Shown in pieces: positions 1-64,000 of a stretch of 64,000 bases of DNA. Source of the stretch: Cytobacillus pseudoceanisediminis (GTDB lineage: Bacteria > Bacillota > Bacilli > Bacillales > Cytobacillaceae); the NCBI RefSeq assembly GCF_023516215.1, contig NZ_CP097349.1, forward strand, positions 5,283,903 to 5,347,902, written 5' to 3'. The notes beneath the pieces are model-generated. The model was not told the DNA's origin. It did no database searches and worked only from the letters and a program-made list of their open reading frames with translations. Position 1 is the stretch's first letter; every line of letters begins with the position of its first letter. Both the position numbers and the translations under genes were made by a program.

Positions 1-2
1 TT

Positions 3-380
3 TATTTAAACGATCTCAATAGTGATGAAATTAAAGCATTTTACTTAAATAGCAGCGTGAAAAAAGAACTGAAAAAATATTTTACTCAGCATGATTTCTC
101 TGAATGTGATTATCTCTTCAAATCCAAAAAGAATAACCAGCCAATTACCCGCCAGCAAGCCTACCGGATCATAAATAATGCAGCAAAGGAAGCTGGAATT
201 CCAGGGAAGATCGGAACACATACACTTCGAAAAACATTTGGCTATCATGCCTATAGAAAAGGGATTGCCATTTCAATCATTATGTCCATCTATAATCACC
301 ATTCTTCCGCTGAAACTTTGCGCTATCTCGGTATTGAAAGAGGCGGGAAGCAATTAATAAAAGTGGACGTTAACCTATAA
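3..380 (+). CDS. tyrosine recombinase/integrase, C-terminal part (cut by window edge)
   Basis: The reading frame is open from the first bases of the window, so the gene starts upstream; a GTG at 57 is internal. The visible 125 residues are the catalytic end of a tyrosine recombinase. They show the HxxR pair (HTLRKTF), a following histidine in NHHSSAETLRY, and the tyrosine nucleophile in RYLGI. These enzymes cut and rejoin DNA through a covalent phosphotyrosine. In B. subtilis bofC stands immediately before ruvA, so this gene marks a difference in the locus. Whether it is a phage-type integrase or a small host recombinase cannot be told from the C-terminus alone. Confidence 0.85.
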   Translation, partial: YLNDLNSDEIKAFYLNSSVKKELKKYFTQHDFSECDYLFKSKKNNQPITRQQAYRIINNAAKEAGIPGKIGTHTLRKTFGYHAYRKGIAISIIMSIYNHHSSAETLRYLGIERGGKQLIKVDVNL

Positions 381-542
381 AATGAGTTTAATGCATTGGC
401 TGATATAAAGCGTCTTGTGTACCATAAGGATTTTCCTCCATAAGCAATGTATCTGGCCCCATTCTGTTCAGCATTTTATTCTTCGTGCCTAAAATATAAT
501 ATGGTACAATGAGGTACAGTTAAACTAGAGGAGAGAAAGGCA

Positions 543-1154
543 TTGTATGAATTCGTAAGAGGCAAGCTGGATTTTATCGGGCCGGAATATGTGGTTATTG
601 AAAACAATGGTATTGGCTATCAGATTTTAACGCCAAATCCATTTAGCTATACCCCGGAGTTCGGGCAGGAAGTAAGGATATACACGTATCATTATGTACG
701 GGAAGATATTATGGCACTGTACGGTTTTCAGACTCGGGAGGAGAAGACCCTTTTTACCAAGCTGCTGAATGTTACCGGAATTGGGCCGAAGGGAGCTCTT
801 GCAATTCTTGCTTCAGGTGAACCGGAACAGGTGGTGCAGGCAATTGAAAATGAAGATGAAGCGTTCCTCGTTAAATTTCCTGGAGTCGGAAAGAAAACAG
901 CGAGGCAGATGATTCTTGATCTGAAAGGGAAACTGCCGGATATTGTACCTGACTTTTTCCCTAATCTGTTTTCTGCGGATAAACTTCAGGCTGAAAGCGG
1001 ACCTTCAGGGGACCTGGAGGAAGCTTTGCTTGCATTAAAGGCGCTGGGCTATTCAGATAAGGAACTGAAAAAGATTACACCGGAAATGAAGAAGGAAAAG
1101 CTTACAACGGACCAATACATAAAGAAAGCTCTGCAAAAGCTTTTAAAACTATAA
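543..1154 (+). CDS. ruvA: Holliday junction branch migration protein RuvA
   Basis: RuvA binds the four-way junction and loads the RuvB motor during recombinational repair. The 203-residue product has the family length. An OB-fold N-terminal domain is followed by two helix-hairpin-helix motifs, VTGIGPKGA near residues 77-86 and FPGVGKKTA near 112-120, and a C-terminal RuvB-binding domain ending at LQKLLKL. The start is TTG at 543, giving MYEFVRGK, because it follows the ribosome binding site AGGAGAGAAAGG at the right distance and matches the family N-terminus. A TATAAT at 495-500 is a possible -10 element with no good -35. It heads ruvAB-yrzS-queA-tgt-yajC. Confidence 0.97.
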
Positions 1155-1206
1155 TGTATTGGACGGGTCCGATTCATTTAAGCTGATATTAAGTAGGTGA
1201 TTATGT

Positions 1207-2208
1207 ATGGAAGAGCGGATAATATCCGGTGAAGCTGATCTTCAGGATCTTTCATTCGAACAGAGTCTGCGACCGCAGACACTAAAGCAGTATATTGGAC
1301 AGGATAAAGTAAAGCAGAACCTCGAGATCTTTATCAAAGCTGCCAGAATACGCGAGGAGACCTTAGATCATGTCCTTCTATATGGGCCGCCTGGATTGGG
1401 GAAAACCACACTGGCTGCCATTATAGCCAATGAAATGGGAGTAAATATCAGAACCACTGCAGGCCCTGCCATTGAAAGGCCTGGTGATTTGGCTGCGATC
1501 CTGACTGCATTGGAACCTGGTGACGTCCTGTTTATTGATGAAATTCATCGCTTGCCGCGTTCTATAGAAGAAGTTCTATATCCGGCAATGGAGGACTTTT
1601 GTCTTGATATCGTCATCGGAAAAGGGCCAAGTGCCAGATCAGTCAGATTGGACTTACCGCCTTTTACACTGGTTGGCGCGACTACAAGGGCGGGGTCGTT
1701 ATCGGCCCCGTTAAGGGACCGTTTTGGTGTGCTTAGCAGGCTTGAATACTATTCAGAAGAGCAGCTGACTGATATTGTTGTCCGTACAGCTGAGGTCCTT
1801 GATACAGGTATAGATCTAAAAGCCGCCATTGAGGTTGCCAGAAGGTCAAGAGGCACGCCTAGAATTGCAAACAGGCTCCTCCGGAGAGTCCGGGATTTTG
1901 CTCAGGTCAAATCAGATGGCCAGGTTGATGAAACACTGGCAAAGGAAGCTTTGGAGCTTTTGCAGGTTGACCGTTTAGGCCTTGACCATATTGACCATAA
2001 ATTATTAAGAGGGATTATAGAGAAATTCCGCGGCGGTCCTGTTGGCCTTGAAACAATTGCAGCGACCATTGGGGAAGAAGCACACACGATTGAAGATGTT
2101 TATGAACCATATTTATTGCAGATTGGGTTTCTTCAGCGGACGCCAAGAGGAAGAATTGTAACGGACCTGGTGTACCGCCATTTTCAGATGGAGGTGCCTG
2201 CTGATTGA
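1207..2208 (+). CDS. ruvB: Holliday junction branch migration ATPase RuvB
   Basis: RuvB is the hexameric AAA+ motor that drives branch migration with RuvA. The 333 residues contain Walker [10 protein letters not shown] near 60-68, Walker B LFIDEIHR near 108-115, the sensor region [18 protein letters not shown], and the C-terminal winged helix ([14 protein letters not shown]). Length and order are those of the family. The gene follows ruvA after about 50 bases, and its TGA overlaps the TTG start of the next gene, which indicates translational coupling. Confidence 0.98.
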
Positions 2209-2411
2209 GCGGCATATCAAAGTGGCTGATGGTCATTGGTGCCATCATTTTTGCTATCGGATTTATAAGCCAGTTTATTAATATTGGCAAGCTGCCGGGG
2301 GATATAGTGATCAAGAAAGGCAATACGACATTTTATTTTCCAGTCGTTACATCGATTTTGATCAGTGTTATCCTTTCTGCCATCTTTTATTTTATAGGAA
2401 GGCTTCGGTAG
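2205..2411 (+). CDS. yrzS: DUF2905 small membrane protein (YrzS-like)
   Basis: A 68-residue protein with two hydrophobic segments (about residues 4-22 and 45-65) joined by a loop reading [18 protein letters not shown], the hallmark of DUF2905. The function is unknown. The start is TTG at 2205, which overlaps the ruvB stop as TTGA; the ribosome binding site GGAGGTG lies inside the end of ruvB. The same small gene stands between ruvB and queA in B. subtilis. Confidence 0.88.
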
Positions 2412-2438
2412 TCTATATGAATAACAGAGGGTGACATC

Positions 2439-3467
2439 ATGAAAGTAGATTGGTTTGATTTTCATTTGCCTGAGGAATTAATAGCACAAACGCCTTTGGC
2501 TGATCGGACTAGCAGCAGGCTAATGGTCCTTGATAAAATAACCGGAGATCTTCAGCATAGTGTATTTAAAAATATTAAACATTATCTCAAAGCTGGAGAT
2601 TGTCTTGTGCTGAACGACACAAAGGTCCTTCCTGCCAGGCTGTTTGGAGAAAAAACAGGCACTGGTGCGAAAATAGAGGTGCTTCTTCTAAAACAGCTTG
2701 AAGGGGATTCCTGGGAAACGCTGGTCAAGCCAGCCAAGAGAGTGAAAGAAGGAACTGAGATAACGTTTGGAAACGGCAATTTGACTGCTGTTTGCACTGG
2801 AACTTCAGATCATGGCGGCAGGGTACTGGAGTTTAAGTATGACGGGATATTCTATGAGGTGCTGGAGGAATTGGGAGAAATGCCATTGCCACCTTATATT
2901 AAGGAGCAGCTTGATGATCGTGACCGTTATCAGACTGTATTTGCCCGTGAACGCGGTTCTGCTGCAGCCCCTACAGCAGGCCTTCATTTTACTGAGCAGC
3001 TTCTTGAAGAGATTAAGGAAATGGGTGTGCATATTGCTTTTATTACTCTGCACGTTGGTCTGGGAACTTTCAGGCCGGTTAGTGTGGATGATTTGAATGA
3101 GCATGAAATGCACGCTGAATTTTACCAGGTAACAGAAGGGACTGCACGGCTGTTGAATGAAGTTCGTGAGCAGGGAGGAAGAATTATCAGTGTGGGGACT
3201 ACATCCACAAGGACTTTAGAAACCATTGCTTCCATGCATAATGGCCGTTTTGAAGAAGCAAGCGGGTGGACAGATATTTTCATTTATCCCGGCTATGAAT
3301 TTAAAGCGATTGATGGCATGATTACAAATTTTCATCTGCCTAAATCGACCTTGATTATGCTTGTAAGTGCACTGGCTGGCCGTGAGAACGTTCTGAATGC
3401 CTATAATCAGGCCGTGGAGGAGCATTATCGGTTCTTCAGCTTTGGAGATGCTATGCTCATTATTTAA
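2439..3467 (+). CDS. queA: S-adenosylmethionine:tRNA ribosyltransferase-isomerase QueA
   Basis: QueA transfers and isomerises the ribosyl part of SAM onto 7-aminomethyl-7-deazaguanine in tRNA to make epoxyqueuosine. The 342-residue product has the family N-terminus ([22 protein letters not shown]), the central [12 protein letters not shown] motif and the C-terminal [19 protein letters not shown] signature. Starts at ATG 2439 after the site GAGGGTGAC. It precedes tgt, which performs the earlier base exchange of the same pathway. Confidence 0.98.
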
Positions 3468-3486
3468 TAAATAGGTTATCTCTGTA

Positions 3487-4698
<1,212 letters not shown>

Positions 4699-4771
4699 TA
4701 ATAAAAATTGAGAGTTCGTTTAAGGAGCAGCTTTTCCTTAAATCGGGACAATCTTTGAAAGGGGGAAAACT

Positions 4772-5056
4772 ATGGAGCTTTTAGGAACATTAGGACCATT
4801 ATTGCTGATGTTTGTTTTATTCTATTTCCTGTTAATTCGTCCGCAGCAGAAACGCCAAAAGGCAGTTCAGCAAATGCAAAGTGATTTAAAAAAGGGAGAT
4901 AAGGTTGTTACAATCGGCGGTCTTCATGGATTTGTTGATGCCATCGACGAAGACAAAGTGGTTATTAAATGTGGTGACGGAAGCCGTCTTACATACGATC
5001 GTGCAGCGATCCGCGAAGTAACGCAGGCAACTGGCGATGCATTAGCAAAATCTTAA
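4772..5056 (+). CDS. yajC: preprotein translocase subunit YajC (YrbF)
   Basis: YajC is a small single-pass membrane protein that joins the SecDF accessory complex of the Sec translocon. The 94 residues hold one N-terminal membrane helix (LLLMFVLFYFLLIRP) and then the basic segment QQKRQKAVQQMQ and the GDKVVTIGGLHG motif. It ends the ruvA-to-yajC series. Its terminator palindrome has been hit by an IS element. Confidence 0.95.
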   Translation: MELLGTLGPLLLMFVLFYFLLIRPQQKRQKAVQQMQSDLKKGDKVVTIGGLHGFVDAIDEDKVVIKCGDGSRLTYDRAAIREVTQATGDALAKS

Positions 5057-5060
5057 TATC

Positions 5061-5092
5061 AAAAAAAGAAGGTCCTGAATTTCAGGACCTTC
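5061..5092. terminator. yajC terminator, left copy of the palindrome duplicated by the IS
   Basis: Arms GAAGGTCCTGAA and TTCAGGACCTTC flank a single T (5068-5092), with an A-tract before them. The T-tract that should follow is now absent here because the IS begins at 5092. The second copy, with its T-tract, lies at 6651-6682. Confidence 0.85.
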
Positions 5093-5104
5093 CAGTTTGT
5101 AGAC

Positions 5105-5143
5105 AAAAAGAGTTCGGAATAGTCTCATTCCGAACTCTTTTTT
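5105..5143. terminator. terminator hairpin inside the left end of the IS
   Basis: AAAAAGAGTTCGGAAT and ATTCCGAACTCTTTTTT form a long stem around a short loop. It can stop transcripts of the transposase gene (minus strand), and also reading in from yajC. Confidence 0.85.
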
Positions 5144-5202
5144 CATTTTTTGTAGGACTTCAAGTAATTACAGAGAATTGCAGACCTCTCCGAGGTTATC
5201 AT

Positions 5203-6560
5203 TTAGGCCATTTCTGGACCTTGCCAAGTCCAGGTGGCCATTTTCTTCAAATTCATGGCAGCGAAAGTAAGCATCGCCTGCATCGACATTTTTTAAGTCC
5301 CCTGAGGGTTGTCCAACGCATGCCATGCTTTTCTTTTGCATCTGCGAATACTCGTTCAATTGTTTCTTTGCGTTTTTCATAGATCGGTTTGACGTCTTGA
5401 TGGTGGCGAAGATGATCTGCTTCTTCCACATGTTCCTCCCACACATGACGTTGAATCAGTTTTTGATGTGCTTGACTCTGTGTGCATTGAGACAAGAAAG
5501 GGCATCCAGCACAAATTCGAGGATCTGATTTATATTGACGATACCCTTCCTTTGTAGTTGTAGTATATTTTAATATCTCACCAGTTGGGCAAATGTAACA
5601 GTCAAAATGCTCATCATAAACATACTCATGTTTTCTGAAGAAACCCTCTTTTGTGCGAGGTCGTGTGTAAGGTAAAGCAGGTGTGATGTCGTTTTTCAAT
5701 AAGTAGCTCGTGATAGCAGGTGTTTTATAGGCTGCGTCTGCCGCAACAGCTTTTGGTTTACTAACTTTCTCAATAACTTGTTCTACCAATGGCTCTAAAA
5801 TATGACTATCATGCGTGTTACCAGGGGTTACAATTGCGCCTAACACGAAGCCGTTGCGGTCTGCGGCCGCATGGAAAGAATAAGCGAACTGTTTTGTACG
5901 CTCATCTTTTACATAGTAGCCACTCTCTGGATCTGTTGTACTTTCCTTGATTTCTTTGTATTCTTCTTTATCAAACTTATCTGGTGGAAACGGCTTTTTT
6001 CCATGATCCTCGCGGTCTTGGTTAATCTCCTCTTGAAGGCGTTCTTGATAAGCACGGGTTTCTTTTCGAACAACTTTCTTTTCAAATTTGCGTTTATTTG
6101 CACTCGCTTTTACATGAGTAGAATCTACAAAAACGTGTTCAGCACTAATTAAATTCTTTTCAGCTGCGGTTTTTAAGATTCGGTAAAATATTTGTTCAAA
6201 GAGATCGGTGTCTTTAAATCGGCGCTCATAATTTTTACCGAAAGTTGAGAAGTGAGGAACTTTATCGTGAAAGCCATATCCTAAAAACCATCGATAAGCC
6301 ATATTCGTTTTCAATTCTTCAATTGTTTGACGCATGGAGCGAATACCGAAGGTATATTGAATAAATGTGAGTTTAATTAATATTACAGGGTCAATACTTG
6401 GGCGGCCTTTTTCTGAATACTTATCTTTTACCAAGTCATAGATGAATGAGAAATTAATCGCCGCTTCAATTTTGCGGACCAAATGGTCCGCCGGTACAAG
6501 TTCGTCTAAAGCAACCATTTCAATTTGATCCCGTTGAATTGGATTATGTTTTGAAAGCAT
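5203..6560 (-). CDS. IS1182-family transposase, frameshifted near its C-terminus
   Basis: The product begins MLSKHNPIQRDQIEMVALDE and carries the IS1182 order: an N-terminal DUF772-type domain (GRPSIDPVILIKLTFIQYTF), then a DDE domain with VFVDSTHVKA, ADAAYKTP and ERVFADAKEKHGMRWTTLRG. In the given frame translation ends after LKKCRCRRCLLSLP at 5253. One more A in the A6 run (5289-5294 on the plus strand) would continue as LKKMSMQAMLTFAAMNLKKM and stop at 5203, the usual family ending. This is either a sequencing loss, a real mutation, or less likely a -1 frameshift site. Start ATG follows GAGGTG. Confidence 0.9.
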
Positions 6561-6650
6561 TTAAATCACCTCAAGCATTGTATTACTTCTATTTTAAAAT
6601 AAAAAAGACTGCAGACAAGCACGATTTTCATCGAGTTTGTCGACAGTCTG

Positions 6651-6682
6651 GAAGGTCCTGAATTTCAGGACCTTCTTTTTTA
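6651..6682. terminator. bidirectional yajC/yrzE terminator, right copy
   Basis: The same arms GAAGGTCCTGAA/TTCAGGACCTTC are followed by a T-tract. The yrzE stop codon (minus strand) lies within the tract, so before IS insertion one hairpin ended both convergent transcripts. Confidence 0.88.
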
Positions 6683-7066
6683 AGCTGTTCTTTTAGTGTT
6701 GAGATTAACTCCCAATATACCGCCCATCATTGCAGTCAGCGTAAAACAGGTGTGGTATATCATTTGCTCCATATCAAATAAACTGTCATGTCCCAAATAT
6801 TGAAATAGAAAAATAACGATTGAGTAAATAAGGCCTGTCAAGCCTCCAAGCAGCCATCCTTTTTGCTTCCCTTTACCTCCGGATATGAACCCGCCCGCAA
6901 AAAGAGAAACAAATGAAACAGCAGAAATAATATACTGCAGGGAAGACTCCTGCAGCGAGGTGAACCGCAGAAGCAGTGAAAAAACGAGACTGCTCGCTAC
7001 AGCAATGGCAAAAATGGCGATAATTCCATAAAGTACAGCGCTTCCGAAGTTCTTTGACTCTTCTAT
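6680..7066 (-). CDS. yrzE: TIGR04086 family membrane protein (YrzE-like), apparent ATA start
   Basis: The minus strand translates to a 128-residue four-helix membrane protein with GSAVLYGIIAIFAIAVASS, LFAGGFISGGKGKQKGWLLG and TAMMGGILGVNL, the TIGR04086 pattern. B. subtilis has yrzE in this same place, between yajC and yrbG. No ATG, GTG or TTG lies in frame between the upstream stop and the conserved EESKNFGS. The codon at the expected start is ATA (7064-7066), at a proper distance behind AAGGGAGAGGG. Either this is a rare non-canonical start or the base is wrong. Function unknown. Confidence 0.82.
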   Translation of the reverse strand: MEESKNFGSAVLYGIIAIFAIAVASSLVFSLLLRFTSLQESSLQYIISAVSFVSLFAGGFISGGKGKQKGWLLGGLTGLIYSIVIFLFQYLGHDSLFDMEQMIYHTCFTLTAMMGGILGVNLNTKRTA

Positions 7067-7264
7067 ATTGACCCTCTCCCTTCTGAATCAGTAAATAGGA
7101 ACAGCTTTTACCCCAGAGGCTATTCAGCTTAATCCTTAGTACAAGCATATTCACACAATGAAAAAATAGAATCTAAAATGTTCAAAGAAAAAGCCAGATA
7201 AAATCATAAAAGTTTTAATATGCGGAAGGATATAAAGGATTGCATCAAAAGGAGTGCTGTAGAA

Positions 7265-7913
7265 GTGGAAGAATATCTAATCATTGTAGGAAGAACATTA
7301 TTTCTCTATGCAGTCATTCTTCTCATTTTTAGACTAATGGGCAAAAGAGAAATTGGTGAACTAAGCATCCTGGATTTAGTCGTCTATATCATGATTGCTG
7401 AACTTGCAGTAGTGGCGATTGAAACTCCGGATTCAGAAATCCTGAAAAATGTGCTGCCAATGCTCCTTTTGATGGTTGTGCAGATTGTGCTGGCCATACT
7501 TTCCCTGAAGAGCAAAACGTTCAGGGATGTCGTTGATGGCAAACCGACCATTATTATTAATAAAGGAAAAATTGATGAAAATGCCATGAGGAAACAGAGG
7601 TATAACTTTGATGACCTGCTTTTGCAGTTAAGAGAAAAAGATATTTCCAAAATCTCAGATGTGGAATTTGCCATCCTTGAATCTTCCGGTACTTTGTCAG
7701 TGTTTGAAAAAAGGACAGCAAAGAGGGGGAATTACAATCCCTTTAATCATAGATGGGACAATTCAGAAAACTAATCTGGAAACGATAAACAAAAGTGACT
7801 TTTGGCTTCGTCAGGAGCTTAGAAAAGAGGGGTATAAAGAGATATCAAATATATCATTCTGCAGCTATGAAAATGGCCAATTTTATGTAGATCTGCTTGA
7901 CGAAAGGAAATAA
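7265..7913 (+). CDS. yrbG: DUF421 membrane protein (YrbG-like), frameshifted in this sequence
   Basis: DUF421 proteins have three N-terminal membrane helices and a cytoplasmic domain; their function is unsettled, with spore-germination and stress roles proposed for relatives. Here the N-terminal part runs [17 protein letters not shown] to FEKRTAKRG and then leaves the family. The C-terminal part ([11 protein letters not shown] to VDLLDERK) is in the next frame. Removing one base from A6 at 7707-7712 or G5 at 7725-7729 joins the two into 215 residues, the family size. The start is GTG at 7265 behind GGAGTG. Confidence 0.88.
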
Positions 7914-7921
7914 ATCGAGGC

Positions 7922-7951
7922 CAGCTCAAGATAGGCAAAATTGAGCTGACC
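7922..7951. terminator. hairpin between convergent yrbG and spoVB
   Basis: CAGCTCAA pairs with TTGAGCTG. There is no clear T-tract on either side, so terminator function is only probable. Confidence 0.45.
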
Positions 7952-7968
7952 CTGCTGATATAGGCAGA

Positions 7969-9533
7969 TTATCTAAATGCAAACCTTGATAATAATCTGC
8001 CAACCCATGGAATCCGAATCAGATCACTCTTTTTAATCAGCTTGAAGAATAATAAGAAAATTATATATACAGAAGTGATGGCGGAAGAAATCACAATTAC
8101 CCTCACTGCTGTATTTAAGTCAGGGGAAAGTAAATCTTTGAGCATCCAGAAGCCAATGCCCCCTGACAAAAACATGGCAATAAACGTCATTAGATAGTCC
8201 CTGATGAAAAAAGTAAACGAAATAGCTTTCAGTACTGTTGCAAAGTGAAGCATTGTCACCAGGACTGTGCCGGTCAGAATTCCCATCGCAACACCATTGA
8301 TGCCAAATGCAGGCTGGCTGGCAAGTAGGAAGATGACTGCCGTTTTAACGGCAGCGCCAATCAGACTGTTGATCATTGCGGCACGGGCCAGATTTAATGC
8401 CTGTAAAGTTGCCTGAAGAGGTCCCTGATAATAATAAAACAGAAAAAATGGCGCCATCAATTTAATAAAATGAGAACCGCTTGAGGAGCCGTACATTACT
8501 TCCATCAATTGATCGGAAAGGACATAAAGAACCACCACTGCCAGGCCGCCAGTAATAAATGCAAACCGAAGTGCCTGCTGAAGCCGGTATTCGATCAGAC
8601 GCATATTATTCTGGGAATTTGCTTCGCTGATAGCCGGAACAAGAGATGTTGACAAAGAATAAGTAATAAACGATGGAAGCATCAGAAGAGGCATGGCAAA
8701 GCCGGTAAGAGCACCATATTGCTTCGTAGCCGCAGCGGCCGCCACCCCTGCAAGTGCAAGACTCTGTGCTACCACAATCGGTTCAAAAAACCAGGCGACT
8801 GAACCGATCATTTTGCTGCCTGTCGTTGGAAGAGCGACGGTCATCAATTCGTTAAATGTACTTTTTCCGGAAGACACAAATTTAAAGAATTGTTTCCTGA
8901 CTCTGAATTTCTTTTTAAGCTTAAATGTGGTCATTAAATAAAGCAATGATGCAAGCTCCCCAATGACTGCTGCCAGCATGGCTCCGCTGCCGCATACTCA
9001 ATTCCGTATGGCAGAAATGCCTTAGTCATCAAAGCAATCAGGCTTATTCGGACTACCTGTTCAATCATCTGGGAATAGGCAGCAGGCTTCATGTTCTGTC
9101 TGCCCTGAAAATAACCCCGAATGACAGAAGAAATTGCAATGATCGGCACGATAGGGGCGATCGCCATCAAAGGAAGCTGTGTGCGTTCATCGGTAAAGAG
9201 TGTATCTGATAATAATGGAGCAAGCAAAATTAAAGCAGGAGTGAAAACAATTGAAAGTGAGATAGTCGTCGCTAAGGAAACAACTAATATTTTCTTGATT
9301 TTTGCTGTATCTCCCTTTGCCTCCGCTTCGGCCACATTCTTAGAAATAGCAACCGGCAGCCCAAGCTGTGTGATAGTGACGACTAGAATCATGGTGGGAA
9401 AAGCCATCATATAAAGGCCAACGCCTTCTTCTCCAATAAACCGGGCAATGACAATTCTGTTTATAAAGCCCAGGACCCTGGTCACCAGGCCTGCAGCGAG
9501 CAGGATCATGGTACCTTTCAGAAATTTGGACAT
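7969..9533 (-). CDS. spoVB: stage V sporulation protein B, MATE-like flippase (frameshifted in this sequence)
   Basis: SpoVB is a MurJ/MATE-superfamily polysaccharide or lipid II flippase needed for spore cortex formation. The N-terminal half (MSKFLKGTMILLAAGLVTRV onward) and the C-terminal half (GAMLAAVIGELASLLYL onward) are in different frames. They join if one G is added near 8984, restoring EYAAAGAMLA. The corrected 521 residues match the length of SpoVB and hold about fourteen membrane segments. It lies between yrbG and comN as in B. subtilis. Confidence 0.92.
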
Positions 9534-9655
9534 TCAACTCCCTGCCTTCTCAAAATGGGTATTATCATATACAATTATCTATATGCAAGGAAGAGGACAA
9601 AGCATGACAAGCTATCATAATTTCCATGTGAATAATGGCGGGGAGGCGGCTGAAA

Positions 9656-9952
9656 GTGAAAATCGGCCATGAATATGATTATTTTCGCACTACGGTAAAA
9701 CCTGCATTGGAAAGCAAATTAGATGAATTTCGGCTGCTGGGATATAAAAAAGTGACTGAACAGGAGCTCTGGGAATTCCTCACAAAGAAGAAGTGGAAAA
9801 ACACAAAAGAAAATGTCAGGCTATTTGAAATTGTAGAAGAAATCATGGAGGTAAAAGTGAGTGAATACATTCACTATGCTACCATCGAGGCTTTTAAAGA
9901 GGCTGACTTTGTTTTTGATAGTGAAGAAGAGAGAAGGGAACTGTTAAAATAG
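9656..9952 (+). CDS. comN: post-transcriptional regulator ComN (YrzD)
   Basis: In B. subtilis ComN acts post-transcriptionally on comE mRNA, which encodes DNA-uptake proteins. The product of about 98 residues has the family motif ELWEFLTKKKWKN followed by an amphipathic segment and VSEYIHYATIEAFKEADF. The GTG start at 9656 lies after GGGGAGGCGG; longer in-frame starts upstream have no ribosome binding site. It is divergent from spoVB and precedes secDF, as in B. subtilis. Confidence 0.85.
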   Translation: MKIGHEYDYFRTTVKPALESKLDEFRLLGYKKVTEQELWEFLTKKKWKNTKENVRLFEIVEEIMEVKVSEYIHYATIEAFKEADFVFDSEEERRELLK

Positions 9953-9996
9953 TCAACTTTCTACTTTTTACAAAAATTAACATGGTATATGACAAA

Positions 9997-10025
9997 TTGA
10001 CAGGTTTTACAATCTGTCTCATAAT
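9997..10025 (+). promoter_or_regulatory. sigma-A promoter of secDF
   Basis: TTGACA at 9997-10002 and CATAAT at 10020-10025 are separated by 17 bases. Transcription would begin near 10032, leaving a leader of about 225 bases before secDF. Confidence 0.75.
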
Positions 10026-10031
10026 GAAAAG

Positions 10032-10257
10032 CGGAGTAAACGGTATTATTTCATGTCAGTTTTCATACATAGAATGAAATTCAAGAACGGATAGTAAAGC
10101 CAGCTAGGGTTCAAACAAAGTCATAATACTGGGGGCTGCATTGAAAAGATATGCAGCTTTCCGACGCAAGACTGTATGGTTAATGATGCATCACAGAGGT
10201 TGAAGTGGTGCTTGTGATTTCAATAAGCGGGCGATAGCTAAGGAGGATTTATTCATA
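10032..10257 (+). other. long structured leader before secDF
   Basis: This 226-base stretch has no recognised gene. It holds at least three possible stems: ATTTCAT/ATGAAAT, GCTGCAT/ATGCAGC (about 10136-10160) and GCATCAC/GTGGTGC (about 10184-10210). The secDF ribosome binding site AAGGAGG follows at about 10240. No known riboswitch core and no convincing leader peptide were recognised. Confidence 0.5.
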
Positions 10258-12522
10258 ATGGTAAAGCGCAGCCGTATTGTTGCCTTTTTCCTGATTGTTG
10301 TATTATTGGGAAGCCTGGCAGGGGCAACGACAAACAACATTTTAAAAAATATTAAGCTGGGCCTTGATTTGCAGGGCGGATTTGAAGTCCTCTATGAGGT
10401 AACGCCAAAAGATGGGCAGAAGGTTGATAAAGCCGTCCTTGCAAGTACTGCCGAAGCACTGGATAGGCGGATCAATGTTCTTGGAGTCAGTGAGCCGAAT
10501 ATCCAGATTGAGGGAGATAAGAGGATCCGCGTTCAGCTTGCTGGTGTAACAGATCAGAATAAGGCAAGGGAAATTCTATCCACAGAAGCTAATCTATCAT
10601 TTAGAGATGTTAATGATCAATTGATGATGGATGGTTCAGACCTTGCTGAAAATGGGGCAAAGCAGACATTCGATGAAAACGGAAAGCCAAGTGTTTCATT
10701 GAAGCTGAAGAGTGCAAGCAAATTTAAAGATGTAACTCAAAAAATTGTCAATATGGGAGCGCCAAATAACCTGCTTGTCATTTGGCTTGATTTTGAAGAA
10801 GGCCAGGATTCATTCCAGGCTGAGTCAGCAAAAGAAGATCCAAAATACTTATCTGCTCCACAGGTAAGCCAGATCTTTAATCAGGATACCGTGTCCATTG
10901 TTGGGAATTTTACGATTGAAGAAGCAAAGACACTGTCGGATTTGTTGAATGCCGGTTCCCTGCCAGTACAGCTCGATGAAGTTTATTCGACATCGGTAGG
11001 TGCGAAATTCGGTGAGCAGGCAATGGAAACGACTATTCTTGCCGGTATTATTGGAATTGCCATTATATTTATCTACATGATTGCGGTATATCGTTTCCCT
11101 GGGTTTATAGCAACAATTACATTATCTTTCTATATTTATCTGATTTTACTCGTATTTGACTGGATGAATGGCGTATTGACGCTGCCTGGTATTGCTGCGC
11201 TCATTCTGGGGGTTGGTATGGCTGTTGATGCGAATATTATTACCTATGAGAGAATCCGCGAAGAAATAAAAGTGGGCAGAACAATCAAGTCAGCTTTTCA
11301 GGCTGGTGAGAAAAACTCCCTTTCGACGATATTTGATGCAAATATCACAACCATTTTAGCAGCAGCCGTTTTATTCATGTATGGGACAAGTTCTGTAAAA
11401 GGATTTGCTACCATGCTTATTATAAGCATCCTGGCAAGCTTTATTACTGCGGTTTATGGCACAAGGCTGCTAATGGGGCTTTGGGTTCATAGTAAAGCAC
11501 TGAATAAAAAGCCAGGCTGGTTTGGTGTTAAAAAAAGTGAAATCAAAAACATTGCTGAAAATTACGATACTCTGGATTTGCCGACCAAGTTCGATAAATT
11601 TGATTTTGTAGGGAACCGCAAGAAGTTCTTCATCCTTTCTGCTGTATTAATTGCAGTGGGAATCATTGTTGTTTCTATTTTCCGTTTAAATCTAGGAATC
11701 GATTTTGTCAGCGGTACCCGCATCGAGCAGCAGGCAAGTGAACCTTTAACAAAAGAAAAATTTCAAGCTGAATTATCAGCGCTTGGAATCGAGACAGATG
11801 ATATTGTCATCTCGGGCGATAATAAAGAAATCGGTGTTGCTAGATTTAAAGATGTTTTAACTAAAGATGAAATAGCAGAGGTTAAAACTCATTTTCATGA
11901 AGAATTCGGTCAAGATCCGAATGTCAGCACAGTTTCACCAACTGTAGGAAAAGAGCTCGCTAAAAATGCACTAAAAGCTCTTGCCATAGCCTCTGTAGGC
12001 ATTATCATCTATGTAACCATTCGATTTGAGATCAAGATGGCTATTCCAGCAGTTTTTGCACTTCTGCATGATGCCTTCTTTATAATCGCTGTATTTAGCT
12101 TTACGCGTCTTGAAGTGGACATTACCTTCATTGCAGCAGTACTGACGGTAGTAGGTTATTCGATCAACGATACAATCGTAACGTTCGACCGGATGCGTGA
12201 GAATATGCAGAAAAAGAAAAAGCTCAAATCATTCGAAGATATTGCTGATGTTGTAAACAAAAGTCTTCGCCAAACGCTTGGCCGCTCTGTGAATACTGTT
12301 TTAACTGTTGTATTTACTGTCGTTGCGCTCCTGGTGTTTGGAAGTGAGTCAATCAGAAATTTCTCGTTTGCGCTTCTGATCGGTTTAATTGCAGGTACCT
12401 ATTCATCGATTTTCCTTGCTGCGCAGATTTGGGCAGTATGGAAAGGCAAAGAACTGAAAGAAAAAGGCGTTATTAATACCGTAAAAGAAAAACGCAAAGT
12501 CAGTGACGAACCTCAAGTATAA
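10258..12522 (+). CDS. secDF: protein translocase subunit SecDF (fused)
   Basis: SecDF uses the proton gradient to pull proteins through the SecYEG channel from outside. The 754 residues are a SecD half (GLDLQGG at 35-41, periplasmic P1 region, TM2-6) fused to a SecF half (LGIDFVSGTRIE near 478 and VVGYSINDTIVTFDRMRE), about 12 membrane helices. The fusion and the length match Bacillus SecDF. Its partner gene yajC lies about 5 kb upstream. A terminator follows directly. Confidence 0.97.
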   Translation: MVKRSRIVAFFLIVVLLGSLAGATTNNILKNIKLGLDLQGGFEVLYEVTPKDGQKVDKAVLASTAEALDRRINVLGVSEPNIQIEGDKRIRVQLAGVTDQNKAREILSTEANLSFRDVNDQLMMDGSDLAENGAKQTFDENGKPSVSLKLKSASKFKDVTQKIVNMGAPNNLLVIWLDFEEGQDSFQAESAKEDPKYLSAPQVSQIFNQDTVSIVGNFTIEEAKTLSDLLNAGSLPVQLDEVYSTSVGAKFGEQAMETTILAGIIGIAIIFIYMIAVYRFPGFIATITLSFYIYLILLVFDWMNGVLTLPGIAALILGVGMAVDANIITYERIREEIKVGRTIKSAFQAGEKNSLSTIFDANITTILAAAVLFMYGTSSVKGFATMLIISILASFITAVYGTRLLMGLWVHSKALNKKPGWFGVKKSEIKNIAENYDTLDLPTKFDKFDFVGNRKKFFILSAVLIAVGIIVVSIFRLNLGIDFVSGTRIEQQASEPLTKEKFQAELSALGIETDDIVISGDNKEIGVARFKDVLTKDEIAEVKTHFHEEFGQDPNVSTVSPTVGKELAKNALKALAIASVGIIIYVTIRFEIKMAIPAVFALLHDAFFIIAVFSFTRLEVDITFIAAVLTVVGYSINDTIVTFDRMRENMQKKKKLKSFEDIADVVNKSLRQTLGRSVNTVLTVVFTVVALLVFGSESIRNFSFALLIGLIAGTYSSIFLAAQIWAVWKGKELKEKGVINTVKEKRKVSDEPQV

Positions 12523-12530
12523 TACTTTCA

Positions 12531-12559
12531 AAAACTCAGGCGAATGCCTGAGTTTTTTT
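12531..12559 (+). terminator. secDF terminator
   Basis: AAACTCAGGC/GCCTGAGTTT stem followed by seven T. Confidence 0.92.
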
Positions 12560-12662
12560 GTTAATCTGGAAAACTGGATGCCGTCTATTTTACAAAAAAG
12601 GTTAATGATTCCGGGAAATAGGATAAACTAAAAACAAGTTCAGGGAGGAAGGAAGTATCGCT

Positions 12663-13565
12663 TTGGAAAATAACGATCGTTTTAAGAAAGCTGAATTTGC
12701 AGCCATTATTGGCATCGTGGGCAATATTATTCTTGCTGCCATCAAATGGGGAATAGGCATTTATTCAGGAAGTAAAGCGCTCGTGGCAGATGCGGTCCAT
12801 TCTGCTTCAGATGTAGCCGGATCCTTTGCTGTATATTTAGGGCTGAGAGCTGCAAAACAGCCGCCGGATAAGGATCACCCATATGGTCATGGAAAAGCTG
12901 AAATGATTGCAGCCATTATTGTTGCGGTTTTGCTGTTCCTCGTGGGAATTGAAATCGGCAAATCATCATTTGAGTCATTTTTTTCGCCAATTGAACCTCC
13001 AAAAGCAATTGCAATAGCTGCAGTGCTGGTTTCTATCATTGTGAAAGAAGCGATGTTTCGTTATAAGTATAATTTGGGAAAGAAACTAAACAGTGATGCT
13101 TTAATTGTAAATGCCTATGAACACCGTTCAGATGTCTATTCATCAATTGCAGCTTTAATAGGCATTGGATGTGCAATAATTGGCGGAAGAATGGGGATCG
13201 AATGGCTTGAGTATGCAGATCCTGTTGCTGGTCTCATTGTTTCCCTTATGATTCTCAAGATGGCATGGAGGCTGGGGAAAGAATCCATTCATAGCACACT
13301 TGATCATGTGCTTCATGAAGAAGATACACTTGAGATGCGCAAAACTGCTGAATCCGTTGATCTGGTTAAAAGGATTGATGAACTGCACGCCAGGGAACAC
13401 GGACATTATGTTATTGTAGATATTAAAGTTTCAGTGGATCCCAATATGACTGTTGAGGATGGCCACCGGGTGGGCAAAGAAGTGAAACGCAAGCTGCTTG
13501 GATTGGAAAATGTTCAAAATGTATTTGTGCACATTAATCCTTATAGTGAAGAGCGCATAAATTAG
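12663..13565 (+). CDS. cation diffusion facilitator family exporter
   Basis: A 300-residue member of the CDF family, which exports divalent metal ions against protons. Six membrane segments are visible. Metal-site motifs are ADAVHSASD in helix 2 and NAYEHRSDVYSS in helix 5, with the conserved DHPYGHGKAE between them. The C-terminal cytoplasmic domain ends HINPY. B. subtilis relatives of this subtype (MneP, MneS) export manganese; the metal here is not proven. The start is TTG at 12663 after CAGGGAGGAAGG. Confidence 0.9.
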   Translation: MENNDRFKKAEFAAIIGIVGNIILAAIKWGIGIYSGSKALVADAVHSASDVAGSFAVYLGLRAAKQPPDKDHPYGHGKAEMIAAIIVAVLLFLVGIEIGKSSFESFFSPIEPPKAIAIAAVLVSIIVKEAMFRYKYNLGKKLNSDALIVNAYEHRSDVYSSIAALIGIGCAIIGGRMGIEWLEYADPVAGLIVSLMILKMAWRLGKESIHSTLDHVLHEEDTLEMRKTAESVDLVKRIDELHAREHGHYVIVDIKVSVDPNMTVEDGHRVGKEVKRKLLGLENVQNVFVHINPYSEERIN

Positions 13566-13589
13566 AGAAAATATTGGGGAGAGGATTGC

Positions 13590-13907
13590 ATGAAATTTCA
13601 ATGGGCTTTATTATTTGGTTTTTTATTTGCACTAATAGTCGCTGTTTTTGCAGTAATCAATGTTGATAATGTAACGGTAAACTACTTGTTTGGGGAAAGC
13701 CAGTGGCCGCTGATTCTAGTGATTTTAGGATCAGTCCTTATGGGAGGAATGATTGTCGGGTCTGTGGGCCTTGTCCGTATTTACTCACTTCAAAGGAAAG
13801 TGAAAATACTAAAAAAGGAAAATGAAAAGCTGCATGCGGGACATGCGGTAAAGGATAATGCCAATAATGAAGAGTTTGAAAAAGAGCTGGATAGGGATAT
13901 TCATTAA
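13590..13907 (+). CDS. yrvD: LapA-domain membrane protein (YrvD-like)
   Basis: A 105-residue protein with two membrane helices (residues about 5-25 and 40-62) joined by VDNVTVNYLFGESQWPL, the DUF1049/LapA pattern, then a coiled coil (LQRKVKILKKENEKL). In Gram-negatives LapA relatives act in lipopolysaccharide assembly; the role in Gram-positives is unknown. It lies just upstream of recJ, as yrvD does in B. subtilis. Confidence 0.88.
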   Translation: MKFQWALLFGFLFALIVAVFAVINVDNVTVNYLFGESQWPLILVILGSVLMGGMIVGSVGLVRIYSLQRKVKILKKENEKLHAGHAVKDNANNEEFEKELDRDIH

Positions 13908-13917
13908 AATAAAACAG

Positions 13918-13943
13918 GCTTGGGCTTTTGCCCAAGTTTTTCT
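13918..13943 (+). terminator. terminator after the LapA-like gene
   Basis: CTTGGGC/GCCCAAG stem with the loop TTTT, then TTTTTCT. Confidence 0.9.
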
Positions 13944-14018
13944 CTTGTCCGCAAAAAAGTGGCCTGCAATTCATATCTTTCTTTCCAAATCTGTATGGAA
14001 TATCCCTATTTTAACTTA

Positions 14019-14047
14019 TTGAAACACATGTCCCCCTCTTGTATAAT
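14019..14047 (+). promoter_or_regulatory. sigma-A promoter of recJ-apt
   Basis: TTGAAA at 14019-14024, a 17-base spacer and TATAAT at 14042-14047, some 20 bases before the recJ start. Confidence 0.75.
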
Positions 14048-14069
14048 TAATAAGCTGAGGGGTGAACGT

Positions 14070-16437
14070 ATGTTACATTCAAGAACGCGATGGATCGTTC
14101 GGCAAACACAGGAGGATAAGGTGCAGCAGCTTTCAAAGGAATTGAATATTTCTCCACTGGCCGCATCGCTGTTAATTAATCGCGGAATGGATACCGTTGA
14201 TTCAGCACGGTATTTTTTATTGGATAAAGACCAGGAATTTCATGATCCTTTTTTAATGACAGATATGGCAAAAGCTGTTTCCAGAATAAAAGAAGCAATT
14301 GAAAAACAGGAACCTATCTTAATTTTTGGTGATTATGATGCGGATGGAGTGACAAGCACTTCTGTCATGATGATGGCACTTAGAGATCTCGGTGCTGACG
14401 TCCAATTCTACATACCGAATCGATTTACTGAAGGTTATGGACCAAATATCCCGGCTTTTGAGCAAGCCGCTGATACTGGCATCCGTTTAATTATTACCGT
14501 AGATACAGGGATATCGGCTGTAAACGAAGCAAAGGCTGCAAAAGAGCTTGGAATGGATTTGATTATTACAGATCACCATGAGCCTGGCCATGAGCTTCCT
14601 GAAGCATGGGCAATTGTGCATCCTAAGCATCCGGAAAGCAGATACCCATTCCGGGAACTGGCCGGTGTTGGAGTAGCATTTAAACTTGCACATGCGCTAT
14701 ATGGTGAAATGCCTGATCACCTCTTGAAATAGCTGCAATCGGCACAATTGCCGACCTTGTTTCTTTAACGGGAGAGAACAGGCTTATTGCCAAGCGCGGG
14801 ATTCAAAAGCTGAAATCAACTAAGAATACAGGTTTGAAAGCCTTGTTTAAAGCGGCTGGAATTGAACTTCCATCCATTAATGAAGAAACAATCGGCTTTA
14901 CAATCGGGCCTCGCCTCAATGCAGCCGGCAGGCTTGAAAGTGCGGATCCGGCAGTGGATTTGCTTCTGACAAATGATCCTTATGAAGCACAAGCCATTGC
15001 TGAAGAAATTGAAACGTTAAATAAAGAGAGGCAAGCTATTGTCAATGACATTGCAGCACAAGCGGTTAAAGAGGTTGAAACTAATTTTCCTATCAGTAAG
15101 AATTCAGTAATTGTTGTAGGCAAAGAAGGCTGGAATGCCGGTGTAATTGGAATAGTAGCTTCGAAGCTTGTTGAAAAGTTTTACCGCCCAGCTATTGTTC
15201 TCAGTTATGACAGTGATAAAGGGCTGGCAAAGGGATCAGCAAGAAGTATTAAAGGTTTTGATCTGTTCAAAAATCTTTCTGAATGCCGGGATATCCTTCC
15301 CCACTTTGGGGGCCATCCAATGGCGGCAGGAATGACCTTGTCAATTGAATCGGTCGATGACCTCAGGGATAGACTGAATACTCTTGCAAATGAACAGCTG
15401 ACCGAGGAAGATTTTATTCCGGTAACCAGCATTGATGGCGTCTTCCATCTAAAGGATATCAGCCTCTCTTCTATTGAAGAAATGCAGCTGCTTGCCCCAT
15501 TTGGGATGGGAAATCCAAAACCGAAAGTCATGATAAAAGAGGCCAATATTGCCGCTATGAGAAAAATCGGATCTGATCAAACTCATATAAAGGTCACCAT
15601 CGAAAATGATGGATCTTCCCTTGATGGAATCGGCTTTGGACTCGGACATTTGCATGAGCAGATTTCACCATATTCCAAGCTATCGGTTATTGGCGAATTA
15701 TCCATTAATGAATGGAATAATATTAAAAAACCGCAAATCTTCCTGCAGGATATGGCAGTGAACTCCTGGCAGCTATTTGATATCCGGAGTTTAAAGCGGC
15801 TCGAAAGGCTCCAAAGCGTCATTCCTGAGGTAAACACTACTTGGATATTCTTTAATGAGGAACATATATCCAAATTCAGGACATATGCAGGGGAAAGTAT
15901 GGTGAAAATATCATCTGAAGAGGATGCAGAAGCATTAAAACTAGATGGCTCAAACATCGTGCTTGCTGATATGCCGCCTTCAAAGGAAATGCTTGCTCAT
16001 GTATTCTCCGGAAAAAACCTGCCAGAATTTATGCTCATTTTTATAAAGAGGACAGTGACTATTTCAGCACTATTCCAACAAGAGATCATTTTAAGTGGTA
16101 TTTTGCCCTTCTTGCTAAAAAAGGCTCGGTCGATATCAGGCGTCATGGGAATGATATAGCGAAGCATAAGGGATGGAGCAGGGAAACGGTAGATTTTATG
16201 TCTCAAGTGTTTTTTGAATTGGATTTTGTTAAAATAAATAATGGTGTCATTTCGTTAAACAATACATCAATTAAACGTGATTTAGCTGATTCGCGAACCT
16301 ATCAGCTTAAACAGGCACAATACACTCTTGAGAGCGATTTGCTCTATTCATCCTTTCAGCAGCTCAAAGACTGGTTTGATGAAGTTATGCAAGGGGCTGT
16401 AAAACTTGAGGAGGCAAAGGAAGAAAAATGGACTTAA
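14070..16437 (+). CDS. recJ: single-stranded-DNA exonuclease RecJ (two frameshifts in this sequence)
   Basis: RecJ degrades single-stranded DNA 5' to 3' in recombination and repair. The first segment has the DHH-domain motifs [11 protein letters not shown] (near residue 88) and ITDHHEPG. It ends falsely at 14732. One missing base at 14723-14726 restores [14 protein letters not shown] and the second segment, which holds GGHPMAAGM (DHHA1). Another missing base between 16012 and 16023 restores [17 protein letters not shown] and the C-terminal domain to 16437. Corrected length is 789 residues, equal to the B. subtilis protein. Its end overlaps apt by 10 bases. Confidence 0.93.
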
Positions 16438-16940
16438 AACAGTATATAACAATTGTTGAAGATTGGCCGAAGCCAGGCATAAAATTTAAAGATATTACAA
16501 CACTTATGGACAACGGTGAAGCGTATAAATATGCGACTGACCAAATTGTTGAATATGCCCGTGAAAAGAAAATTGATCTGGTTGTTGGCCCGGAAGCCCG
16601 CGGATTCATCATCGGCTGCCCTGTTGCTTATTCATTAGGTGTAGGTTTTGCCCCTGTCCGCAAAGAAGGAAAACTTCCCCGTGAAACAGTCAAGGTTAAT
16701 TATGGCTTAGAATATGGCAAGGATATATTAACCATTCATAAAGATGCCATCAAACCTGGGCAAAGAGTTCTGATCACTGACGATCTCCTTGCGACAGGCG
16801 GAACAATTGATGCAACCATCCAGCTGGTTGAAGAACTTGGCGGAGTAGTGGCTGGCATTGCATTCCTTATCGAATTAACATACCTTGATGGCCGTAAAAA
16901 GCTTGACGATTACGATATTCTGACATTGATGCAATATTAA
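16428..16940 (+). CDS. apt: adenine phosphoribosyltransferase
   Basis: Apt salvages adenine by joining it to PRPP to give AMP. The 170-residue product has the PRPP-binding motif [13 protein letters not shown] near 115-126 and the FIIGCPVAY region. It begins inside the end of recJ with the ribosome binding site GAGGCAAAGGAAG. It is followed by a terminator. Confidence 0.97.
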
Positions 16941-16955
16941 TTTTTTCATACCAAG

Positions 16956-16985
16956 AGAGCGCCATACGAAATGGTGCTCTTTTTA
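16956..16985 (+). terminator. apt terminator
   Basis: GAGCGCCAT/ATGGTGCTC stem (one G-T pair), followed by TTTTTAATTT. Confidence 0.8.
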
Positions 16986-17152
16986 ATTTATCTGTCAAAA
17001 TAGGTATATAAAGTGCTTCCAAAACCAATTATGGAAAAACAATAAAGAAATTCGGACAAAAAACGACAAAATTTTTGTTATTCCCATAAAAATAACAGTC
17101 TATCCCTTTACATCTTCACTTTTTTTCGATAATAGTAGCAATATTAATTTTT

Positions 17153-17168
17153 TTATAACTTGTTATAA
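17153..17168. promoter_or_regulatory. 16-base perfect palindrome upstream of relA
   Basis: TTATAAC-TT-GTTATAA lies about 65 bases before the relA start in an AT-rich region. It could be an operator or merely a product of AT-richness. Another inverted pair, TGTTATT/AATAACA, lies near 17075-17098. Confidence 0.35.
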
Positions 17169-17231
17169 ATCCAATTACAAAATTATTACATTATGCAAAT
17201 GCATAAAATTCAGGGAGATAAAGGTGATTCC

Positions 17232-19426
17232 ATGGCGAACGATCAAGTTCTGACCGCCGAGCAAGTCATCAACAGAGCAAAAGAATATTTAAACGATGAG
17301 CATGCAGAGCTTGTAAAAAAAGCGTACGAGTTTGCCAAGCATGCCCACCGTGAACAATATAGGAAGTCCGGTGAACCATACATTATCCATCCAATTCAAG
17401 TGGCAGGCATCCTTGCTGATCTGGAGATGGATCCATCAACGGTTGCTGCCGGCTTTCTTCACGATGTGGTTGAAGACACCGAAATCTCATTGGAGAATAT
17501 CGAAGAAGCCTTCAATTCAGAAGTGGCAATGCTTGTCGATGGTGTAACAAAACTGGGGAAAATTAAATATAAATCACAGGAAGAGCAGCAGGCTGAAAAT
17601 CATCGGAAAATGTTCGTGGCAATGGCCCAGGACATCCGTGTAATCTTAATTAAGCTTGCTGACCGTCTTCATAATATGCGGACACTTAAGCATCTGCCAG
17701 CTGAAAAGCAGCGCCGCATTTCGAACGAAACGCTTGAAATTTTTGCACCTCTTGCGCATAGGCTTGGAATTTCAAAGATTAAGTGGGAGCTTGAAGATAC
17801 GGCTCTAAGGTACCTAAATCCGCAGCAATATTATCGGATTGTAAACCTGATGAAGAAAAAAGAGCGGAACGGGAAGAGTACCTGGATGATGTTATCAATG
17901 TCATGCGGGGCAGGCTGTCAGAGGTTTCAATTAAATCAGAGATATCCGGCCGCCCTAAGCATATATACAGCATCTATCGAAAAATGGCGCTTCAAAACAA
18001 GCAATTCAATGAGATATATGATCTTCTTGCTGTACGCATTGTTGTAAGCAGCATTAAAGATTGCTATGCAGTTCTCGGGATTATTCATACATGCTGGAAG
18101 CCGATGCCCGGCCGTTTTAAAGATTACATTGCCATGCCTAAACAGAATATGTATCAATCTCTTCATACCACGGTTATCGGGCCAAAAGGTGACCCGCTGG
18201 AAGTCCAGATCCGTACCATGGATATGCATAGAATTGCAGAGTTTGGTATTGCTGCCCATTGGGCTTATAAAGAAGGAAAAAGAGTGAATGAGGGCTCTTC
18301 ATTTGAGGAGAAGCTGACCTGGTTCCGTGAAATCCTGGAGTTTCAGGATGATGCTGCAAATGCTGAAGAGTTCATGGAATCACTGAAGATCGATTTGTTT
18401 TCCGATATGGTGTTTGTTTTTACTCCTAAAGGGGATGTCATCGAACTTCCTTCCGGCTCCGTTCCCATTGACTTTGCTTACCGAATTCACTCGGAAATTG
18501 GAAACAAGACAATCGGTGCCAAAGTCAACGGAAAAATGGTCACGCTGGATTACAAATTGAAGACCGGCGATATTATTGAAATCCTGACATCCAAGCATTC
18601 ATATGGACCGAGCAAAGATTGGCTGAAGCTTGCTCAGACTTCACAGGCTAAAAATAGAATACGAACCTTTTTCAAAAAGCAGAGAAAAGAAGAAAATGTG
18701 GAAAAAGGAAAAGAGCTTGTTGAGCGGGAGATTCGCAATATGGATTTCGACCTGAAGGAAATTTTGACATCTGATAATGTAAAAAGGGTCGCAGAGAAAT
18801 TCAATTTTGCCACAGAGGAAGATATGTATGCTGCTGTTGGCTATAACGGAGTAACGGCACTTCAGGTTGCCAACAGGCTGACAGAAAAATGGCGCAAGAA
18901 ACGCGATCTTGAACAAACCTCCGATATTACAAATGCTGTTTCGGAACTGAAGACTTTTCCATCTGCCAAAAAACGCGAATCCGGTGTCCGGGTTTCAGGC
19001 ATTGATAACCTGCTGATTCGCCTTTCCCGCTGCTGTAATCCTGTCCCCGGAGATGAAATCGTCGGGTTTATTACAAAGGGCAGAGGAGTTTCTGTACACC
19101 GTGATGATTGTCCTAATATTGAAACGGATGATGCAAAACAAAGGCTCATCCCGGTTGAGTGGGAAACAGCCTTAAATGACCGGAAAGAATACAATGTTGA
19201 AATTGAAATTACCGGTTATGACCGCAGGGGATTATTAAATGAGGTCCTTCAGGCTGTTAATGAAACGAAAACCAACATTTCAGCTGTATCAGGACGATCA
19301 GACCGCAATAAATCAGCAACGATTAATATGTCCATTGCCATACACAATGTCAGCCATCTGCAAAAGGTTGTGGATCGGATTAAACAAATCCCTGATATTT
19401 ATGCAGTAAGAAGGATTATGAACTAA
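17232..19426 (+). CDS. relA: bifunctional (p)ppGpp synthetase/hydrolase RelA (frameshifted in this sequence)
   Basis: RelA makes and breaks the alarmone (p)ppGpp in amino-acid starvation. The first segment has the HD hydrolase domain ([21 protein letters not shown]); the second has the synthetase domain ([21 protein letters not shown]), TGS domain ([21 protein letters not shown]), zinc-finger-like [10 protein letters not shown] and a C-terminal ACT domain. The frame breaks at an A6 run (17856-17861); a seventh A restores [14 protein letters not shown]. The corrected protein has 731 residues. ATG 17232 is chosen because [12 protein letters not shown] matches the family. Confidence 0.95.
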
Positions 19427-19440
19427 AGGGAGCAGATAGA

Positions 19441-19881
19441 ATGCGTGTTGTAGTGCAGCGAAGCAAAGAAGCCAGCGTAACGGTGGACGGCAAAACCGTC
19501 GGAAGCATAAAAAAGGGGTTTGTTTTGCTCGTTGGAGTCACCCATGAAGATAAGGAAGAGGACGCAGCTTTTCTGGCTGATAAAATTGCCAATCTTCGCG
19601 TCTTCGAAGATGAAAATGGCAAAATGAATTTTTCCCTGCTGGATCAGGAAGGTGAAATTCTTTCGGTTTCCCAGTTTACTTTATATGGAGACTGCCGGAA
19701 GGGCAGACGGCCCAATTTCATGGAAGCGGCTATCCCGGCGCATGCCGTAAATATCTATGATGCTTTTAACCGGTATTTAGAAGCTAAAGGCCTGAAAGTA
19801 GAAACAGGTGTATTCGGGGCCATGATGGATGTTCAGTTAACCAACGATGGACCCGTTACGTTAATTTTAGAAAGCAAGTAA
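19441..19881 (+). CDS. dtd: D-aminoacyl-tRNA deacylase
   Basis: Dtd hydrolyses D-amino acids wrongly attached to tRNA. The 146 residues have the family motifs [15 protein letters not shown] and the C-terminal [11 protein letters not shown], whose Gly-cisPro element excludes L-aminoacyl substrates. It follows relA by 14 bases, as in B. subtilis, and shares a terminator with the convergent amidase gene. Confidence 0.97.
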
Positions 19882-19901
19882 GTTAATTTATAACGAAACG
19901 C

Positions 19902-19942
19902 AAAAAAGCCCCGGCACCCAAAGTAGGATGCCGGGGCTTTTT
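19902..19942. terminator. bidirectional terminator between dtd and yrvJ
   Basis: AAAAAAGCCCCGGCA and TGCCGGGGCTTTTT form a strong stem with A- and T-tracts on both sides, fitting the convergent genes. Confidence 0.93.
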
Positions 19943-19943
19943 G

Positions 19944-21685
19944 CTAATTTTTGAAATAGCGGGCAAGTCCCTGATAAATTCCTGCTGTTGCTGATTGCTG
20001 ATACTGTGCAGAAGAAATCAGGGCCTCTTCAGCCGGATTGCTCAGATATCCAAGCTCGATGAGAACTGCATTGCGTTTATTCTCTCTTATCACATGATAA
20101 TCTCCAGCTCTATAGCCCCGATCTCTCAGGTTTGTCATGGCTATTACATTGGAGTGGATATTGGCTGCAAGTTCCTGTTGAAAAGGATGATAATAATAAG
20201 TAGTCGCTCCTCTTGCAGTGCGATCTGGCGTGCTGTCATAATGAATGCTGATGAAAGCATCTGCATTATGATAATGTGAAATGCCTACTCTGGAAGGAAG
20301 CGGCAAATAGGTATCTCCGCTTCTGGTAAGAATAACATTTGCACCTGCAGATCTTAATTTGTCTGCGAGCAATTGAGCGGTCCTGATTGTAATATCTTTT
20401 TCACGAGTCCCTCGTGCCCCTGTTGTCCCGTTATCACGGCCACCATGGCCGGGATCAAGGACGATTGTTTTATTTTCCAGGTGCTGTTCTGCTCCCGGTT
20501 TTGTTACTGCAGGTGCAGATCCTTCAACCTTGACGATCCATCCTGCTACAAAACCCGTCCCGCCGTTTGGAAGGCGGACTTCATACCAATCATCATTCAG
20601 GCTGATAATTTCAAAGCTGTCCCCTTTATTTGCCCTGTGAATGACAGATGACTGGCTGCTGGCTTTTTTCTAATATTTGATCCGTTATGTAATATAATTG
20701 CAGAACTGCCGTTTACACTCTGCTGGGAAGAGCCGGAATTTTTCTCGGCTGTTATGTCTATGAACCAGCTTGCTACCCATCCATAAGAACCAGTCTGATA
20801 TTCAATTTTTGCCCAATTATCAGCTTGCTCAAGAATAGGAAAGGTTTGGCCTTTTGTAACAGAACCAATCGGTTTCCCATTTAACGATCCTTTATTCCTA
20901 ACGGTTAAAGAAGTTGCCGTAACAGTGCCGGTTTTCCCGGACGCCGACTGTTTTGGCTTGCTTTCTGATTGTGAGGATTGAACCGCAATATATTGGCTGC
21001 TGATCCATCCGGCATTGCCCGAGAAAGAGATTTCTGTCCAGCTGTCATTTTGAGAAATAACAGCTACTGTCTCCCCCGAATTTAGTTTGCCGATGACGTC
21101 ACTATTAAGCGATGGCCTGTTTCTTACATTCAAGGAGTTTGCCGTGATTTTCCCGGTTTGGCTGCTGCTTGATGAATTTTTCTTTTGGCTGCCGCTGTAT
21201 TGGACGAATTCATTTGCGACCCATCCATCTCCATAAGGTGTTTGGATCTTAACCCAGCTTCCTTCTGTGCTCATGACCTTATAGGCTGTTCCTTTCTGTA
21301 TAGTTCCCAGGACACCGTAACTTGTGCCAGGTCCCTTTCTCACCCTCAGGCCATCTGTTGTGATGATTGCCTGGGAATTTGAACTGGCTGCTTTTTCTCC
21401 TCTCTGACTGGTGGTCATATCGGAAACAAGCCAGCTGGCCACATAGCCGTTTTCCCCCTGGAAATTAATTTTAATCCAATCTCCTTCACGGGAAAGAGCG
21501 TTAAATTGATCTCCTTTCTGGGCTTGTCCCAGAATGGGGTAGCTTAAGCCTGGGCCTTGACGGACGTTAAGATTATTTGTGGGGATTGTTACAGAACTGT
21601 TTTCAGCTTTAACCTGTGTTTCCGCCTGTGTTATGCCAGCCAAAAGCATAAGACATATCACGAGAATAAGTGGTTTTTTCTTCAA
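19944..21685 (-). CDS. yrvJ: N-acetylmuramoyl-L-alanine amidase with five SH3b repeats (YrvJ-like, frameshifted)
   Basis: A secreted wall hydrolase. A signal peptide (LKKKPLILVICLMLLAGITQAETQ) precedes five SH3-type repeats, each with a motif such as LNVRQGPG, LRVRKGPG, LNVRNRPS, LTVRNKGS and SNIRKKAS, and a C-terminal Amidase_3 domain with zinc ligands in LDPGHGG and FISIHYDS. The frame breaks at T6 (20664-20669): one more base restores IRKKASSQSSVIHRANKGDS and the link to the amidase domain. The corrected length is 580 residues. TTG 21685 behind AAAGGAGGCGG is the best start. Confidence 0.9.
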
Positions 21686-21913
21686 CAGGCCGCCTCCTTT
21701 CATAATTAAAATCCTTATTAAAAGAAAAACAAACAAGGTGCTGGCAGTCAAGATAACTTTGGTCCTAGAATACTTCTGCATCTTGTGCAATTTCCCTTCT
21801 ATTATCGGTTTATCAGCAATCATTTTTAGCTGGGAATTAAATTTGTCCTGTTATGAAACATTTCATCTGAAAATGGAAAGAATAGAACAGACTATAAAAA
21901 AAGGGTGAGCACT

Positions 21914-22138
21914 ATGAGATTTGGTGAAAAAGGGATGTCTGCACAATCTGGTGAAAATCAGCTGTTCGGGGTGGATTTTCATGATTTTATACAAAGAGAA
22001 CAAAACTCAAACATGATTGAACTCGCATCAGAGTTTGGACTATCTCTCAAGGATGTCAGGAAACTGAAAAAAAGCTGGAACGATCATAACATGTTTTTAG
22101 TCTTGACATTGATGAAAATGCTCCGTATTATAATATAA
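21914..22138 (+). CDS. small protein with an HTH-like segment (YrzK-like position)
   Basis: A 74-residue ORF, MRFGEKGMSAQSGENQLFGV at the start, with NMIELASEFGLSLKDVRKLKKSW resembling a helix-turn-helix. ATG 21914 lies behind AAAAAGGGTGAGC. The last 20 residues overlap the hisS promoter and look unlike a protein core, so the true end may differ. B. subtilis has the small gene yrzK in the matching place; homology is inferred from position and not proven. Function unknown. Confidence 0.6.
   Translation: MRFGEKGMSAQSGENQLFGVDFHDFIQREQNSNMIELASEFGLSLKDVRKLKKSWNDHNMFLVLTLMKMLRIII
22103..22131 (+). promoter_or_regulatory. sigma-A promoter of hisS-aspS
   Basis: TTGACA at 22103-22108, 17 bases, TATTAT at 22126-22131 (a TATAAT overlaps at 22129 with a longer spacer). 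It lies within the end of the preceding small ORF. Confidence 0.65.
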
Positions 22139-22157
22139 ATAAAATGACAATTACAAT

Positions 22158-22207
22158 TAAATGTCTAGCTGCAGCGCCTGACCAAGGCGTTTCTGCTTTT
22201 CGATAAA
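22158..22207. repeat. dispersed intergenic repeat, family A, within the hisS leader
   Basis: ATGTCTAGCTGCAGCGCC, then TGACCAAGGCGTTTCTGC and TTTTCGATAA. The GCGCC/GGCGT arms can pair. It resembles the copies at 3487 and 55127 and lies between the hisS promoter and its T-box. Confidence 0.7.
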
Positions 22208-22468
22208 CCATTGATGGAGAAGAGTAGTTAAACCCCACATGAAAAGAGAGAGTGCCGCCCGGCTGAAAGCATTCTCACATGATGATTTAACGAAAGAACA
22301 CTTCGTAGGTTTCTCTCTGAAAAAGGCGTGATCTTTAGTAGGAGCTGAACGTTAACAGGCGTTAACTGTAAAAGAGGAAGTCTATATATTGGCTTCAACT
22401 AGGGTGGCACCACGGGAAAACCAAACTCTCGTCCCTTGTATTTAATATACAAGGAGGCGGGAGTTTTT
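22208..22468 (+). promoter_or_regulatory. T-box riboswitch controlling hisS-aspS
   Basis: The T-box sequence AGGGTGGCACCACGGG is at 22401-22416. It is followed by a terminator with arms near CGTCCCTTGTAT and ATACAAGGAGGCGGGAG and a T-tract to 22468. The specifier loop appears to be GAA-CAC (CAC at 22299-22301), a histidine codon. Uncharged tRNA-His would favour the antiterminator and let transcription reach hisS. Confidence 0.93.
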
Positions 22469-22569
22469 TTATTTTGTCGATGCTTTCGATTATGGCCTAT
22501 TTATTAGCTAAAGCGTAAAGGGTCAATAAATTATACATAGTTATCATTTTGCATTAGGAGGTAATTTTC

Positions 22570-23843
22570 ATGTCTATCCGAATACCGAGGGGAACGCAGG
22601 ACATTTTGCCGGGGGAAGTTGAAAAATGGCAATTGATAGAAAAAAAGGCAAGGGAACTTTGTGAGAAATTTCAATATCGTGAAATCAGAACACCTATATT
22701 TGAACATACGGAATTATTTCTGCGCAGTGTTGGAGACACGACAGATATTGTTCAAAAAGAAATGTACACGTTTGAAGACCGCGGCGGACGAAGCCTGACA
22801 CTTCGTCCTGAAGGAACGGCTTCTGCTGTAAGGTCATTCGTTGAACATAAAATGTACGGTGATGCGAGCCAGCCTGTAAAGCTTTATTATATGGGACCAA
22901 TGTTCCGTTATGAACGCCCCCAGGCAGGACGTTTTCGCCAGTTTGTCCAATTCGGCGTCGAAGCGATCGGCAGCGCGGATCCGGCAATTGATGCGGAAGT
23001 TATCGCACTGGCAATGTCACTTTATAGAAGCATGGGCCTGCAAAAGCTTAAATTGATTGTGAACAGCCTGGGAGATAAAGAAAGCCGATCTGCACACAGA
23101 GAGGCTCTGGTCAATCACTTCAAGCCGCGGATCGGGGAGTTTTGCCAGGATTGCCAGAATCGCCTTGAAAAAATCCAATGCGCATCCTGGACTGTAAACA
23201 GGACCGTGAACATGAACTTATGAAATCTGCTCCATCCATCATTGATTATTTAAATGATGATTCAAAAACCTACTTTGAGAAGGTTCAAAAGTATTTAAAG
23301 AACCTGGATATTGACTTTATTGTTGATCCAAATCTTGTTCGCGGCCTGGATTATTACAATCATACGGCCTTTGAAATTATGAGTGATTCCGAAGGTTTCG
23401 GAGCAATTACCACTCTTTGCGGCGGCGGACGATACAATGGCCTCACTGAGGAAATTGGCGGTCCTGAAGCGCCGGGAATAGGTTTTGCTTTAAGTATCGA
23501 GCGATTCATTGCTGCTCTTGAAGCAGAGAAGGTGGATCTGCCTCTTAGTAAGGACATTGATTGCTACCTTGTATCCCTTGGAGAGGAAGCAAAGGATTAC
23601 ACAGTCGGCCTTCTTCAAAAACTTCGAATGGCAGGATATTCTGCTGAAAGAGATTATCTTGACAGAAAAATTAAAGCCCAGTTTAAAGCGGCAGACCGGT
23701 CGAATGCAAAGTTTGTTGCTGTCTTGGGTGAAGATGAACTTAAAGCGAACAAAATTAATGTAAAATCAATGGAATCGGGAGAACAAACAGAGCTTAGTCT
23801 TGATTCTTTCATAGAAAAATTTACAGAGCTTTATCAATCATAA
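22570..23843 (+). CDS. hisS: histidine--tRNA ligase (frameshifted in this sequence)
   Basis: HisS charges tRNA-His. The first segment has class II motifs ([53 protein letters not shown]). The second has the histidine-binding [14 protein letters not shown] and the anticodon-binding C-terminus. They meet at an A6 run (23168-23173); a seventh A restores [20 protein letters not shown]. Corrected length is 424 residues. The enzyme is essential, so this break is almost certainly a sequence error unless a second hisS exists. Confidence 0.96.
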
Positions 23844-23871
23844 ATCAGTTTTATATTTGGGAGGAATTAGA

Positions 23872-25665
23872 ATGTTTGGGCGAACGTATTTTTGCGGGGA
23901 AGTAACAGAAAAAGCTATAGGAGAAAAAGTAAGCTTAAAAGGCTGGGTACAAAAGCGCCGGGATTTAGGCGGGCTGATCTTTGTGGATCTTCGTGACCGC
24001 ACTGGCATTGTTCAGGTGGTATTCAATCCGGAGGTTTCTCCTGAAGCTCTTGCAGCAGCTGAGAAGATCCGCAATGAATTTGTTCTAGATATAGAGGGAG
24101 AAGTAATTGCGCGTGAAGAAGGCACCATCAATGAGAACCTGAAAACAGGGCGCATTGAGATTAAAGCAGAGAAAGTGACTATCATCAATGAAGCAAAAAC
24201 ACCTCCTTTTGTCATTGATGATAAAGCGGATGTTTCCGAAGATGTCCGCCTAAAATACCGCTATTTGGATTTGAGACGCCCTATTATGTTTGATACCTTT
24301 AAGATGCGTCATCAAGTAACAAAAGCGATGAGGGATTATCTGGACAGCGAAGGATTTCTTGATGTTGAAACACCGATCTTAACGAAGAGCACACCGGAAG
24401 GAGCCCGTGACTACTTAGTTCCAAGCCGTGTGCATCCGGGTGAATTCTATGCTCTTCCACAATCACCTCAAATCTTTAAGCAGTTATTAATGGTAGGCGG
24501 ATTTGAACGCTATTACCAAATAGCACGATGCTTCCGTGATGAAGACCTGCGTGCAGATCGCCAGCCTGAATTTACTCAGGTCGACATCGAAATGAGTTTT
24601 ATGAGCCAGGAAGACATCATCGGCCTAATGGAAAACATGATGAAAAAGATCATGAAAGAAGTGAAAGGCCTGGATGTCCAGCTTCCATTCCCGCGCATGA
24701 CCTATCAGGAAGCGATGGACCGTTTTGGATCTGATAAGCCGGATACACGCTTTGGGATGGAATTGACGGATTTATCCGAAATAGTAAAAGAGTCAAGCTT
24801 CAAAGTATTTGCCGGAGCAGTAGCTTCCGGGGGACAGGTTAAGGCCATTAATGTAAAAAATGGTGCAGGAAAGTATTCACGAAAAGATATTGATGCCCTA
24901 ACAGAGTTTGCTGCTGTTTATGGTGCAAAAGGGCTTGCATGGTTTAAAGCGGAAGAAGACGGTTTAAAAGGTCCGATTGCCAAGTTTGTGACTGAGGATG
25001 AGCAAAAAGCATTCTATGCTGCTCTGTCAGTAGAACCAGGAGACTTGCTCCTCTTTGTGGCTGATAAGAAAAATGTTGTGGCAGATGCACTCGGCGCTCT
25101 GCGATTAAAGCTTGGAAAAGAGCTTGATCTGATTGATCAAAGCAAGTTTAACTTCCTTTGGGTTACAGACTGGCCGCTTCTGGAATACGATGAGGAAGAA
25201 GGCCGCTATTATGCAGCCCATCATCCTTTTACAATGCCTGCCAGAGAAGATTTAGATCTTCTTGATAAAGATCCTGCTCAAGTCCGTGCACAAGCATATG
25301 ACCTTGTATTAAACGGCTACGAGCTTGGCGGCGGATCATTGCGTATTTTCGAAAGAGACGTTCAAGAAAAAATGTTCAGTGTGCTTGGCTTCTCAAAAGA
25401 GGAAGCTGTTGAACAGTTTGGATTCCTGCTTGAAGCATTTGAATATGGCACTCCTCCGCATGGCGGAATTGCCCTTGGATTAGACAGACTTGTAATGCTG
25501 CTTGCTGGCAGAACAAATCTAAGGGATACGATTGCCTTCCCTAAAACAGCCAGTGCGAGCTGTGTGCTAACAGAAGCTCCTGGTGAAGTTAGCCAGTCCC
25601 AGCTTAATGATTTGCATTTAGCGCTTAATTTGAAAAAAGTGAGTAATTTCCTATATAATGATTAA
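23872..25665 (+). CDS. aspS: aspartate--tRNA ligase
   Basis: AspS charges tRNA-Asp. The 597-residue product has the N-terminal OB domain ([24 protein letters not shown]), class II motifs ([29 protein letters not shown]), the bacterial GAD insertion and the C-terminal [18 protein letters not shown] 23872 gives [10 protein letters not shown] and lies behind GGGAGGAATTAG; a start 15 bases upstream is less likely. It is co-transcribed with hisS under the T-box. Confidence 0.98.
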
Positions 25666-25788
25666 ATGGTGAAAAAAACACATTTTTCAGAAAAATAAAC
25701 TGGGAAGTAACTCCTGATTTTAAGGCAGGTTCCATAACTTCAAGGAAGAAGTGGATAAAAATGTTCAAATTAGCTCCATTTCATCAGC

Positions 25789-25817
25789 TTGAAAAAGAAG
25801 AAACCGTGTGATATGAT
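25789..25817 (+). promoter_or_regulatory. sigma-A promoter of 6S RNA
   Basis: TTGAAA at 25789-25794, 17-base spacer, TATGAT at 25812-25817. The mature RNA end seems to lie about 18 bases past the -10, so a short precursor would be trimmed. Confidence 0.65.
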
Positions 25818-25834
25818 CATATCAATAAATAAAT

Positions 25835-26025
25835 AAAGAGTCCTGATGTGTTCGTTGTAAAACCTGAAATTTTGACCAACATTATTCCTTCGGGAGTCCG
25901 GAGTTTTCCCGCAGCGTAAAAGCCTCATGGATGAGGACTTACAAACGCAGGAAACAGGACACCCACCTGCTGAGTGCGGGTTCAAAACGAGGGCATCAAT
26001 AGCGACGGCACGATTGGGACTCTTT
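25835..26025 (+). ncRNA. bsrA: 6S RNA (6S-1/BsrA type)
   Basis: The closing stem AAAGAGTCC (25835-25843) pairs with GGACTCTTT (26017-26025). Inside are the conserved blocks GTTTTCCCGCAGCG, GCCTCATGGATGAGGACTTA, GGACACCCACCTGC and GAGTGCGGGTTC around a large open bubble. 6S RNA binds the sigma-A holoenzyme as a promoter mimic in stationary phase. B. subtilis bsrA lies in the same aspS-yrvM interval. No protein gene is present between 25666 and 26312. Confidence 0.93.
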
Positions 26026-26040
26026 AGTACATACGATTGT

Positions 26041-26072
26041 AAAAATCCATGCTCGTGAGCATGGATTTTTTG
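26041..26072 (+). terminator. terminator downstream of 6S RNA
   Basis: AAAAATCCATGCTC/GAGCATGGATTTTTT hairpin. Confidence 0.88.
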
Positions 26073-26312
26073 TTTGTCCTGCTCTTTATGTTCGTACTTG
26101 AACTGAGCTATTGCTGATATGATGATAAGGATTAAATATGATAGCGCAGTTAACACTATTGGATAGAAAGTTTCGATTTAATTATTGCTTAAAATGTTAA
26201 TGTCATTAATCCTATAGAACTACTTGCTTTAAAGTTCAAGTATGATATATTCATTATCGGGTATAAGATAATACATGCTTTTTAAATAACATCTAATGGA
26301 GTTGATTTATAT

Positions 26313-27074
26313 ATGCTTCACCAATTTTCCAGGAATGAATTGGCTATTGGCAAAGAAGGCCTTGAAAAAATGAAAAATAGTACCGTGGCAGTACTGGGCA
26401 TCGGCGGAGTTGGTTCCTTTGCAGCGGAAGCACTGGCGCGTTCCGGTGTTGGACGGCTTGTTCTGGTTGATAAAGACGATGTTGATATTACAAATGTGAA
26501 CAGGCAGGTCATCGCTTTATTATCCACTGTCGGGAAACCAAAGGTGGATTTAATGAAAGAAAGAATCAAGGATATCAATCCTGACTGTGAAGTTATTGCT
26601 TTAAAAATGTTTTATACAGAAGAAACCTATGAGCAATTCTTTGATTATGGACTCGACTTTGTAGTTGATGCTTCCGATACGATTTCTTATAAAATTCATC
26701 TAATGAAAGAATGCCTGAACAGAGGGATTCCAATGATCTCAAGCATGGGTGCTGCAAATAAAATGGATCCGACCAGGTTCCAGATTGCTGATATCTTCAA
26801 AACTCATACTGACCCGATTGCTAAGGTTATCCGCACACGCCTGAGAAAAGAAGGAATCAGAAAAGGCGTTCCGGTTGTATTCTCCGATGAAAGCCCGATC
26901 GTTATCCGGGAAGATGTCCGCAAAACAGTTGGAAAAGATGATGCTGAAATAAGAAAGGCCAAAATGCCGCCTTCTTCCAACGCATTTGTTCCTTCTGTTG
27001 CAGGTTTAATCATGGCTAGCTACGTAACTAGAGAACTACTAAGCGATATTAAAATTGCACGTGTAAATGACTGA
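26313..27074 (+). CDS. tcdA: tRNA threonylcarbamoyladenosine dehydratase TcdA (YrvM)
   Basis: TcdA is an E1-like enzyme that cyclises t6A37 of tRNA to ct6A. The 253 residues have the ATP-binding glycine motif GIGGVGSFAAEALARSGVG (residues about 30-48), the VNRQ segment, and DASDTISYKIHLM. It stands alone between 6S RNA and a terminator, as yrvM does in B. subtilis. A possible promoter, TTGCTT then TATATT, lies near 26224-26251. Confidence 0.95.
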   Translation: MLHQFSRNELAIGKEGLEKMKNSTVAVLGIGGVGSFAAEALARSGVGRLVLVDKDDVDITNVNRQVIALLSTVGKPKVDLMKERIKDINPDCEVIALKMFYTEETYEQFFDYGLDFVVDASDTISYKIHLMKECLNRGIPMISSMGAANKMDPTRFQIADIFKTHTDPIAKVIRTRLRKEGIRKGVPVVFSDESPIVIREDVRKTVGKDDAEIRKAKMPPSSNAFVPSVAGLIMASYVTRELLSDIKIARVND

Positions 27075-27078
27075 AAAG

Positions 27079-27105
27079 AGACCGGCTTTCTGCAGGCCGG
27101 TCTTT
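27079..27105. terminator. terminator between tcdA and rsfA
   Basis: AGACCGGC/GCCGGTCT stem with short T- and A-tracts on its two sides, suited to the convergent gene pair. Confidence 0.8.
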
Positions 27106-27134
27106 GCGCATATTAATGTTTTGGAATCCTCGAA

Positions 27135-27653
27135 TCAATGAACAGCTCTTTTCTCTTCATTGCTTTCATGCTTCAGAAGCTGGTCGGCTTCTTTCAGGAT
27201 GCTTGCCATTTCCTCATATTGCATAAGCTGATGTTTAAATTCCGCTTCTTTTTCCTTCAACCTTCTAATTAACTGCTGATTTTGAAGTTTTAAGTGCATT
27301 TGTTCTTCATGCAGACGTTTATTTTCCTTCATTTGCTCTGAAATAGGCTGTGTTTTCGCAAAGTTCCTTAGGAAGCGTATAACTTGAGCCAGATTTTCAG
27401 GGGGAACAGAGTCAGGATTTTCATGGGTTTGACAGGCTGCATTATTGCTTGAGATTTCTTGGGTTCTATAATCTGTCCTTTTTGTTATGACTGTGTTCCA
27501 GCGGTATTGGCAGGCTGAAACTGTACGGCCGAGTTCAGTACTTGCCTTCTTAAAAGCTGATGCTTTTGAATCCCCATTTGATGTGTATTCAAGTACTATC
27601 TCTTCGAGTAATTGATCCTCTTCCGGTTTCCATAAATCTTTCCGTTCCTTCAT
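27135..27653 (-). CDS. rsfA: RsfA-family prespore transcription regulator
   Basis: RsfA-type proteins tune sigma-F genes in the forespore. The 172-residue product has a Myb/SANT-like N-terminal domain (DLWKPEEDQLLEEIVLEYTS, LGRTVSACQYRWNTVI) and a coiled-coil C-terminus (KLQNQQLIRRLKEKEAEFKH). ATG 27653 is chosen because GAGGTGG stands before it; an upstream in-frame start lacks a site. RsfA has paralogues such as YlbO, so the exact orthology is not certain. Confidence 0.87.
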   Translation of the reverse strand: MKERKDLWKPEEDQLLEEIVLEYTSNGDSKASAFKKASTELGRTVSACQYRWNTVITKRTDYRTQEISSNNAACQTHENPDSVPPENLAQVIRFLRNFAKTQPISEQMKENKRLHEEQMHLKLQNQQLIRRLKEKEAEFKHQLMQYEEMASILKEADQLLKHESNEEKRAVH

Positions 27654-27824
27654 TCCTTTAACCACCTCGGAAAATACGATTGTTAGGCTTATCGTCACCC
27701 TAATAGATGAAAATATTCCATTCTCAGTTGTTGAAAGGTAAAATAGTGTAAGTCAAATAATAATCCCGACTTTAAAGGCGTCTGCAAAGAACCGGACTTT
27801 AAAAGATGGGAGGAGGTTGCCTAA

Positions 27825-28765
27825 ATGGATACTCTTGTAGAAATACAGGACGTTACAAAAGTAATAAAAGGAAGAACGATTATTGATTCTGTCAGCTTTG
27901 AGGTGAAAAAGGGGAGGTATTCGGTTTCCTTGGCCCAAACGGTGCGGGGAAGACCACCACTATTCGAATGCTGGTGGGCTTGATCGGCATTACTTCCGGG
28001 GACATTAAAATTCTTGGCAGCAGCATCAAAACAGATTTTGAAAAGGCGGTTTCCCATATTGGAGCCATTGTGGAAAATCCTGAGATGTATAAGTTTTTGT
28101 CAGGCTATCAAAATCTGGTTCATTATGCACGAATGTCAAAAGGTATAACTAGAGAAAAAATTGATGAAACGGTTGAGCTTGTAGGACTGGCGGATCGGAT
28201 TCATGATAAAGTCAGAACATACTCGCTAGGCATGAGGCAGAGGCTTGGTCTGGCACAGTGTCTTTTGCATGATCCCAAAATCCTCATTCTGGATGAACCT
28301 ACGAATGGGCTTGACCCTGCCGGCATCAGGGAGATTCGGGATCACCTGAGGATGCTTGCAAGAGAAAGAGAAATGGCTGTCATTGTTTCCAGCCATTTAC
28401 TATCTGAAATGGAAATGATGTGTGACAGAATCGGCATTATTCAAAACGGGAAGTTGATTGATGTTCAGCACATCAGTGATTTTGTACAGGGGAAAGAAAA
28501 AGTTTACGAAGTAGAAGTGGATGATCCTGGAAAAGCAAACGGAATTTTACAAGGGGCACATCCTGGTTTGCCTGTACAGCTTACAGAAACTAGTGTGATA
28601 CTTTCGCTTGTCCGGGAAGATATACCTGAAATGATAAAAGTGTTTGTCCAGGAAGATATGAAAATATTTGCCGTTCGTGAAGTGACCAAAACATTGGAAG
28701 ACCGTTTTCTGGAAGTAACAGAGTACAAAGGGGGTGCAGGTGATGCTCGGACTGATTCAAAATGA
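27825..28765 (+). CDS. ABC transporter ATP-binding protein (frameshifted in this sequence)
   Basis: An ATPase of the drug/lantibiotic exporter type. The N-terminus (MDTLVEIQDVTKVIKGRTII) is in a different frame from the rest. A fifth G in the run at 27911-27914 restores [20 protein letters not shown], the Walker A motif. The rest holds the signature TYSLGMRQRLGLAQCLL, Walker B ILILDEPTNGLDPAG and the switch histidine in VSSHLLSEME. Corrected length is 313 residues. It overlaps the permease gene, so the two make one exporter; the substrate is unknown. Confidence 0.92.
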
Positions 28766-29702
28766 ATGGATGAAAATTTTTAGGCGGCCGGGCACATACG
28801 TCATGATCGGACTTCTTTTAATTATGACGACTGTTGCAGGCGCCTTTATAAAATATCAGGAAAGCGGAGGGACAGTCCCGGATAATTCGGAATGGAAAAA
28901 GGGACTGCAGACTCAAAACGAAAGCTATAAAAAACAGCTTGAAGAGATGGGGGAAATGGCTCCCAGAGATATGAAGGAACAGTATCAGAGGGAGATTGCC
29001 ATAAATGAATACAGAATTAAGAATGATATTTCACCGAATCAGGAATACTCTGTCTGGGGATTTGTATCTGACACCTCACAGCTGATTGAATTTGCCGGCC
29101 TGTTTACGATTATTATTGCCGGGGGAATCGTGGCGAGTGAGTTTACATGGGGAACCATCAAACTACTTTTGATTAGGCCTATTAAAAGAGTTAAAATCCT
29201 GGGAGCAAAGTATATTACCGTGATTTTATTCGGTCTGCTGGTGCTGGCCGTCCTCTTCGGATATTCAGCACTGCTGGGCGGACTCCTCTTTGGATTTCCT
29301 GCAGAAGCATTTCCTTATTTATATTATTACAATGGAACAGTGATAGAACAAAGCATGGGACTTCATCTGATAGCTTATTATGGTCTTAAATCCATTAATA
29401 TGCTTATGCTTGCAACCATGGCTTTTATGATTTCAGCTGTTTTCAGGAATAGCTCGCTGGCGATAGGACTTTCCCTGTTTCTGATGTTTATGGGAGGACA
29501 GGTCACAAGGCTGATTGCAATGAAATATGATTGGGCCAAGTACAGCCTTTTTGCCAATACAGACCTCCTTCAATATTTTGAAGGAATGCCAATGGTTCAC
29601 GGGATGACGATTGGATTTTCCATCATGATGATATTTATATATTTTCTGCTTTTCCAGGTACTTGCATTTTATGTGTTTAATAAAAGGGATGTTTCTGCTT
29701 AA
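28743..29702 (+). CDS. ABC transporter permease (ABC-2 type)
   Basis: A 319-residue membrane protein beginning MLGLIQNEWMKIFRRPGTYV. It has one N-terminal helix, an extracellular region of about 90 residues rich in E, K and Q, and five further helices, including GLFTIIIAGGIVASEFTWGTIKLLLIRPI, a typical ABC-2 permease segment. It starts within the ATPase gene and ends at a terminator. The pair has no counterpart at this spot in B. subtilis, so it may be an addition. Confidence 0.88.
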   Translation: MLGLIQNEWMKIFRRPGTYVMIGLLLIMTTVAGAFIKYQESGGTVPDNSEWKKGLQTQNESYKKQLEEMGEMAPRDMKEQYQREIAINEYRIKNDISPNQEYSVWGFVSDTSQLIEFAGLFTIIIAGGIVASEFTWGTIKLLLIRPIKRVKILGAKYITVILFGLLVLAVLFGYSALLGGLLFGFPAEAFPYLYYYNGTVIEQSMGLHLIAYYGLKSINMLMLATMAFMISAVFRNSSLAIGLSLFLMFMGGQVTRLIAMKYDWAKYSLFANTDLLQYFEGMPMVHGMTIGFSIMMIFIYFLLFQVLAFYVFNKRDVSA

Positions 29703-29709
29703 AAGCCCA

Positions 29710-29751
29710 AATAGCAAAAGGTCTGGCATTACTGCCAGACCTTTTGCTATT
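29710..29751. terminator. bidirectional terminator between the ABC permease and rarA
   Basis: AATAGCAAAAGGTCTGGCA and TGCCAGACCTTTTGCTATT form a very long stem serving two convergent genes. Confidence 0.92.
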
Positions 29752-31008
29752 TAAGAAGTTTTTCATAGACAGATGCTAATGCCTGTTCGAATTTGCCTGT
29801 TTTCTTAGGCTGATAATATACCTTGTTTTTAATTCTGTCAGGCAAGTACTGCTGTTTGACCCAGCCTGTTTCATAATCGTGAGGGTATAAATATCCGATG
29901 CCCCTGCCAAGCTCTTTTGCTCCTTTGTAGTGGGCGTCCTTCAAGTGATCAGGGACTTCACCGCTTTTGCCTGCGCGGATATCCGCTATTGCGGAATCCA
30001 ATGCTGTGTATGCTGAATTGGATTTTGGAGAGAGGCAGAGCTCAATAACCGCATTTGCAAGCGGAATCCTTGCTTCCGGGAATCCAATCCTTTCAGCTGT
30101 TTCTATAGCTGCAAGGGTTCTGGCTCCGGCTTGCGGCGATGCCAGTCCAATATCTTCATAGGCAATAACCAAAAGTCTTCTGCTTATGCTTTGCAGGTCG
30201 CCTGCTTCAATTAATCTTCCTAAATAGTGCAATGCCGCATTTACATCGCTTCCGCGGATGGACTTTTGAAAACCGGATAAGACATCGTAATGGGCATCTC
30301 CATCTTTATCGTGTGTAAAGCTTTTGCGCTGAATGCATTCCTCGGCAACAGACAAATCAATCTTAATGATTCCTTCTTCATCTTCTTTAGTTGAAAGGAC
30401 GGCCAATTCCAATGCATTTAGCGAGCTTCTGACATCACCATTTGAAGCGGTGGCAAGATGTGTAAGTGCATCATCGGTAACTTCAGTTTGTCTATTGCCA
30501 AGGCCTCGTTCCTTATCCAGTAAAGCCCTTGTCAGTGCTTTTTTTATATCATCAGCAGACAGCGGCTTTAGTTCGAAAATTTGGCATCGGCTTCTAATAG
30601 CCGGGTTAATTGCATGATATGGATTGCTGGTTGTGGCGCCAATTAAAGTGATGCTGCCATTTTCAAGATAGGGCAGCAGGAAATCTTGTTTGCCTTTATC
30701 AAGTCTATGGACTTCATCCAGCAGCAGAATCACCTTTCCGGACATTTTGGCCTCTGCCGCTACCACTTCCATATCTTTTTTATTGTTAGTCACAGCATTT
30801 AAAGTACGGAAAGCGTATTTGGTGCTCCCTGCAATGGCACTTGCAATCGAAGTTTTGCCTATACCTGGGGGCCGTACAGAATCATCGATGACAGCTGCTT
30901 AGCCTGCACCATGCGGTGGATAATTTTTCCTTCTGAAACAAGGTGCTCCTGGCCAATGATTTCATCAATCGTTCTAGGCCTCATCCGGAATGCAAGAGGT
31001 TTAATGTT
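29747..31008 (-). CDS. rarA: replication-associated recombination protein RarA (YrvN), frameshifted in this sequence
   Basis: RarA is an AAA+ ATPase acting at stalled replication forks. The N-terminal part MNIKPLAFRMRPRTIDEIIG ends at SMILYGPQV; a sixth C in the run at 30867-30871 restores SMILYGPPGIGKTSIASAIAG, the Walker A motif. The remainder has Walker B VILLLDEVHRL, the sensor GATTSNPYHAINPAIRSR and the C-terminal MgsA domain. Corrected length is 420 residues. TTG 31008 behind GGAGTG is the likely start. Confidence 0.94.
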
Positions 31009-31181
31009 CAAAGTTATCACTCCAGCCTTTTGCTGGCAGCCTTCAGTCTGCCTATCAATTTTCAGCAAAGTTTTCGCTTTCTATTTAAGATACCATAACA
31101 TTTCCTGCTGCGAAATCAATTAGGCCACAGCCGGTATTGTACTGAGTCCAATCCCGGCCCGCCCCTTTTCCTCCTAAAATA

Positions 31182-31190
31182 TGCTATAAT
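31182..31190 (+). promoter_or_regulatory. extended -10 promoter before yczE-cymR
   Basis: TGCTATAAT gives a TGn-extended -10 element; no good -35 is visible. It lies about 75 bases before the yczE-like gene. Confidence 0.5.
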
Positions 31191-31265
31191 GTCAAAAGTC
31201 TATAATATTACTAAGGATTTAAACTTCATATATATTTGCAGGTCTTGCGGGGAGCGTTGGGGCAC

Positions 31266-31951
31266 ATGATACTGAAAAATAAAGGGCAAATCGGTTCCAG
31301 GTTTTTGATTTATCTAATAGGGCTGCTTGTCATGAGCCTGGGGATTGTTTTGTTAATTACAGCTGATTTAGGGGCAACCCCTGGGATGTTCTGCATGTAG
31401 GACTCTACTACCAGCTGGGCCTGACGATAGGCAGCTGGTCCATTATTGTTGGGATATTCATATTAGCTGCTGCAGCCCTTATTTCAAAGGAACTTCCACA
31501 AGTCGGTGCTTTCTTGAATATGGTCCTAATCGGACTGTTTATTGACGCTTATCTGCTTTTGCCATTTATGCAGACCCCTGATGGGCTGGCGGGAAAATTG
31601 GCCATGTTTGGTTTTGGCATAGTTGTTTATTGCTATGGAATGGGGCTGTATATTTCGGCTCAGCTCGGAGCTGGGCCAAGGGATAGCCTGATGATTGCAT
31701 TAACAGCAAAAACCGGCTGGAAAGTCAGAAATGTCAGAGCTTTAATGGAAATTGCTGTACTGACTGTTGGATGGCAGCTTGGGGGCCCTGTATTCTGGGG
31801 CACAATTGTGCTAAGTCTTGCAGTCGGGCCAATTGTCGGTGCTGCTTTGCCGCAGTGTCAGGCTTTAACTGACCGATTTTTGGCAAAACTTAGAGAAAAG
31901 GATATCTATGCGAATCAAATGCTTAAAGAAAAGGATAGAGGTGCAAGCTGA
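31266..31951 (+). CDS. YczE/YyaS/YitT-family integral membrane protein (frameshifted in this sequence)
   Basis: A membrane protein with about six hydrophobic segments. The N-terminal part (SRFLIYLIGLLVMSLGIVLL) stops falsely after ATPGMFCM. A fifth C in the run 31378-31381 restores DLGATPWDVLHVGLYYQLG, the family signature, and joins the main part containing LGAGPRDSLMIAL. Corrected length is 228 residues. B. subtilis YczE affects surfactin production; the general function is unknown. Its stop codon shares one base with the cymR start. TTG 31257 is an alternative start. Confidence 0.85.
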
Positions 31952-32370
31952 TGAAAATATCTACTAAAGGACGTTATGGGTTAACTATAATGATTGAATT
32001 AGCCAAAAAGCATGGGGAGGGTCCCACTTCGTTAAAATCGATTGCCCAGACGAATGACCTGTCTGAGCACTATCTCGAGCAGCTTATAGCGCCGCTTCGG
32101 AACGCAGGGCTTGTTAAAAGCATCCGAGGTGCATACGGCGGATATATTTTAGGGAAAGAGCCTACAAAAATTACTGCCGGGGATATCATCAGAGTTCTGG
32201 AAGGGCCGATCAGTCCAGTGGAAGGAATTGAAGATGAAGAGCCTGCAAAGAGAGAACTATGGATGCGTATTCGTGATGCTGTGAAAGATGTGCTTGATAA
32301 CACAACGCTTGAAGATCTTGCCAGCCATACAGATACCGGCGAATCAGATGCTTATATGTTTTATATTTAG
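31951..32370 (+). CDS. cymR: cysteine metabolism repressor CymR (Rrf2 family)
   Basis: CymR, working with CysK, represses cysteine-uptake and synthesis genes when cysteine is plentiful. The 139-residue product opens MKISTKGRYGLTIMIELAKK, has the winged helix (SLKSIAQTNDLSEHYLEQLI, SIRGAYGGYILGKEP) and lacks the iron-sulfur cysteines of IscR. It is followed by iscS and mnmA, as in B. subtilis, linking cysteine control with sulfur transfer to tRNA. Confidence 0.95.
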   Translation: MKISTKGRYGLTIMIELAKKHGEGPTSLKSIAQTNDLSEHYLEQLIAPLRNAGLVKSIRGAYGGYILGKEPTKITAGDIIRVLEGPISPVEGIEDEEPAKRELWMRIRDAVKDVLDNTTLEDLASHTDTGESDAYMFYI

Positions 32371-32438
32371 TCCTTAATCAGGGAATAATTCATGTGGAAA
32401 ATACAAGCAGCAGGACGAAATGAAGTAGGTGAGATAAA

Positions 32439-33581
32439 TTGGAAAGAATATACCTTGATCATGCAGCAACTTCGCCAATGCATCCGGAAGTGATTGAACG
32501 GATGACTGAAGTCATGAAATCTGAATATGGAAATCCTTCCAGCATTCATTATTTCGGGCGGAGTGCACGCCATATTGTCGATGAAGCAAGGTCTGCTTTA
32601 GCAAACAGTATTGGTGCTAAAGCCAATGACATTATTTTTACAAGCGGCGGTACAGAAGCTGATAATCATGCGATTTTTGGAACAGCTGAATCCTGCCGCG
32701 ATAGGGGCAAACACATCATCACAACCCAAATTGAACATCATGCGGTTTTGCATGCGTGTGAGGAGCTTGAAAAACAGGGCTTTGAGGTAACGTATTTGCC
32801 TGTTGATCCAAATGGGCGTGTTTCGGTAAAGGAAGTAGAAGATGCTTTGCGGGAGGATACCATTCTTGTAACCATTATGTACGGAAATAATGAAATAGGG
32901 ACCCTTCAGCCGATTAAGGAAATAGGCGAGTTATTGGCGGAGCATCCTGCTAAATTCCATACCGATGCTGTTCAGGCTTACGGGCTTGAAAAAATTGATG
33001 TGCAGGACTTGAAAGTGGATTTGCTTTCCGTCTCCGCCCATAAAATTAATGGCCCAAAAGGGATCGGCTTTTTATACGCCCATCCTGATGTGAAACTTTC
33101 TTCACGGCTTTTTGGCGGTGAACAAGAAAGGAAGCGCAGGGCAGGAACTGAAAATGTTCCATCTATTGCAGGCTTCGAGGAGGCTGTTCGGATCACTCAG
33201 AAGGAGATGGAAACTAAGCGGGAAGAGCTGCATTCTTTAAGGAAGCTGTTCATGAATAAACTGAAGCAGGAAGGTGCTGTTTTTGAACTGAACGGATCAC
33301 TTGATTATTCCCTGCCTCATGTTTTAAACTTAAGCTTTCCCGGAACAAATGTTGAAGCCATGCTAGTTAATCTTGATTTGGCTGGAATAGCAGCATCAAG
33401 CGGATCGGCCTGTACTGCAGGCTCCATCGATCCATCCCACGTCCTTGTCAGTATGTTTGGAAAAGGATCAGACAAACTGCAAAATTCCATCCGTTTCAGC
33501 TTCGGCCTCTTTAATACAAAGGAACAAGCTGAAAGTGCTGCAGAACAGACTGCTAAAATCGTGAAGCGGCTGGCTAAATAG
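32439..33581 (+). CDS. iscS: cysteine desulfurase (YrvO/IscS-like)
   Basis: A pyridoxal-phosphate enzyme that takes sulfur from cysteine. In B. subtilis YrvO passes it to MnmA, encoded next door. The 380 residues include the N-terminal YLDHAATSPMHPEV, the PLP lysine in SVSAHKINGPKGIGFLY and the active-site cysteine in SSGSACTAGSID. The start is TTG 32439 after AGGTGAG. Confidence 0.96.
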   Translation: MERIYLDHAATSPMHPEVIERMTEVMKSEYGNPSSIHYFGRSARHIVDEARSALANSIGAKANDIIFTSGGTEADNHAIFGTAESCRDRGKHIITTQIEHHAVLHACEELEKQGFEVTYLPVDPNGRVSVKEVEDALREDTILVTIMYGNNEIGTLQPIKEIGELLAEHPAKFHTDAVQAYGLEKIDVQDLKVDLLSVSAHKINGPKGIGFLYAHPDVKLSSRLFGGEQERKRRAGTENVPSIAGFEEAVRITQKEMETKREELHSLRKLFMNKLKQEGAVFELNGSLDYSLPHVLNLSFPGTNVEAMLVNLDLAGIAASSGSACTAGSIDPSHVLVSMFGKGSDKLQNSIRFSFGLFNTKEQAESAAEQTAKIVKRLAK

Positions 33582-33625
33582 ATAGGATATTTGAAAAAAG
33601 TGCAAGTCTAAGCGTTTAGAATTGA

Positions 33626-34753
<1,128 letters not shown>

Positions 34754-34765
34754 GAAAAGACGGGC

Positions 34766-34795
34766 CCCCGATTCTTACATAGAATCGGGGTTTTA
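34766..34795 (+). terminator. mnmA terminator
   Basis: CCCCGATTCT/AGAATCGGGG stem followed by TTTTATT. Confidence 0.9.
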
Positions 34796-34868
34796 TTATG
34801 GAAATAGCGGGCAGCGGAAAATGAAAATTCAAATATGCTATACTTTGATTTGAATGGAGTGATGAATA

Positions 34869-35533
34869 ATGGATAAGAACCAAATGGGTATTCAATATAT
34901 GCAAGAAGGAAAATGGGAAGAAGCAGCGAAGGTTTTTATGGAAGCAATTGAAGAAAATCCTTCTGATCCTGTTTCCTATATTAACTTTGGAAATGTGCTA
35001 TCAGCTGTAGGGGAAAACGAAAAAGCGCTGAAGTTGTATGAAAAAGCAATAGGACTTGATGAAAACGCGGCAGCTGCGTATTACAGTGCGGGAAACTTAT
35101 ATTATGAATTGCAGCATTTTGACGAAGCCAAAAAGATGTTTGAAACAGCATTGAAAAAGGCCTGGAAACTGGAGATAACTTCTTCATGCTCGGTATGTCC
35201 CTAACAGCACTTGACCAGGGTAAACTGGCTTTGCCTTATTTGCAGCGCAGTGTGGAGCTGAATGAAAACGATGCCGAAGCACATTTTCAATATGGATTAT
35301 GCCTTGCGCAGCTCGATTATATTGATGAAGCAATCCAGCAGATGAAAAAGTGCATTGAAATTGAGCCGGAGCATGCAGATGCCTATTACAACCTTGGAGT
35401 AGCTTATGGATTTAAAGAACAGGAAAATGAAGCACTCTCTTACTTTAATAGGGCACTGGAAATTCAGCCGGACCATATGCTTGCCGGGTATGGAAAAAAG
35501 CTGATTGAAAAAGGCGGCAGTGACTTGAGCTAA
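34869..35533 (+). CDS. yrrB: tetratricopeptide repeat protein (YrrB-like), frameshifted in this sequence
   Basis: The product is built of about six TPR units, for example EEAAKVFMEAIEENPSDPVS, NEKALKLYEKAIGLDENAAA and DEAIQQMKKCIEIEPEHADA. TPR proteins bind partner proteins; YrrB's partner is not established. The frame breaks near 35155-35160; one more G restores ETALKKGLETGDNFFMLG. Corrected length is 221 residues. It precedes recD2 as in B. subtilis. Confidence 0.9.
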
Positions 35534-35557
35534 ATGTATTATGGGGAGGATAAGGAA

Positions 35558-37984
35558 ATGGAGAAACAGGATTCCATGGATCTTTTTGCCGAACAGGGAA
35601 AGTTCATAAAAGGCAGACATCTTGTCACAATCTTTCATAATGAGCAAAACTTATATACGGTTGTGCGAATCCGGGTTGATGAAACGAATGACTCTTATGA
35701 TGAAAAAGAAGCGGTCATTACAGGTTATCTGCCAAAGATGCATGAGCAGGAAACGTATATTTTCTACGGTGAATTCAAGGATCACCCTAAGTTCGGTGTC
35801 CAATTCCACGCAAGCCATTACCGGAAAGATCTTCCCCAGACCAAACAAGGTGTAGCCAATTATTTATCAAGCGAATTATTTAAAGGGATTGGAAAGAAAA
35901 CCGCCGAGCAAATCGTTGAAACACTTGGCGAAGATGCGATTACACGCATTCTGAATCAGCCGTCTCTTCTCGATAAGGTTCCAAAACTGTCACCTGAAAA
36001 AGCAAAATTGCTTTACGACACGCTTATGGAACATCAAGGCCTTGAGCAAGCCATGATTGCGCTAAATCAATATGGTTTTGGTCCGCAGCTTTCCATGAGA
36101 ATTTATCAAGTATATAAAGAAATGACGATTGAAGTCGTCCAAAGCAATCCGTATAAGCTGGTTGAGGATATAGAAGGAGTCGGCTTTGGCCGTGCAGATG
36201 AACTGGGATATCAAATCGGCATATCAGGTAATCATCCTGATCGTATTAAAGCAGCCTGCCTCTACATACTTGAAATGGAAAGCATGCAGGCAGGCCATGT
36301 TTATACTGAAGCAAAACCTCTTCTGCAAAGTGTGAAGAAGCTTTTAGAAGAAAATAAGCGTGATAGCATTGAATACAGGGATATATCCAATGAACTGATT
36401 AAGCTTGAAGAGGAAGGGAAAATCATGGCTGAAGGCCAAAAAATATACCTTCCATCCCTTTACTTTTCTGAAAAGGGACTTGTAACCAATATTAAACGGA
36501 TCCTTAAGCAAACACAATATGATGAACAGTTTCCGGAGTCGGAATTTCTTTTGGCCCTTGGCAATCTGGAGGAACGTCTGGGTGTTCAGTACGCCCCGAC
36601 CCAAAAAGAAGCCATTCAAACAGCTCTTATGTCTCCTATGCTGATACTGACTGGCGGCCCTGGTACAGGAAAAACAACCGTTATTAAAGGAATTGTTGAG
36701 TTATATGCCGAACTGCATGGCTGCTCCCTGGAGCCAAAAGACTATAAAAAGGAAGAGCCTTTTCCCTTCCTGCTGGCTGCGCCTACAGGAAGGGCTGCAA
36801 AACGGATGGCCGAGTCAACAGGGCTGCCTGCGGTAACCATTCACCGCCTGCTTGGCTGGAATGGGACCGAAGGGTTTGACCGGCATGAAGAGAGTCCATT
36901 GGAAGGCAGGATTTTAATTGTAGATGAGACATCAATGGTTGATGTTTGGCTTGCTAATCAGCTTTTCAAGGCTCTCCCTGAAAATATGCAGGTGATCCTT
37001 GTGGGGGATGAAGATCAGCTGCCCTCAGTGGGGCCAGGCCAGGTTTTAAAAGATCTTTTGCGTTCAGAACGTATTCCTACCGTTCGTTTAACAGATATAT
37101 ACAGGCAGGCTGAAGGATCCTCAATCATTGAATTGGCTCATGAAATGAAAAAAGGCAAACTTCCGGCGAACATTTCTGCACAGCAGACAGATCGTTCCTT
37201 TATCAAATGCCAGCCGGGCCAAATTGCGGATGTTGTTGAAAAAGTTGTTCTGAATGCCAAGAAGAAAGGTTATTCTTCAAAAGATATTCAGGTGCTTGCC
37301 CCTATGTACCGCGGACCTGCAGGAATTGACAGGCTAAACGAAATATTGCAGGAAATACTAAATCCAAATCCTGATGGAACGAGAAAAGAGCTGTCCTTCG
37401 GTGATGTGAAATACAGAATCGGCGATAAAGTCCTTCAGCTTGTCAATCAGCCTGAGAATAATGTGTTTAATGGGGATATGGGTGAGATTGTTTCTATTTT
37501 TTACGCAAAGGAAAATACGGAAAAACAGGATATGATTGTCGTATCCTTCGATGGTGCAGAAGCTACTTATACAAGGCAGGATCTTAATCAGATCACACAT
37601 GCCTACTGCTGTTCAGTCCATAAATCCCAGGGAAGTGAATTCCCTATCGTCATTTTGCCAATTGTTAAAAGCTATTACAGGATGCTTAGGAGAAATCTTC
37701 TTTATACCGCCATTACCCGCAGCAGACAGTTTTTGATACTGTGCGGTGAAGAAGATGCGTTGAAAATCGGTGTGGAACGTGCGGATGAACAGGCCCGACT
37801 GACAACTCTTTCAGAAAAGCTTAGAGATGCCATTCCATTAAATGGTGAAACAATACAGGAAGATACAGCAGAGTTATCCCTGCCTGAAACCTTAACCCTT
37901 GAAGAAAGGCTTCTCCAAGCCGATCCAATGATAGGAATGGGAAATATAACACCGTATGATTTTATGGAAAAAGAATATAGCTAA
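35558..37984 (+). CDS. recD2: ATP-dependent RecD2 DNA helicase (YrrC)
   Basis: RecD2 is a 5'-3' helicase of the SF1B class acting in repair and fork maintenance, independent of RecBC. The roughly 808 residues have an N-terminal OB domain, helix-hairpin-helix repeats (GIGKKTAEQIVETLG, VEDIEGVGFGRADELGYQIG), Walker A ILTGGPGTGKTTVI near 365, Walker B ILIVDETSMVD, and the C-terminal motif CCSVHKSQGSEFP. ATG 35558 has GGGGAGG before it; the upstream ATG 35534 does not. Confidence 0.95.
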   Translation: MEKQDSMDLFAEQGKFIKGRHLVTIFHNEQNLYTVVRIRVDETNDSYDEKEAVITGYLPKMHEQETYIFYGEFKDHPKFGVQFHASHYRKDLPQTKQGVANYLSSELFKGIGKKTAEQIVETLGEDAITRILNQPSLLDKVPKLSPEKAKLLYDTLMEHQGLEQAMIALNQYGFGPQLSMRIYQVYKEMTIEVVQSNPYKLVEDIEGVGFGRADELGYQIGISGNHPDRIKAACLYILEMESMQAGHVYTEAKPLLQSVKKLLEENKRDSIEYRDISNELIKLEEEGKIMAEGQKIYLPSLYFSEKGLVTNIKRILKQTQYDEQFPESEFLLALGNLEERLGVQYAPTQKEAIQTALMSPMLILTGGPGTGKTTVIKGIVELYAELHGCSLEPKDYKKEEPFPFLLAAPTGRAAKRMAESTGLPAVTIHRLLGWNGTEGFDRHEESPLEGRILIVDETSMVDVWLANQLFKALPENMQVILVGDEDQLPSVGPGQVLKDLLRSERIPTVRLTDIYRQAEGSSIIELAHEMKKGKLPANISAQQTDRSFIKCQPGQIADVVEKVVLNAKKKGYSSKDIQVLAPMYRGPAGIDRLNEILQEILNPNPDGTRKELSFGDVKYRIGDKVLQLVNQPENNVFNGDMGEIVSIFYAKENTEKQDMIVVSFDGAEATYTRQDLNQITHAYCCSVHKSQGSEFPIVILPIVKSYYRMLRRNLLYTAITRSRQFLILCGEEDALKIGVERADEQARLTTLSEKLRDAIPLNGETIQEDTAELSLPETLTLEERLLQADPMIGMGNITPYDFMEKEYS

Positions 37985-38017
37985 AAAGAACAGTCTTAAT
38001 AACAGACTGTTCTTTTT
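37983..38017 (+). terminator. recD2 terminator
   Basis: AAAAAGAACAGTCT/AGACTGTTCTTTTT hairpin overlapping the stop codon of recD2. Confidence 0.9.
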
Positions 38018-38046
38018 GTATACCATCAGATTTCGAGGGGGATTTC

Positions 38047-38208
38047 ATGGGAAAGTGGAATGAAGAAGCTGCACCAAACAACAATATGGCTTCAGAAGAG
38101 CTGTCAGCCTCCAATCTAACCTCCAGCGCTGACCTGGTTAAAGGGGATACTAAGAAAGATTCAGCCAAAGGGGAAATAAATAATCCTGGCAATAGAAGCA
38201 CTGTGTAG
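38047..38208 (+). CDS. unrecognised 53-residue acidic/polar protein
   Basis: ATG 38047 lies about 5 bases after the site CGAGGGGG and is read for 53 codons to TAG 38206. The product begins MGKWNEEAAPNNNMASEELS and is hydrophilic, with no membrane segment or cysteine. No family was recognised. The next small gene follows 37 bases on. Short polar proteins of this kind in Bacillaceae are often spore-associated, but nothing in the sequence proves it. Confidence 0.5.
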   Translation: MGKWNEEAAPNNNMASEELSASNLTSSADLVKGDTKKDSAKGEINNPGNRSTV

Positions 38209-38245
38209 TCGTTTGATTATAAATTTATATATAGGAGCAGTGAAC

Positions 38246-38398
38246 ATGAATAATAAAAGCAGAACCTCTCTTCTCAATCTCCATGGTGTGAAACGGCGTA
38301 AAAAGCCGCAGCAGCCGGATTATGAATTTTCAGAGGAACTTTCGGATGGTGGAGAGCGTAATGAGCGCTTTAATAAGCCGAGATATACTGGCAAGTAA
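38246..38398 (+). CDS. unrecognised 50-residue basic protein
   Basis: ATG 38246 follows AGGAGCAG. The product MNNKSRTSLLNLHGVKRRKK onward ends NERFNKPRYTGK; it is strongly basic at first, then acidic (EFSEELSDGGERNE). An in-frame ATG 33 bases upstream lacks a ribosome binding site. No family was recognised. Confidence 0.55.
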   Translation: MNNKSRTSLLNLHGVKRRKKPQQPDYEFSEELSDGGERNERFNKPRYTGK

Positions 38399-38499
38399 AA
38401 GGGAAAGAAAAAATGTTTTGGCTCCCATGGCAAAGGTTTTTCGTCATGTTTTTTAAGGGACAGTGAAAACTAAAAATGTTCGGGAAGGCGGGATTCTCT

Positions 38500-38970
38500 T
38501 TGCGGACATTTTCTTTATTAAAGGGTTTGCCGGTTTTTGAATTGAAAACCGGCAATAAAGCAGGCGATATTTGTGATTTATCCATCACAGGCACCGGTAA
38601 AGTACAGGGATTACTGCTGCGAAAGGGCGCTCTTCTGAAAAAGACATATATCATCAATATTGAGGACGTAACATCTTTTGGCTGGGATGGAGTAATGATT
38701 GAAGATTCCTCTGTTCTGCAAGCAATTCCAAAACATGAGGATTATACATGTGAGACCCATAACCGGTTAACAGGCAAAATGATTATGAGCCAGGAAGGTG
38801 AACGGCTGGGCTTACTTGAGGATGTATACTTCAGGGAAGAATTGGGCACGATTGTAGGGTACGAACTGTCGGATGGCTTCTTTTCAGATGTGCTGGAAGG
38901 AAAACGTGTCATAAAAACCGATGACCCGCCTGCAATAGGAAAAGACGCCATAATTGTAAATGTAAAATAG
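38500..38970 (+). CDS. yrrD: PRC-barrel domain protein (YrrD-like)
   Basis: The 156-residue product starts MRTFSLLKGLPVFELKTGNK and contains two PRC-barrel units: GKVQGLLLRKGALLKKTYII and the second around SQEGERLGLLEDVYFREELG. PRC barrels bind proteins or RNA; YrrD's role is unknown. The start is TTG 38500 after AAGGCGGGA; a longer form from ATG 38476 has no ribosome binding site. The same gene follows recD2 in B. subtilis. Confidence 0.85.
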   Translation: MRTFSLLKGLPVFELKTGNKAGDICDLSITGTGKVQGLLLRKGALLKKTYIINIEDVTSFGWDGVMIEDSSVLQAIPKHEDYTCETHNRLTGKMIMSQEGERLGLLEDVYFREELGTIVGYELSDGFFSDVLEGKRVIKTDDPPAIGKDAIIVNVK

Positions 38971-38985
38971 TGAGGTGTCTTTTCC

Positions 38986-39176
38986 GTGCTGAAATGTCCA
39001 AATTGCCAGAGCAAAGATATTGGAAAAATTGGAATTAACCAATATTACTGCTGGAATTGCTTTATAGAACTTTCCTTGGCCAAGGGGTTATTAATACCCA
39101 TCAGGTAGAGGAAGATGGTACACTTAGCTCCCTTGATGATTTATTTGAAGAAGATGAGCGCAGGTATCTTTCGTAA
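38986..39176 (+). CDS. zinc-ribbon small protein (frameshifted in this sequence)
   Basis: GTG 38986 begins MLKCPNCQSKDIGKIGINQY, followed by YCWNCFIELS: two CxxC pairs of a zinc ribbon. The frame then stops at KGLLIPIR. A fifth G in the run 39084-39087 restores a tail containing HQVEEDGTLSSLDDLFEEDE that ends YLS at 39176, 63 residues in all. The acidic tail in a continuing frame shows that the gene is real. It resembles YrzR-type proteins by position; function unknown. Confidence 0.75.
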
Positions 39177-39200
39177 TTTTGGACGAAAGAGGTGAGCAGA

Positions 39201-39333
39201 TTGAACAAAATATTAACCTCTGCAATGATGCTTGGTGCAGGTATGGCGGCTTATAATTACGCCCAAAAAAATAATATGATATCAGGCCGAAAAATGAAAC
39301 GCATGCAAAAAAATAACGAAAGCTTTATTCTAA
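39201..39333 (+). CDS. DUF3918 small protein (YrzQ-like), probable one-base insertion
   Basis: TTG 39201 after AGAGGTGAG gives MNKILTSAMMLGAGMAAYNY, then AQKNNMISGRKMKRMQ. This is the DUF3918 pattern of one membrane segment and a basic tail. In the given frame the tail runs on into unrelated sequence. Removing one A from A7 (39307-39313) gives KRMQKITKALF and a stop just before a terminator hairpin, which fits the family length of about 43. Function unknown. Confidence 0.75.
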
Positions 39334-39345
39334 AAATGATTTTGG

Positions 39346-39376
39346 GGCTGGTTCTTAAAAAGGGCCAGCTTTTTTG
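39346..39376 (+). terminator. terminator after the DUF3918 gene
   Basis: GGCTGG pairs with CCAGCT across a 13-base loop, followed by TTTTTT. Confidence 0.7.
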
Positions 39377-39489
39377 TGTAATGGAATGGCTGATTTCCTC
39401 TCATGTACAAATGTCTTGCGCTTATCTTATTAAGCACATGTATAAATCCCCAGGAACCTATCACAATAAAAACAAGGAGGCGGGCCATA

Positions 39490-40578
39490 TTGAATATTCA
39501 AATGAAATGGTACTACCGGCTTGGATTTCTGCTTCTCTTGTTTATTGTGATTTTAGTCTTCCTAAAGCTTCAGGCATTATGGATGCCTGTACTGGAAATC
39601 TTATTTGCGGTATTCATACCGTTTGTTATTGGAGCATTTATTACATATCTCCTTCACCCGATTGTGGAGAAATTGCATGAAACTGGCCTTCATAGGGGGC
39701 TTGCCGTTTTTATTATATATTTTTTATTTTTCGGAGGAATCAGCCTTGCTTTATATAAAGGGATTCCGGCTTTTATTCACCAATTGCGTGATCTTGCGGA
39801 AAATGCTCCTCAATTTGCCAATCAGTACCGGGGATGGATAAACCTTATTCAGAGTAAAACATCAACATGGCCTGATGGCCTGCAAACCAGGATAGATGAT
39901 TTCATTGCAGCGGTGGAGAAACGGTTGAATAATCTTTTATCAAAGGTAATCACATTTTTTCTTAATGTATTGAATTATGCTGTGATTATCGCTGTTATTC
40001 CCTTCATTTCTTTTTATCTGCTTAAAGATTTTTCGATTATGAAAAAGGCTGCCTGGTATTTGACGCCAAGGAAATGGAGAAAGGAAGGCGTCTTATTCTT
40101 AAGAGATGTAGATAAGTCCCTGGGAAGCTATATTAGAGGACAGCTTTTGGTATGTGCGGCCATCGGGGCCATTTCTTCTCTGCTTTTCTGGATCTTTGAT
40201 ATGCGCTACCCTCTTTTGCTTGGCACTATTATAGGGGTCACTAATGTAATCCCTTATTTTGGCCCAATTATTGGAGCGGTACCGGCTGTAATCATTGCCT
40301 CTGCTTTATCGGTCAAGATGATCGTGATTACGATTGGCATCATTATTGTTCTTCAGTTTCTTGAGGGGAATATCCTATCACCCCTCATTGTTGGAAAAAG
40401 CCTTCATATGCATCCGCTTCTTATTATGCTGGCCTTGCTGGCTGGCGGGGAAGCAGCAGGGATATTGGGATTAATCATTGCAGTTCCAATTTTAGCTGTC
40501 ATTAAAGTAAGCATCATACATGCGAAAAAACACTTTTCAAAAAATAAACAGCCAAAAATCACTGGAACATCATCATGA
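39490..40578 (+). CDS. yrrI: AI-2E family transporter (YrrI-like)
   Basis: The 362-residue protein has about eight membrane helices and the family end motif GKSLHMHPLLIMLALLAGGEAAGILGLIIAVPILAV. Family members have been linked with autoinducer-2 export or with ion exchange; the substrate here is unknown. TTG 39490 (MNIQMKWYYRLG) is chosen since AGGAGG stands at 39476-39481; the longer frame upstream would run through that site. Confidence 0.88.
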   Translation: MNIQMKWYYRLGFLLLLFIVILVFLKLQALWMPVLEILFAVFIPFVIGAFITYLLHPIVEKLHETGLHRGLAVFIIYFLFFGGISLALYKGIPAFIHQLRDLAENAPQFANQYRGWINLIQSKTSTWPDGLQTRIDDFIAAVEKRLNNLLSKVITFFLNVLNYAVIIAVIPFISFYLLKDFSIMKKAAWYLTPRKWRKEGVLFLRDVDKSLGSYIRGQLLVCAAIGAISSLLFWIFDMRYPLLLGTIIGVTNVIPYFGPIIGAVPAVIIASALSVKMIVITIGIIIVLQFLEGNILSPLIVGKSLHMHPLLIMLALLAGGEAAGILGLIIAVPILAVIKVSIIHAKKHFSKNKQPKITGTSS

Positions 40579-40580
40579 TG

Positions 40581-40610
40581 TTGACAACAATAAAGATAAA
40601 TCGCTATAAT
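40581..40610 (+). promoter_or_regulatory. sigma-A promoter of alaS
   Basis: TTGACA at 40581-40586, 18-base spacer, TATAAT at 40605-40610. It starts right after the preceding stop codon. Confidence 0.85.
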
Positions 40611-40616
40611 TCGTCT

Positions 40617-40917
40617 ATAAAGCTATATTAAACATGTTGAAGGAATAAGTATGTTATAGGCCATCTGCGTGAAATGCTACTATTGCATTCACATAAGAGA
40701 GGGAGTTCCCAGGCTGAAAGAACTCCTAGATGAAGGATAACAGAAAGCTAATCCCGAGTGCAGCTAATCCCTGCCGTTTATCCGCGTTAAGGATCTGAGA
40801 GATGGGAGATTTCCTAATGAACTGGATAAAGGTCTGGTCATTGGTTCATAAACTTCCATAATCAGGGTGGTACCGCGAGCAAGCTCTCGTCCCTGTCCAG
40901 GGATGAGGGCTTTTTTT
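40617..40917 (+). promoter_or_regulatory. T-box riboswitch controlling alaS
   Basis: T-box sequence AGGGTGGTACCGCG lies at 40864-40877, followed by the terminator GCTCTCGTCCCTG/CAGGGATGAGGGC and a T7 tract. A GCT at 40747-40749 in the stretch CAGAAAGCTAAT is a candidate alanine specifier. Uncharged tRNA-Ala would allow read-through into alaS. No protein gene lies between 40579 and 40961. Confidence 0.93.
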
Positions 40918-40961
40918 GTTGTTTTTAAAAGCTTTTACATAATTTTAGGAGGCTGGTTAGT

Positions 40962-43595
40962 ATGAAACAATTATCAGGTGCAGAAATACGCCGAATGTTT
41001 TTAGACTTCTTCAAGGAGAAAGGACACGCTGTTGAACCCAGCGCTTCCCTAGTTCCGCACGAAGACCCTTCTCTGCTTTGGATTAATAGTGGTGTTGCCA
41101 CTCTAAAAAAATATTTTGACGGCCGTGTCATCCCAGAGAATCCAAGGATTACAAATGCCCAAAAATCCATCCGCACCAACGATATCGAAAATGTAGGCAA
41201 AACAGCAAGGCACCATACATTTTTTGAAATGCTTGGCAATTTCTCAATTGGTGATTACTTTAAAGAAGAAGCCATCATTTGGGCCTGGGAGTTTTTGACT
41301 GATAAAAATTGGATTGGGTTTGAAGATGAAAAGCTATCTGTTACGATTCATCCCGAAGATGACGAAGCTTTTAAAATCTGGCGGGAAAAAGTGGGGGTTC
41401 CGGAAGAAAGAATTATCCGCCTCGAAGGAAACTTCTGGGATATTGGAGAAGGCCCAAGCGGCCCAAATACAGAAATTTTCTATGATCGCGGACCCGAATA
41501 TGGAAATGACCCGGAAGATCCTGAACTATACCCAGGCGGTGAAAATGATCGCTATTTAGAAGTTTGGAACCTTGTGTTTTCTGAATTCAATCATAATCCG
41601 GATGGCACCTATACGCCTCTTCCAAAGAAAAATATTGATACCGGTATGGGTCTTGAACGGATGGCATCTGTCGTACAAAATGTGCCTACAAACTTTGATA
41701 CAGATTTATTTATGCCGATTATCCGAGGAACAGAAGAAATCTCGGGCAAGAAATATGGAGCTTCTAAAGAAACCGATGTTGCATTTAAAGTTATTGCTGA
41801 TCATATCCGCACAGTAGCATTCGCAGTGGGGGATGGTGCACTGCCTTCCAATGAAGGACGGGGTTATGTTTTGAGAAGATTGCTTCGCCGTGCAGTCAGA
41901 TATGCCAAGCAAATCAATATAAATGAGCCATTCATGTATGATTTGGTGCCGGTAGTAGGGGAAATAATGCATGACTTCTATCCGGAAGTAAAAGAAAAAA
42001 CAGAATTTATTCAAAAAGTCATCAAAAATGAAGAAGAACGTTTCCATGAAACACTTCATGAAGGTCTGGCCATCCTGTCATCTGTAATTAAGAAAGAAAA
42101 GGAAAAAGGCAGTGTTACGATTCAGGGGGCAGATGTCTTCCGACTTTATGATACGTATGGATTCCCCGTAGAATTAACTGAGGAATATGCGGAAGAAGAA
42201 GGAATGAAAGTGGATCATGCCGGGTTTGAAAAGGAAATGGAAGGTCAGCGTGAGCGTGCACGTTCAGCGCGCCAGGATGTAGATTCCATGCAGGTCCAAG
42301 GCGGCGTATTAGGTGAGCTGAAAATTGAAAGCGAATTTGTTGGATATGATAAGCTTCAGACAGCAGCTAAAGTAGCAGCCATCGTAAAAGACGGGCAGCT
42401 AATTGATGAAGCCCATGCTGGTGAAGAAGTCCAGCTGATTCTGAATGAAACACCATTTTACGCAGAGAGCGGCGGACAGATTGCGGACCAGGGAACTCTT
42501 AAAGCAGAGGGTTTAAAGGTTTCCATTAAGGATGTTCAAAAAGCGCCAAATGGACAAAACCTTCATAGAGCTGTCATTGAAGAAGGGACCCTGAAGGCTG
42601 AAGAATCTGTATTGGCTTCGGTAGATGAGCAAATACGTTCTAAGGTAATCAAGAATCACACAGCAACTCACTTGCTTCATCAGGCTTTAAAAGATGTATT
42701 GGGAAGCCATGTCAACCAGGCTGGATCTCTGGTAGGTCCTGATCGCCTGCGCTTTGACTTCTCTCATTTCGGTCAAATTACCTCTGAAGAACTGGAGAAG
42801 ATTGAGGCTATTGTCAACGAACAAATTTGGGAAAGCCTTGATGTTGATATCAATTTCAAAGATATTGACGAGGCAAAGGCAATGGGGGCTATGGCACTAT
42901 TTGGAGAGAAATATGGAAAAATCGTCCGTGTTGTTCAGGTTGGAGATTATAGTCTTGAGCTTTGCGGCGGGTGCCATGTTCCGAACACTTCTTCGATCGG
43001 ATTGTTTAAGATTCAATCGGAAAGCGGAATTGGGGCAGGAACTCGCAGAATTGAAGCTGTAACCGGCGAGGCTGCATACAAGCTGATGAACGACCAGATT
43101 CATGTTTTAAAAGAAGCTTCAGGCAAATTAAAAACCAATCCAAAAGATTTATCTTCAAGAATTGATGTGCTGCTTGGAGAAATGAAGCAGCTGCAGCGAG
43201 AAAACGAATCTTTAGCTGCGAAATTGGGCAATATTGAAGCAGGGAGCCTGGTATCAAAGGCGAAAGAAATCAACGGCATTACTGTTCTTGCTGAGAAGGT
43301 CCAGGCGTCAGACATGAATAACCTGCGCAATATGGCCGACGATTTAAAACAAAAGCTCGGATCTGGAGTTGTTGTATTAGGCAGTGTAAATGAGGGTAAA
43401 GTGAATATTATAGCTGGGGTAACAGATGACCTTATCAAAAAAGGTTTCCATGCGGGCAAAGCGGTCAAAGAAGTCGCTGCAAAATGCGGCGGCGGAGGAG
43501 GCGGCCGTCCGGACATGGCCCAGGCTGGCGGAAAAGACCCGGAAAAACTTGAAAGTGCTCTGCAATTTGTGGAAGAATGGGTTAAATCCGTTTGA
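40962..43595 (+). CDS. alaS: alanine--tRNA ligase
   Basis: AlaS charges tRNA-Ala. The 877-residue enzyme has the catalytic N-terminus ([39 protein letters not shown]), the editing domain with the zinc site [11 protein letters not shown] and CGGCH, and the C-Ala domain ending with a glycine-rich segment, [16 protein letters not shown]. Length is full. ATG 40962 follows AGGAGG. It is the only large gene under the alaS T-box. Confidence 0.98.
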
Positions 43596-43619
43596 TATCC
43601 CTGAGAAGTAGTGTAAAAT
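43592..43619 (+). promoter_or_regulatory. candidate promoter of ireB-ruvX-yrzB
   Basis: TTGATA at 43592-43597, 16-base spacer, TAAAAT at 43614-43619. The remaining 43620-43837 contains no gene I can support. Confidence 0.5.
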
Positions 43620-43837
43620 GAAGGTAACCAAGAGAAATTGTTCATCATCAGGAAGAAACAGCTTGTTCTTCACCATGTTTTCCTGTCACGAACAAGATCA
43701 TTTATTGATCGCTCTGTATATTCAGGCGGCAGGCCAAACCGTTATGAAGAGCAGGACAAGCTGGCTGTTCACCGGATTTCAGTTCCGGCACATTTAAGCT
43801 ATCCTCATCCTTCATACAGAAAAGCGAGGTGTAAGAT

Positions 43838-44104
43838 ATGAGCTCATTTGATAAAACAATGAGGTTCAATTTTCCTGAGGAACCAATCGAACAAGATGTG
43901 AATGAAGTTCTTTTTCAAGTTTATGGGGCCCTCCAGGAAAAAGGGTATAACCCTATTAACCAAATTGTCGGTTATCTGCTGTCCGGGGATCCAGCTTACA
44001 TTCCCCGCCATAAGGATGCCCGCAATATCATCCGTAAACTTGAACGGGATGAGATCATCGAAGAATTGGTTAAATCATACTTAAAACAGCAGCGTGAGGG
44101 GTAA
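43838..44104 (+). CDS. ireB: IreB family regulatory phosphoprotein (YrzL)
   Basis: IreB is a small substrate of the IreK/PrkC serine-threonine kinase and affects cephalosporin resistance in enterococci. The 88-residue product has the family sequence [20 protein letters not shown] and [20 protein letters not shown]. The start follows GCGAGGTG. It is two bases from ruvX, and the three genes ireB-ruvX-yrzB form one unit as in B. subtilis. Confidence 0.95.
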
Positions 44105-44106
44105 AC

Positions 44107-44523
44107 ATGCGGACTATGGGACTGGATGTCGGCTCTAAGACAGTCGGCGTCGCTCTAAGTGATGCGTTTGGATGGACAGCGCAGGGCTTGGAAACCATCA
44201 AAATCAGCGAGGAAGAAAAAGAGTTTGGTTTTGAAAGAATTAGTGAAATAATAAAAGAGCATGAAGTCAGTAAAATTGTTGTCGGCTTGCCTAAAAATAT
44301 GAATGGAACCATTGGCCCCCGCGGAGAAGCAAGCCAGTTCTATGCTTCAGAGCTGGAAAAGCTATTTGGTCTTCCAGTCGTATTATGGGACGAACGTCTC
44401 TCTACAATGGCAGCTGAAAGAGTTTTGCTTGAAGCGGATGTCAGCCGCAAGAAACGGAAAAAGGTCATTGATAAAATGGCAGCCGTCATGATTTTACAAG
44501 GCTTTTTAAATAGCCAAATTTAA
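44107..44523 (+). CDS. ruvX: Holliday junction resolvase-like YqgF/RuvX (YrrK)
   Basis: A 138-residue RNase H-fold nuclease of the YqgF family. It has [16 protein letters not shown] at the N-terminus, [19 protein letters not shown] in the middle and [14 protein letters not shown] near the end. Family members process the 5' end of 16S rRNA precursor and have been called Holliday junction resolvases. Confidence 0.95.
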
Positions 44524-44537
44524 TGAGGTGAACAGAA

Positions 44538-44822
44538 ATGAACCATGGAGATAACAACATTACTGTAATTGACGAGGAAGGCAACGAGCAGCTTTGCGAA
44601 GTATTGTTCACGTTCGATTCCGAAGAATTCGGCAAATCATATGTCCTGTACTACCCAGTGGGGGCAGATGAAAATGATGATGAAGAAATTGAAATTCATG
44701 CATCGGCATTCAGCCCAAGCGAAGACAGCAAGGACGGCGAACTGCAGCCAATCGAAACAGAAGAGGAATGGGATTTAATTGAAGAAATGCTTAACACATT
44801 CCTTGATGAGCAGGAAGATTAA
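44538..44822 (+). CDS. yrzB: DUF1292 protein (YrzB)
   Basis: A 94-residue, very acidic protein: [20 protein letters not shown] at the start and a C-terminus ending FLDEQED. DUF1292 has no assigned function. It follows ruvX and ends at a terminator. Confidence 0.93.
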
Positions 44823-44823
44823 T

Positions 44824-44850
44824 AAAACTGGCCCCCGGGCCAGTTTTTTT
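44824..44850 (+). terminator. yrzB terminator
   Basis: AACTGGCCC/GGGCCAGTT stem with T7. Confidence 0.92.
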
Positions 44851-45120
44851 ATTTTCTCTGGATTTCTGATATTAGTTCAGATGGACCATAATTAATAAAA
44901 TCAGGAGTGAAAAATGTGGAAAAAATTGGCGAATCTTTTTGGTTTTTGTAATATCCTGCGACTTCCAAAAGAAAATATAGTATAATAAGCCGAGATGTAT
45001 CAGGAATTATTCTTAGGCCTGTTGGCAAGCAAGCATACTGGTTAATTTACAGGATAACATCATGATTTAGCCTGTCTTTTGCAAAAGAAGCCAACGTCTT
45101 TGGAACGGAGGGGATATGTG
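44851..45120. other. intergenic stretch before mltG
   Basis: A TATAAT at 44981-44986 is the likely -10 of mltG, about 135 bases before its start. A 23-codon ORF (44914-44985, MWKKLANLFGFCNILRLPKE) behind AGGAGTG overlaps this promoter. Nothing else is recognised. Confidence 0.4.
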
Positions 45121-46254
45121 ATGTCGGCAGACGATAAAAAAGGGAAAAAAGAAATAATGCGCGAAAAAATGATTGAGCGCCAAGGGGAAGCGAAAGTAGT
45201 CCGGAAAATTGTAATGATTGTTGCAATCATATTATTAATCTCAGCTGCTGCAGTGATTGGCGGCGGATATTTTTATATTAATTCAGCTTTAAAGCCTGTT
45301 GATCCCGACAATGATAAGCCAAAGAAAGTAGAAATACCAATCGGTTCATCTGTTACAGGAATCGGCACTGTTCTTGAAGAAAATGGAATCATCAGGGATG
45401 CACGTGTATTTAAATATTATGTGAAATTTAAAAATGAAGCTGGATTCATGGCAGGAGAATATGAATTAAAGCCTTCCATGAATATGAAGGAAATCCTGGA
45501 TAGCTTGAAAACAGGTAAAGTTATGGAAGAAATGGCTTTCAAGATCACCATTCCTGAGGGAAAACAGCTTGAGCAAATTGCAGGAATTATTGCCGAAAAG
45601 ACTGATAAAAAACCTGAAGACGTTTTAAAGAAACTCAATGATAAAGCGTTTATTGAGTCGTTAATGGCAGAATATCCTAAATTGCTGACAAAGGAAATCC
45701 TTGCACAAAATATTAAGTATCCCCTTGAAGGATACTTATTTCCGGCAACCTATCCTTTTTACAAAGAAGATCCGACTATAGAGGAAATTGTCAAAGTTAT
45801 GCTTGATAAAACGGCATCAGTTATTAATGAATATAGAGGTGACATGGAGCAGCGGGAATACACCCCGCACAAATTATTGACAATGGCATCGCTCATTGAG
45901 GAAGAAGCAACGGCGAAAGTAGACCGTGATCAGATTGCCAGTGTTTTCTACAATCGGATAGACACAGGAATGCCGCTTCAGACAGATCCAACTGTCCTGT
46001 ATGCACATGGAGAGCATAAATCAAGGGTCCTATATAAAGACCTGGAGATCGACTCGCCATACAACACTTATAAGTATCCTGGACTGACGCCAGGACCAAT
46101 TGCCAATGCCGGCGTTTCATCGATTGAAGCAGCATTGGTGCCTGCAGAGACAGATTACCTGTATTTCCTGGCTACCTCTACAGGAGAAGTGCTTTTCTCA
46201 AAAACTCTGGATGAGCATAATCAAAAGAAAGCACAGCATATAACAAATAATTGA
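45121..46254 (+). CDS. mltG: endolytic transglycosylase MltG (YrrL)
   Basis: MltG cuts nascent peptidoglycan strands at the membrane. The 377-residue product has a cytoplasmic N-terminus, one membrane helix (IVMIVAIILLISAAAVIGGG), a LysM-like part and the YceG domain with the catalytic glutamate region MASLIEEEATAKVDRD and the end motif YPGLTPGPIANAGVSSIEAAL. ATG 45121 follows GGAGGGG. B. subtilis yrrL is in the same place. Confidence 0.95.
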   Translation: MSADDKKGKKEIMREKMIERQGEAKVVRKIVMIVAIILLISAAAVIGGGYFYINSALKPVDPDNDKPKKVEIPIGSSVTGIGTVLEENGIIRDARVFKYYVKFKNEAGFMAGEYELKPSMNMKEILDSLKTGKVMEEMAFKITIPEGKQLEQIAGIIAEKTDKKPEDVLKKLNDKAFIESLMAEYPKLLTKEILAQNIKYPLEGYLFPATYPFYKEDPTIEEIVKVMLDKTASVINEYRGDMEQREYTPHKLLTMASLIEEEATAKVDRDQIASVFYNRIDTGMPLQTDPTVLYAHGEHKSRVLYKDLEIDSPYNTYKYPGLTPGPIANAGVSSIEAALVPAETDYLYFLATSTGEVLFSKTLDEHNQKKAQHITNN

Positions 46255-46260
46255 ACAGCA

Positions 46261-46297
46261 AAAAGGGGAATGTGCAGATATAGCATTCCCCTTTTAA
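46261..46297 (+). terminator. mltG terminator
   Basis: AAAAGGGGAATG/CATTCCCCTTTT hairpin. Confidence 0.9.
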
Positions 46298-46329
46298 TTA
46301 TGGTAAAATAGATCAGGTGTTTTATTACA

Positions 46330-46500
46330 GTGAAACTTCAATTAGTGGGGGCCTTATCCCCGCTAATTGTTAGTTGAGGCCCACAGGATGTGGGTCACAA
46401 AGACATTGCCACTGGACAAGGAAAGCTACGGCAGCGATACATCGCACGACCGAAAGCGCAGCTTTTGGAAGGACGTGGCGTTCTTAGTCTTTGTTCTTCT
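46330..46500. repeat. dispersed intergenic repeat, family B
   Basis: Opens with a stem-loop CAATTAG/CTAATTG around a G/C-rich inner stem, then CCCACAGGATGTGGG, then a core at 46417-46453 with the pattern CAAGGAAAGCTACGGCAG and a following TCGCACGACC. The core matches 57718-57752 with about six differences over 35 bases. No coding frame. Confidence 0.65.
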
Positions 46501-46791
46501 TTCGTACCTTTAAGGACAGTTTGACCTCACATATACTTCTTTGATTTTCATTCAGTCTTGGAGTGGGGTCTTATTGTCCGTTAGACTGCGATATAGCTTT
46601 GCAATAGCGTAAATCACGGACAAGCATGGATACAGGCTCACCTAAGCCGGAATGCCGCATAGCGCATTTTCACATCCTATCTGTGAACGCTATTTTTTCA
46701 TGTCTAAATAGAAAAGCGGCTGAGACCTGTGAGTCCCTGGGAGCCGCAGCTTGACAATAAAATTCCGTCTGAACGAGGTGATGCCAGCTTG
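46501..46791 (+). other. structured region before trmR
   Basis: No gene is visible. Stems: GTCCG/CGGAC (about 46577-46622); ATAGCG with TTCACA/TGTGAA inside, closing with CGCTATTTTTT (about 46658-46697, terminator-like); and GCGGCT/AGCCGC (46714-46746). A TTGACA follows the last stem. Confidence 0.4.
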
Positions 46792-47427
46792 ATGAACGAT
46801 AAGCTGCATGCATATATAGAGGAAATAATACCTGAAAGACCCCAGTTACTGGACAAAATGGAGCAATTCGCCAGGGAACATAATGTACCGATCATGGAAC
46901 TGGCAGGGATCGAGGCAATGCTTCAGCTTTTGCGCATCCAAAGGCCTAAAACGATTTTGGAAGTAGGCACAGCAATTGGCTATTCTGCTCTCAGAATGGC
47001 ATTTGCAGTTCCTGAAGCGAAAATTGTAACAATTGAACGCGATGTTGAACGTTATCAGCTTGCCGAGCAATATATAGATGAAGCCCGGAAAAAGGAGCAA
47101 ATCCTTATTATAAAGGGAGATGCTCTGGAAGTTGAGGAGGATGTCAAAAAACATGGACCCTATGATGCTATATTTATCGATGCAGCAAAGGGACAATATC
47201 AGCGTTTTTTTGAATTATATTCCCGCTATCTCTCTTCTGATGGCGTAATCATTACAGACAATGTTCTTTTTAAAGGTCTTGTGTGCGAACCTGATATAGA
47301 AAATAAACGTATCCGGAATCTGGTTAAAAAAATTGATGTTTTTAATAAATGGTTAATGAGTCATCCTGAATACCACACAGTTATTTTGCCTGTTGGGGAT
47401 GGCGTGGCAATTAGTAAAAAGAGGTGA
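46792..47427 (+). CDS. trmR: tRNA 5-hydroxyuridine methyltransferase TrmR (YrrM)
   Basis: TrmR methylates 5-hydroxyuridine 34 in tRNA to 5-methoxyuridine with SAM. The 211-residue product is of the COMT-like O-methyltransferase family: SAM motif ILEVGTAIGYSALRMA, metal-site segment DAIFIDAAKGQYQRFF and ITDNVLFKGLV. The next two genes make the hydroxyuridine it uses. The start is ATG 46792, with TTG 46789 just as possible, both after GAGGTGATG. Confidence 0.92.
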   Translation: MNDKLHAYIEEIIPERPQLLDKMEQFAREHNVPIMELAGIEAMLQLLRIQRPKTILEVGTAIGYSALRMAFAVPEAKIVTIERDVERYQLAEQYIDEARKKEQILIIKGDALEVEEDVKKHGPYDAIFIDAAKGQYQRFFELYSRYLSSDGVIITDNVLFKGLVCEPDIENKRIRNLVKKIDVFNKWLMSHPEYHTVILPVGDGVAISKKR

Positions 47428-47432
47428 TCATA

Positions 47433-48362
47433 ATGAAAAAACCTGAACTCTTAGTAACACCCGCAAGAGTTGAAGATATCGAGCAGCTTGTGTCAGCTGG
47501 TGCAGATGCCTTTGTTGTAGGTGAACAGCGTTTTGGACTGAGGCTTGCAGGAGAATTTACAAGGGAAGATGTGCAAAAAACGGTGGAAATTGCCCACGAG
47601 CATGGGAAAAAAGTGTATGTAGCGATGAATGCTTTATTTCATAATGATAAAGTGCCTGAACTCGAGGGCTATATCAGTTTCTTAAAAGAAATAAATGCAG
47701 ATGCTATCATCTTTGGGGATCCTGCTGTATTGATGGCAGCCCGCTCGGCTGCACCTGATATGAAACTTCATTGGAATACTGAAACTACTGCAACAAACTG
47801 GTATACATGCAATTACTGGGGCAGAAAAGGTGCTAAACGCGCAGTCCTGGCAAGAGAGATTAATATGGATGCCATCATTGAAATAAAAGAAAATGCTGAA
47901 GTGGAAATTGAAGTGCAGGTTCATGGCATGACTGCAATGTTCCAATCTAAGCGCTCCCTGCTTGGCAATTATTATGAATACCAGGGAAAAGCTCTGGAAG
48001 TTGAAAACCGCAAACAGGAAAAAAACATGTTCCTTCACGATAAGGAACGGGAAAACAAATACCCGATCTTTGAAGATGAAAATGGCACCCATATCATGAG
48101 CCCTAATGACATCTGCATTATTGATGAACTGCAGGAAATGATTGAAGCTGGCGTTGATTCATTTAAAATTGACGGGGTATTAAAAAGTCCTGAATATATT
48201 ATCGAAGTCACTAAGCTCTACAGAAAAGCTATAGATCTATGTGTTGAAGACCCGGACCAATACGATGAAATAAAAGAGGATCTACTCGCTGAAATTGAAG
48301 AAATTCAGCCAGCAAACCGTAAGCTTGATACAGGATTCTTCTTTAAAGAAACCGTCTACTGA
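47433..48362 (+). CDS. trhP1: tRNA hydroxylation protein TrhP1-like, U32 peptidase family (YrrN)
   Basis: The U32 pair YrrN/YrrO is needed for prephenate-dependent hydroxylation of U34 in tRNA. This 309-residue member has PELLVTPARVEDIEQLVSAG at the N-terminus and SFKIDGVLKSPEYIIEV near the end. It lacks the four-cysteine cluster seen in its neighbour. ATG 47433 follows AGAGGTGATC. Confidence 0.9.
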   Translation: MKKPELLVTPARVEDIEQLVSAGADAFVVGEQRFGLRLAGEFTREDVQKTVEIAHEHGKKVYVAMNALFHNDKVPELEGYISFLKEINADAIIFGDPAVLMAARSAAPDMKLHWNTETTATNWYTCNYWGRKGAKRAVLAREINMDAIIEIKENAEVEIEVQVHGMTAMFQSKRSLLGNYYEYQGKALEVENRKQEKNMFLHDKERENKYPIFEDENGTHIMSPNDICIIDELQEMIEAGVDSFKIDGVLKSPEYIIEVTKLYRKAIDLCVEDPDQYDEIKEDLLAEIEEIQPANRKLDTGFFFKETVY

Positions 48363-48400
48363 TTATTTGACTATATTAAAAAGAAAGAGGAGGAAGCTTT

Positions 48401-49669
48401 ATGGCAGCGGTAAAAGAGAAAATTTCCGAAATTGTCAACGGCAAAAGGGTTATTGTAAAGAAGCCTGAATTGCTTGCTCCGGCAGGAAACCTTGAAAAGC
48501 TGAAGATTGCCGTCCACTATGGTGCAGACGCCGTGTTTATTGGCGGACAGGAATATGGCCTTCGTTCGAACGCAGGCAACTTCACTTTTGAAGAAATGAA
48601 AGAGGGCGTGGAATTCGCCAAAAAATACGGAGCTAAGATTTATGTTACAACCAATATTTTCGCGCATAACGAAAATATTGATGGTCTTGAGGAGTATTTG
48701 CTGGGTCTTAAAGAAGCAGGAGTAGCTGGAATCATTGTAGCAGATCCGCTTATCATTGAAACCTGCCGCCGTGTTGCACCTGAGATAGAAGTCCATTTAA
48801 GCACGCAGCAGTCCCTGTCTAACTGGAAAGCAGTGGAGTTCTGGAAAGAAGAAGGATTGGAGCGTGTCGTCCTTGCGCGTGAAACAAGTGCGGAGGAAAT
48901 CAAAGAAATGAAGGAGAAGGTAGACATTGAAATTGAAACCTTCATCCACGGGGCTATGTGCATTGCTTACTCCGGACGCTGTACACTCAGCAATCATATG
49001 ACAGCCCGTGATTCCAACAGAGGCGGCTGCTGTCAATCCTGCCGCTGGGATTATGATTTATACCAGCTTGAAGGCGAGAATGAAGTTCCTTTATACAGCG
49101 AAGGAGATGCTCCTTTTGCCATGAGTCCGAAAGATCTTAAGCTGATTGAATCAATTCCCCGTATGATTGAACTGGGAATCGACAGCTTAAAAATAGAAGG
49201 ACGCATGAAATCCATTCATTACATTGCAACAGTAGTCAGCGTGTACCGTAAAGTGATTGATGCCTATTGTGCAGATCCAGATAACTTCAAGATTAAGCAG
49301 GAATGGCTTGTAGAGCTCGATAAATGTGCTAATCGCGAAACAGCTCCCGCTTTCTTTGAAGGGGTTCCTGGGTATAAAGAGCAAATGTTTGGAAATCATA
49401 GCAAAAAGACGAATATCGATTTCGTTGGGCTTGTACTGGAATACAATCCGGATACACAGGTTGTTACCCTTCAGCAGAGAAACAAATTTCAGCCTGGAGA
49501 AGAAGTGGAATTCTTTGGTCCGGAAATTGACAATTTTACACAAGTCATCGATAAAATATGGGATGAAAAAGGCAATGAGCTGGATGCAGCGCGCCATCCG
49601 CTTCAAATTGTTCAATTTAAGGTTGATAAGCCGGTATACCCTAACAACATGATGCGAAAGGAGCTCTAA
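48401..49669 (+). CDS. trhP2: tRNA hydroxylation protein TrhP2-like, U32 peptidase family (YrrO)
   Basis: A 422-residue U32 protein with PELLAPAGNLEKLKIAVHYG, the signature ETFIHGAMCIAYSGRCTLSN and cysteines in GGCCQSCRWDYD that fit an iron-sulfur site, plus a C-terminal domain (NKFQPGEEVEFFGP). It acts with TrhP1 in hydroxylating U34. The gene is 38 bases after trhP1 and 3 bases before udk. Confidence 0.92.
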   Translation: MAAVKEKISEIVNGKRVIVKKPELLAPAGNLEKLKIAVHYGADAVFIGGQEYGLRSNAGNFTFEEMKEGVEFAKKYGAKIYVTTNIFAHNENIDGLEEYLLGLKEAGVAGIIVADPLIIETCRRVAPEIEVHLSTQQSLSNWKAVEFWKEEGLERVVLARETSAEEIKEMKEKVDIEIETFIHGAMCIAYSGRCTLSNHMTARDSNRGGCCQSCRWDYDLYQLEGENEVPLYSEGDAPFAMSPKDLKLIESIPRMIELGIDSLKIEGRMKSIHYIATVVSVYRKVIDAYCADPDNFKIKQEWLVELDKCANRETAPAFFEGVPGYKEQMFGNHSKKTNIDFVGLVLEYNPDTQVVTLQQRNKFQPGEEVEFFGPEIDNFTQVIDKIWDEKGNELDAARHPLQIVQFKVDKPVYPNNMMRKEL

Positions 49670-49672
49670 TCA

Positions 49673-50308
49673 ATGAAACGCAAACCCGTTGTAATTGGGG
49701 TGGCCGGCGGTTCCGGCTCAGGAAAAACGAGCGTAACCAAAGCGATCTATGATCGTTTCAAAGGGCATTCAATCCTTATGATCGAACAGGACTATTATTA
49801 TAAGGATCAGACTCATCTGCCTTTTGAAGAAAGATTGAAAACGAATTATGACCATCCGCTTGCATTTGATAACGACCTGCTAATTGAACATATTGAAAAC
49901 CTGCTGAGATATGAACCGATTAACAAGCCTGTATATGATTATGCCATGCATACAAGGTCCGAAGAGGTAATTGAAGTCGAACCAAAGGATGTCATCATTT
50001 TAGAAGGCATTCTGATCCTTGAGGATGAGAGGCTCCGTAATCTGATGGACATGAAATTATATGTAGATACGGATGCCGACCTGCGTATTATCCGCCGCTT
50101 ATTCAGGGATATAAAAGAACGGGGACGCACCATGGATTCAGTTATAGAACAATATGTAAATGTGGTACGGCCGATGCATAATCAATTTATAGAGCCGACC
50201 AAAAGATATGCTGACATCATTATTCCTGAAGGCGGGCATAATTATGTTGCCATCGATTTAATGGTCACAAAAATTCAAACAATTCTTGAACAAAAGTCAT
50301 TTTTATGA
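49673..50308 (+). CDS. udk: uridine kinase
   Basis: Udk phosphorylates uridine and cytidine in pyrimidine salvage. The 211 residues have the P-loop [17 protein letters not shown], the [15 protein letters not shown] segment and the lid sequence [20 protein letters not shown]. The start codon is read from a coupled site at the end of trhP2 (AAAGGAGCTC). A hairpin without T-tract (50420-50444) follows. Confidence 0.97.
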
Positions 50309-50537
50309 AACAATAGCATTGAAAATGTTCAATAGGACTTATCCTTTTACCGAATGGCTATGTTGCTTGCGATCAGCATTTTAAAATTATCAGAGCCAGT
50401 GAACATAAAAAGATGATCTGCGCGCCCTTTAACAAAGGACGCGCTCCTGTTCATTTTCCTAAAAATATGATAAAAAGAAGTACATACATTATAGAACACA
50501 TCCTTTTAAAGATGTGTAATTCGAAGGAGTGAAGGTT

Positions 50538-51014
50538 TTGGCTACAGAAAAGGTTTTCCCAATGACACAAGCAGGTAAAGAAAAACTTGAGCAGGAACTT
50601 GAATATTTAAAATCGGTTAAACGCAAAGAAGTGGTTGAACGTATAAAAATCGCAAGAAGCTTCGGGGATCTTTCCGAGAACTCAGAATATGATTCAGCGA
50701 AAGAAGAGCAGGCATTTGTTGAAGGCAGGATTACCACTCTTGAAAATATGATCCGCAATGCAAAGATCATCCAAGAAGAAGAAATGGCAGGAGATATTGT
50801 GGGACTTGGCCGTTCCGTTACTTTCGTAGAGCTTCCAGATGGAGACGAAGAAACTTACACTATCGTGGGAAGTGCTGAGGCGGATCCTTTTGAAGGGAAA
50901 ATCTCAAATGATTCGCCAATTGCCAAAAGCCTGATTGGCCGTACAGTTGGAGATGAAGTGACTGTTCAGACTCCGGGTGGAGAAATGAACGTACGTATTG
51001 TTTCCATTAAATAA
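50538..51014 (+). CDS. greA: transcription elongation factor GreA
   Basis: GreA rescues backtracked RNA polymerase by stimulating transcript cleavage. The 158 residues have the coiled-coil domain with [20 protein letters not shown] and the FKBP-like C-terminus ending [20 protein letters not shown] 50538 ([10 protein letters not shown]) matches the family and lies 7-8 bases behind AAGGAGTGAA; a GTG at 50529 overlaps that site. Confidence 0.96.
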
Positions 51015-51036
51015 GAATAGCTGGTTTGAAATCAGA

Positions 51037-51070
51037 AAACCTCGTCAAGACTTTTGACGAGGTGTTTTTT
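51037..51070 (+). terminator. greA terminator overlapping the pbpI ribosome binding site
   Basis: CCTCGTCAA/TTGACGAGG stem followed by TGTTTTTT and then ATG of pbpI at 51071. GAGGTG, the only ribosome binding site for pbpI, is in the 3' arm of the hairpin. Confidence 0.85.
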
Positions 51071-52862
51071 ATGTGGAGAAAAAGAGCAGTAGGCTGGCTA
51101 ATCGTTAGTTTCATGGTCCTTGGTTTTCTTATGGGCAGACTGATACAGCTGCAGCTTGTTTCAACAGAGCATTTTACAGACAGAGAAATTAATTTATTGG
51201 AATCGAGTGTCCGCCAGCGTTCCCAGGAAATGATTATTGATGCAGGAAGAGGGAATTTCCTGGATCGCAGCGGAAACCCAATGACATTTGAAAATAAATC
51301 TGTTCTTATATTATTCCCCTTCCTTGCAAGAATGGAATGGGATATAAATAAGATATCTAAGATTACAGGTGCTTCGGAGTATTCCTTGCGATATTCAGTT
51401 GAGAATGCAAAGGAGCCTTTTGCTTTTGGAACCCCAGAGCCAGTTCAGCTGTCATTCGAGCAGATGGAGGACATCAATGCATTGAAAATTCCGGGTGTCT
51501 TTGCTGTTGAGAAGAAATACAGCCGTTCCGAAAAACCTGCAGCCCAGCTTATTGGAATTACTGGACAAAATCAGAACGTTTTAAATGAAAGATATCCGAA
51601 CAAAGATCTGTCTTCTGACACAATGATCGGCATTACCGGCATGGAGAAAAGTTTTGATGAGTTTCTGCTTCCTGAAGGAGCATCAAAACTTGTTTATCAT
51701 GTGGACGGGACAGGCGGCCCGCTGTTTGGGATTGATGTAAAATATGTTGAGCCGGCAAATCCCTTTTATCCGGTCAATATTAAAACAACCTTGGACTACG
51801 ATTTGCAGATGATGACCGAAAAATTGGCTGATCAGCATGGGATTAAAAAAGGGGAGTTGTCCTCCTTGATATAGAGACTAATTCAGTTTTGGCTATGGTG
51901 TCACGTCCATCCATTAACAAAGATAATCCTTTTGATGAAGAAAGCAGCGGAACAGTAAATCATATGATTAAACAGCAAATTATGGGATCAGTTTTTAAAA
52001 CAGTGGTGGCAGCTGCGGCAATTGATCAAGGTCTGGACGATCCGAAAAGGCAATTTGACTGCAGCAGGAAAATAAATGGGGAGCCTGATCTTAAATACCA
52101 GCATGGGATGCTGAATTTTAATGATAGCTTTGCCAGAAGCTGCAATAATACATTTGCTTCCATTGCTAAGGAGCTAAAAGATATTAACCCGGATCTCCTT
52201 GAGGAGTATGCAGATAAACTTTCATTAATGGGTCCTGTGAGCTGGCAGGGGGATATTTATCATTTTAATGATTTCAAACAGCTTCACGACGAAGAAAAAG
52301 GACGAGTGTTTCTGTCAGAAGATGCAAAAAAAGACAGTAATTTTGCAGGCTTGACAGGAATCGGACAGCATGAAGTGAGAGCCACTCCACTTGCTGTTGC
52401 CAACATGATGGCAACTATAGCAAGAGGAGGAGATAAAGAAATGGTCCGGGTTGCTTCTAAAATAGAATATAAAAACAGTACATCTCTTATAGAATTCAAG
52501 GAGCAGAAGCTGGAGGGAGATAAAATTGCCCCTTTTACCGCTATGAAGCTTCAAAGGCTGCTTAGGGAAGTAGTATTAAATGAAGAAGGGACCGGCCGCT
52601 GGTTTAAAGAACTTCCATACGAGGTTGCAGGCAAATCGGGCACTGCAGAAACAGGTATTATGGCAGATGGGCAACAGCTTCACAATAAATGGTTTGCGGG
52701 TTATTTTCCTTATAAAAACCCAAAATATGCCCTTGTAGCTGTAAACCTGGAAGTTACTGAAGACACAGGAGGAGTAAATCCGCTTTTTCTGATATTGTGA
52801 AAGAAATCTATAACAATAATCATAATGAAGAAAATCCTCCATCTGGCTCTGCAGACTCTTAA
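51071..52862 (+). CDS. pbpI: penicillin-binding protein (PbpI/YrrR-like), two frameshifts in this sequence
   Basis: A class B transpeptidase: N-terminal membrane anchor (AVGWLIVSFMVLGFLMGRLI), dimerisation domain, then the transpeptidase motifs GSVFKTVV (SxxK), SCN and KSGTAET (KTG-like). The first break is at G4 51851-51854; a fifth G restores KKGGVVLLDIETNSVLAMVS. The second is at T5 52784-52788; a sixth T restores GGVNPLFSDIVKEIYNNN and an ending at 52862. Corrected length is 597 residues. B. subtilis PbpI is expressed in sporulation. It follows greA as in B. subtilis. Confidence 0.92.
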
Positions 52863-53225
52863 ACAAATATGGTATAGTGTAACTTTCCTCATGCTGCCGT
52901 CGTCCATATAACTGCTGGCAGTACCAGAGTCCATAGGTTATTTCTTTTAAGATAACCTGTTTCCATGTTAGAATGTTGACAGCCGCTGTTTAGGTTTTAA
53001 TATTGATTCTATCAACGTATGTAGATTTTATGCATATGCACTGAGTTGATTGGAGCGGAGGGCGCTTTACTCCTGCGGGAAGCTCGCAGCACTCCCCGCG
53101 GGTTCGCTGCGGCCTGTAGCGGAAATTAACGGACTGATTTATAAGTAAAAATATATTATATTAGTGTATCAAACAGCACCTTTAGATATTTATTGTAATC
53201 TTGACAGATTTGGGAGGAGAAAGCC
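52863..53225. other. intergenic stretch between pbpI and yrrS
   Basis: Contains a stem GGTTAT/ATAACC (about 52936-52957), a dispersed repeat (53043-53132) and AT-rich sequence with the yrrS ribosome binding site GGGAGGAG. No gene was found. Confidence 0.5.
53043..53132. repeat. dispersed intergenic repeat, family C (GTTGATTGGAGCGGA type)
   Basis: Starts AGTTGATTGGAGCGGAGGGC, passes through CTCCTGCGGGA and CTCCCCGCGGG, and ends TAGCGGAAATTAACGG, so the ends are near-inverted copies (GTTGATT/AATTAAC). This is a widespread kind of Bacillaceae intergenic repeat, here seen once. Confidence 0.7.
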
Positions 53226-53893
53226 TTGAAAGGGAATAGCAGAGAATCCCGTTTTGGAAAACGGGAAAAAGAAAAAAAACCAATATCATTTTAAATAGTC
53301 TTATTGCATTTGTTATCGTCCTAATTATTGTTGTATCAGCCAAAATATTCCTCGGCGGAAATAATGACCAGGCAGTTCCTGCTGATGAACAGACAGCATC
53401 TGAATCGAAACAAAATGAGAGCAGCCAGGAAGACCAGGACAATGACATAGAGCAGGATAAGAGTAAAGACAAAGAGAAAGCAGATAAAGAATCTGATAAA
53501 GAAGAAAAAGAGGCTGAAGAGAATGAAGCTGAAGATGAGTCTGAGGAAGATAAAGAACAAGTCGTAACAGAAGGCGGAAGCGGGCCTGATGTTGAAAAAA
53601 CGATTGAAAATCCAGCATGGAAACCAGTCGGCACATCTCAGTCCGGAGAACATACTGCTGTCTACGATCAAAATCATGTGGATTGGCAGGAAATGCTCAG
53701 TGCCATTTCATATGCTACAGGTATCGAACAGGGCAATATGACTGTTTGGTTCCTTGGCAATAATGGGCCAAACAGCTCTGTTGGGACAATTTCCACAAAA
53801 GATCAAAGCGAAAAGTACCGAGTATATATTGACTGGGTTGACGGAGAAGGCTGGAAGCCATCCAAAGTGGAAGTTTTAAATGCAATAAATTAA
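53226..53893 (+). CDS. yrrS: YrrS/DUF1510 membrane protein (frameshifted in this sequence)
   Basis: TTG 53226 behind GGGAGGAG begins MKGNSRESRFGKREKEKK and then stops falsely. One more A in A8 (53272-53279) restores TNIILNSLIAFVIVLIIVVS (membrane helix). A long Glu/Lys/Asp-rich linker and the DUF1510 domain (NHVDWQEMLSAISYATGIEQ to KVEVLNAIN) follow. Corrected length is 222 residues. It follows the penicillin-binding protein gene, as in B. subtilis; the function is unknown, probably at the cell envelope. Confidence 0.9.
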
Positions 53894-53899
53894 TTAGGT

Positions 53900-53931
53900 A
53901 ATAAGGACGCCAGCGGCGTCCTTATTTTTTT
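53900..53931. terminator. bidirectional terminator between yrrS and yrzA
   Basis: AATAAGGACGCC/GGCGTCCTTATT stem with T-tract. It lies between convergent genes. Confidence 0.92.
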
Positions 53932-54128
53932 GCCTTAAAGTGCACCACTGCCGAGTAATACGTTCTCCCATTCTCATCGAGATGCATTTGATGGGAAACG
54001 TGATGGACGGTTAAAAGAATTGCTTTATTATGCTCAATTTGTGCATTTATCTTCTTTTCAAGATCTTTTAAAGCAAGAGCCTCAAAGAACTCAACCTTAT
54101 CTTCTATCAAATCAAACTGAAAATTCAT
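53922..54128 (-). CDS. yrzA: DUF2536 family protein (YrzA)
   Basis: A 68-residue cytoplasmic protein, MNFQFDLIEDKVEFFEALAL at the start and VVHFKAKK at the end. ATG 54128 follows GAAGGGGAATC; a longer frame upstream has no site. The family has no assigned function. B. subtilis yrzA also lies between yrrS and the mtnN region. Confidence 0.88.
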   Translation of the reverse strand: MNFQFDLIEDKVEFFEALALKDLEKKINAQIEHNKAILLTVHHVSHQMHLDENGRTYYSAVVHFKAKK

Positions 54129-54351
54129 TGTGATTCCCCTTCCCTTCCATACTGTTTTCACTATTTATTTTATGGGGTGCATTTAAGTCTGGCAACTTTC
54201 AATTCTGGATAGGTGGCTGTATGGATAGATTATCGAATATGGCAAACATCCCGTCTATGATGGTAGAATAGACTTTGGATATTGCATATGGGCATTCTAT
54301 TACTGATGAATGCAATCAAAAGCTTAGAAAAATGAGAAAGAGGTTTTATTT

Positions 54352-55050
54352 ATGAAAATAGCTATTATTGGAGCAATGGAAGAGGAAGTAACATTACTTA
54401 GAGATAAAATAGAAGAAAAGAGCCAGGAAACGATCGCCGGGTGCGAGTATACAGCAGGGAAAATGAATGGCGCGGAAGTGGTGCTTCTCCGTTCAGGCAT
54501 AGGCAAAGTAAACGCAGCCATGTCCACAGCTATTCTTTTGGAGAGATATAAGCCGGATTATGTCATTAATACCGGTTCTGCTGGAGGCTTTAATCCTGAA
54601 CTGAATGTGGGAGATACGGTAATCTCCACGGAAGTTAGGCATCATGATGTAGACGTTACTGCTTTTGGCTACGAATATGGCCAGGTGCCCCAATTGCCGC
54701 CTGCTTTTGAAGCAGACAGCAATCTGGTGCAGATCGCTGAAGCGTGTGCAAAGGAAATCGGGGATATCCAGGTTGTCAGAGGGTTAATTGCAACAGGTGA
54801 TTCCTTCATGAATGATCCTGCAAGAGTTGACTATATCCGTGATAAATTTACAGACTTGCAGGCAGTAGAAATGGAAGCAGCGGCGGTGGCACAGGTTGCC
54901 CATCAATTTCAGATTCCTTTTGTTGTCATTCGTGCACTTTCTGATATTGCTGGAAAAGAATCCGATGTTTCATTTGAGCAATTTTTGGAGAAGGCGGCAC
55001 TTCATTCCGCTACGCTGGTAATGAAGATTGTCGATTCTCTAAAGCAATAA
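54352..55050 (+). CDS. mtnN: 5'-methylthioadenosine/S-adenosylhomocysteine nucleosidase
   Basis: MtnN cleaves adenine from methylthioadenosine and S-adenosylhomocysteine, feeding methionine salvage and homocysteine recycling. The 232 residues have [32 protein letters not shown] and the end region [19 protein letters not shown]. In B. subtilis yrrT stands before it and mccA, mccB after it; none of these is present here. Confidence 0.97.
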
Positions 55051-55069
55051 TAAAGGATAACGGCGTTTT

Positions 55070-55100
55070 GGCGGCTTTTCATCATGGGAAGCCGTCTTTT
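55070..55100 (+). terminator. mtnN terminator
   Basis: GGCGGCTT/AAGCCGTC stem followed by TTTTCG. Confidence 0.75.
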
Positions 55101-55126
55101 CGTAATATCAGCACCTATATGTTTGC

Positions 55127-55167
55127 ACTTCGATAACTGTCTAGCTTCAGGCGCCTTCTGCTTTTCT
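55127..55167. repeat. dispersed intergenic repeat, family A
   Basis: CACTTCGATAACTGTCTAGC and then TTCAGGCGCCTTCTGCTTTTC. It shares TTCGATAACTGTCTAGCT exactly with the copy at 3487. It sits where mccA-mccB would be in B. subtilis. Confidence 0.72.
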
Positions 55168-55281
55168 AATTTAGATGTTTTTCCCTCGCTTACAATATTT
55201 ACATCACCTTCACAACTGCCATATATGTTAAAGTAGGATTATAGTCTTTTATAAGATCTATTCCATAGAAGGTGATAATAA

Positions 55282-55542
55282 ATGAAAAATGAAGCAAAGC
55301 ATTTATTTGAAAAAATGGTGGATTTCAAGCGTTTTGCAATTTCTATGCTTGCTGTCGGATCATTTTTTTACATTGGTTTGATTATCCCTGACACTGCAAA
55401 CACAGTTTCTGATTTATATATAATGGCTGGATCTTCCTCAGCTTTCCTGTTTGGCTCAATCCTTTTCTTTATCCTTTCAAAACGTTGCCGAAGTAAATTG
55501 AATGAAACGGATGAAGGACAGGAATACCTAATGAGGAAATAA
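55282..55542 (+). CDS. yrhC: YrhC family membrane protein
   Basis: An 86-residue protein with two membrane helices (MLAVGSFFYIGLIIP and MAGSSSAFLFGSILFFILS) and a charged C-terminus. YrhC ends the B. subtilis mtnN-mccA-mccB-yrhC operon; its function is unknown. Here it stands alone, with a start behind GAAGGTGATAA. Confidence 0.87.
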   Translation: MKNEAKHLFEKMVDFKRFAISMLAVGSFFYIGLIIPDTANTVSDLYIMAGSSSAFLFGSILFFILSKRCRSKLNETDEGQEYLMRK

Positions 55543-55549
55543 ATAAAAT

Positions 55550-55579
55550 GAACGTCCGGATTTCCGGGCGTTTTTTTTA
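55550..55579 (+). terminator. yrhC terminator
   Basis: ACGTCCGG/CCGGGCGT stem and T8. Confidence 0.9.
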
Positions 55580-55615
55580 TTTAATAAAAAAATTAATAAA
55601 AATAATCAAAAAAGG

Positions 55616-55644
55616 TTTACAAACCATATAACTGTGGATATAAT
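55616..55644 (+). promoter_or_regulatory. strong sigma-A promoter of the yrzI-like microprotein cluster
   Basis: TTTACA at 55616-55621, a 17-base spacer and TATAAT at 55639-55644. Confidence 0.85.
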
Positions 55645-55687
55645 TACCAATATAAGTGAAAATATTCTAAAAAGGAGGTCGAATGAA

Positions 55688-55768
55688 ATGATGTTAAAAG
55701 CAATTGTATTAGAAGCACAGCTAAATAAATATTTTACAAATTCGACCTACATGGAATGGATCGCTTAG
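55688..55768 (+). CDS. 26-residue ORF at the head of the yrzI-like cluster
   Basis: ATG 55688 (or 55691) lies behind the near-perfect site AAAAAGGAGGTCG. The product begins MMLKAIVLEAQLNKYFTNST and ends YMEWIA. No family was recognised. Two terminator-like hairpins separate it from yrzI, so it may be either a microprotein or a leader peptide whose translation affects read-through. Confidence 0.6.
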   Translation: MMLKAIVLEAQLNKYFTNSTYMEWIA

Positions 55769-55797
55769 ATTTGCTTAATTGACATTACATATCCATG

Positions 55798-55828
55798 CCG
55801 CAGGGAGAATTGTGCCCTGCGGTTTTTT
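55798..55828 (+). terminator. first hairpin between the 26-codon ORF and yrzI
   Basis: CCGCAGGG/CCCTGCGG stem with a 9-base loop and T6: a full intrinsic terminator in the middle of the cluster. Confidence 0.85.
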
Positions 55829-55843
55829 ATGCCTTATGGCCAG

Positions 55844-55876
55844 GCCGCTGGGAGTGTATCTCTTTGCGGCTTTTTT
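55844..55876 (+). terminator. second hairpin before yrzI
   Basis: GCCGC/GCGGC stem with a 17-base loop and T6; weaker than the first. Confidence 0.6.
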
Positions 55877-55917
55877 GTGCCTGCAGGCTGGATATGAATA
55901 AGGAGGTGGAATATCTA

Positions 55918-56058
55918 ATGACACTAAATATATTATTTTTGACAGTCACAATAAAAAAACGTCAATTATCAGCAGAAGATGTTGTACGCGAACAATTGGC
56001 TAAAAAAATTATCGATCAAAACCGAGATCGTCAATTCTCTATTTACCGTCCATTTTAA
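55918..56058 (+). CDS. yrzI: YrzI family small protein
   Basis: A 46-residue protein: MTLNILFLTVTIKKRQLSAE at the start, then a charged helix (VVREQLAKKIIDQNRDRQ) ending YRPF. This is the YrzI family (short hydrophobic N-terminus, basic pair, charged helix). ATG 55918 follows AAGGAGGTGG. In B. subtilis yrzI is the first gene of an mRNA carrying several tiny ORFs that is cut by Rae1 during translation. The biological role is unknown. Confidence 0.85.
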   Translation: MTLNILFLTVTIKKRQLSAEDVVREQLAKKIIDQNRDRQFSIYRPF

Positions 56059-56094
56059 TTTAAGTATAAAAAATTAGGAAAGGTGGTTTGCTAA

Positions 56095-56154
56095 ATGTTT
56101 TACATTTTACAAGGACGTCAGGCAATTTTCTGGGTGGAGAAAGATTCCACCTAA
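56095..56154 (+). CDS. 19-residue ORF with a Glu-Lys codon pair
   Basis: MFYILQGRQAIFWVEKDST, with ATG 56095 behind AGGAAAGGTGG. A GAG-AAA (Glu-Lys) pair stands near its end. In B. subtilis Rae1 cuts the 17-codon ORF S1025 of the yrzI mRNA between a Glu and a Lys codon. That this ORF is the counterpart is inference from context. Confidence 0.6.
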   Translation: MFYILQGRQAIFWVEKDST

Positions 56155-56185
56155 CAAAGCTGTAACCGGTTAGGAGGTATGGTGC

Positions 56186-56239
56186 ATGTCTTTGCATATT
56201 TTAATTTTAACCCTGAAATTCCGTAAAAAAAGGAACTGA
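56186..56239 (+). CDS. 17-residue ORF resembling the N-terminus of YrzI
   Basis: MSLHILILTLKFRKKRN, ATG 56186 behind TAGGAGGTATGG. It lines up with the YrzI start (MTLNILFLTVTIKKRQ) at most positions, so it looks like a shortened paralogue that keeps only the hydrophobic-basic head. Confidence 0.6.
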   Translation: MSLHILILTLKFRKKRN

Positions 56240-56342
56240 TCCACTTGATCCGGATTAACAGAATGTTCATATTCCTCTCCTTTTCTGAAGCAGAAACCAT
56301 GTTACATTAAAGAAAATAAGGAATTTAATAGGGGTGTGAAAG

Positions 56343-56423
56343 ATGTTTTGGATCGTAATGGGATTGGTTGTATGCGGCACTATCGGCTGCATCATATCGG
56401 CTGAGGTGAGCGTAGCCGAGTAA
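56343..56423 (+). CDS. 26-residue single-helix membrane ORF
   Basis: MFWIVMGLVVCGTIGCIISA then EVSVAE, with ATG 56343 behind AGGGGTGTG. It is almost entirely one membrane helix with two cysteines and an acidic tail. It is the last ORF before the cluster's terminator. No family was recognised. Confidence 0.55.
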   Translation: MFWIVMGLVVCGTIGCIISAEVSVAE

Positions 56424-56436
56424 CTTGGAATAAAAG

Positions 56437-56476
56437 AAAAAGGACTGACTTTGGGATTGAAAAGTCAGTCCTTTTT
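56437..56476. terminator. bidirectional terminator of the microprotein cluster and the opposite small gene
   Basis: AAAAAGGACTGACTT/AAGTCAGTCCTTTTT stem. The stop codon of the minus-strand gene is within it. Confidence 0.92.
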
Positions 56477-56629
56477 GTTTGGGAAAATCCAGAGAAATAA
56501 TACGATTCCAGAAACTCCAAGCAATATCAGCAAGGTCTTTAAAGAAAAACCTTCGAAAATAAATTTGGCTAGGCTGTCAAGCAGAACAATAAAAAAAACG
56601 AGAGCTAAAATGATTCTCTGGGCATTCAA
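56465..56629 (-). CDS. 54-residue membrane protein
   Basis: Minus-strand TTG 56629 after AAAGAGGTC gives MNAQRIILALVFFIVLLDSL and a second helix (TLLILLGVSGIVLFLWIFP) ending NKKD. Two membrane helices with a short loop. The reading frame, start site and shared terminator agree. No family was recognised. A TATAAT on the minus strand near 56700 may be its -10. Confidence 0.65.
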   Translation of the reverse strand: MNAQRIILALVFFIVLLDSLAKFIFEGFSLKTLLILLGVSGIVLFLWIFPNKKD

Positions 56630-56782
56630 ATATCAAGACCTCTTTCTTCCAAAGCTATGTATTGGGAATACCAGCCATAATTATTTATTACATGAATGAT
56701 TATATCCTATTACTGTGACGGATAGCTTGTCTAATTGCAGAGAAAATGAAGAATAAAATATTTTCTGAAGAAAATATCTCGA

Positions 56783-56815
56783 TTGGACAGACAAAAACAA
56801 CTCCATCCATACATA
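56783..56815 (+). promoter_or_regulatory. possible SpoIIID site and sigma-E-like -10 before sigK
   Basis: TTGGACAGAC (56783-56792) fits the SpoIIID consensus WWRRACARNY fully. CATACATA at 56808-56815 is near the sigma-E -10 consensus. No clear -35 was found. Confidence 0.4.
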
Positions 56816-56864
56816 GGAATTAGTTATAGACGTTTTTGAACGCATTCAAAGCGGGGGTGGAACG

Positions 56865-57584
56865 ATGTCCGGTATTTTAACTGCACTCGGGTTTTTGGTT
56901 AAGGAGATTGTGTTTCTTGTATCTTATGTAAAAAATAATGCATTTCCTCAACCGCTGTCTCCTGCAGATGAAAAGAAATACCTGCGATTGATGGCTGCAG
57001 GCGATGCACATGCCCGTAATATGCTTATTGAACATAATCTAAGGCTGGTCGCCCATATTGTAAAGAAATTCGAAAACACAGGCGAGGATTCTGAAGATCT
57101 GATATCAATAGGGACAATCGGACTGATAAAGGCCATTGAGAGCTATTCAGAAGGTAAAGGCACAAAACTTGCCACCTATGCAGCCCGCTGTATTGAAAAT
57201 GAGATACTGATGCACTTGCGGGCATTGAAGAAGACGAAGAAAGATGTATCCCTTCATGATCCCATCGGGCAGGACAAAGAAGGAAACGAAATATCCCTTA
57301 TTGACGTTCTTAAGTCGGAATCTGAGGATGTTATTAATACCATACAGTTAAATATGGAGCTGGAAAAAGTGAAGGAGTATATTGATGTTTTAGATGACAG
57401 GGAAAAAGAAGTAATTGTGGGTAGGTTCGGGCTTGACCTGCAAAAAGAAAAAACACAAAGAGAAATTGCCAAAGAGCTTGGCATCTCTAGAAGTTACGTC
57501 TCCCGTATTGAAAAGAGGGCACTGATGAAAATGTTTCATGAGTTTTATCGGGCGGAAAAAGAAAAAAGGAAAAATAACAGCTAA
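56865..57584 (+). CDS. sigK: RNA polymerase sporulation sigma factor SigK (uninterrupted)
   Basis: Sigma-K directs late mother-cell genes. The 239-residue pro-protein has the N-terminal pro-sequence ([20 protein letters not shown]), normally cut by SpoIVFB, then region 2 ([38 protein letters not shown]) and region 4 ([19 protein letters not shown]). In B. subtilis 168 sigK is split by the skin element; here it is one continuous gene. A terminator follows. Confidence 0.97.
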
Positions 57585-57614
57585 AGGGACAGTTCAACTG
57601 TCCCTTTGGTTTTT
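57583..57614 (+). terminator. sigK terminator
   Basis: AAAGGGACAGTT/AACTGTCCCTTT stem followed by GGTTTTT. Confidence 0.9.
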
Positions 57615-57665
57615 GTATAGGAACTATAAAATGGAGCGTTGTGAATAAATCCGCGAAATGTTGTC

Positions 57666-57715
57666 TGCATCCAGCTCCAGCGCCCGGGTCATAAGCCAAA
57701 TCACTCCAGAAATCA
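57666..57715. repeat. dispersed intergenic repeat, family A-like
   Basis: CATCCAGCTCCAGCGCCCGG, then GTCATAAGCCAAATC and CCAGAAATCAGG. The first part resembles the CTAGCTCC-GCGCC core of the other copies, but TCTAGCT itself is altered. Confidence 0.5.
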
Positions 57716-57860
57716 GGCAAGGAACGCTTCGGCAGAGATGCTTCGCCCGACCACAGCTTGCTTTGGGAGGTTTCCTGCGTGAAGTCTTATGCCTGTTGGA
57801 CTTGCACAGGATGTACAGACTGCAGCGTTCGCCATTGAACGTGGCGGTTTTAGTTGAAGT
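57716..57860. repeat. dispersed intergenic repeat, family B core
   Basis: The core CAAGGAACGCTTCGGCAG with TTCGCCCGACC matches 46417-46453 in the same orientation. A CACAGGATGT follows here and precedes the core in the other copy, so the two elements are arranged differently. No gene lies between 57585 and 57888. Confidence 0.55.
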
Positions 57861-57888
57861 TCCTATGATCAAGTAGCTTTCGTTTTGG

Positions 57889-58854
57889 TTATTCTATTCT
57901 TCCGTTTTTTAACAAAAGCTGCCAATTTTCACCGCTGTCTGCTGATTCATATAAATCTTTGAGATACGTTGAAACTGCAAGTGTTCCGCTAGATTTATTA
58001 TCGGCAGCAATGTATGTAATAGGGTTGTCATAGCTGAGAAAAGGGATTTTAATATGTGAGTTTTCCATCGTTTCAAGATCGATTTTACTCATTTGCACCT
58101 TTTCCTGATCTGCATACGCATAGTACAAGCTATTTTCCGTGAAGGTGAGTGCTGTAGCCATGATTGGATCAGATACTAATTTTACATTTTCACCTCTATC
58201 CTCTGAGAAGAAGATGCCGCTTCTTGTGGACATAGCCATGATTTCCGGATCAGTTGGATGTGCCGCGATCATACCAAGTGTGTCACCCTCAAGCCCATTT
58301 AAGCTGACTGGCTCCCATGTTTTGCCTGCGTCCTGAGAGCGGTAAACACCTGCCTCAAGCTCTTCGCTTTTTTCCTGGTTGATCATGTAGATTATATTTG
58401 TATCATAGCCGGCAGCTAAAAAAGGAAAGGAACTTGTTCCGCTAAAAGCCAGGTCTTTAAAAGAAGCTCCTTTATCAGTGCTTTTCACAATACCAAGAGG
58501 GTTTTTTATGACGGAGTTCTTATCAGGCTGGCCGCTGACAATAAATCCATCTTTGACTGCCTGAAAACCCATGTAGTCATGGTTAAGGGAAGTGGCCTCA
58601 TGCCAAGTGCCATCTTTATAAAACTTTAAGCCATCGCTGGACGATAGGTAGAGTGCAGTATCATTTCCCGGGTATCCAATTCCTTGAATATGCTCGATTT
58701 GCTGAGCTGATGCCTCAATAATAGTATAGTCAGCCTCATCTGAAGTTTTACTTGATGGTTCATCAGCAGTTTTTTTACTTTGCTCTTTCTCAGCAGAACA
58801 GCCAGCTGCGAACAATAACAGGAGAACTGCCAAAATCATTCTGCCTTGTTTCAT
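57889..58854 (-). CDS. BNR-repeat lipoprotein (F510_1955 family glycosylhydrolase-like)
   Basis: A 321-residue exported lipoprotein. The signal MKQGRMILAVLLLLFAAGC gives a lipobox cysteine, followed by a Ser/Lys/Asp-rich linker. The body has beta-propeller repeats with the BNR/sortilin pattern, such as KSTDKGASFKDL, RSQDAGKTWEPV, FSEDRGENVKL and ESADSGENWQLL. It resembles F510_1955-type proteins, whose enzymatic activity is unproven. ATG 58854 fits the site GGAGTG; the GTG at 58863 overlaps it. Confidence 0.85.
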   Translation of the reverse strand: MKQGRMILAVLLLLFAAGCSAEKEQSKKTADEPSSKTSDEADYTIIEASAQQIEHIQGIGYPGNDTALYLSSSDGLKFYKDGTWHEATSLNHDYMGFQAVKDGFIVSGQPDKNSVIKNPLGIVKSTDKGASFKDLAFSGTSSFPFLAAGYDTNIIYMINQEKSEELEAGVYRSQDAGKTWEPVSLNGLEGDTLGMIAAHPTDPEIMAMSTRSGIFFSEDRGENVKLVSDPIMATALTFTENSLYYAYADQEKVQMSKIDLETMENSHIKIPFLSYDNPITYIAADNKSSGTLAVSTYLKDLYESADSGENWQLLLKNGRIE

Positions 58855-58931
58855 TGATTTCACTCCAATTCATATCAGTTTAACGGATATTATGATTATC
58901 GATGTCATTATATAGTATTTCAGCGTAAAAT

Positions 58932-58958
58932 AAAAAACCCTTGCCTATGGAAGGGTTC
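58932..58958 (-). terminator. terminator of the small zinc-motif gene
   Basis: On the minus strand GAACCCTT/AAGGGTT stem followed by TTTTTATTTTA. Confidence 0.75.
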
Positions 58959-58972
58959 AGATAAATAGCTCC

Positions 58973-59140
58973 CTATAAAGAGTGAAGAAAAAACTTATTC
59001 CGTTCCTCTTTTTTAAAATCGGAAAGGTGCTTAGTTACTTTGCCGGATCCTTTGCAGACAGGGCAGGTTTTCTTTATGAATTTATATGCTGTAATATTGC
59101 CTGTACCTTTGCATTTTTTACAGATTGAGATAATTTTCAT
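58973..59140 (-). CDS. 55-residue protein with two DnaJ-type zinc motifs
   Basis: Minus-strand ATG 59140 after GGGAGGAGTG. The product has CKKCKGTG at 7-14 and CPVCKGSG at 26-33, two copies of the CxxCxGxG motif of DnaJ zinc fingers, and a basic C-terminus ending FFLHSL. One zinc ion could be bound by the four cysteines. No larger family was recognised. Confidence 0.75.
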   Translation of the reverse strand: MKIISICKKCKGTGNITAYKFIKKTCPVCKGSGKVTKHLSDFKKEERNKFFLHSL

Positions 59141-59302
59141 TTAACACTCCTCCCATAAAATTCCTTCTAGTATATCCTATGAACCATTCTAAGAGAGGTG
59201 CTGGGAACATACCGATTTTCACCGGGATTTTAGTGTAAAAGCCTAATCGCTGGTCCATAAATTACATATCTTAGTAATAGAAGGCGAAGGGAGGTAAAGG
59301 TT

Positions 59303-59458
59303 ATGCCTTATGGTTATGGCGGTTATCCCGTTCCCCCTCCTTATCCATGCGGTTATTATGGAGGCGGAGGATTCTGGCTGGCCCTCGTAGTTGTACTGCT
59401 GATCCTGCTGCTTGTTTTTGGAGGATTTGCATACTATGGCGGCGGCTATTTCAGGTAG
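59303..59458 (+). CDS. YjcZ-like small sporulation-type membrane protein
   Basis: A 51-residue protein: a Gly/Tyr/Pro-rich head (MPYGYGGYPVPPPYPCGYYG), one membrane helix (FWLALVVVLLILLLVFGGFA) and the tail YYGGGYFR. This composition is typical of YjcZ-family proteins of spore formers. ATG 59303 follows GGGAGGTAAAGG. A hairpin with CTCATACC/GGTATGGG follows at 59470-59506. Confidence 0.72.
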   Translation: MPYGYGGYPVPPPYPCGYYGGGGFWLALVVVLLILLLVFGGFAYYGGGYFR

Positions 59459-59469
59459 AGATATAACCA

Positions 59470-59506
59470 GAAGTTGGCTCATACCAATGGTATGGGCTTC
59501 TTTTAT
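59470..59506 (+). terminator. terminator after the YjcZ-like gene
   Basis: GAAG and CTCATACC pair with GGTATGGG and CTTC, followed by TTTTATAT. Confidence 0.7.
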
Positions 59507-59583
59507 ATAGGATATTTTATAGAAATTTCGGAAAAATCGCGGTATAATATTTCTGTAATCGAAATTTTTTATGGGGGGATCAT

Positions 59584-61380
59584 ATGACTGTAACAGCCTA
59601 TTCGTCAGTTTGGGATTTGGATGTCTTTTTTAAGGGTGGAAGCGACTCAGCAGAATTTGATCAGCATTTACTGGAAACAAGAAAGCATATTGATTCATTT
59701 TTTAATCAAATACATAACTGGGAGCCTGCTAATTCAGCTGCAGATTCAGCTGCAATAAGTGAAATCATTGAGCTTTTCCAGCAGACGGCAAGAAAAGTGC
59801 GTCAGGCTGGTGCTTTTGTGAGCTGTCTTCAGGCCCAAAATACCGAGGATAAGAAAGCGAAAGATCTTAGAGGGACAACTACGGAACTTAGTGCAGCTTT
59901 TCAAAACGCTTTAACGGCATTTGATCAGAAGCTTGCAAGTTTAGATCAAAGTTCATGGGAGCAAATTATAAATGATAAGGATTTAATTGAGCTTTCATTT
60001 GTATTAAACGAACGCCGCGAAAATGCCTCAGAAAAACTTTCGCAAGAGGAAGAAACGGTCATTAATGCCCTTGCAGTTGATGGTTACCACGGTTGGGGAC
60101 AGATGTATGACGTAATAGTAGGAAATATAAAAATTCCTTACACTGAAAATGGCGAGATAAAGCAGCTTTCAGTTGGACAGGCTGCTAATAAGTTTTCAAG
60201 TCCTGACAGAAAATTGCGCAAGGAAGTTTTTGATAATTGGGAAAAATCATGGAACAGCCAGTCTGATTATTTATCTAAAACCTTAAATCATTTAGCCGGT
60301 TTTAGATTAAATATATATAAACTAAGAGGCTGGAGCGACTTCCTCAAAGAACCTCTGGACTTAAACAGAATGAAAAAAGAAACCCTGGATACCATGTGGA
60401 ATGTCATTTCAAGAAATAAAGCACCTCTTATTAAATATTTGGAGAGAAAAGCAAAGCTTTTAGGCTTAGAGAAATTAAGCTGGTATGACCTGGATGCCCC
60501 GCTCTCCAAGTCAGAAACAAAATTAACTTATCAGCAGGGTGCAGATTTTATTCTTGAGCAGTTTGCTCACTTTGGAGAAGAAATGACAGCCTTTTCTAAA
60601 AAAGCGTTTGAAGAAAAATGGATTGAAGCAGAGGATCGTCCAGGAAAGGCGCCAGGCGGTTTCCATACTTACTTCCCTGAAAGCAGTCAATCAAGGATCT
60701 TTATGACATACTCAGGTACACCATCCAATGTTTCAACCCTGGCACATGAACTGGGGCATGGATTTCATACATATGCAATGAGGGACCTTCATTTGCTGAA
60801 TCGAAATTATGCCATGAATGTTGCTGAGACAGCTTCTACTTTCGCAGAAATGATTGTCTCTGATGCAGCAGTGAAAAATGCTGGATCAGAAGAAGAGAAA
60901 CTGGCGCTTTTAGAAGATAAAGTGCAAAGGTCTGTTGCGCTGCTAATGAATATCCATGCACGATTCCTGTTTGAAACACGATTCTATGAAGAAAGAAAAC
61001 GAGGAGTTGTAAGTGCGGACCGTCTGAATGAAATCATGACGGATGCCCAAAAAGAAGCTTATGGAAACGCACTTGATGAGTATCATCCATCTTTCTGGGC
61101 TTCAAAGCTCCATTTCTTTATTACTGGCGTGCCATTTTATAATTTCCCATATACTTTTGGATATTTGTTCTCGCTGGGAATCTATGCACAGGCTCTTAAA
61201 GAAGGAAAAGGGTATGAAGAAAAATATATAGCATTATTAAAGGATACTGCATCGATGACAGTCGAAGATTTAGCTATGAAGCATTTAAATGCAGATTTAA
61301 CAAAACCTGAGTTCTGGGAAAGTGCCGTTCAATTATGCATGGACGATGTGGAAGAATTCCTGGCATTAACAGAAAATTAA
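59584..61380 (+). CDS. M3 family oligoendopeptidase (PepF-like)
   Basis: A cytoplasmic zinc peptidase of 598 residues that cuts short peptides. The active site is HELGHGFHTYAM near residue 389 (HExxH), with the third ligand glutamate in NVAETASTFAEM. An N-terminal helical domain and the C-terminal Peptidase_M3 part have normal length. A TATAAT at 59543-59548 is its likely -10. It stands alone between terminators. Confidence 0.95.
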   Translation: MTVTAYSSVWDLDVFFKGGSDSAEFDQHLLETRKHIDSFFNQIHNWEPANSAADSAAISEIIELFQQTARKVRQAGAFVSCLQAQNTEDKKAKDLRGTTTELSAAFQNALTAFDQKLASLDQSSWEQIINDKDLIELSFVLNERRENASEKLSQEEETVINALAVDGYHGWGQMYDVIVGNIKIPYTENGEIKQLSVGQAANKFSSPDRKLRKEVFDNWEKSWNSQSDYLSKTLNHLAGFRLNIYKLRGWSDFLKEPLDLNRMKKETLDTMWNVISRNKAPLIKYLERKAKLLGLEKLSWYDLDAPLSKSETKLTYQQGADFILEQFAHFGEEMTAFSKKAFEEKWIEAEDRPGKAPGGFHTYFPESSQSRIFMTYSGTPSNVSTLAHELGHGFHTYAMRDLHLLNRNYAMNVAETASTFAEMIVSDAAVKNAGSEEEKLALLEDKVQRSVALLMNIHARFLFETRFYEERKRGVVSADRLNEIMTDAQKEAYGNALDEYHPSFWASKLHFFITGVPFYNFPYTFGYLFSLGIYAQALKEGKGYEEKYIALLKDTASMTVEDLAMKHLNADLTKPEFWESAVQLCMDDVEEFLALTEN

Positions 61381-61389
61381 TAAAAGCAG

Positions 61390-61423
61390 AAGCCGCGCTC
61401 TTATTATGAGCACGGCTTTTTTT
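61390..61423. terminator. terminator between the M3 peptidase and pssA
   Basis: AGCCGCGCTC/GAGCACGGCT stem (one mismatch) with T7. It lies between convergent genes. Confidence 0.85.
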
Positions 61424-61961
61424 ACATTTTTTTCAGCCTGAAAGGACTTATCATTAGAATGGAAAGTGTCAGCATTATAAAGAGAAATAAAGGTGAAGGC
61501 CAATATGGAATTGCCAGAAAGCATAAAGTGGCCAGGCAGCCGGCAGCCGTTATCGGCAAGCCTGTAAAATAGCCATTATTGTCACTGATGTTAAAACGGG
61601 CTAGCCGCAAAGCTCCACAGCCGATATATAGAGCAGTTAAGAAAGCTCCTGGTGCCCCAAAATCATAAAGGACTCCCATGTATAGGAGCAGTGCAGGAGC
61701 AACTCCAAAAGAAATAATATCACTCATGGAATCCAGCTGCTTTCCTAGATCCGATTCAATATTCATTTTTCTCGCTGCCATCCCATCAAAACGGTCAGCA
61801 AGAGCTGCGATAAAGATCAGCAGCATACTCAATTTCAAATTATCATTAATAGAAAATAAAATAGCAAAGCACCCTAAGAACAGGTTAGACAGAGTTAAGA
61901 TATTGGCTGTCTGTGCCTTTAGCTTCTTGATGGTTAAATCAAGAACATCCTGTAAAAACAT
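61422..61961 (-). CDS. pssA: CDP-diacylglycerol--serine O-phosphatidyltransferase
   Basis: PssA makes phosphatidylserine from CDP-diacylglycerol and serine in the membrane. The 179-residue product has the CDP-alcohol phosphotransferase motif DRFDGMAARKMNIESDLGKQ followed by LDSMSD, and about six membrane helices. ATG 61961 follows AAGGAG. The gene for the next step, psd, starts about 270 bases away, divergently; B. subtilis also keeps the two near each other, but elsewhere in the chromosome. Confidence 0.94.
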   Translation of the reverse strand: MFLQDVLDLTIKKLKAQTANILTLSNLFLGCFAILFSINDNLKLSMLLIFIAALADRFDGMAARKMNIESDLGKQLDSMSDIISFGVAPALLLYMGVLYDFGAPGAFLTALYIGCGALRLARFNISDNNGYFTGLPITAAGCLATLCFLAIPYWPSPLFLFIMLTLSILMISPFRLKKM

Positions 61962-62231
61962 GTCAAACACTCCTTGCACCTGGGAATCACAGCCTGCAGA
62001 CTATAAGAAGTTTTTTCTTATGGGCAATGTGTTAAAGTGTACGTTAATTGGGAAAAATCTGGAAGGATAAAAAGAAGCAATCCACAGTATTTCAAGAAAG
62101 CCAAAAATAAAAAAAGTGTCAAATCTGAGGAAGTCTATGGCAAACTTAGTTTTATATGTTATATAATAATATTTTATTCTATGCTTTTTATGCCTGTTCG
62201 TAAAGAACATATTTTTTAGGGGGCATGTCGT

Positions 62232-63008
62232 TTGTTAAAACCTGTATATCGCCTGCTGATTGAATTGACAAATGGAAGATGGACATCCGGGATACTGCAG
62301 AAATTTGCAAAATCAAATTTGAGCAGGCGGGTCATTCCGTCATTTTCAAGGGTTTATAATATAAATGAAAGTGAAATGGAAAAAAGCCTGAATGAATATC
62401 CAACACTGCATGATTTTTTCATTAGAAGGCTTAAAGAAGGTGCAAGAGTTACAGATCTGAGCCCTAACTCGGCAGTCAGTCCTGTAGATGCTGTTATCGA
62501 AGATGTTGGTAGTATCCGGAAGGACCGTGTTATTACAGTAAAAGGAAAAAACTATTCCATCTCTGAGATGCTGGGTGAAGATAAAGCAGGAAAATATGCA
62601 GGCGGCACTTATATGATCTTTTATTTAAGTCCGAGCCACTATCATAGGATACACAGCCCGGTCACTGGAAAAGTAGCAGATCAATGGATTCTTGGGCTGA
62701 AGTCTTATCCGGTCAACAAATGGGGATTAAAATATGGTAGAGATACACTTTCCAAAAATTATCGGAGCATAACTGAGGTGAGGCATGGAGATGCAGCAAT
62801 CGCGATTGTGAAGGTTGGCGCTATGTTTGTAAATTCCATTGAACTTATACATGAAGGGGATCAGCTTGAAAAAGGAAAGGAAATGGCCTATTTTACGTTT
62901 GGCTCTACTGTCATTCTCCTGTTTGAGCAAGGGAAATTCGAACTTGAAAAGTCAATCAGGACTCCTGCTCACATTAAAGTAGGGGAGCGGATTGGGACGC
63001 TATTGTGA
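62232..63008 (+). CDS. psd: phosphatidylserine decarboxylase proenzyme
   Basis: Psd converts phosphatidylserine to phosphatidylethanolamine. The 258-residue proenzyme has HRIHSPVTGKV in the middle and the self-cleavage site FGST (residues 223-226), where the serine becomes the pyruvoyl group. The usual LGST is FGST here, an accepted variant. TTG 62232 after AGGGGGC is the start. The 230 bases between pssA and psd show no other gene. Confidence 0.95.
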   Translation: MLKPVYRLLIELTNGRWTSGILQKFAKSNLSRRVIPSFSRVYNINESEMEKSLNEYPTLHDFFIRRLKEGARVTDLSPNSAVSPVDAVIEDVGSIRKDRVITVKGKNYSISEMLGEDKAGKYAGGTYMIFYLSPSHYHRIHSPVTGKVADQWILGLKSYPVNKWGLKYGRDTLSKNYRSITEVRHGDAAIAIVKVGAMFVNSIELIHEGDQLEKGKEMAYFTFGSTVILLFEQGKFELEKSIRTPAHIKVGERIGTLL

Positions 63009-63050
63009 ATGTTTGGGCCGCTTATTTCAGTTTTTAATGAATATGGAGAA

Positions 63051-63075
63051 TAAAAAAAGCCCTATTAAGGGCTTG
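63051..63075. terminator. terminator between psd and sda
   Basis: AAGCCCT/AGGGCTT stem. On the minus strand it is followed by T7, serving sda. Confidence 0.85.
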
Positions 63076-63082
63076 TCCATTT

Positions 63083-63223
63083 TTAAGAAGTAACTTTTAT
63101 TCTGTTTGATAGTGAGCGACGGTGGATTTCTGTTTCGATTAAACGAATGAAGTCTTTGCTAAGCTGCAGTTCCTTTGCTTTATAATATGATTCGATTAGT
63201 AAATCATCTGACAGTTTACGCAT
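63083..63223 (-). CDS. sda: sporulation checkpoint inhibitor Sda
   Basis: Sda blocks the histidine kinase KinA so that sporulation does not start while replication is disturbed. The 46-residue product [20 protein letters not shown] through HRRSLSNRI matches the family closely. ATG 63223 follows CTGGAGGTGGG; the longer upstream frame is not coding. In B. subtilis sda transcription depends on DnaA, and DnaA boxes lie upstream here as well. Confidence 0.95.
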
Positions 63224-63345
63224 TCCTGTCCCACCTCCAGGCACTTGATATTTCAGTTCTAAAAGAATTATTTTATACATATAATGTAAGATTTTATGTT
63301 GTACCCCTACTCTAGCAAAATTAAACGATTAGAACAACTGTTCTC

Positions 63346-63444
63346 TTATCCACAGGAAACAGTGGATAACCTGTGATTATTTTGTTTATAAAAAGGGAAA
63401 AAGTATAAAAATCATATTGGATTATGTGCATAAAGTTATCCACA
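63346..63444. promoter_or_regulatory. DnaA-box cluster upstream of sda
   Basis: Perfect TTATCCACA at 63346-63354 and 63436-63444, and a one-mismatch reverse copy AGTGGATAA at 63361-63369. They lie 120-220 bases upstream of the sda start, in the sda-yqeG divergent interval (63224-63752), which has no other gene. Confidence 0.8.
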
Positions 63445-63752
63445 GGGTTGAAGGGCAGTTGTTTTTTGTCGAAAAATTTTTATTATAAGGATAAATAATA
63501 TCTATTCCATGGAAATTTACTGAGCTTTGAGTGTCTTTCCCCATTTTGTGGAATCGTATAAAATAGAACAGCTGGATTGTATCCTCCGGTTTTTATTTTG
63601 AAAGAGCAGATGAAATTGGGTATGATGAAATCGGTGTTTTTCAATAGTGAAAACACTGCTGAAACTAATTATTATTAAAGCCCGAGCGGTATTTGAGGAT
63701 TCAGAAACAATATTGTTGGACCATAAGAATTTATGATTGAGGTGTAAATATA

Positions 63753-64000
63753 GTGTTAAAGCATTTTTTGCCTGATCAGCATGTTAAAAGTATATTTGAA
63801 ATTACTCCCCACAGTTTACAGGAAAAAGGAGTTAAAGGAATTATCACGGACCTGGATAATACACTAGTCGAATGGGACAGGCCAAATGCAACACCGAAGC
63901 TGATTAGCTGGTTTGAAGAAATGAAGCAAAGTAACATCAAGGTTACCATTGTCTCAAATAATAATGAAAATCGGGTTAAGGCTTTTTCCCACCCCTCGAT
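63753..64000 (+). CDS. yqeG: YqeG family HAD phosphatase (cut by window end)
   Basis: GTG 63753 after GAGGTGTAA begins MLKHFLPDQHVKSIFEITPH. Motif I of the HAD superfamily is seen in GIITDLDNTLVEWDRP. The frame is open to the window end. B. subtilis yqeG lies beside sda and begins a series with yqeH and aroE. Homologues dephosphorylate phosphatidylglycerophosphate in other organisms; the Bacillus substrate is not certain. Confidence 0.9.
   Translation, partial: MLKHFLPDQHVKSIFEITPHSLQEKGVKGIITDLDNTLVEWDRPNATPKLISWFEEMKQSNIKVTIVSNNNENRVKAFSHPS

Follow-up and report, generated by a model that had tools for sequence, protein, structure and literature searches.

Do the five short open reading frames (ORFs) upstream of sigK in Cytobacillus pseudoceanisediminis form a simple operon of microprotein genes, or does the cluster also contain a regulatory RNA? 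We investigated this cluster within a stretch of 64,000 nt of genomic DNA, referred to here as the window. A sequence-only reading of the window had described one promoter followed by five microprotein genes and one strong terminator, and had proposed that this is the same system as yrzI and the nuclease Rae1 with a different set of peptides. In Bacillus subtilis, S1025, S1024, S1026 and yrzI are candidate Rae1 targets (PMC10632193), as is bmrCD. Only a few substrates of Rae1 have been established.

The yrzI locus and its ORFs

We identified the cluster as the yrzI locus itself, lying between yrhC and sigK, because mtnN, yrhC and sigK are the neighbors expected at that locus (Table 1). The proposed likeness to yrzI and Rae1 was therefore right but understated: the neighboring genes, YrzI and a counterpart of S1025 make the locus an ortholog. 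The "different set of peptides" applies to ORF4 and ORF5, but ORF2 is YrzI and ORF3 is the S1025 counterpart. All five ORFs have the predicted places and lengths. The predicted promoter is present and conserved, and it was the best match of our promoter scan, which overall did not exceed chance (7 sites found, compared to 8.5 ± 3.2 expected). Strong Shine-Dalgarno (SD) sites precede ORFs 1, 2 and 4, a GGTGG-type site precedes ORF3, and start codons and ribosome binding sites were found to be kept in relatives.

Table 1. Features of the yrzI locus and its surroundings, in window coordinates
Feature	Position	Strand	Details
mtnN	54352-55050		upstream of operon
yrhC	55282-55542		upstream of operon; PF14143
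Sigma-A type promoter	55616..55644	+	TTTACA-17-TATAAT; 11/12 consensus matches
TGGATATAATTACC	55635-55648		spans promoter -10
Conserved leader RNA	55651..55876	+	start inferred from -10; ends at T2
SD of ORF1	55673-55678	+	AGGAGG
SD-side arm of SD-sequestering helix	55676..55684	+	AGGUCGAAU; overlaps SD
ORF1	55688..55768	+	26-codon leader ORF; peptide not conserved, frame open
Anti-SD arm	55740..55748	+	AUUCGACCU; within ORF1 3' end; alternative partner of T1
Intrinsic terminator T1	55798..55828	+	CCGCAGGG...CCCTGCGG, T6; stem -16.8 kcal/mol
Intrinsic terminator T2	55844..55876	+	stem -16.7 kcal/mol
ORF2 (YrzI)	55918..56058	+	46 codons; PF09501, 56.6 bits (cut-off 23)
ORF3 (S1025 counterpart)	56095..56154	+	19 codons, MFYILQGRQAIFWVEKDST; 35/35 genus genomes, dN/dS 0.29
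Hairpin in ORF3	56131..56153	+	TGGGTGGAG-AAAGA-TTCCACCTA; Lys codon in loop
Predicted Rae1 site in ORF3	between 56137-56139 and 56140-56142	+	between GAG and AAA
ORF4	56186..56239	+	17 codons, MSLHILILTLKFRKKRN; 33/35 genus genomes, dN/dS 0.10
ORF5	56343..56423	+	26 codons, hydrophobic, C-terminal AEVSVAE; 32/35 genus genomes, dN/dS 0.14
Operon-closing terminator hairpin	56437..56476	.	detected on both strands
sigK	56865-57584		uninterrupted; downstream of operon

YrzI was kept in all 35 genomes of the genus, with a dN/dS of 0.19, and PF09501 was found in all 35 of the genus and in 47 of the 61 genomes searched. With 40.6 bits against TIGR02413 (cut-off, 47.05), ORF2 belongs to the Bac_small_YrzI family (PF09501/TIGR02413) by Pfam and falls below the NCBIfam cut-off; a link to sporulation is suggested by the family name alone. 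ORF4 resembles, by eye, a truncated YrzI N terminus. An ORF5-like peptide also occurs in loci L198 and L236, among the matches listed. The dN/dS values of ORFs 2 to 5 are typical of translated, constrained peptides, which these ORFs probably encode. Hence, the description as five microprotein genes holds for ORFs 2 to 5, which are under purifying selection, but not for ORF1, which shows no peptide-level selection (dN/dS 0.90).

The layout of one promoter and one terminator was wrong. The strong terminator at the end is present, but two more intrinsic terminators, T1 and T2, interrupt the path from ORF1 to ORF2, and the cluster is therefore more than five consecutive ORFs bounded by a single promoter and a single terminator. 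Our terminator scan had a loop limit of 8 nt, and neither T1 nor T2 was in its output; T1 was missed because its 9-nt loop exceeds that limit. A T-run follows both T1 and T2 in 35 of 35 genus genomes. Across these genomes, the pairs of T1 are formed in 98.9% of alignment cells, and those of T2 in 100% for the lower stem and 86.6% for the upper one. We concluded that the cluster adds a member to a known kind of operon and that the novelty lies in its leader RNA.

The B. subtilis yrzI operon (S1026, yrzI, S1025, S1024) is built alike: a leader with an SD-closed ORF and two terminators is followed by YrzI and then by an ORF of 17 to 19 codons ending in [VM]EKD... It differs in what comes after S1025, where B. 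subtilis has a 52-codon ORF instead of ORF4 and ORF5, and in its leader peptide, which is unrelated in sequence to ORF1.

Downstream, a 54-codon ORF on the minus strand (56465-56629) is convergent with the operon and ends in the operon terminator. It had a match in 28 of the 35 genus loci and belongs to no Pfam or NCBIfam family.

A conserved leader RNA with an open reading frame

ORF1 was recovered in all 35 genomes of the genus. In the genus codon analysis, its dN/dS was 0.90 overall, 1.2 in the first part and 0.55 in the last part, which carries an RNA helix. Up to the end of the anti-SD core, the ORF1 frame had no stop codon in any of the 35 genomes; the other two frames over the same stretch had 133 and 35 stops and were open in 0 and 6 of the 35.

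We also assembled 86 wider loci, comprising 71 of the 72 hits of one search (L044 omitted), 14 of the 27 hits of another (of the 13 omitted, five were repeats and eight were closely related to loci already included) and L147, which was placed by eye. These loci are not independent, since eight come from the genus of the window and L098 and L212 are apparently identical in sequence. Excluding five loci without GGAGG gave 81 wider leaders, of which 76 have at least two terminators between the SD helix and YrzI; none of 405 shuffled stretches did. In 80 of the 81, the first start codon after GGAGG, chosen without a length condition, begins an ORF that is 22 codons long or longer. At the end of ORF1, 72 of the 81 have the anti-SD core TTCG[AG]CC (nine lack it), which is read in frame 2, 1 or 0 of ORF1 in 42, 18 and 12 leaders, respectively. 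We rejected ORF1 as a conserved peptide gene on the dN/dS of 0.90 together with the reading of the core in three frames. We concluded that the leader RNA is kept and the ORF1 frame is kept open, but the ORF1 peptide is not kept. ORF1 has the appearance of a regulatory leader ORF, not of a gene for a peptide.

The helix in which AGGUCGAAU pairs with AUUCGACCU sequesters the SD of ORF1, and 97.8% of its cells pair in the 35 genus genomes. For the whole leader structure in the genus alignment, 94.1% of cells pair, compared to at most 49% with the partners slid. Double changes are scarce in that alignment, with 4 pairs compared to 3.2 in shuffles. Among 72 aligned leaders, the SD helix had 24 double-change cells versus 5.4 ± 2.0 in shuffles, with 0 of 500 shuffles as high, a result that leans towards the helix because the alignment was fitted to it. 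The B. subtilis leader lies outside that alignment and has GGCUGAA/UUCAGCC where the window has GGUCGAA/UUCGACC, i.e., two compensated pairs. In the wider leaders, the stop codon of ORF1 lies a median of 18 nt past the helix, so by geometry a terminating ribosome would sit just beyond it.

To describe the spread of the leader, we used a covariance model (model R1) that covers the leader as far as T1. It matched in 157 of 397 genomes of the order and found this conserved RNA in 50 of the 135 genera sampled; of 397 genomes drawn in the same manner, 193 had YrzI. No Rfam family matched the leader at gathering score in the window and six relatives searched, and weaker hits were rejected as sub-gathering (the trpB-motif over T1 and T2 scored 21.9 of 59 bits). 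Model R1 found no leader at yrzI in four genomes of the genus Bacillus, including B. subtilis, and also missed that of L147; there and in the Bacillus genomes, the leader was recognized by anatomy only. In all 21 Bacillus loci, a promoter-like motif is followed by an SD site, and ORF1 is 27 to 41 codons long. The SD core pairs with an ORF1 strand in 18 of the 21, the best match missing the SD in L258 to L260; since a best match is always returned, this pairing describes anatomy and is not a test. The leader is an unclassified, widespread RNA, and its anatomy fits that of a translation-sensing attenuator.

By a loose pattern, a YrzI-like start follows within 900 nt of the leader in 74 of the 81 loci; the pattern found none in L206, L207 and L221. 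In L206 and L207, an S1025-like ORF ending in EKDST is present, so that the smallest unit may consist of the leader and S1025. In some genera (L112, L199, L201 and L211, among the matches listed), three or four YrzI-like copies are arranged in tandem behind this leader. Around the -10 element (55635-55648), TGGnTATAnTTACC is kept in 55 of the 86 leaders, which is more than a promoter seems to need. Being roughly palindromic (TGG..CCA), this sequence may serve as an operator.

Alternative pairing of the anti-SD strand

The anti-SD strand can pair with either of two partners, the SD of ORF1 or T1, whose loop contains GAAU and there resembles the SD-side arm. Among approximately 128 windows, the anti-SD strand was the best partner of the T1 5' arm plus loop in 55 of 76 leaders. 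Shuffling the T1 loop alone weakened the pairing, from a mean of -9.85 to -6.50, in 69 of 76 leaders; taken singly, just 33 of the 76 reached a P value of ≤0.05. In the alignment, 85.1% of the anti-SD/T1 cells pair, compared to at most 56.8% when slid. Covariation for this pairing was weak (4 double-change cells versus 1.9 ± 1.3, with 56 of 500 shuffles as high), and a leader's own pairing exceeded the mean of those with other genomes in only 52 of 76. Two other candidates were rejected. Pairing of the anti-SD strand to T2 rather than T1 had a mean of -4.91, compared to -9.85, and T1 was the stronger partner in 71 of 76. The pair GGAAUGGAU/AUCCAUGCC, considered as an antiterminator, was 96.8% paired yet had no covariation.

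The two terminators are also related to each other. The T2 5' arm resembles the T1 5' arm, and the T1 3' arm can therefore pair with the T2 5' arm (-14.7 kcal/mol). In 61 of 76 leaders, the T1 3' arm prefers its own T2 5' arm over those from other genomes.

Which partner the anti-SD strand takes depended on how the RNA was folded. In folds of the nascent RNA that ended at the T1 loop, 55 of 76 leaders had the strand paired with the SD and 20 had it paired with T1. Masking the SD together with the first 15 nt of ORF1, to imitate a bound ribosome, brought it to T1 in 74 of 76. Adding the T1 3' arm changed the outcome: at equilibrium, T1 formed in 68 of 76 leaders despite masking of the SD. Since T1 wins at equilibrium, antitermination would have to be kinetic, occurring during transcription.

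The reading that we favor on balance, as the more probable one, is that the leader is a ribosome-mediated attenuator, largely independent of the sequence of its leader peptide, ahead of a Rae1-controlled mRNA. Transcription would begin near position 55651, and the nascent leader would carry ORF1. With no ribosome present, the AGGUCGAAU/AUUCGACCU helix would form and leave T1 and T2 free to form; transcription would then stop, leaving an RNA of ~180 to 230 nt. A ribosome on the SD and the early codons of ORF1, as in slow or stalled translation, would release the anti-SD strand, which could then pair with the T1 5' arm and loop; the freed T1 3' arm could in turn take the T2 5' arm. With both terminators blocked, RNA polymerase would continue into yrzI, ORF3, ORF4 and ORF5. 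A normally translating ribosome on ORF1 would cover the anti-SD strand, so that T1 could form. Because the ORF1 peptide is not conserved, such a switch would sense the general state of translation, not one amino acid.

There is a precedent in bmrCD, which is controlled by ribosome-mediated transcriptional attenuation through the bmrB leader (PMC4191407). Both leaders have a short ORF and an intrinsic terminator before the structural genes; the translation of the short ORF and the alternative stem-loops of bmrB are predicted for the yrzI leader. In bmrB, the terminator is inside the 53-residue ORF, whereas here two terminators lie downstream of ORF1. The yrzI leader also differs in that the switching strand is the anti-SD strand and the leader peptide sequence is free. 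We found no description of the yrzI leader as an attenuator in the open-licence literature searched.

Other explanations start from the same features. The leader might be mainly a stable small RNA (sRNA), ncr2184/ncr60 of B. subtilis, that acts in trans, perhaps with Hfq; the terminators would then just end the sRNA, and yrzI would receive read-through. The sRNA ncr2184 (2779115-2779348) spans the B. subtilis leader from ~20 nt past the predicted start through T2 (2779139-2779113); it coincides with the terminated leader and in this also fits the attenuator. It is among the Hfq-associated RNAs of B. subtilis (PMC3574147), and PMC4634765 mentions the yrzI-yrhG transcript as an RNA with a possible dual function. 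We nonetheless consider this explanation unlikely, since it leaves unexplained the open ORF1 of 80 of the 81 leaders, the SD-sequestering strand inside ORF1 and the match of that same strand to T1, and since the loose pattern places a YrzI-like start after the leader in most loci. A different possibility, which we regard as more doubtful, is that the SD helix governs translation of ORF1 alone, as a thermosensor or by auto-inhibition, while the terminators are punctuation and yrzI has its own promoter. The SD helix is indeed the best-covarying element, and T1 wins at equilibrium. However, a scan for the sigma-A consensus, the one promoter type scanned, found no plus-strand promoter between T2 and yrzI; the matches between the T1 loop and the anti-SD strand beat the loop-shuffle mean in the large majority of leaders, as described above; and the mapped 301-nt 5'-UTR of yrzI in Bacillus licheniformis could hold such a leader (PMC3871023).

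The operon might also encode a toxin-antitoxin-like set of peptides, with YrzI and ORF5 as its hydrophobic members, S1025 as a regulator, and the leader and Rae1 as locks on a toxic peptide. Such a role may have been proposed for yrzI before. YrzI and ORF5 are short and have hydrophobic stretches, and their expression appears to be multiply restrained, but our search of the open-licence literature found no statement of toxicity, and we judge this explanation improbable. It is compatible with the attenuator.

The S1025 counterpart and the predicted Rae1 site

ORF3 ends in ..VEKDST, and its counterpart in B. subtilis, the Rae1 substrate S1025, is MLRMELLMHYTMEKDQV. We take the Glu-Lys codon pair of S1025-like ORFs to be the cleavage site of Rae1, which places the predicted site of ORF3 between a GAG and an AAA codon. 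Within the genus, the position expected to hold Lys has Lys in 29 of 35 genomes and Asn in 6. A strict C-terminal pattern, in which the Glu position may be Glu, Met or Ser, identified an S1025-like ORF in 48 of the 86 wider loci; 27 further genus loci brought the set to 75. Of the 75 loci, 74 use GAG as the Glu codon of the site and one has a codon for Ser there; AAA or AAG follows in 68. Glu codons in the YrzI ORFs of the genus are mostly GAA (115, compared to 9 GAG), and the site therefore looks constrained as RNA. GAG is not rare everywhere, since ORF5 has 36 GAG and 33 GAA codons.

The predicted site is in a hairpin whose loop contains the Lys codon. Of 43 distinct ORF3 tails, 30 folded into a hairpin of at most -5 kcal/mol that has the Lys codon in its loop or next to it, and 19 were more stable than 95% of their synonymous versions. 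G014 and G015 have the variant GUUGA/UCAAC. B. subtilis and B. atrophaeus differ from the window in having no such hairpin, so it is not essential for the family.

The Rae1 family, PF05991, was found in 61 of 61 genomes and as one piece in 59; in G035, the match was only a 20-position piece. In the genome of the window itself, the rae1/yacP homologue (G000:C1:4027881-4028365; L001), which lies outside the window, is in two overlapping frames near a run of A, which is either a real loss or an assembly error.

Rae1 would cut ORF3 between the GAG and AAR codons while ORF3 is being translated, and the mRNA would therefore be removed when it is translated. Taking the leader and the nuclease together, we tentatively propose an RNA switch, widespread in Bacillales, that reads the general state of translation: one strand would alternate between closing the SD of ORF1 and opening the coupled terminators, and the mRNA so made would be destroyed by a ribosome-borne nuclease. 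We take this possibility seriously without yet thinking it probable. Synthesis and decay of the mRNA would then both be gated by ribosome movement. Levels of yrzI and bmrCD mRNAs rise when tRNA maturation fails, on depletion of a tRNA maturase, and the effect on yrzI was placed under mRNA stability (PMC10100781). The rise of both is in line with the attenuator, but Rae1 alone could explain that of yrzI. If the leader is an attenuator, yrzI and bmrCD would share a logic in which transcription is passed and mRNA is removed according to the behavior of ribosomes, and the operon would be a directly testable reporter of translation stress.

Two Bacillaceae-1 RNAs (RF01690) are also present on the minus strand of the window, at 46380-46503 and 57803-57869, and a Bacillaceae-1 RNA is likewise found near the yrzI locus of L149.
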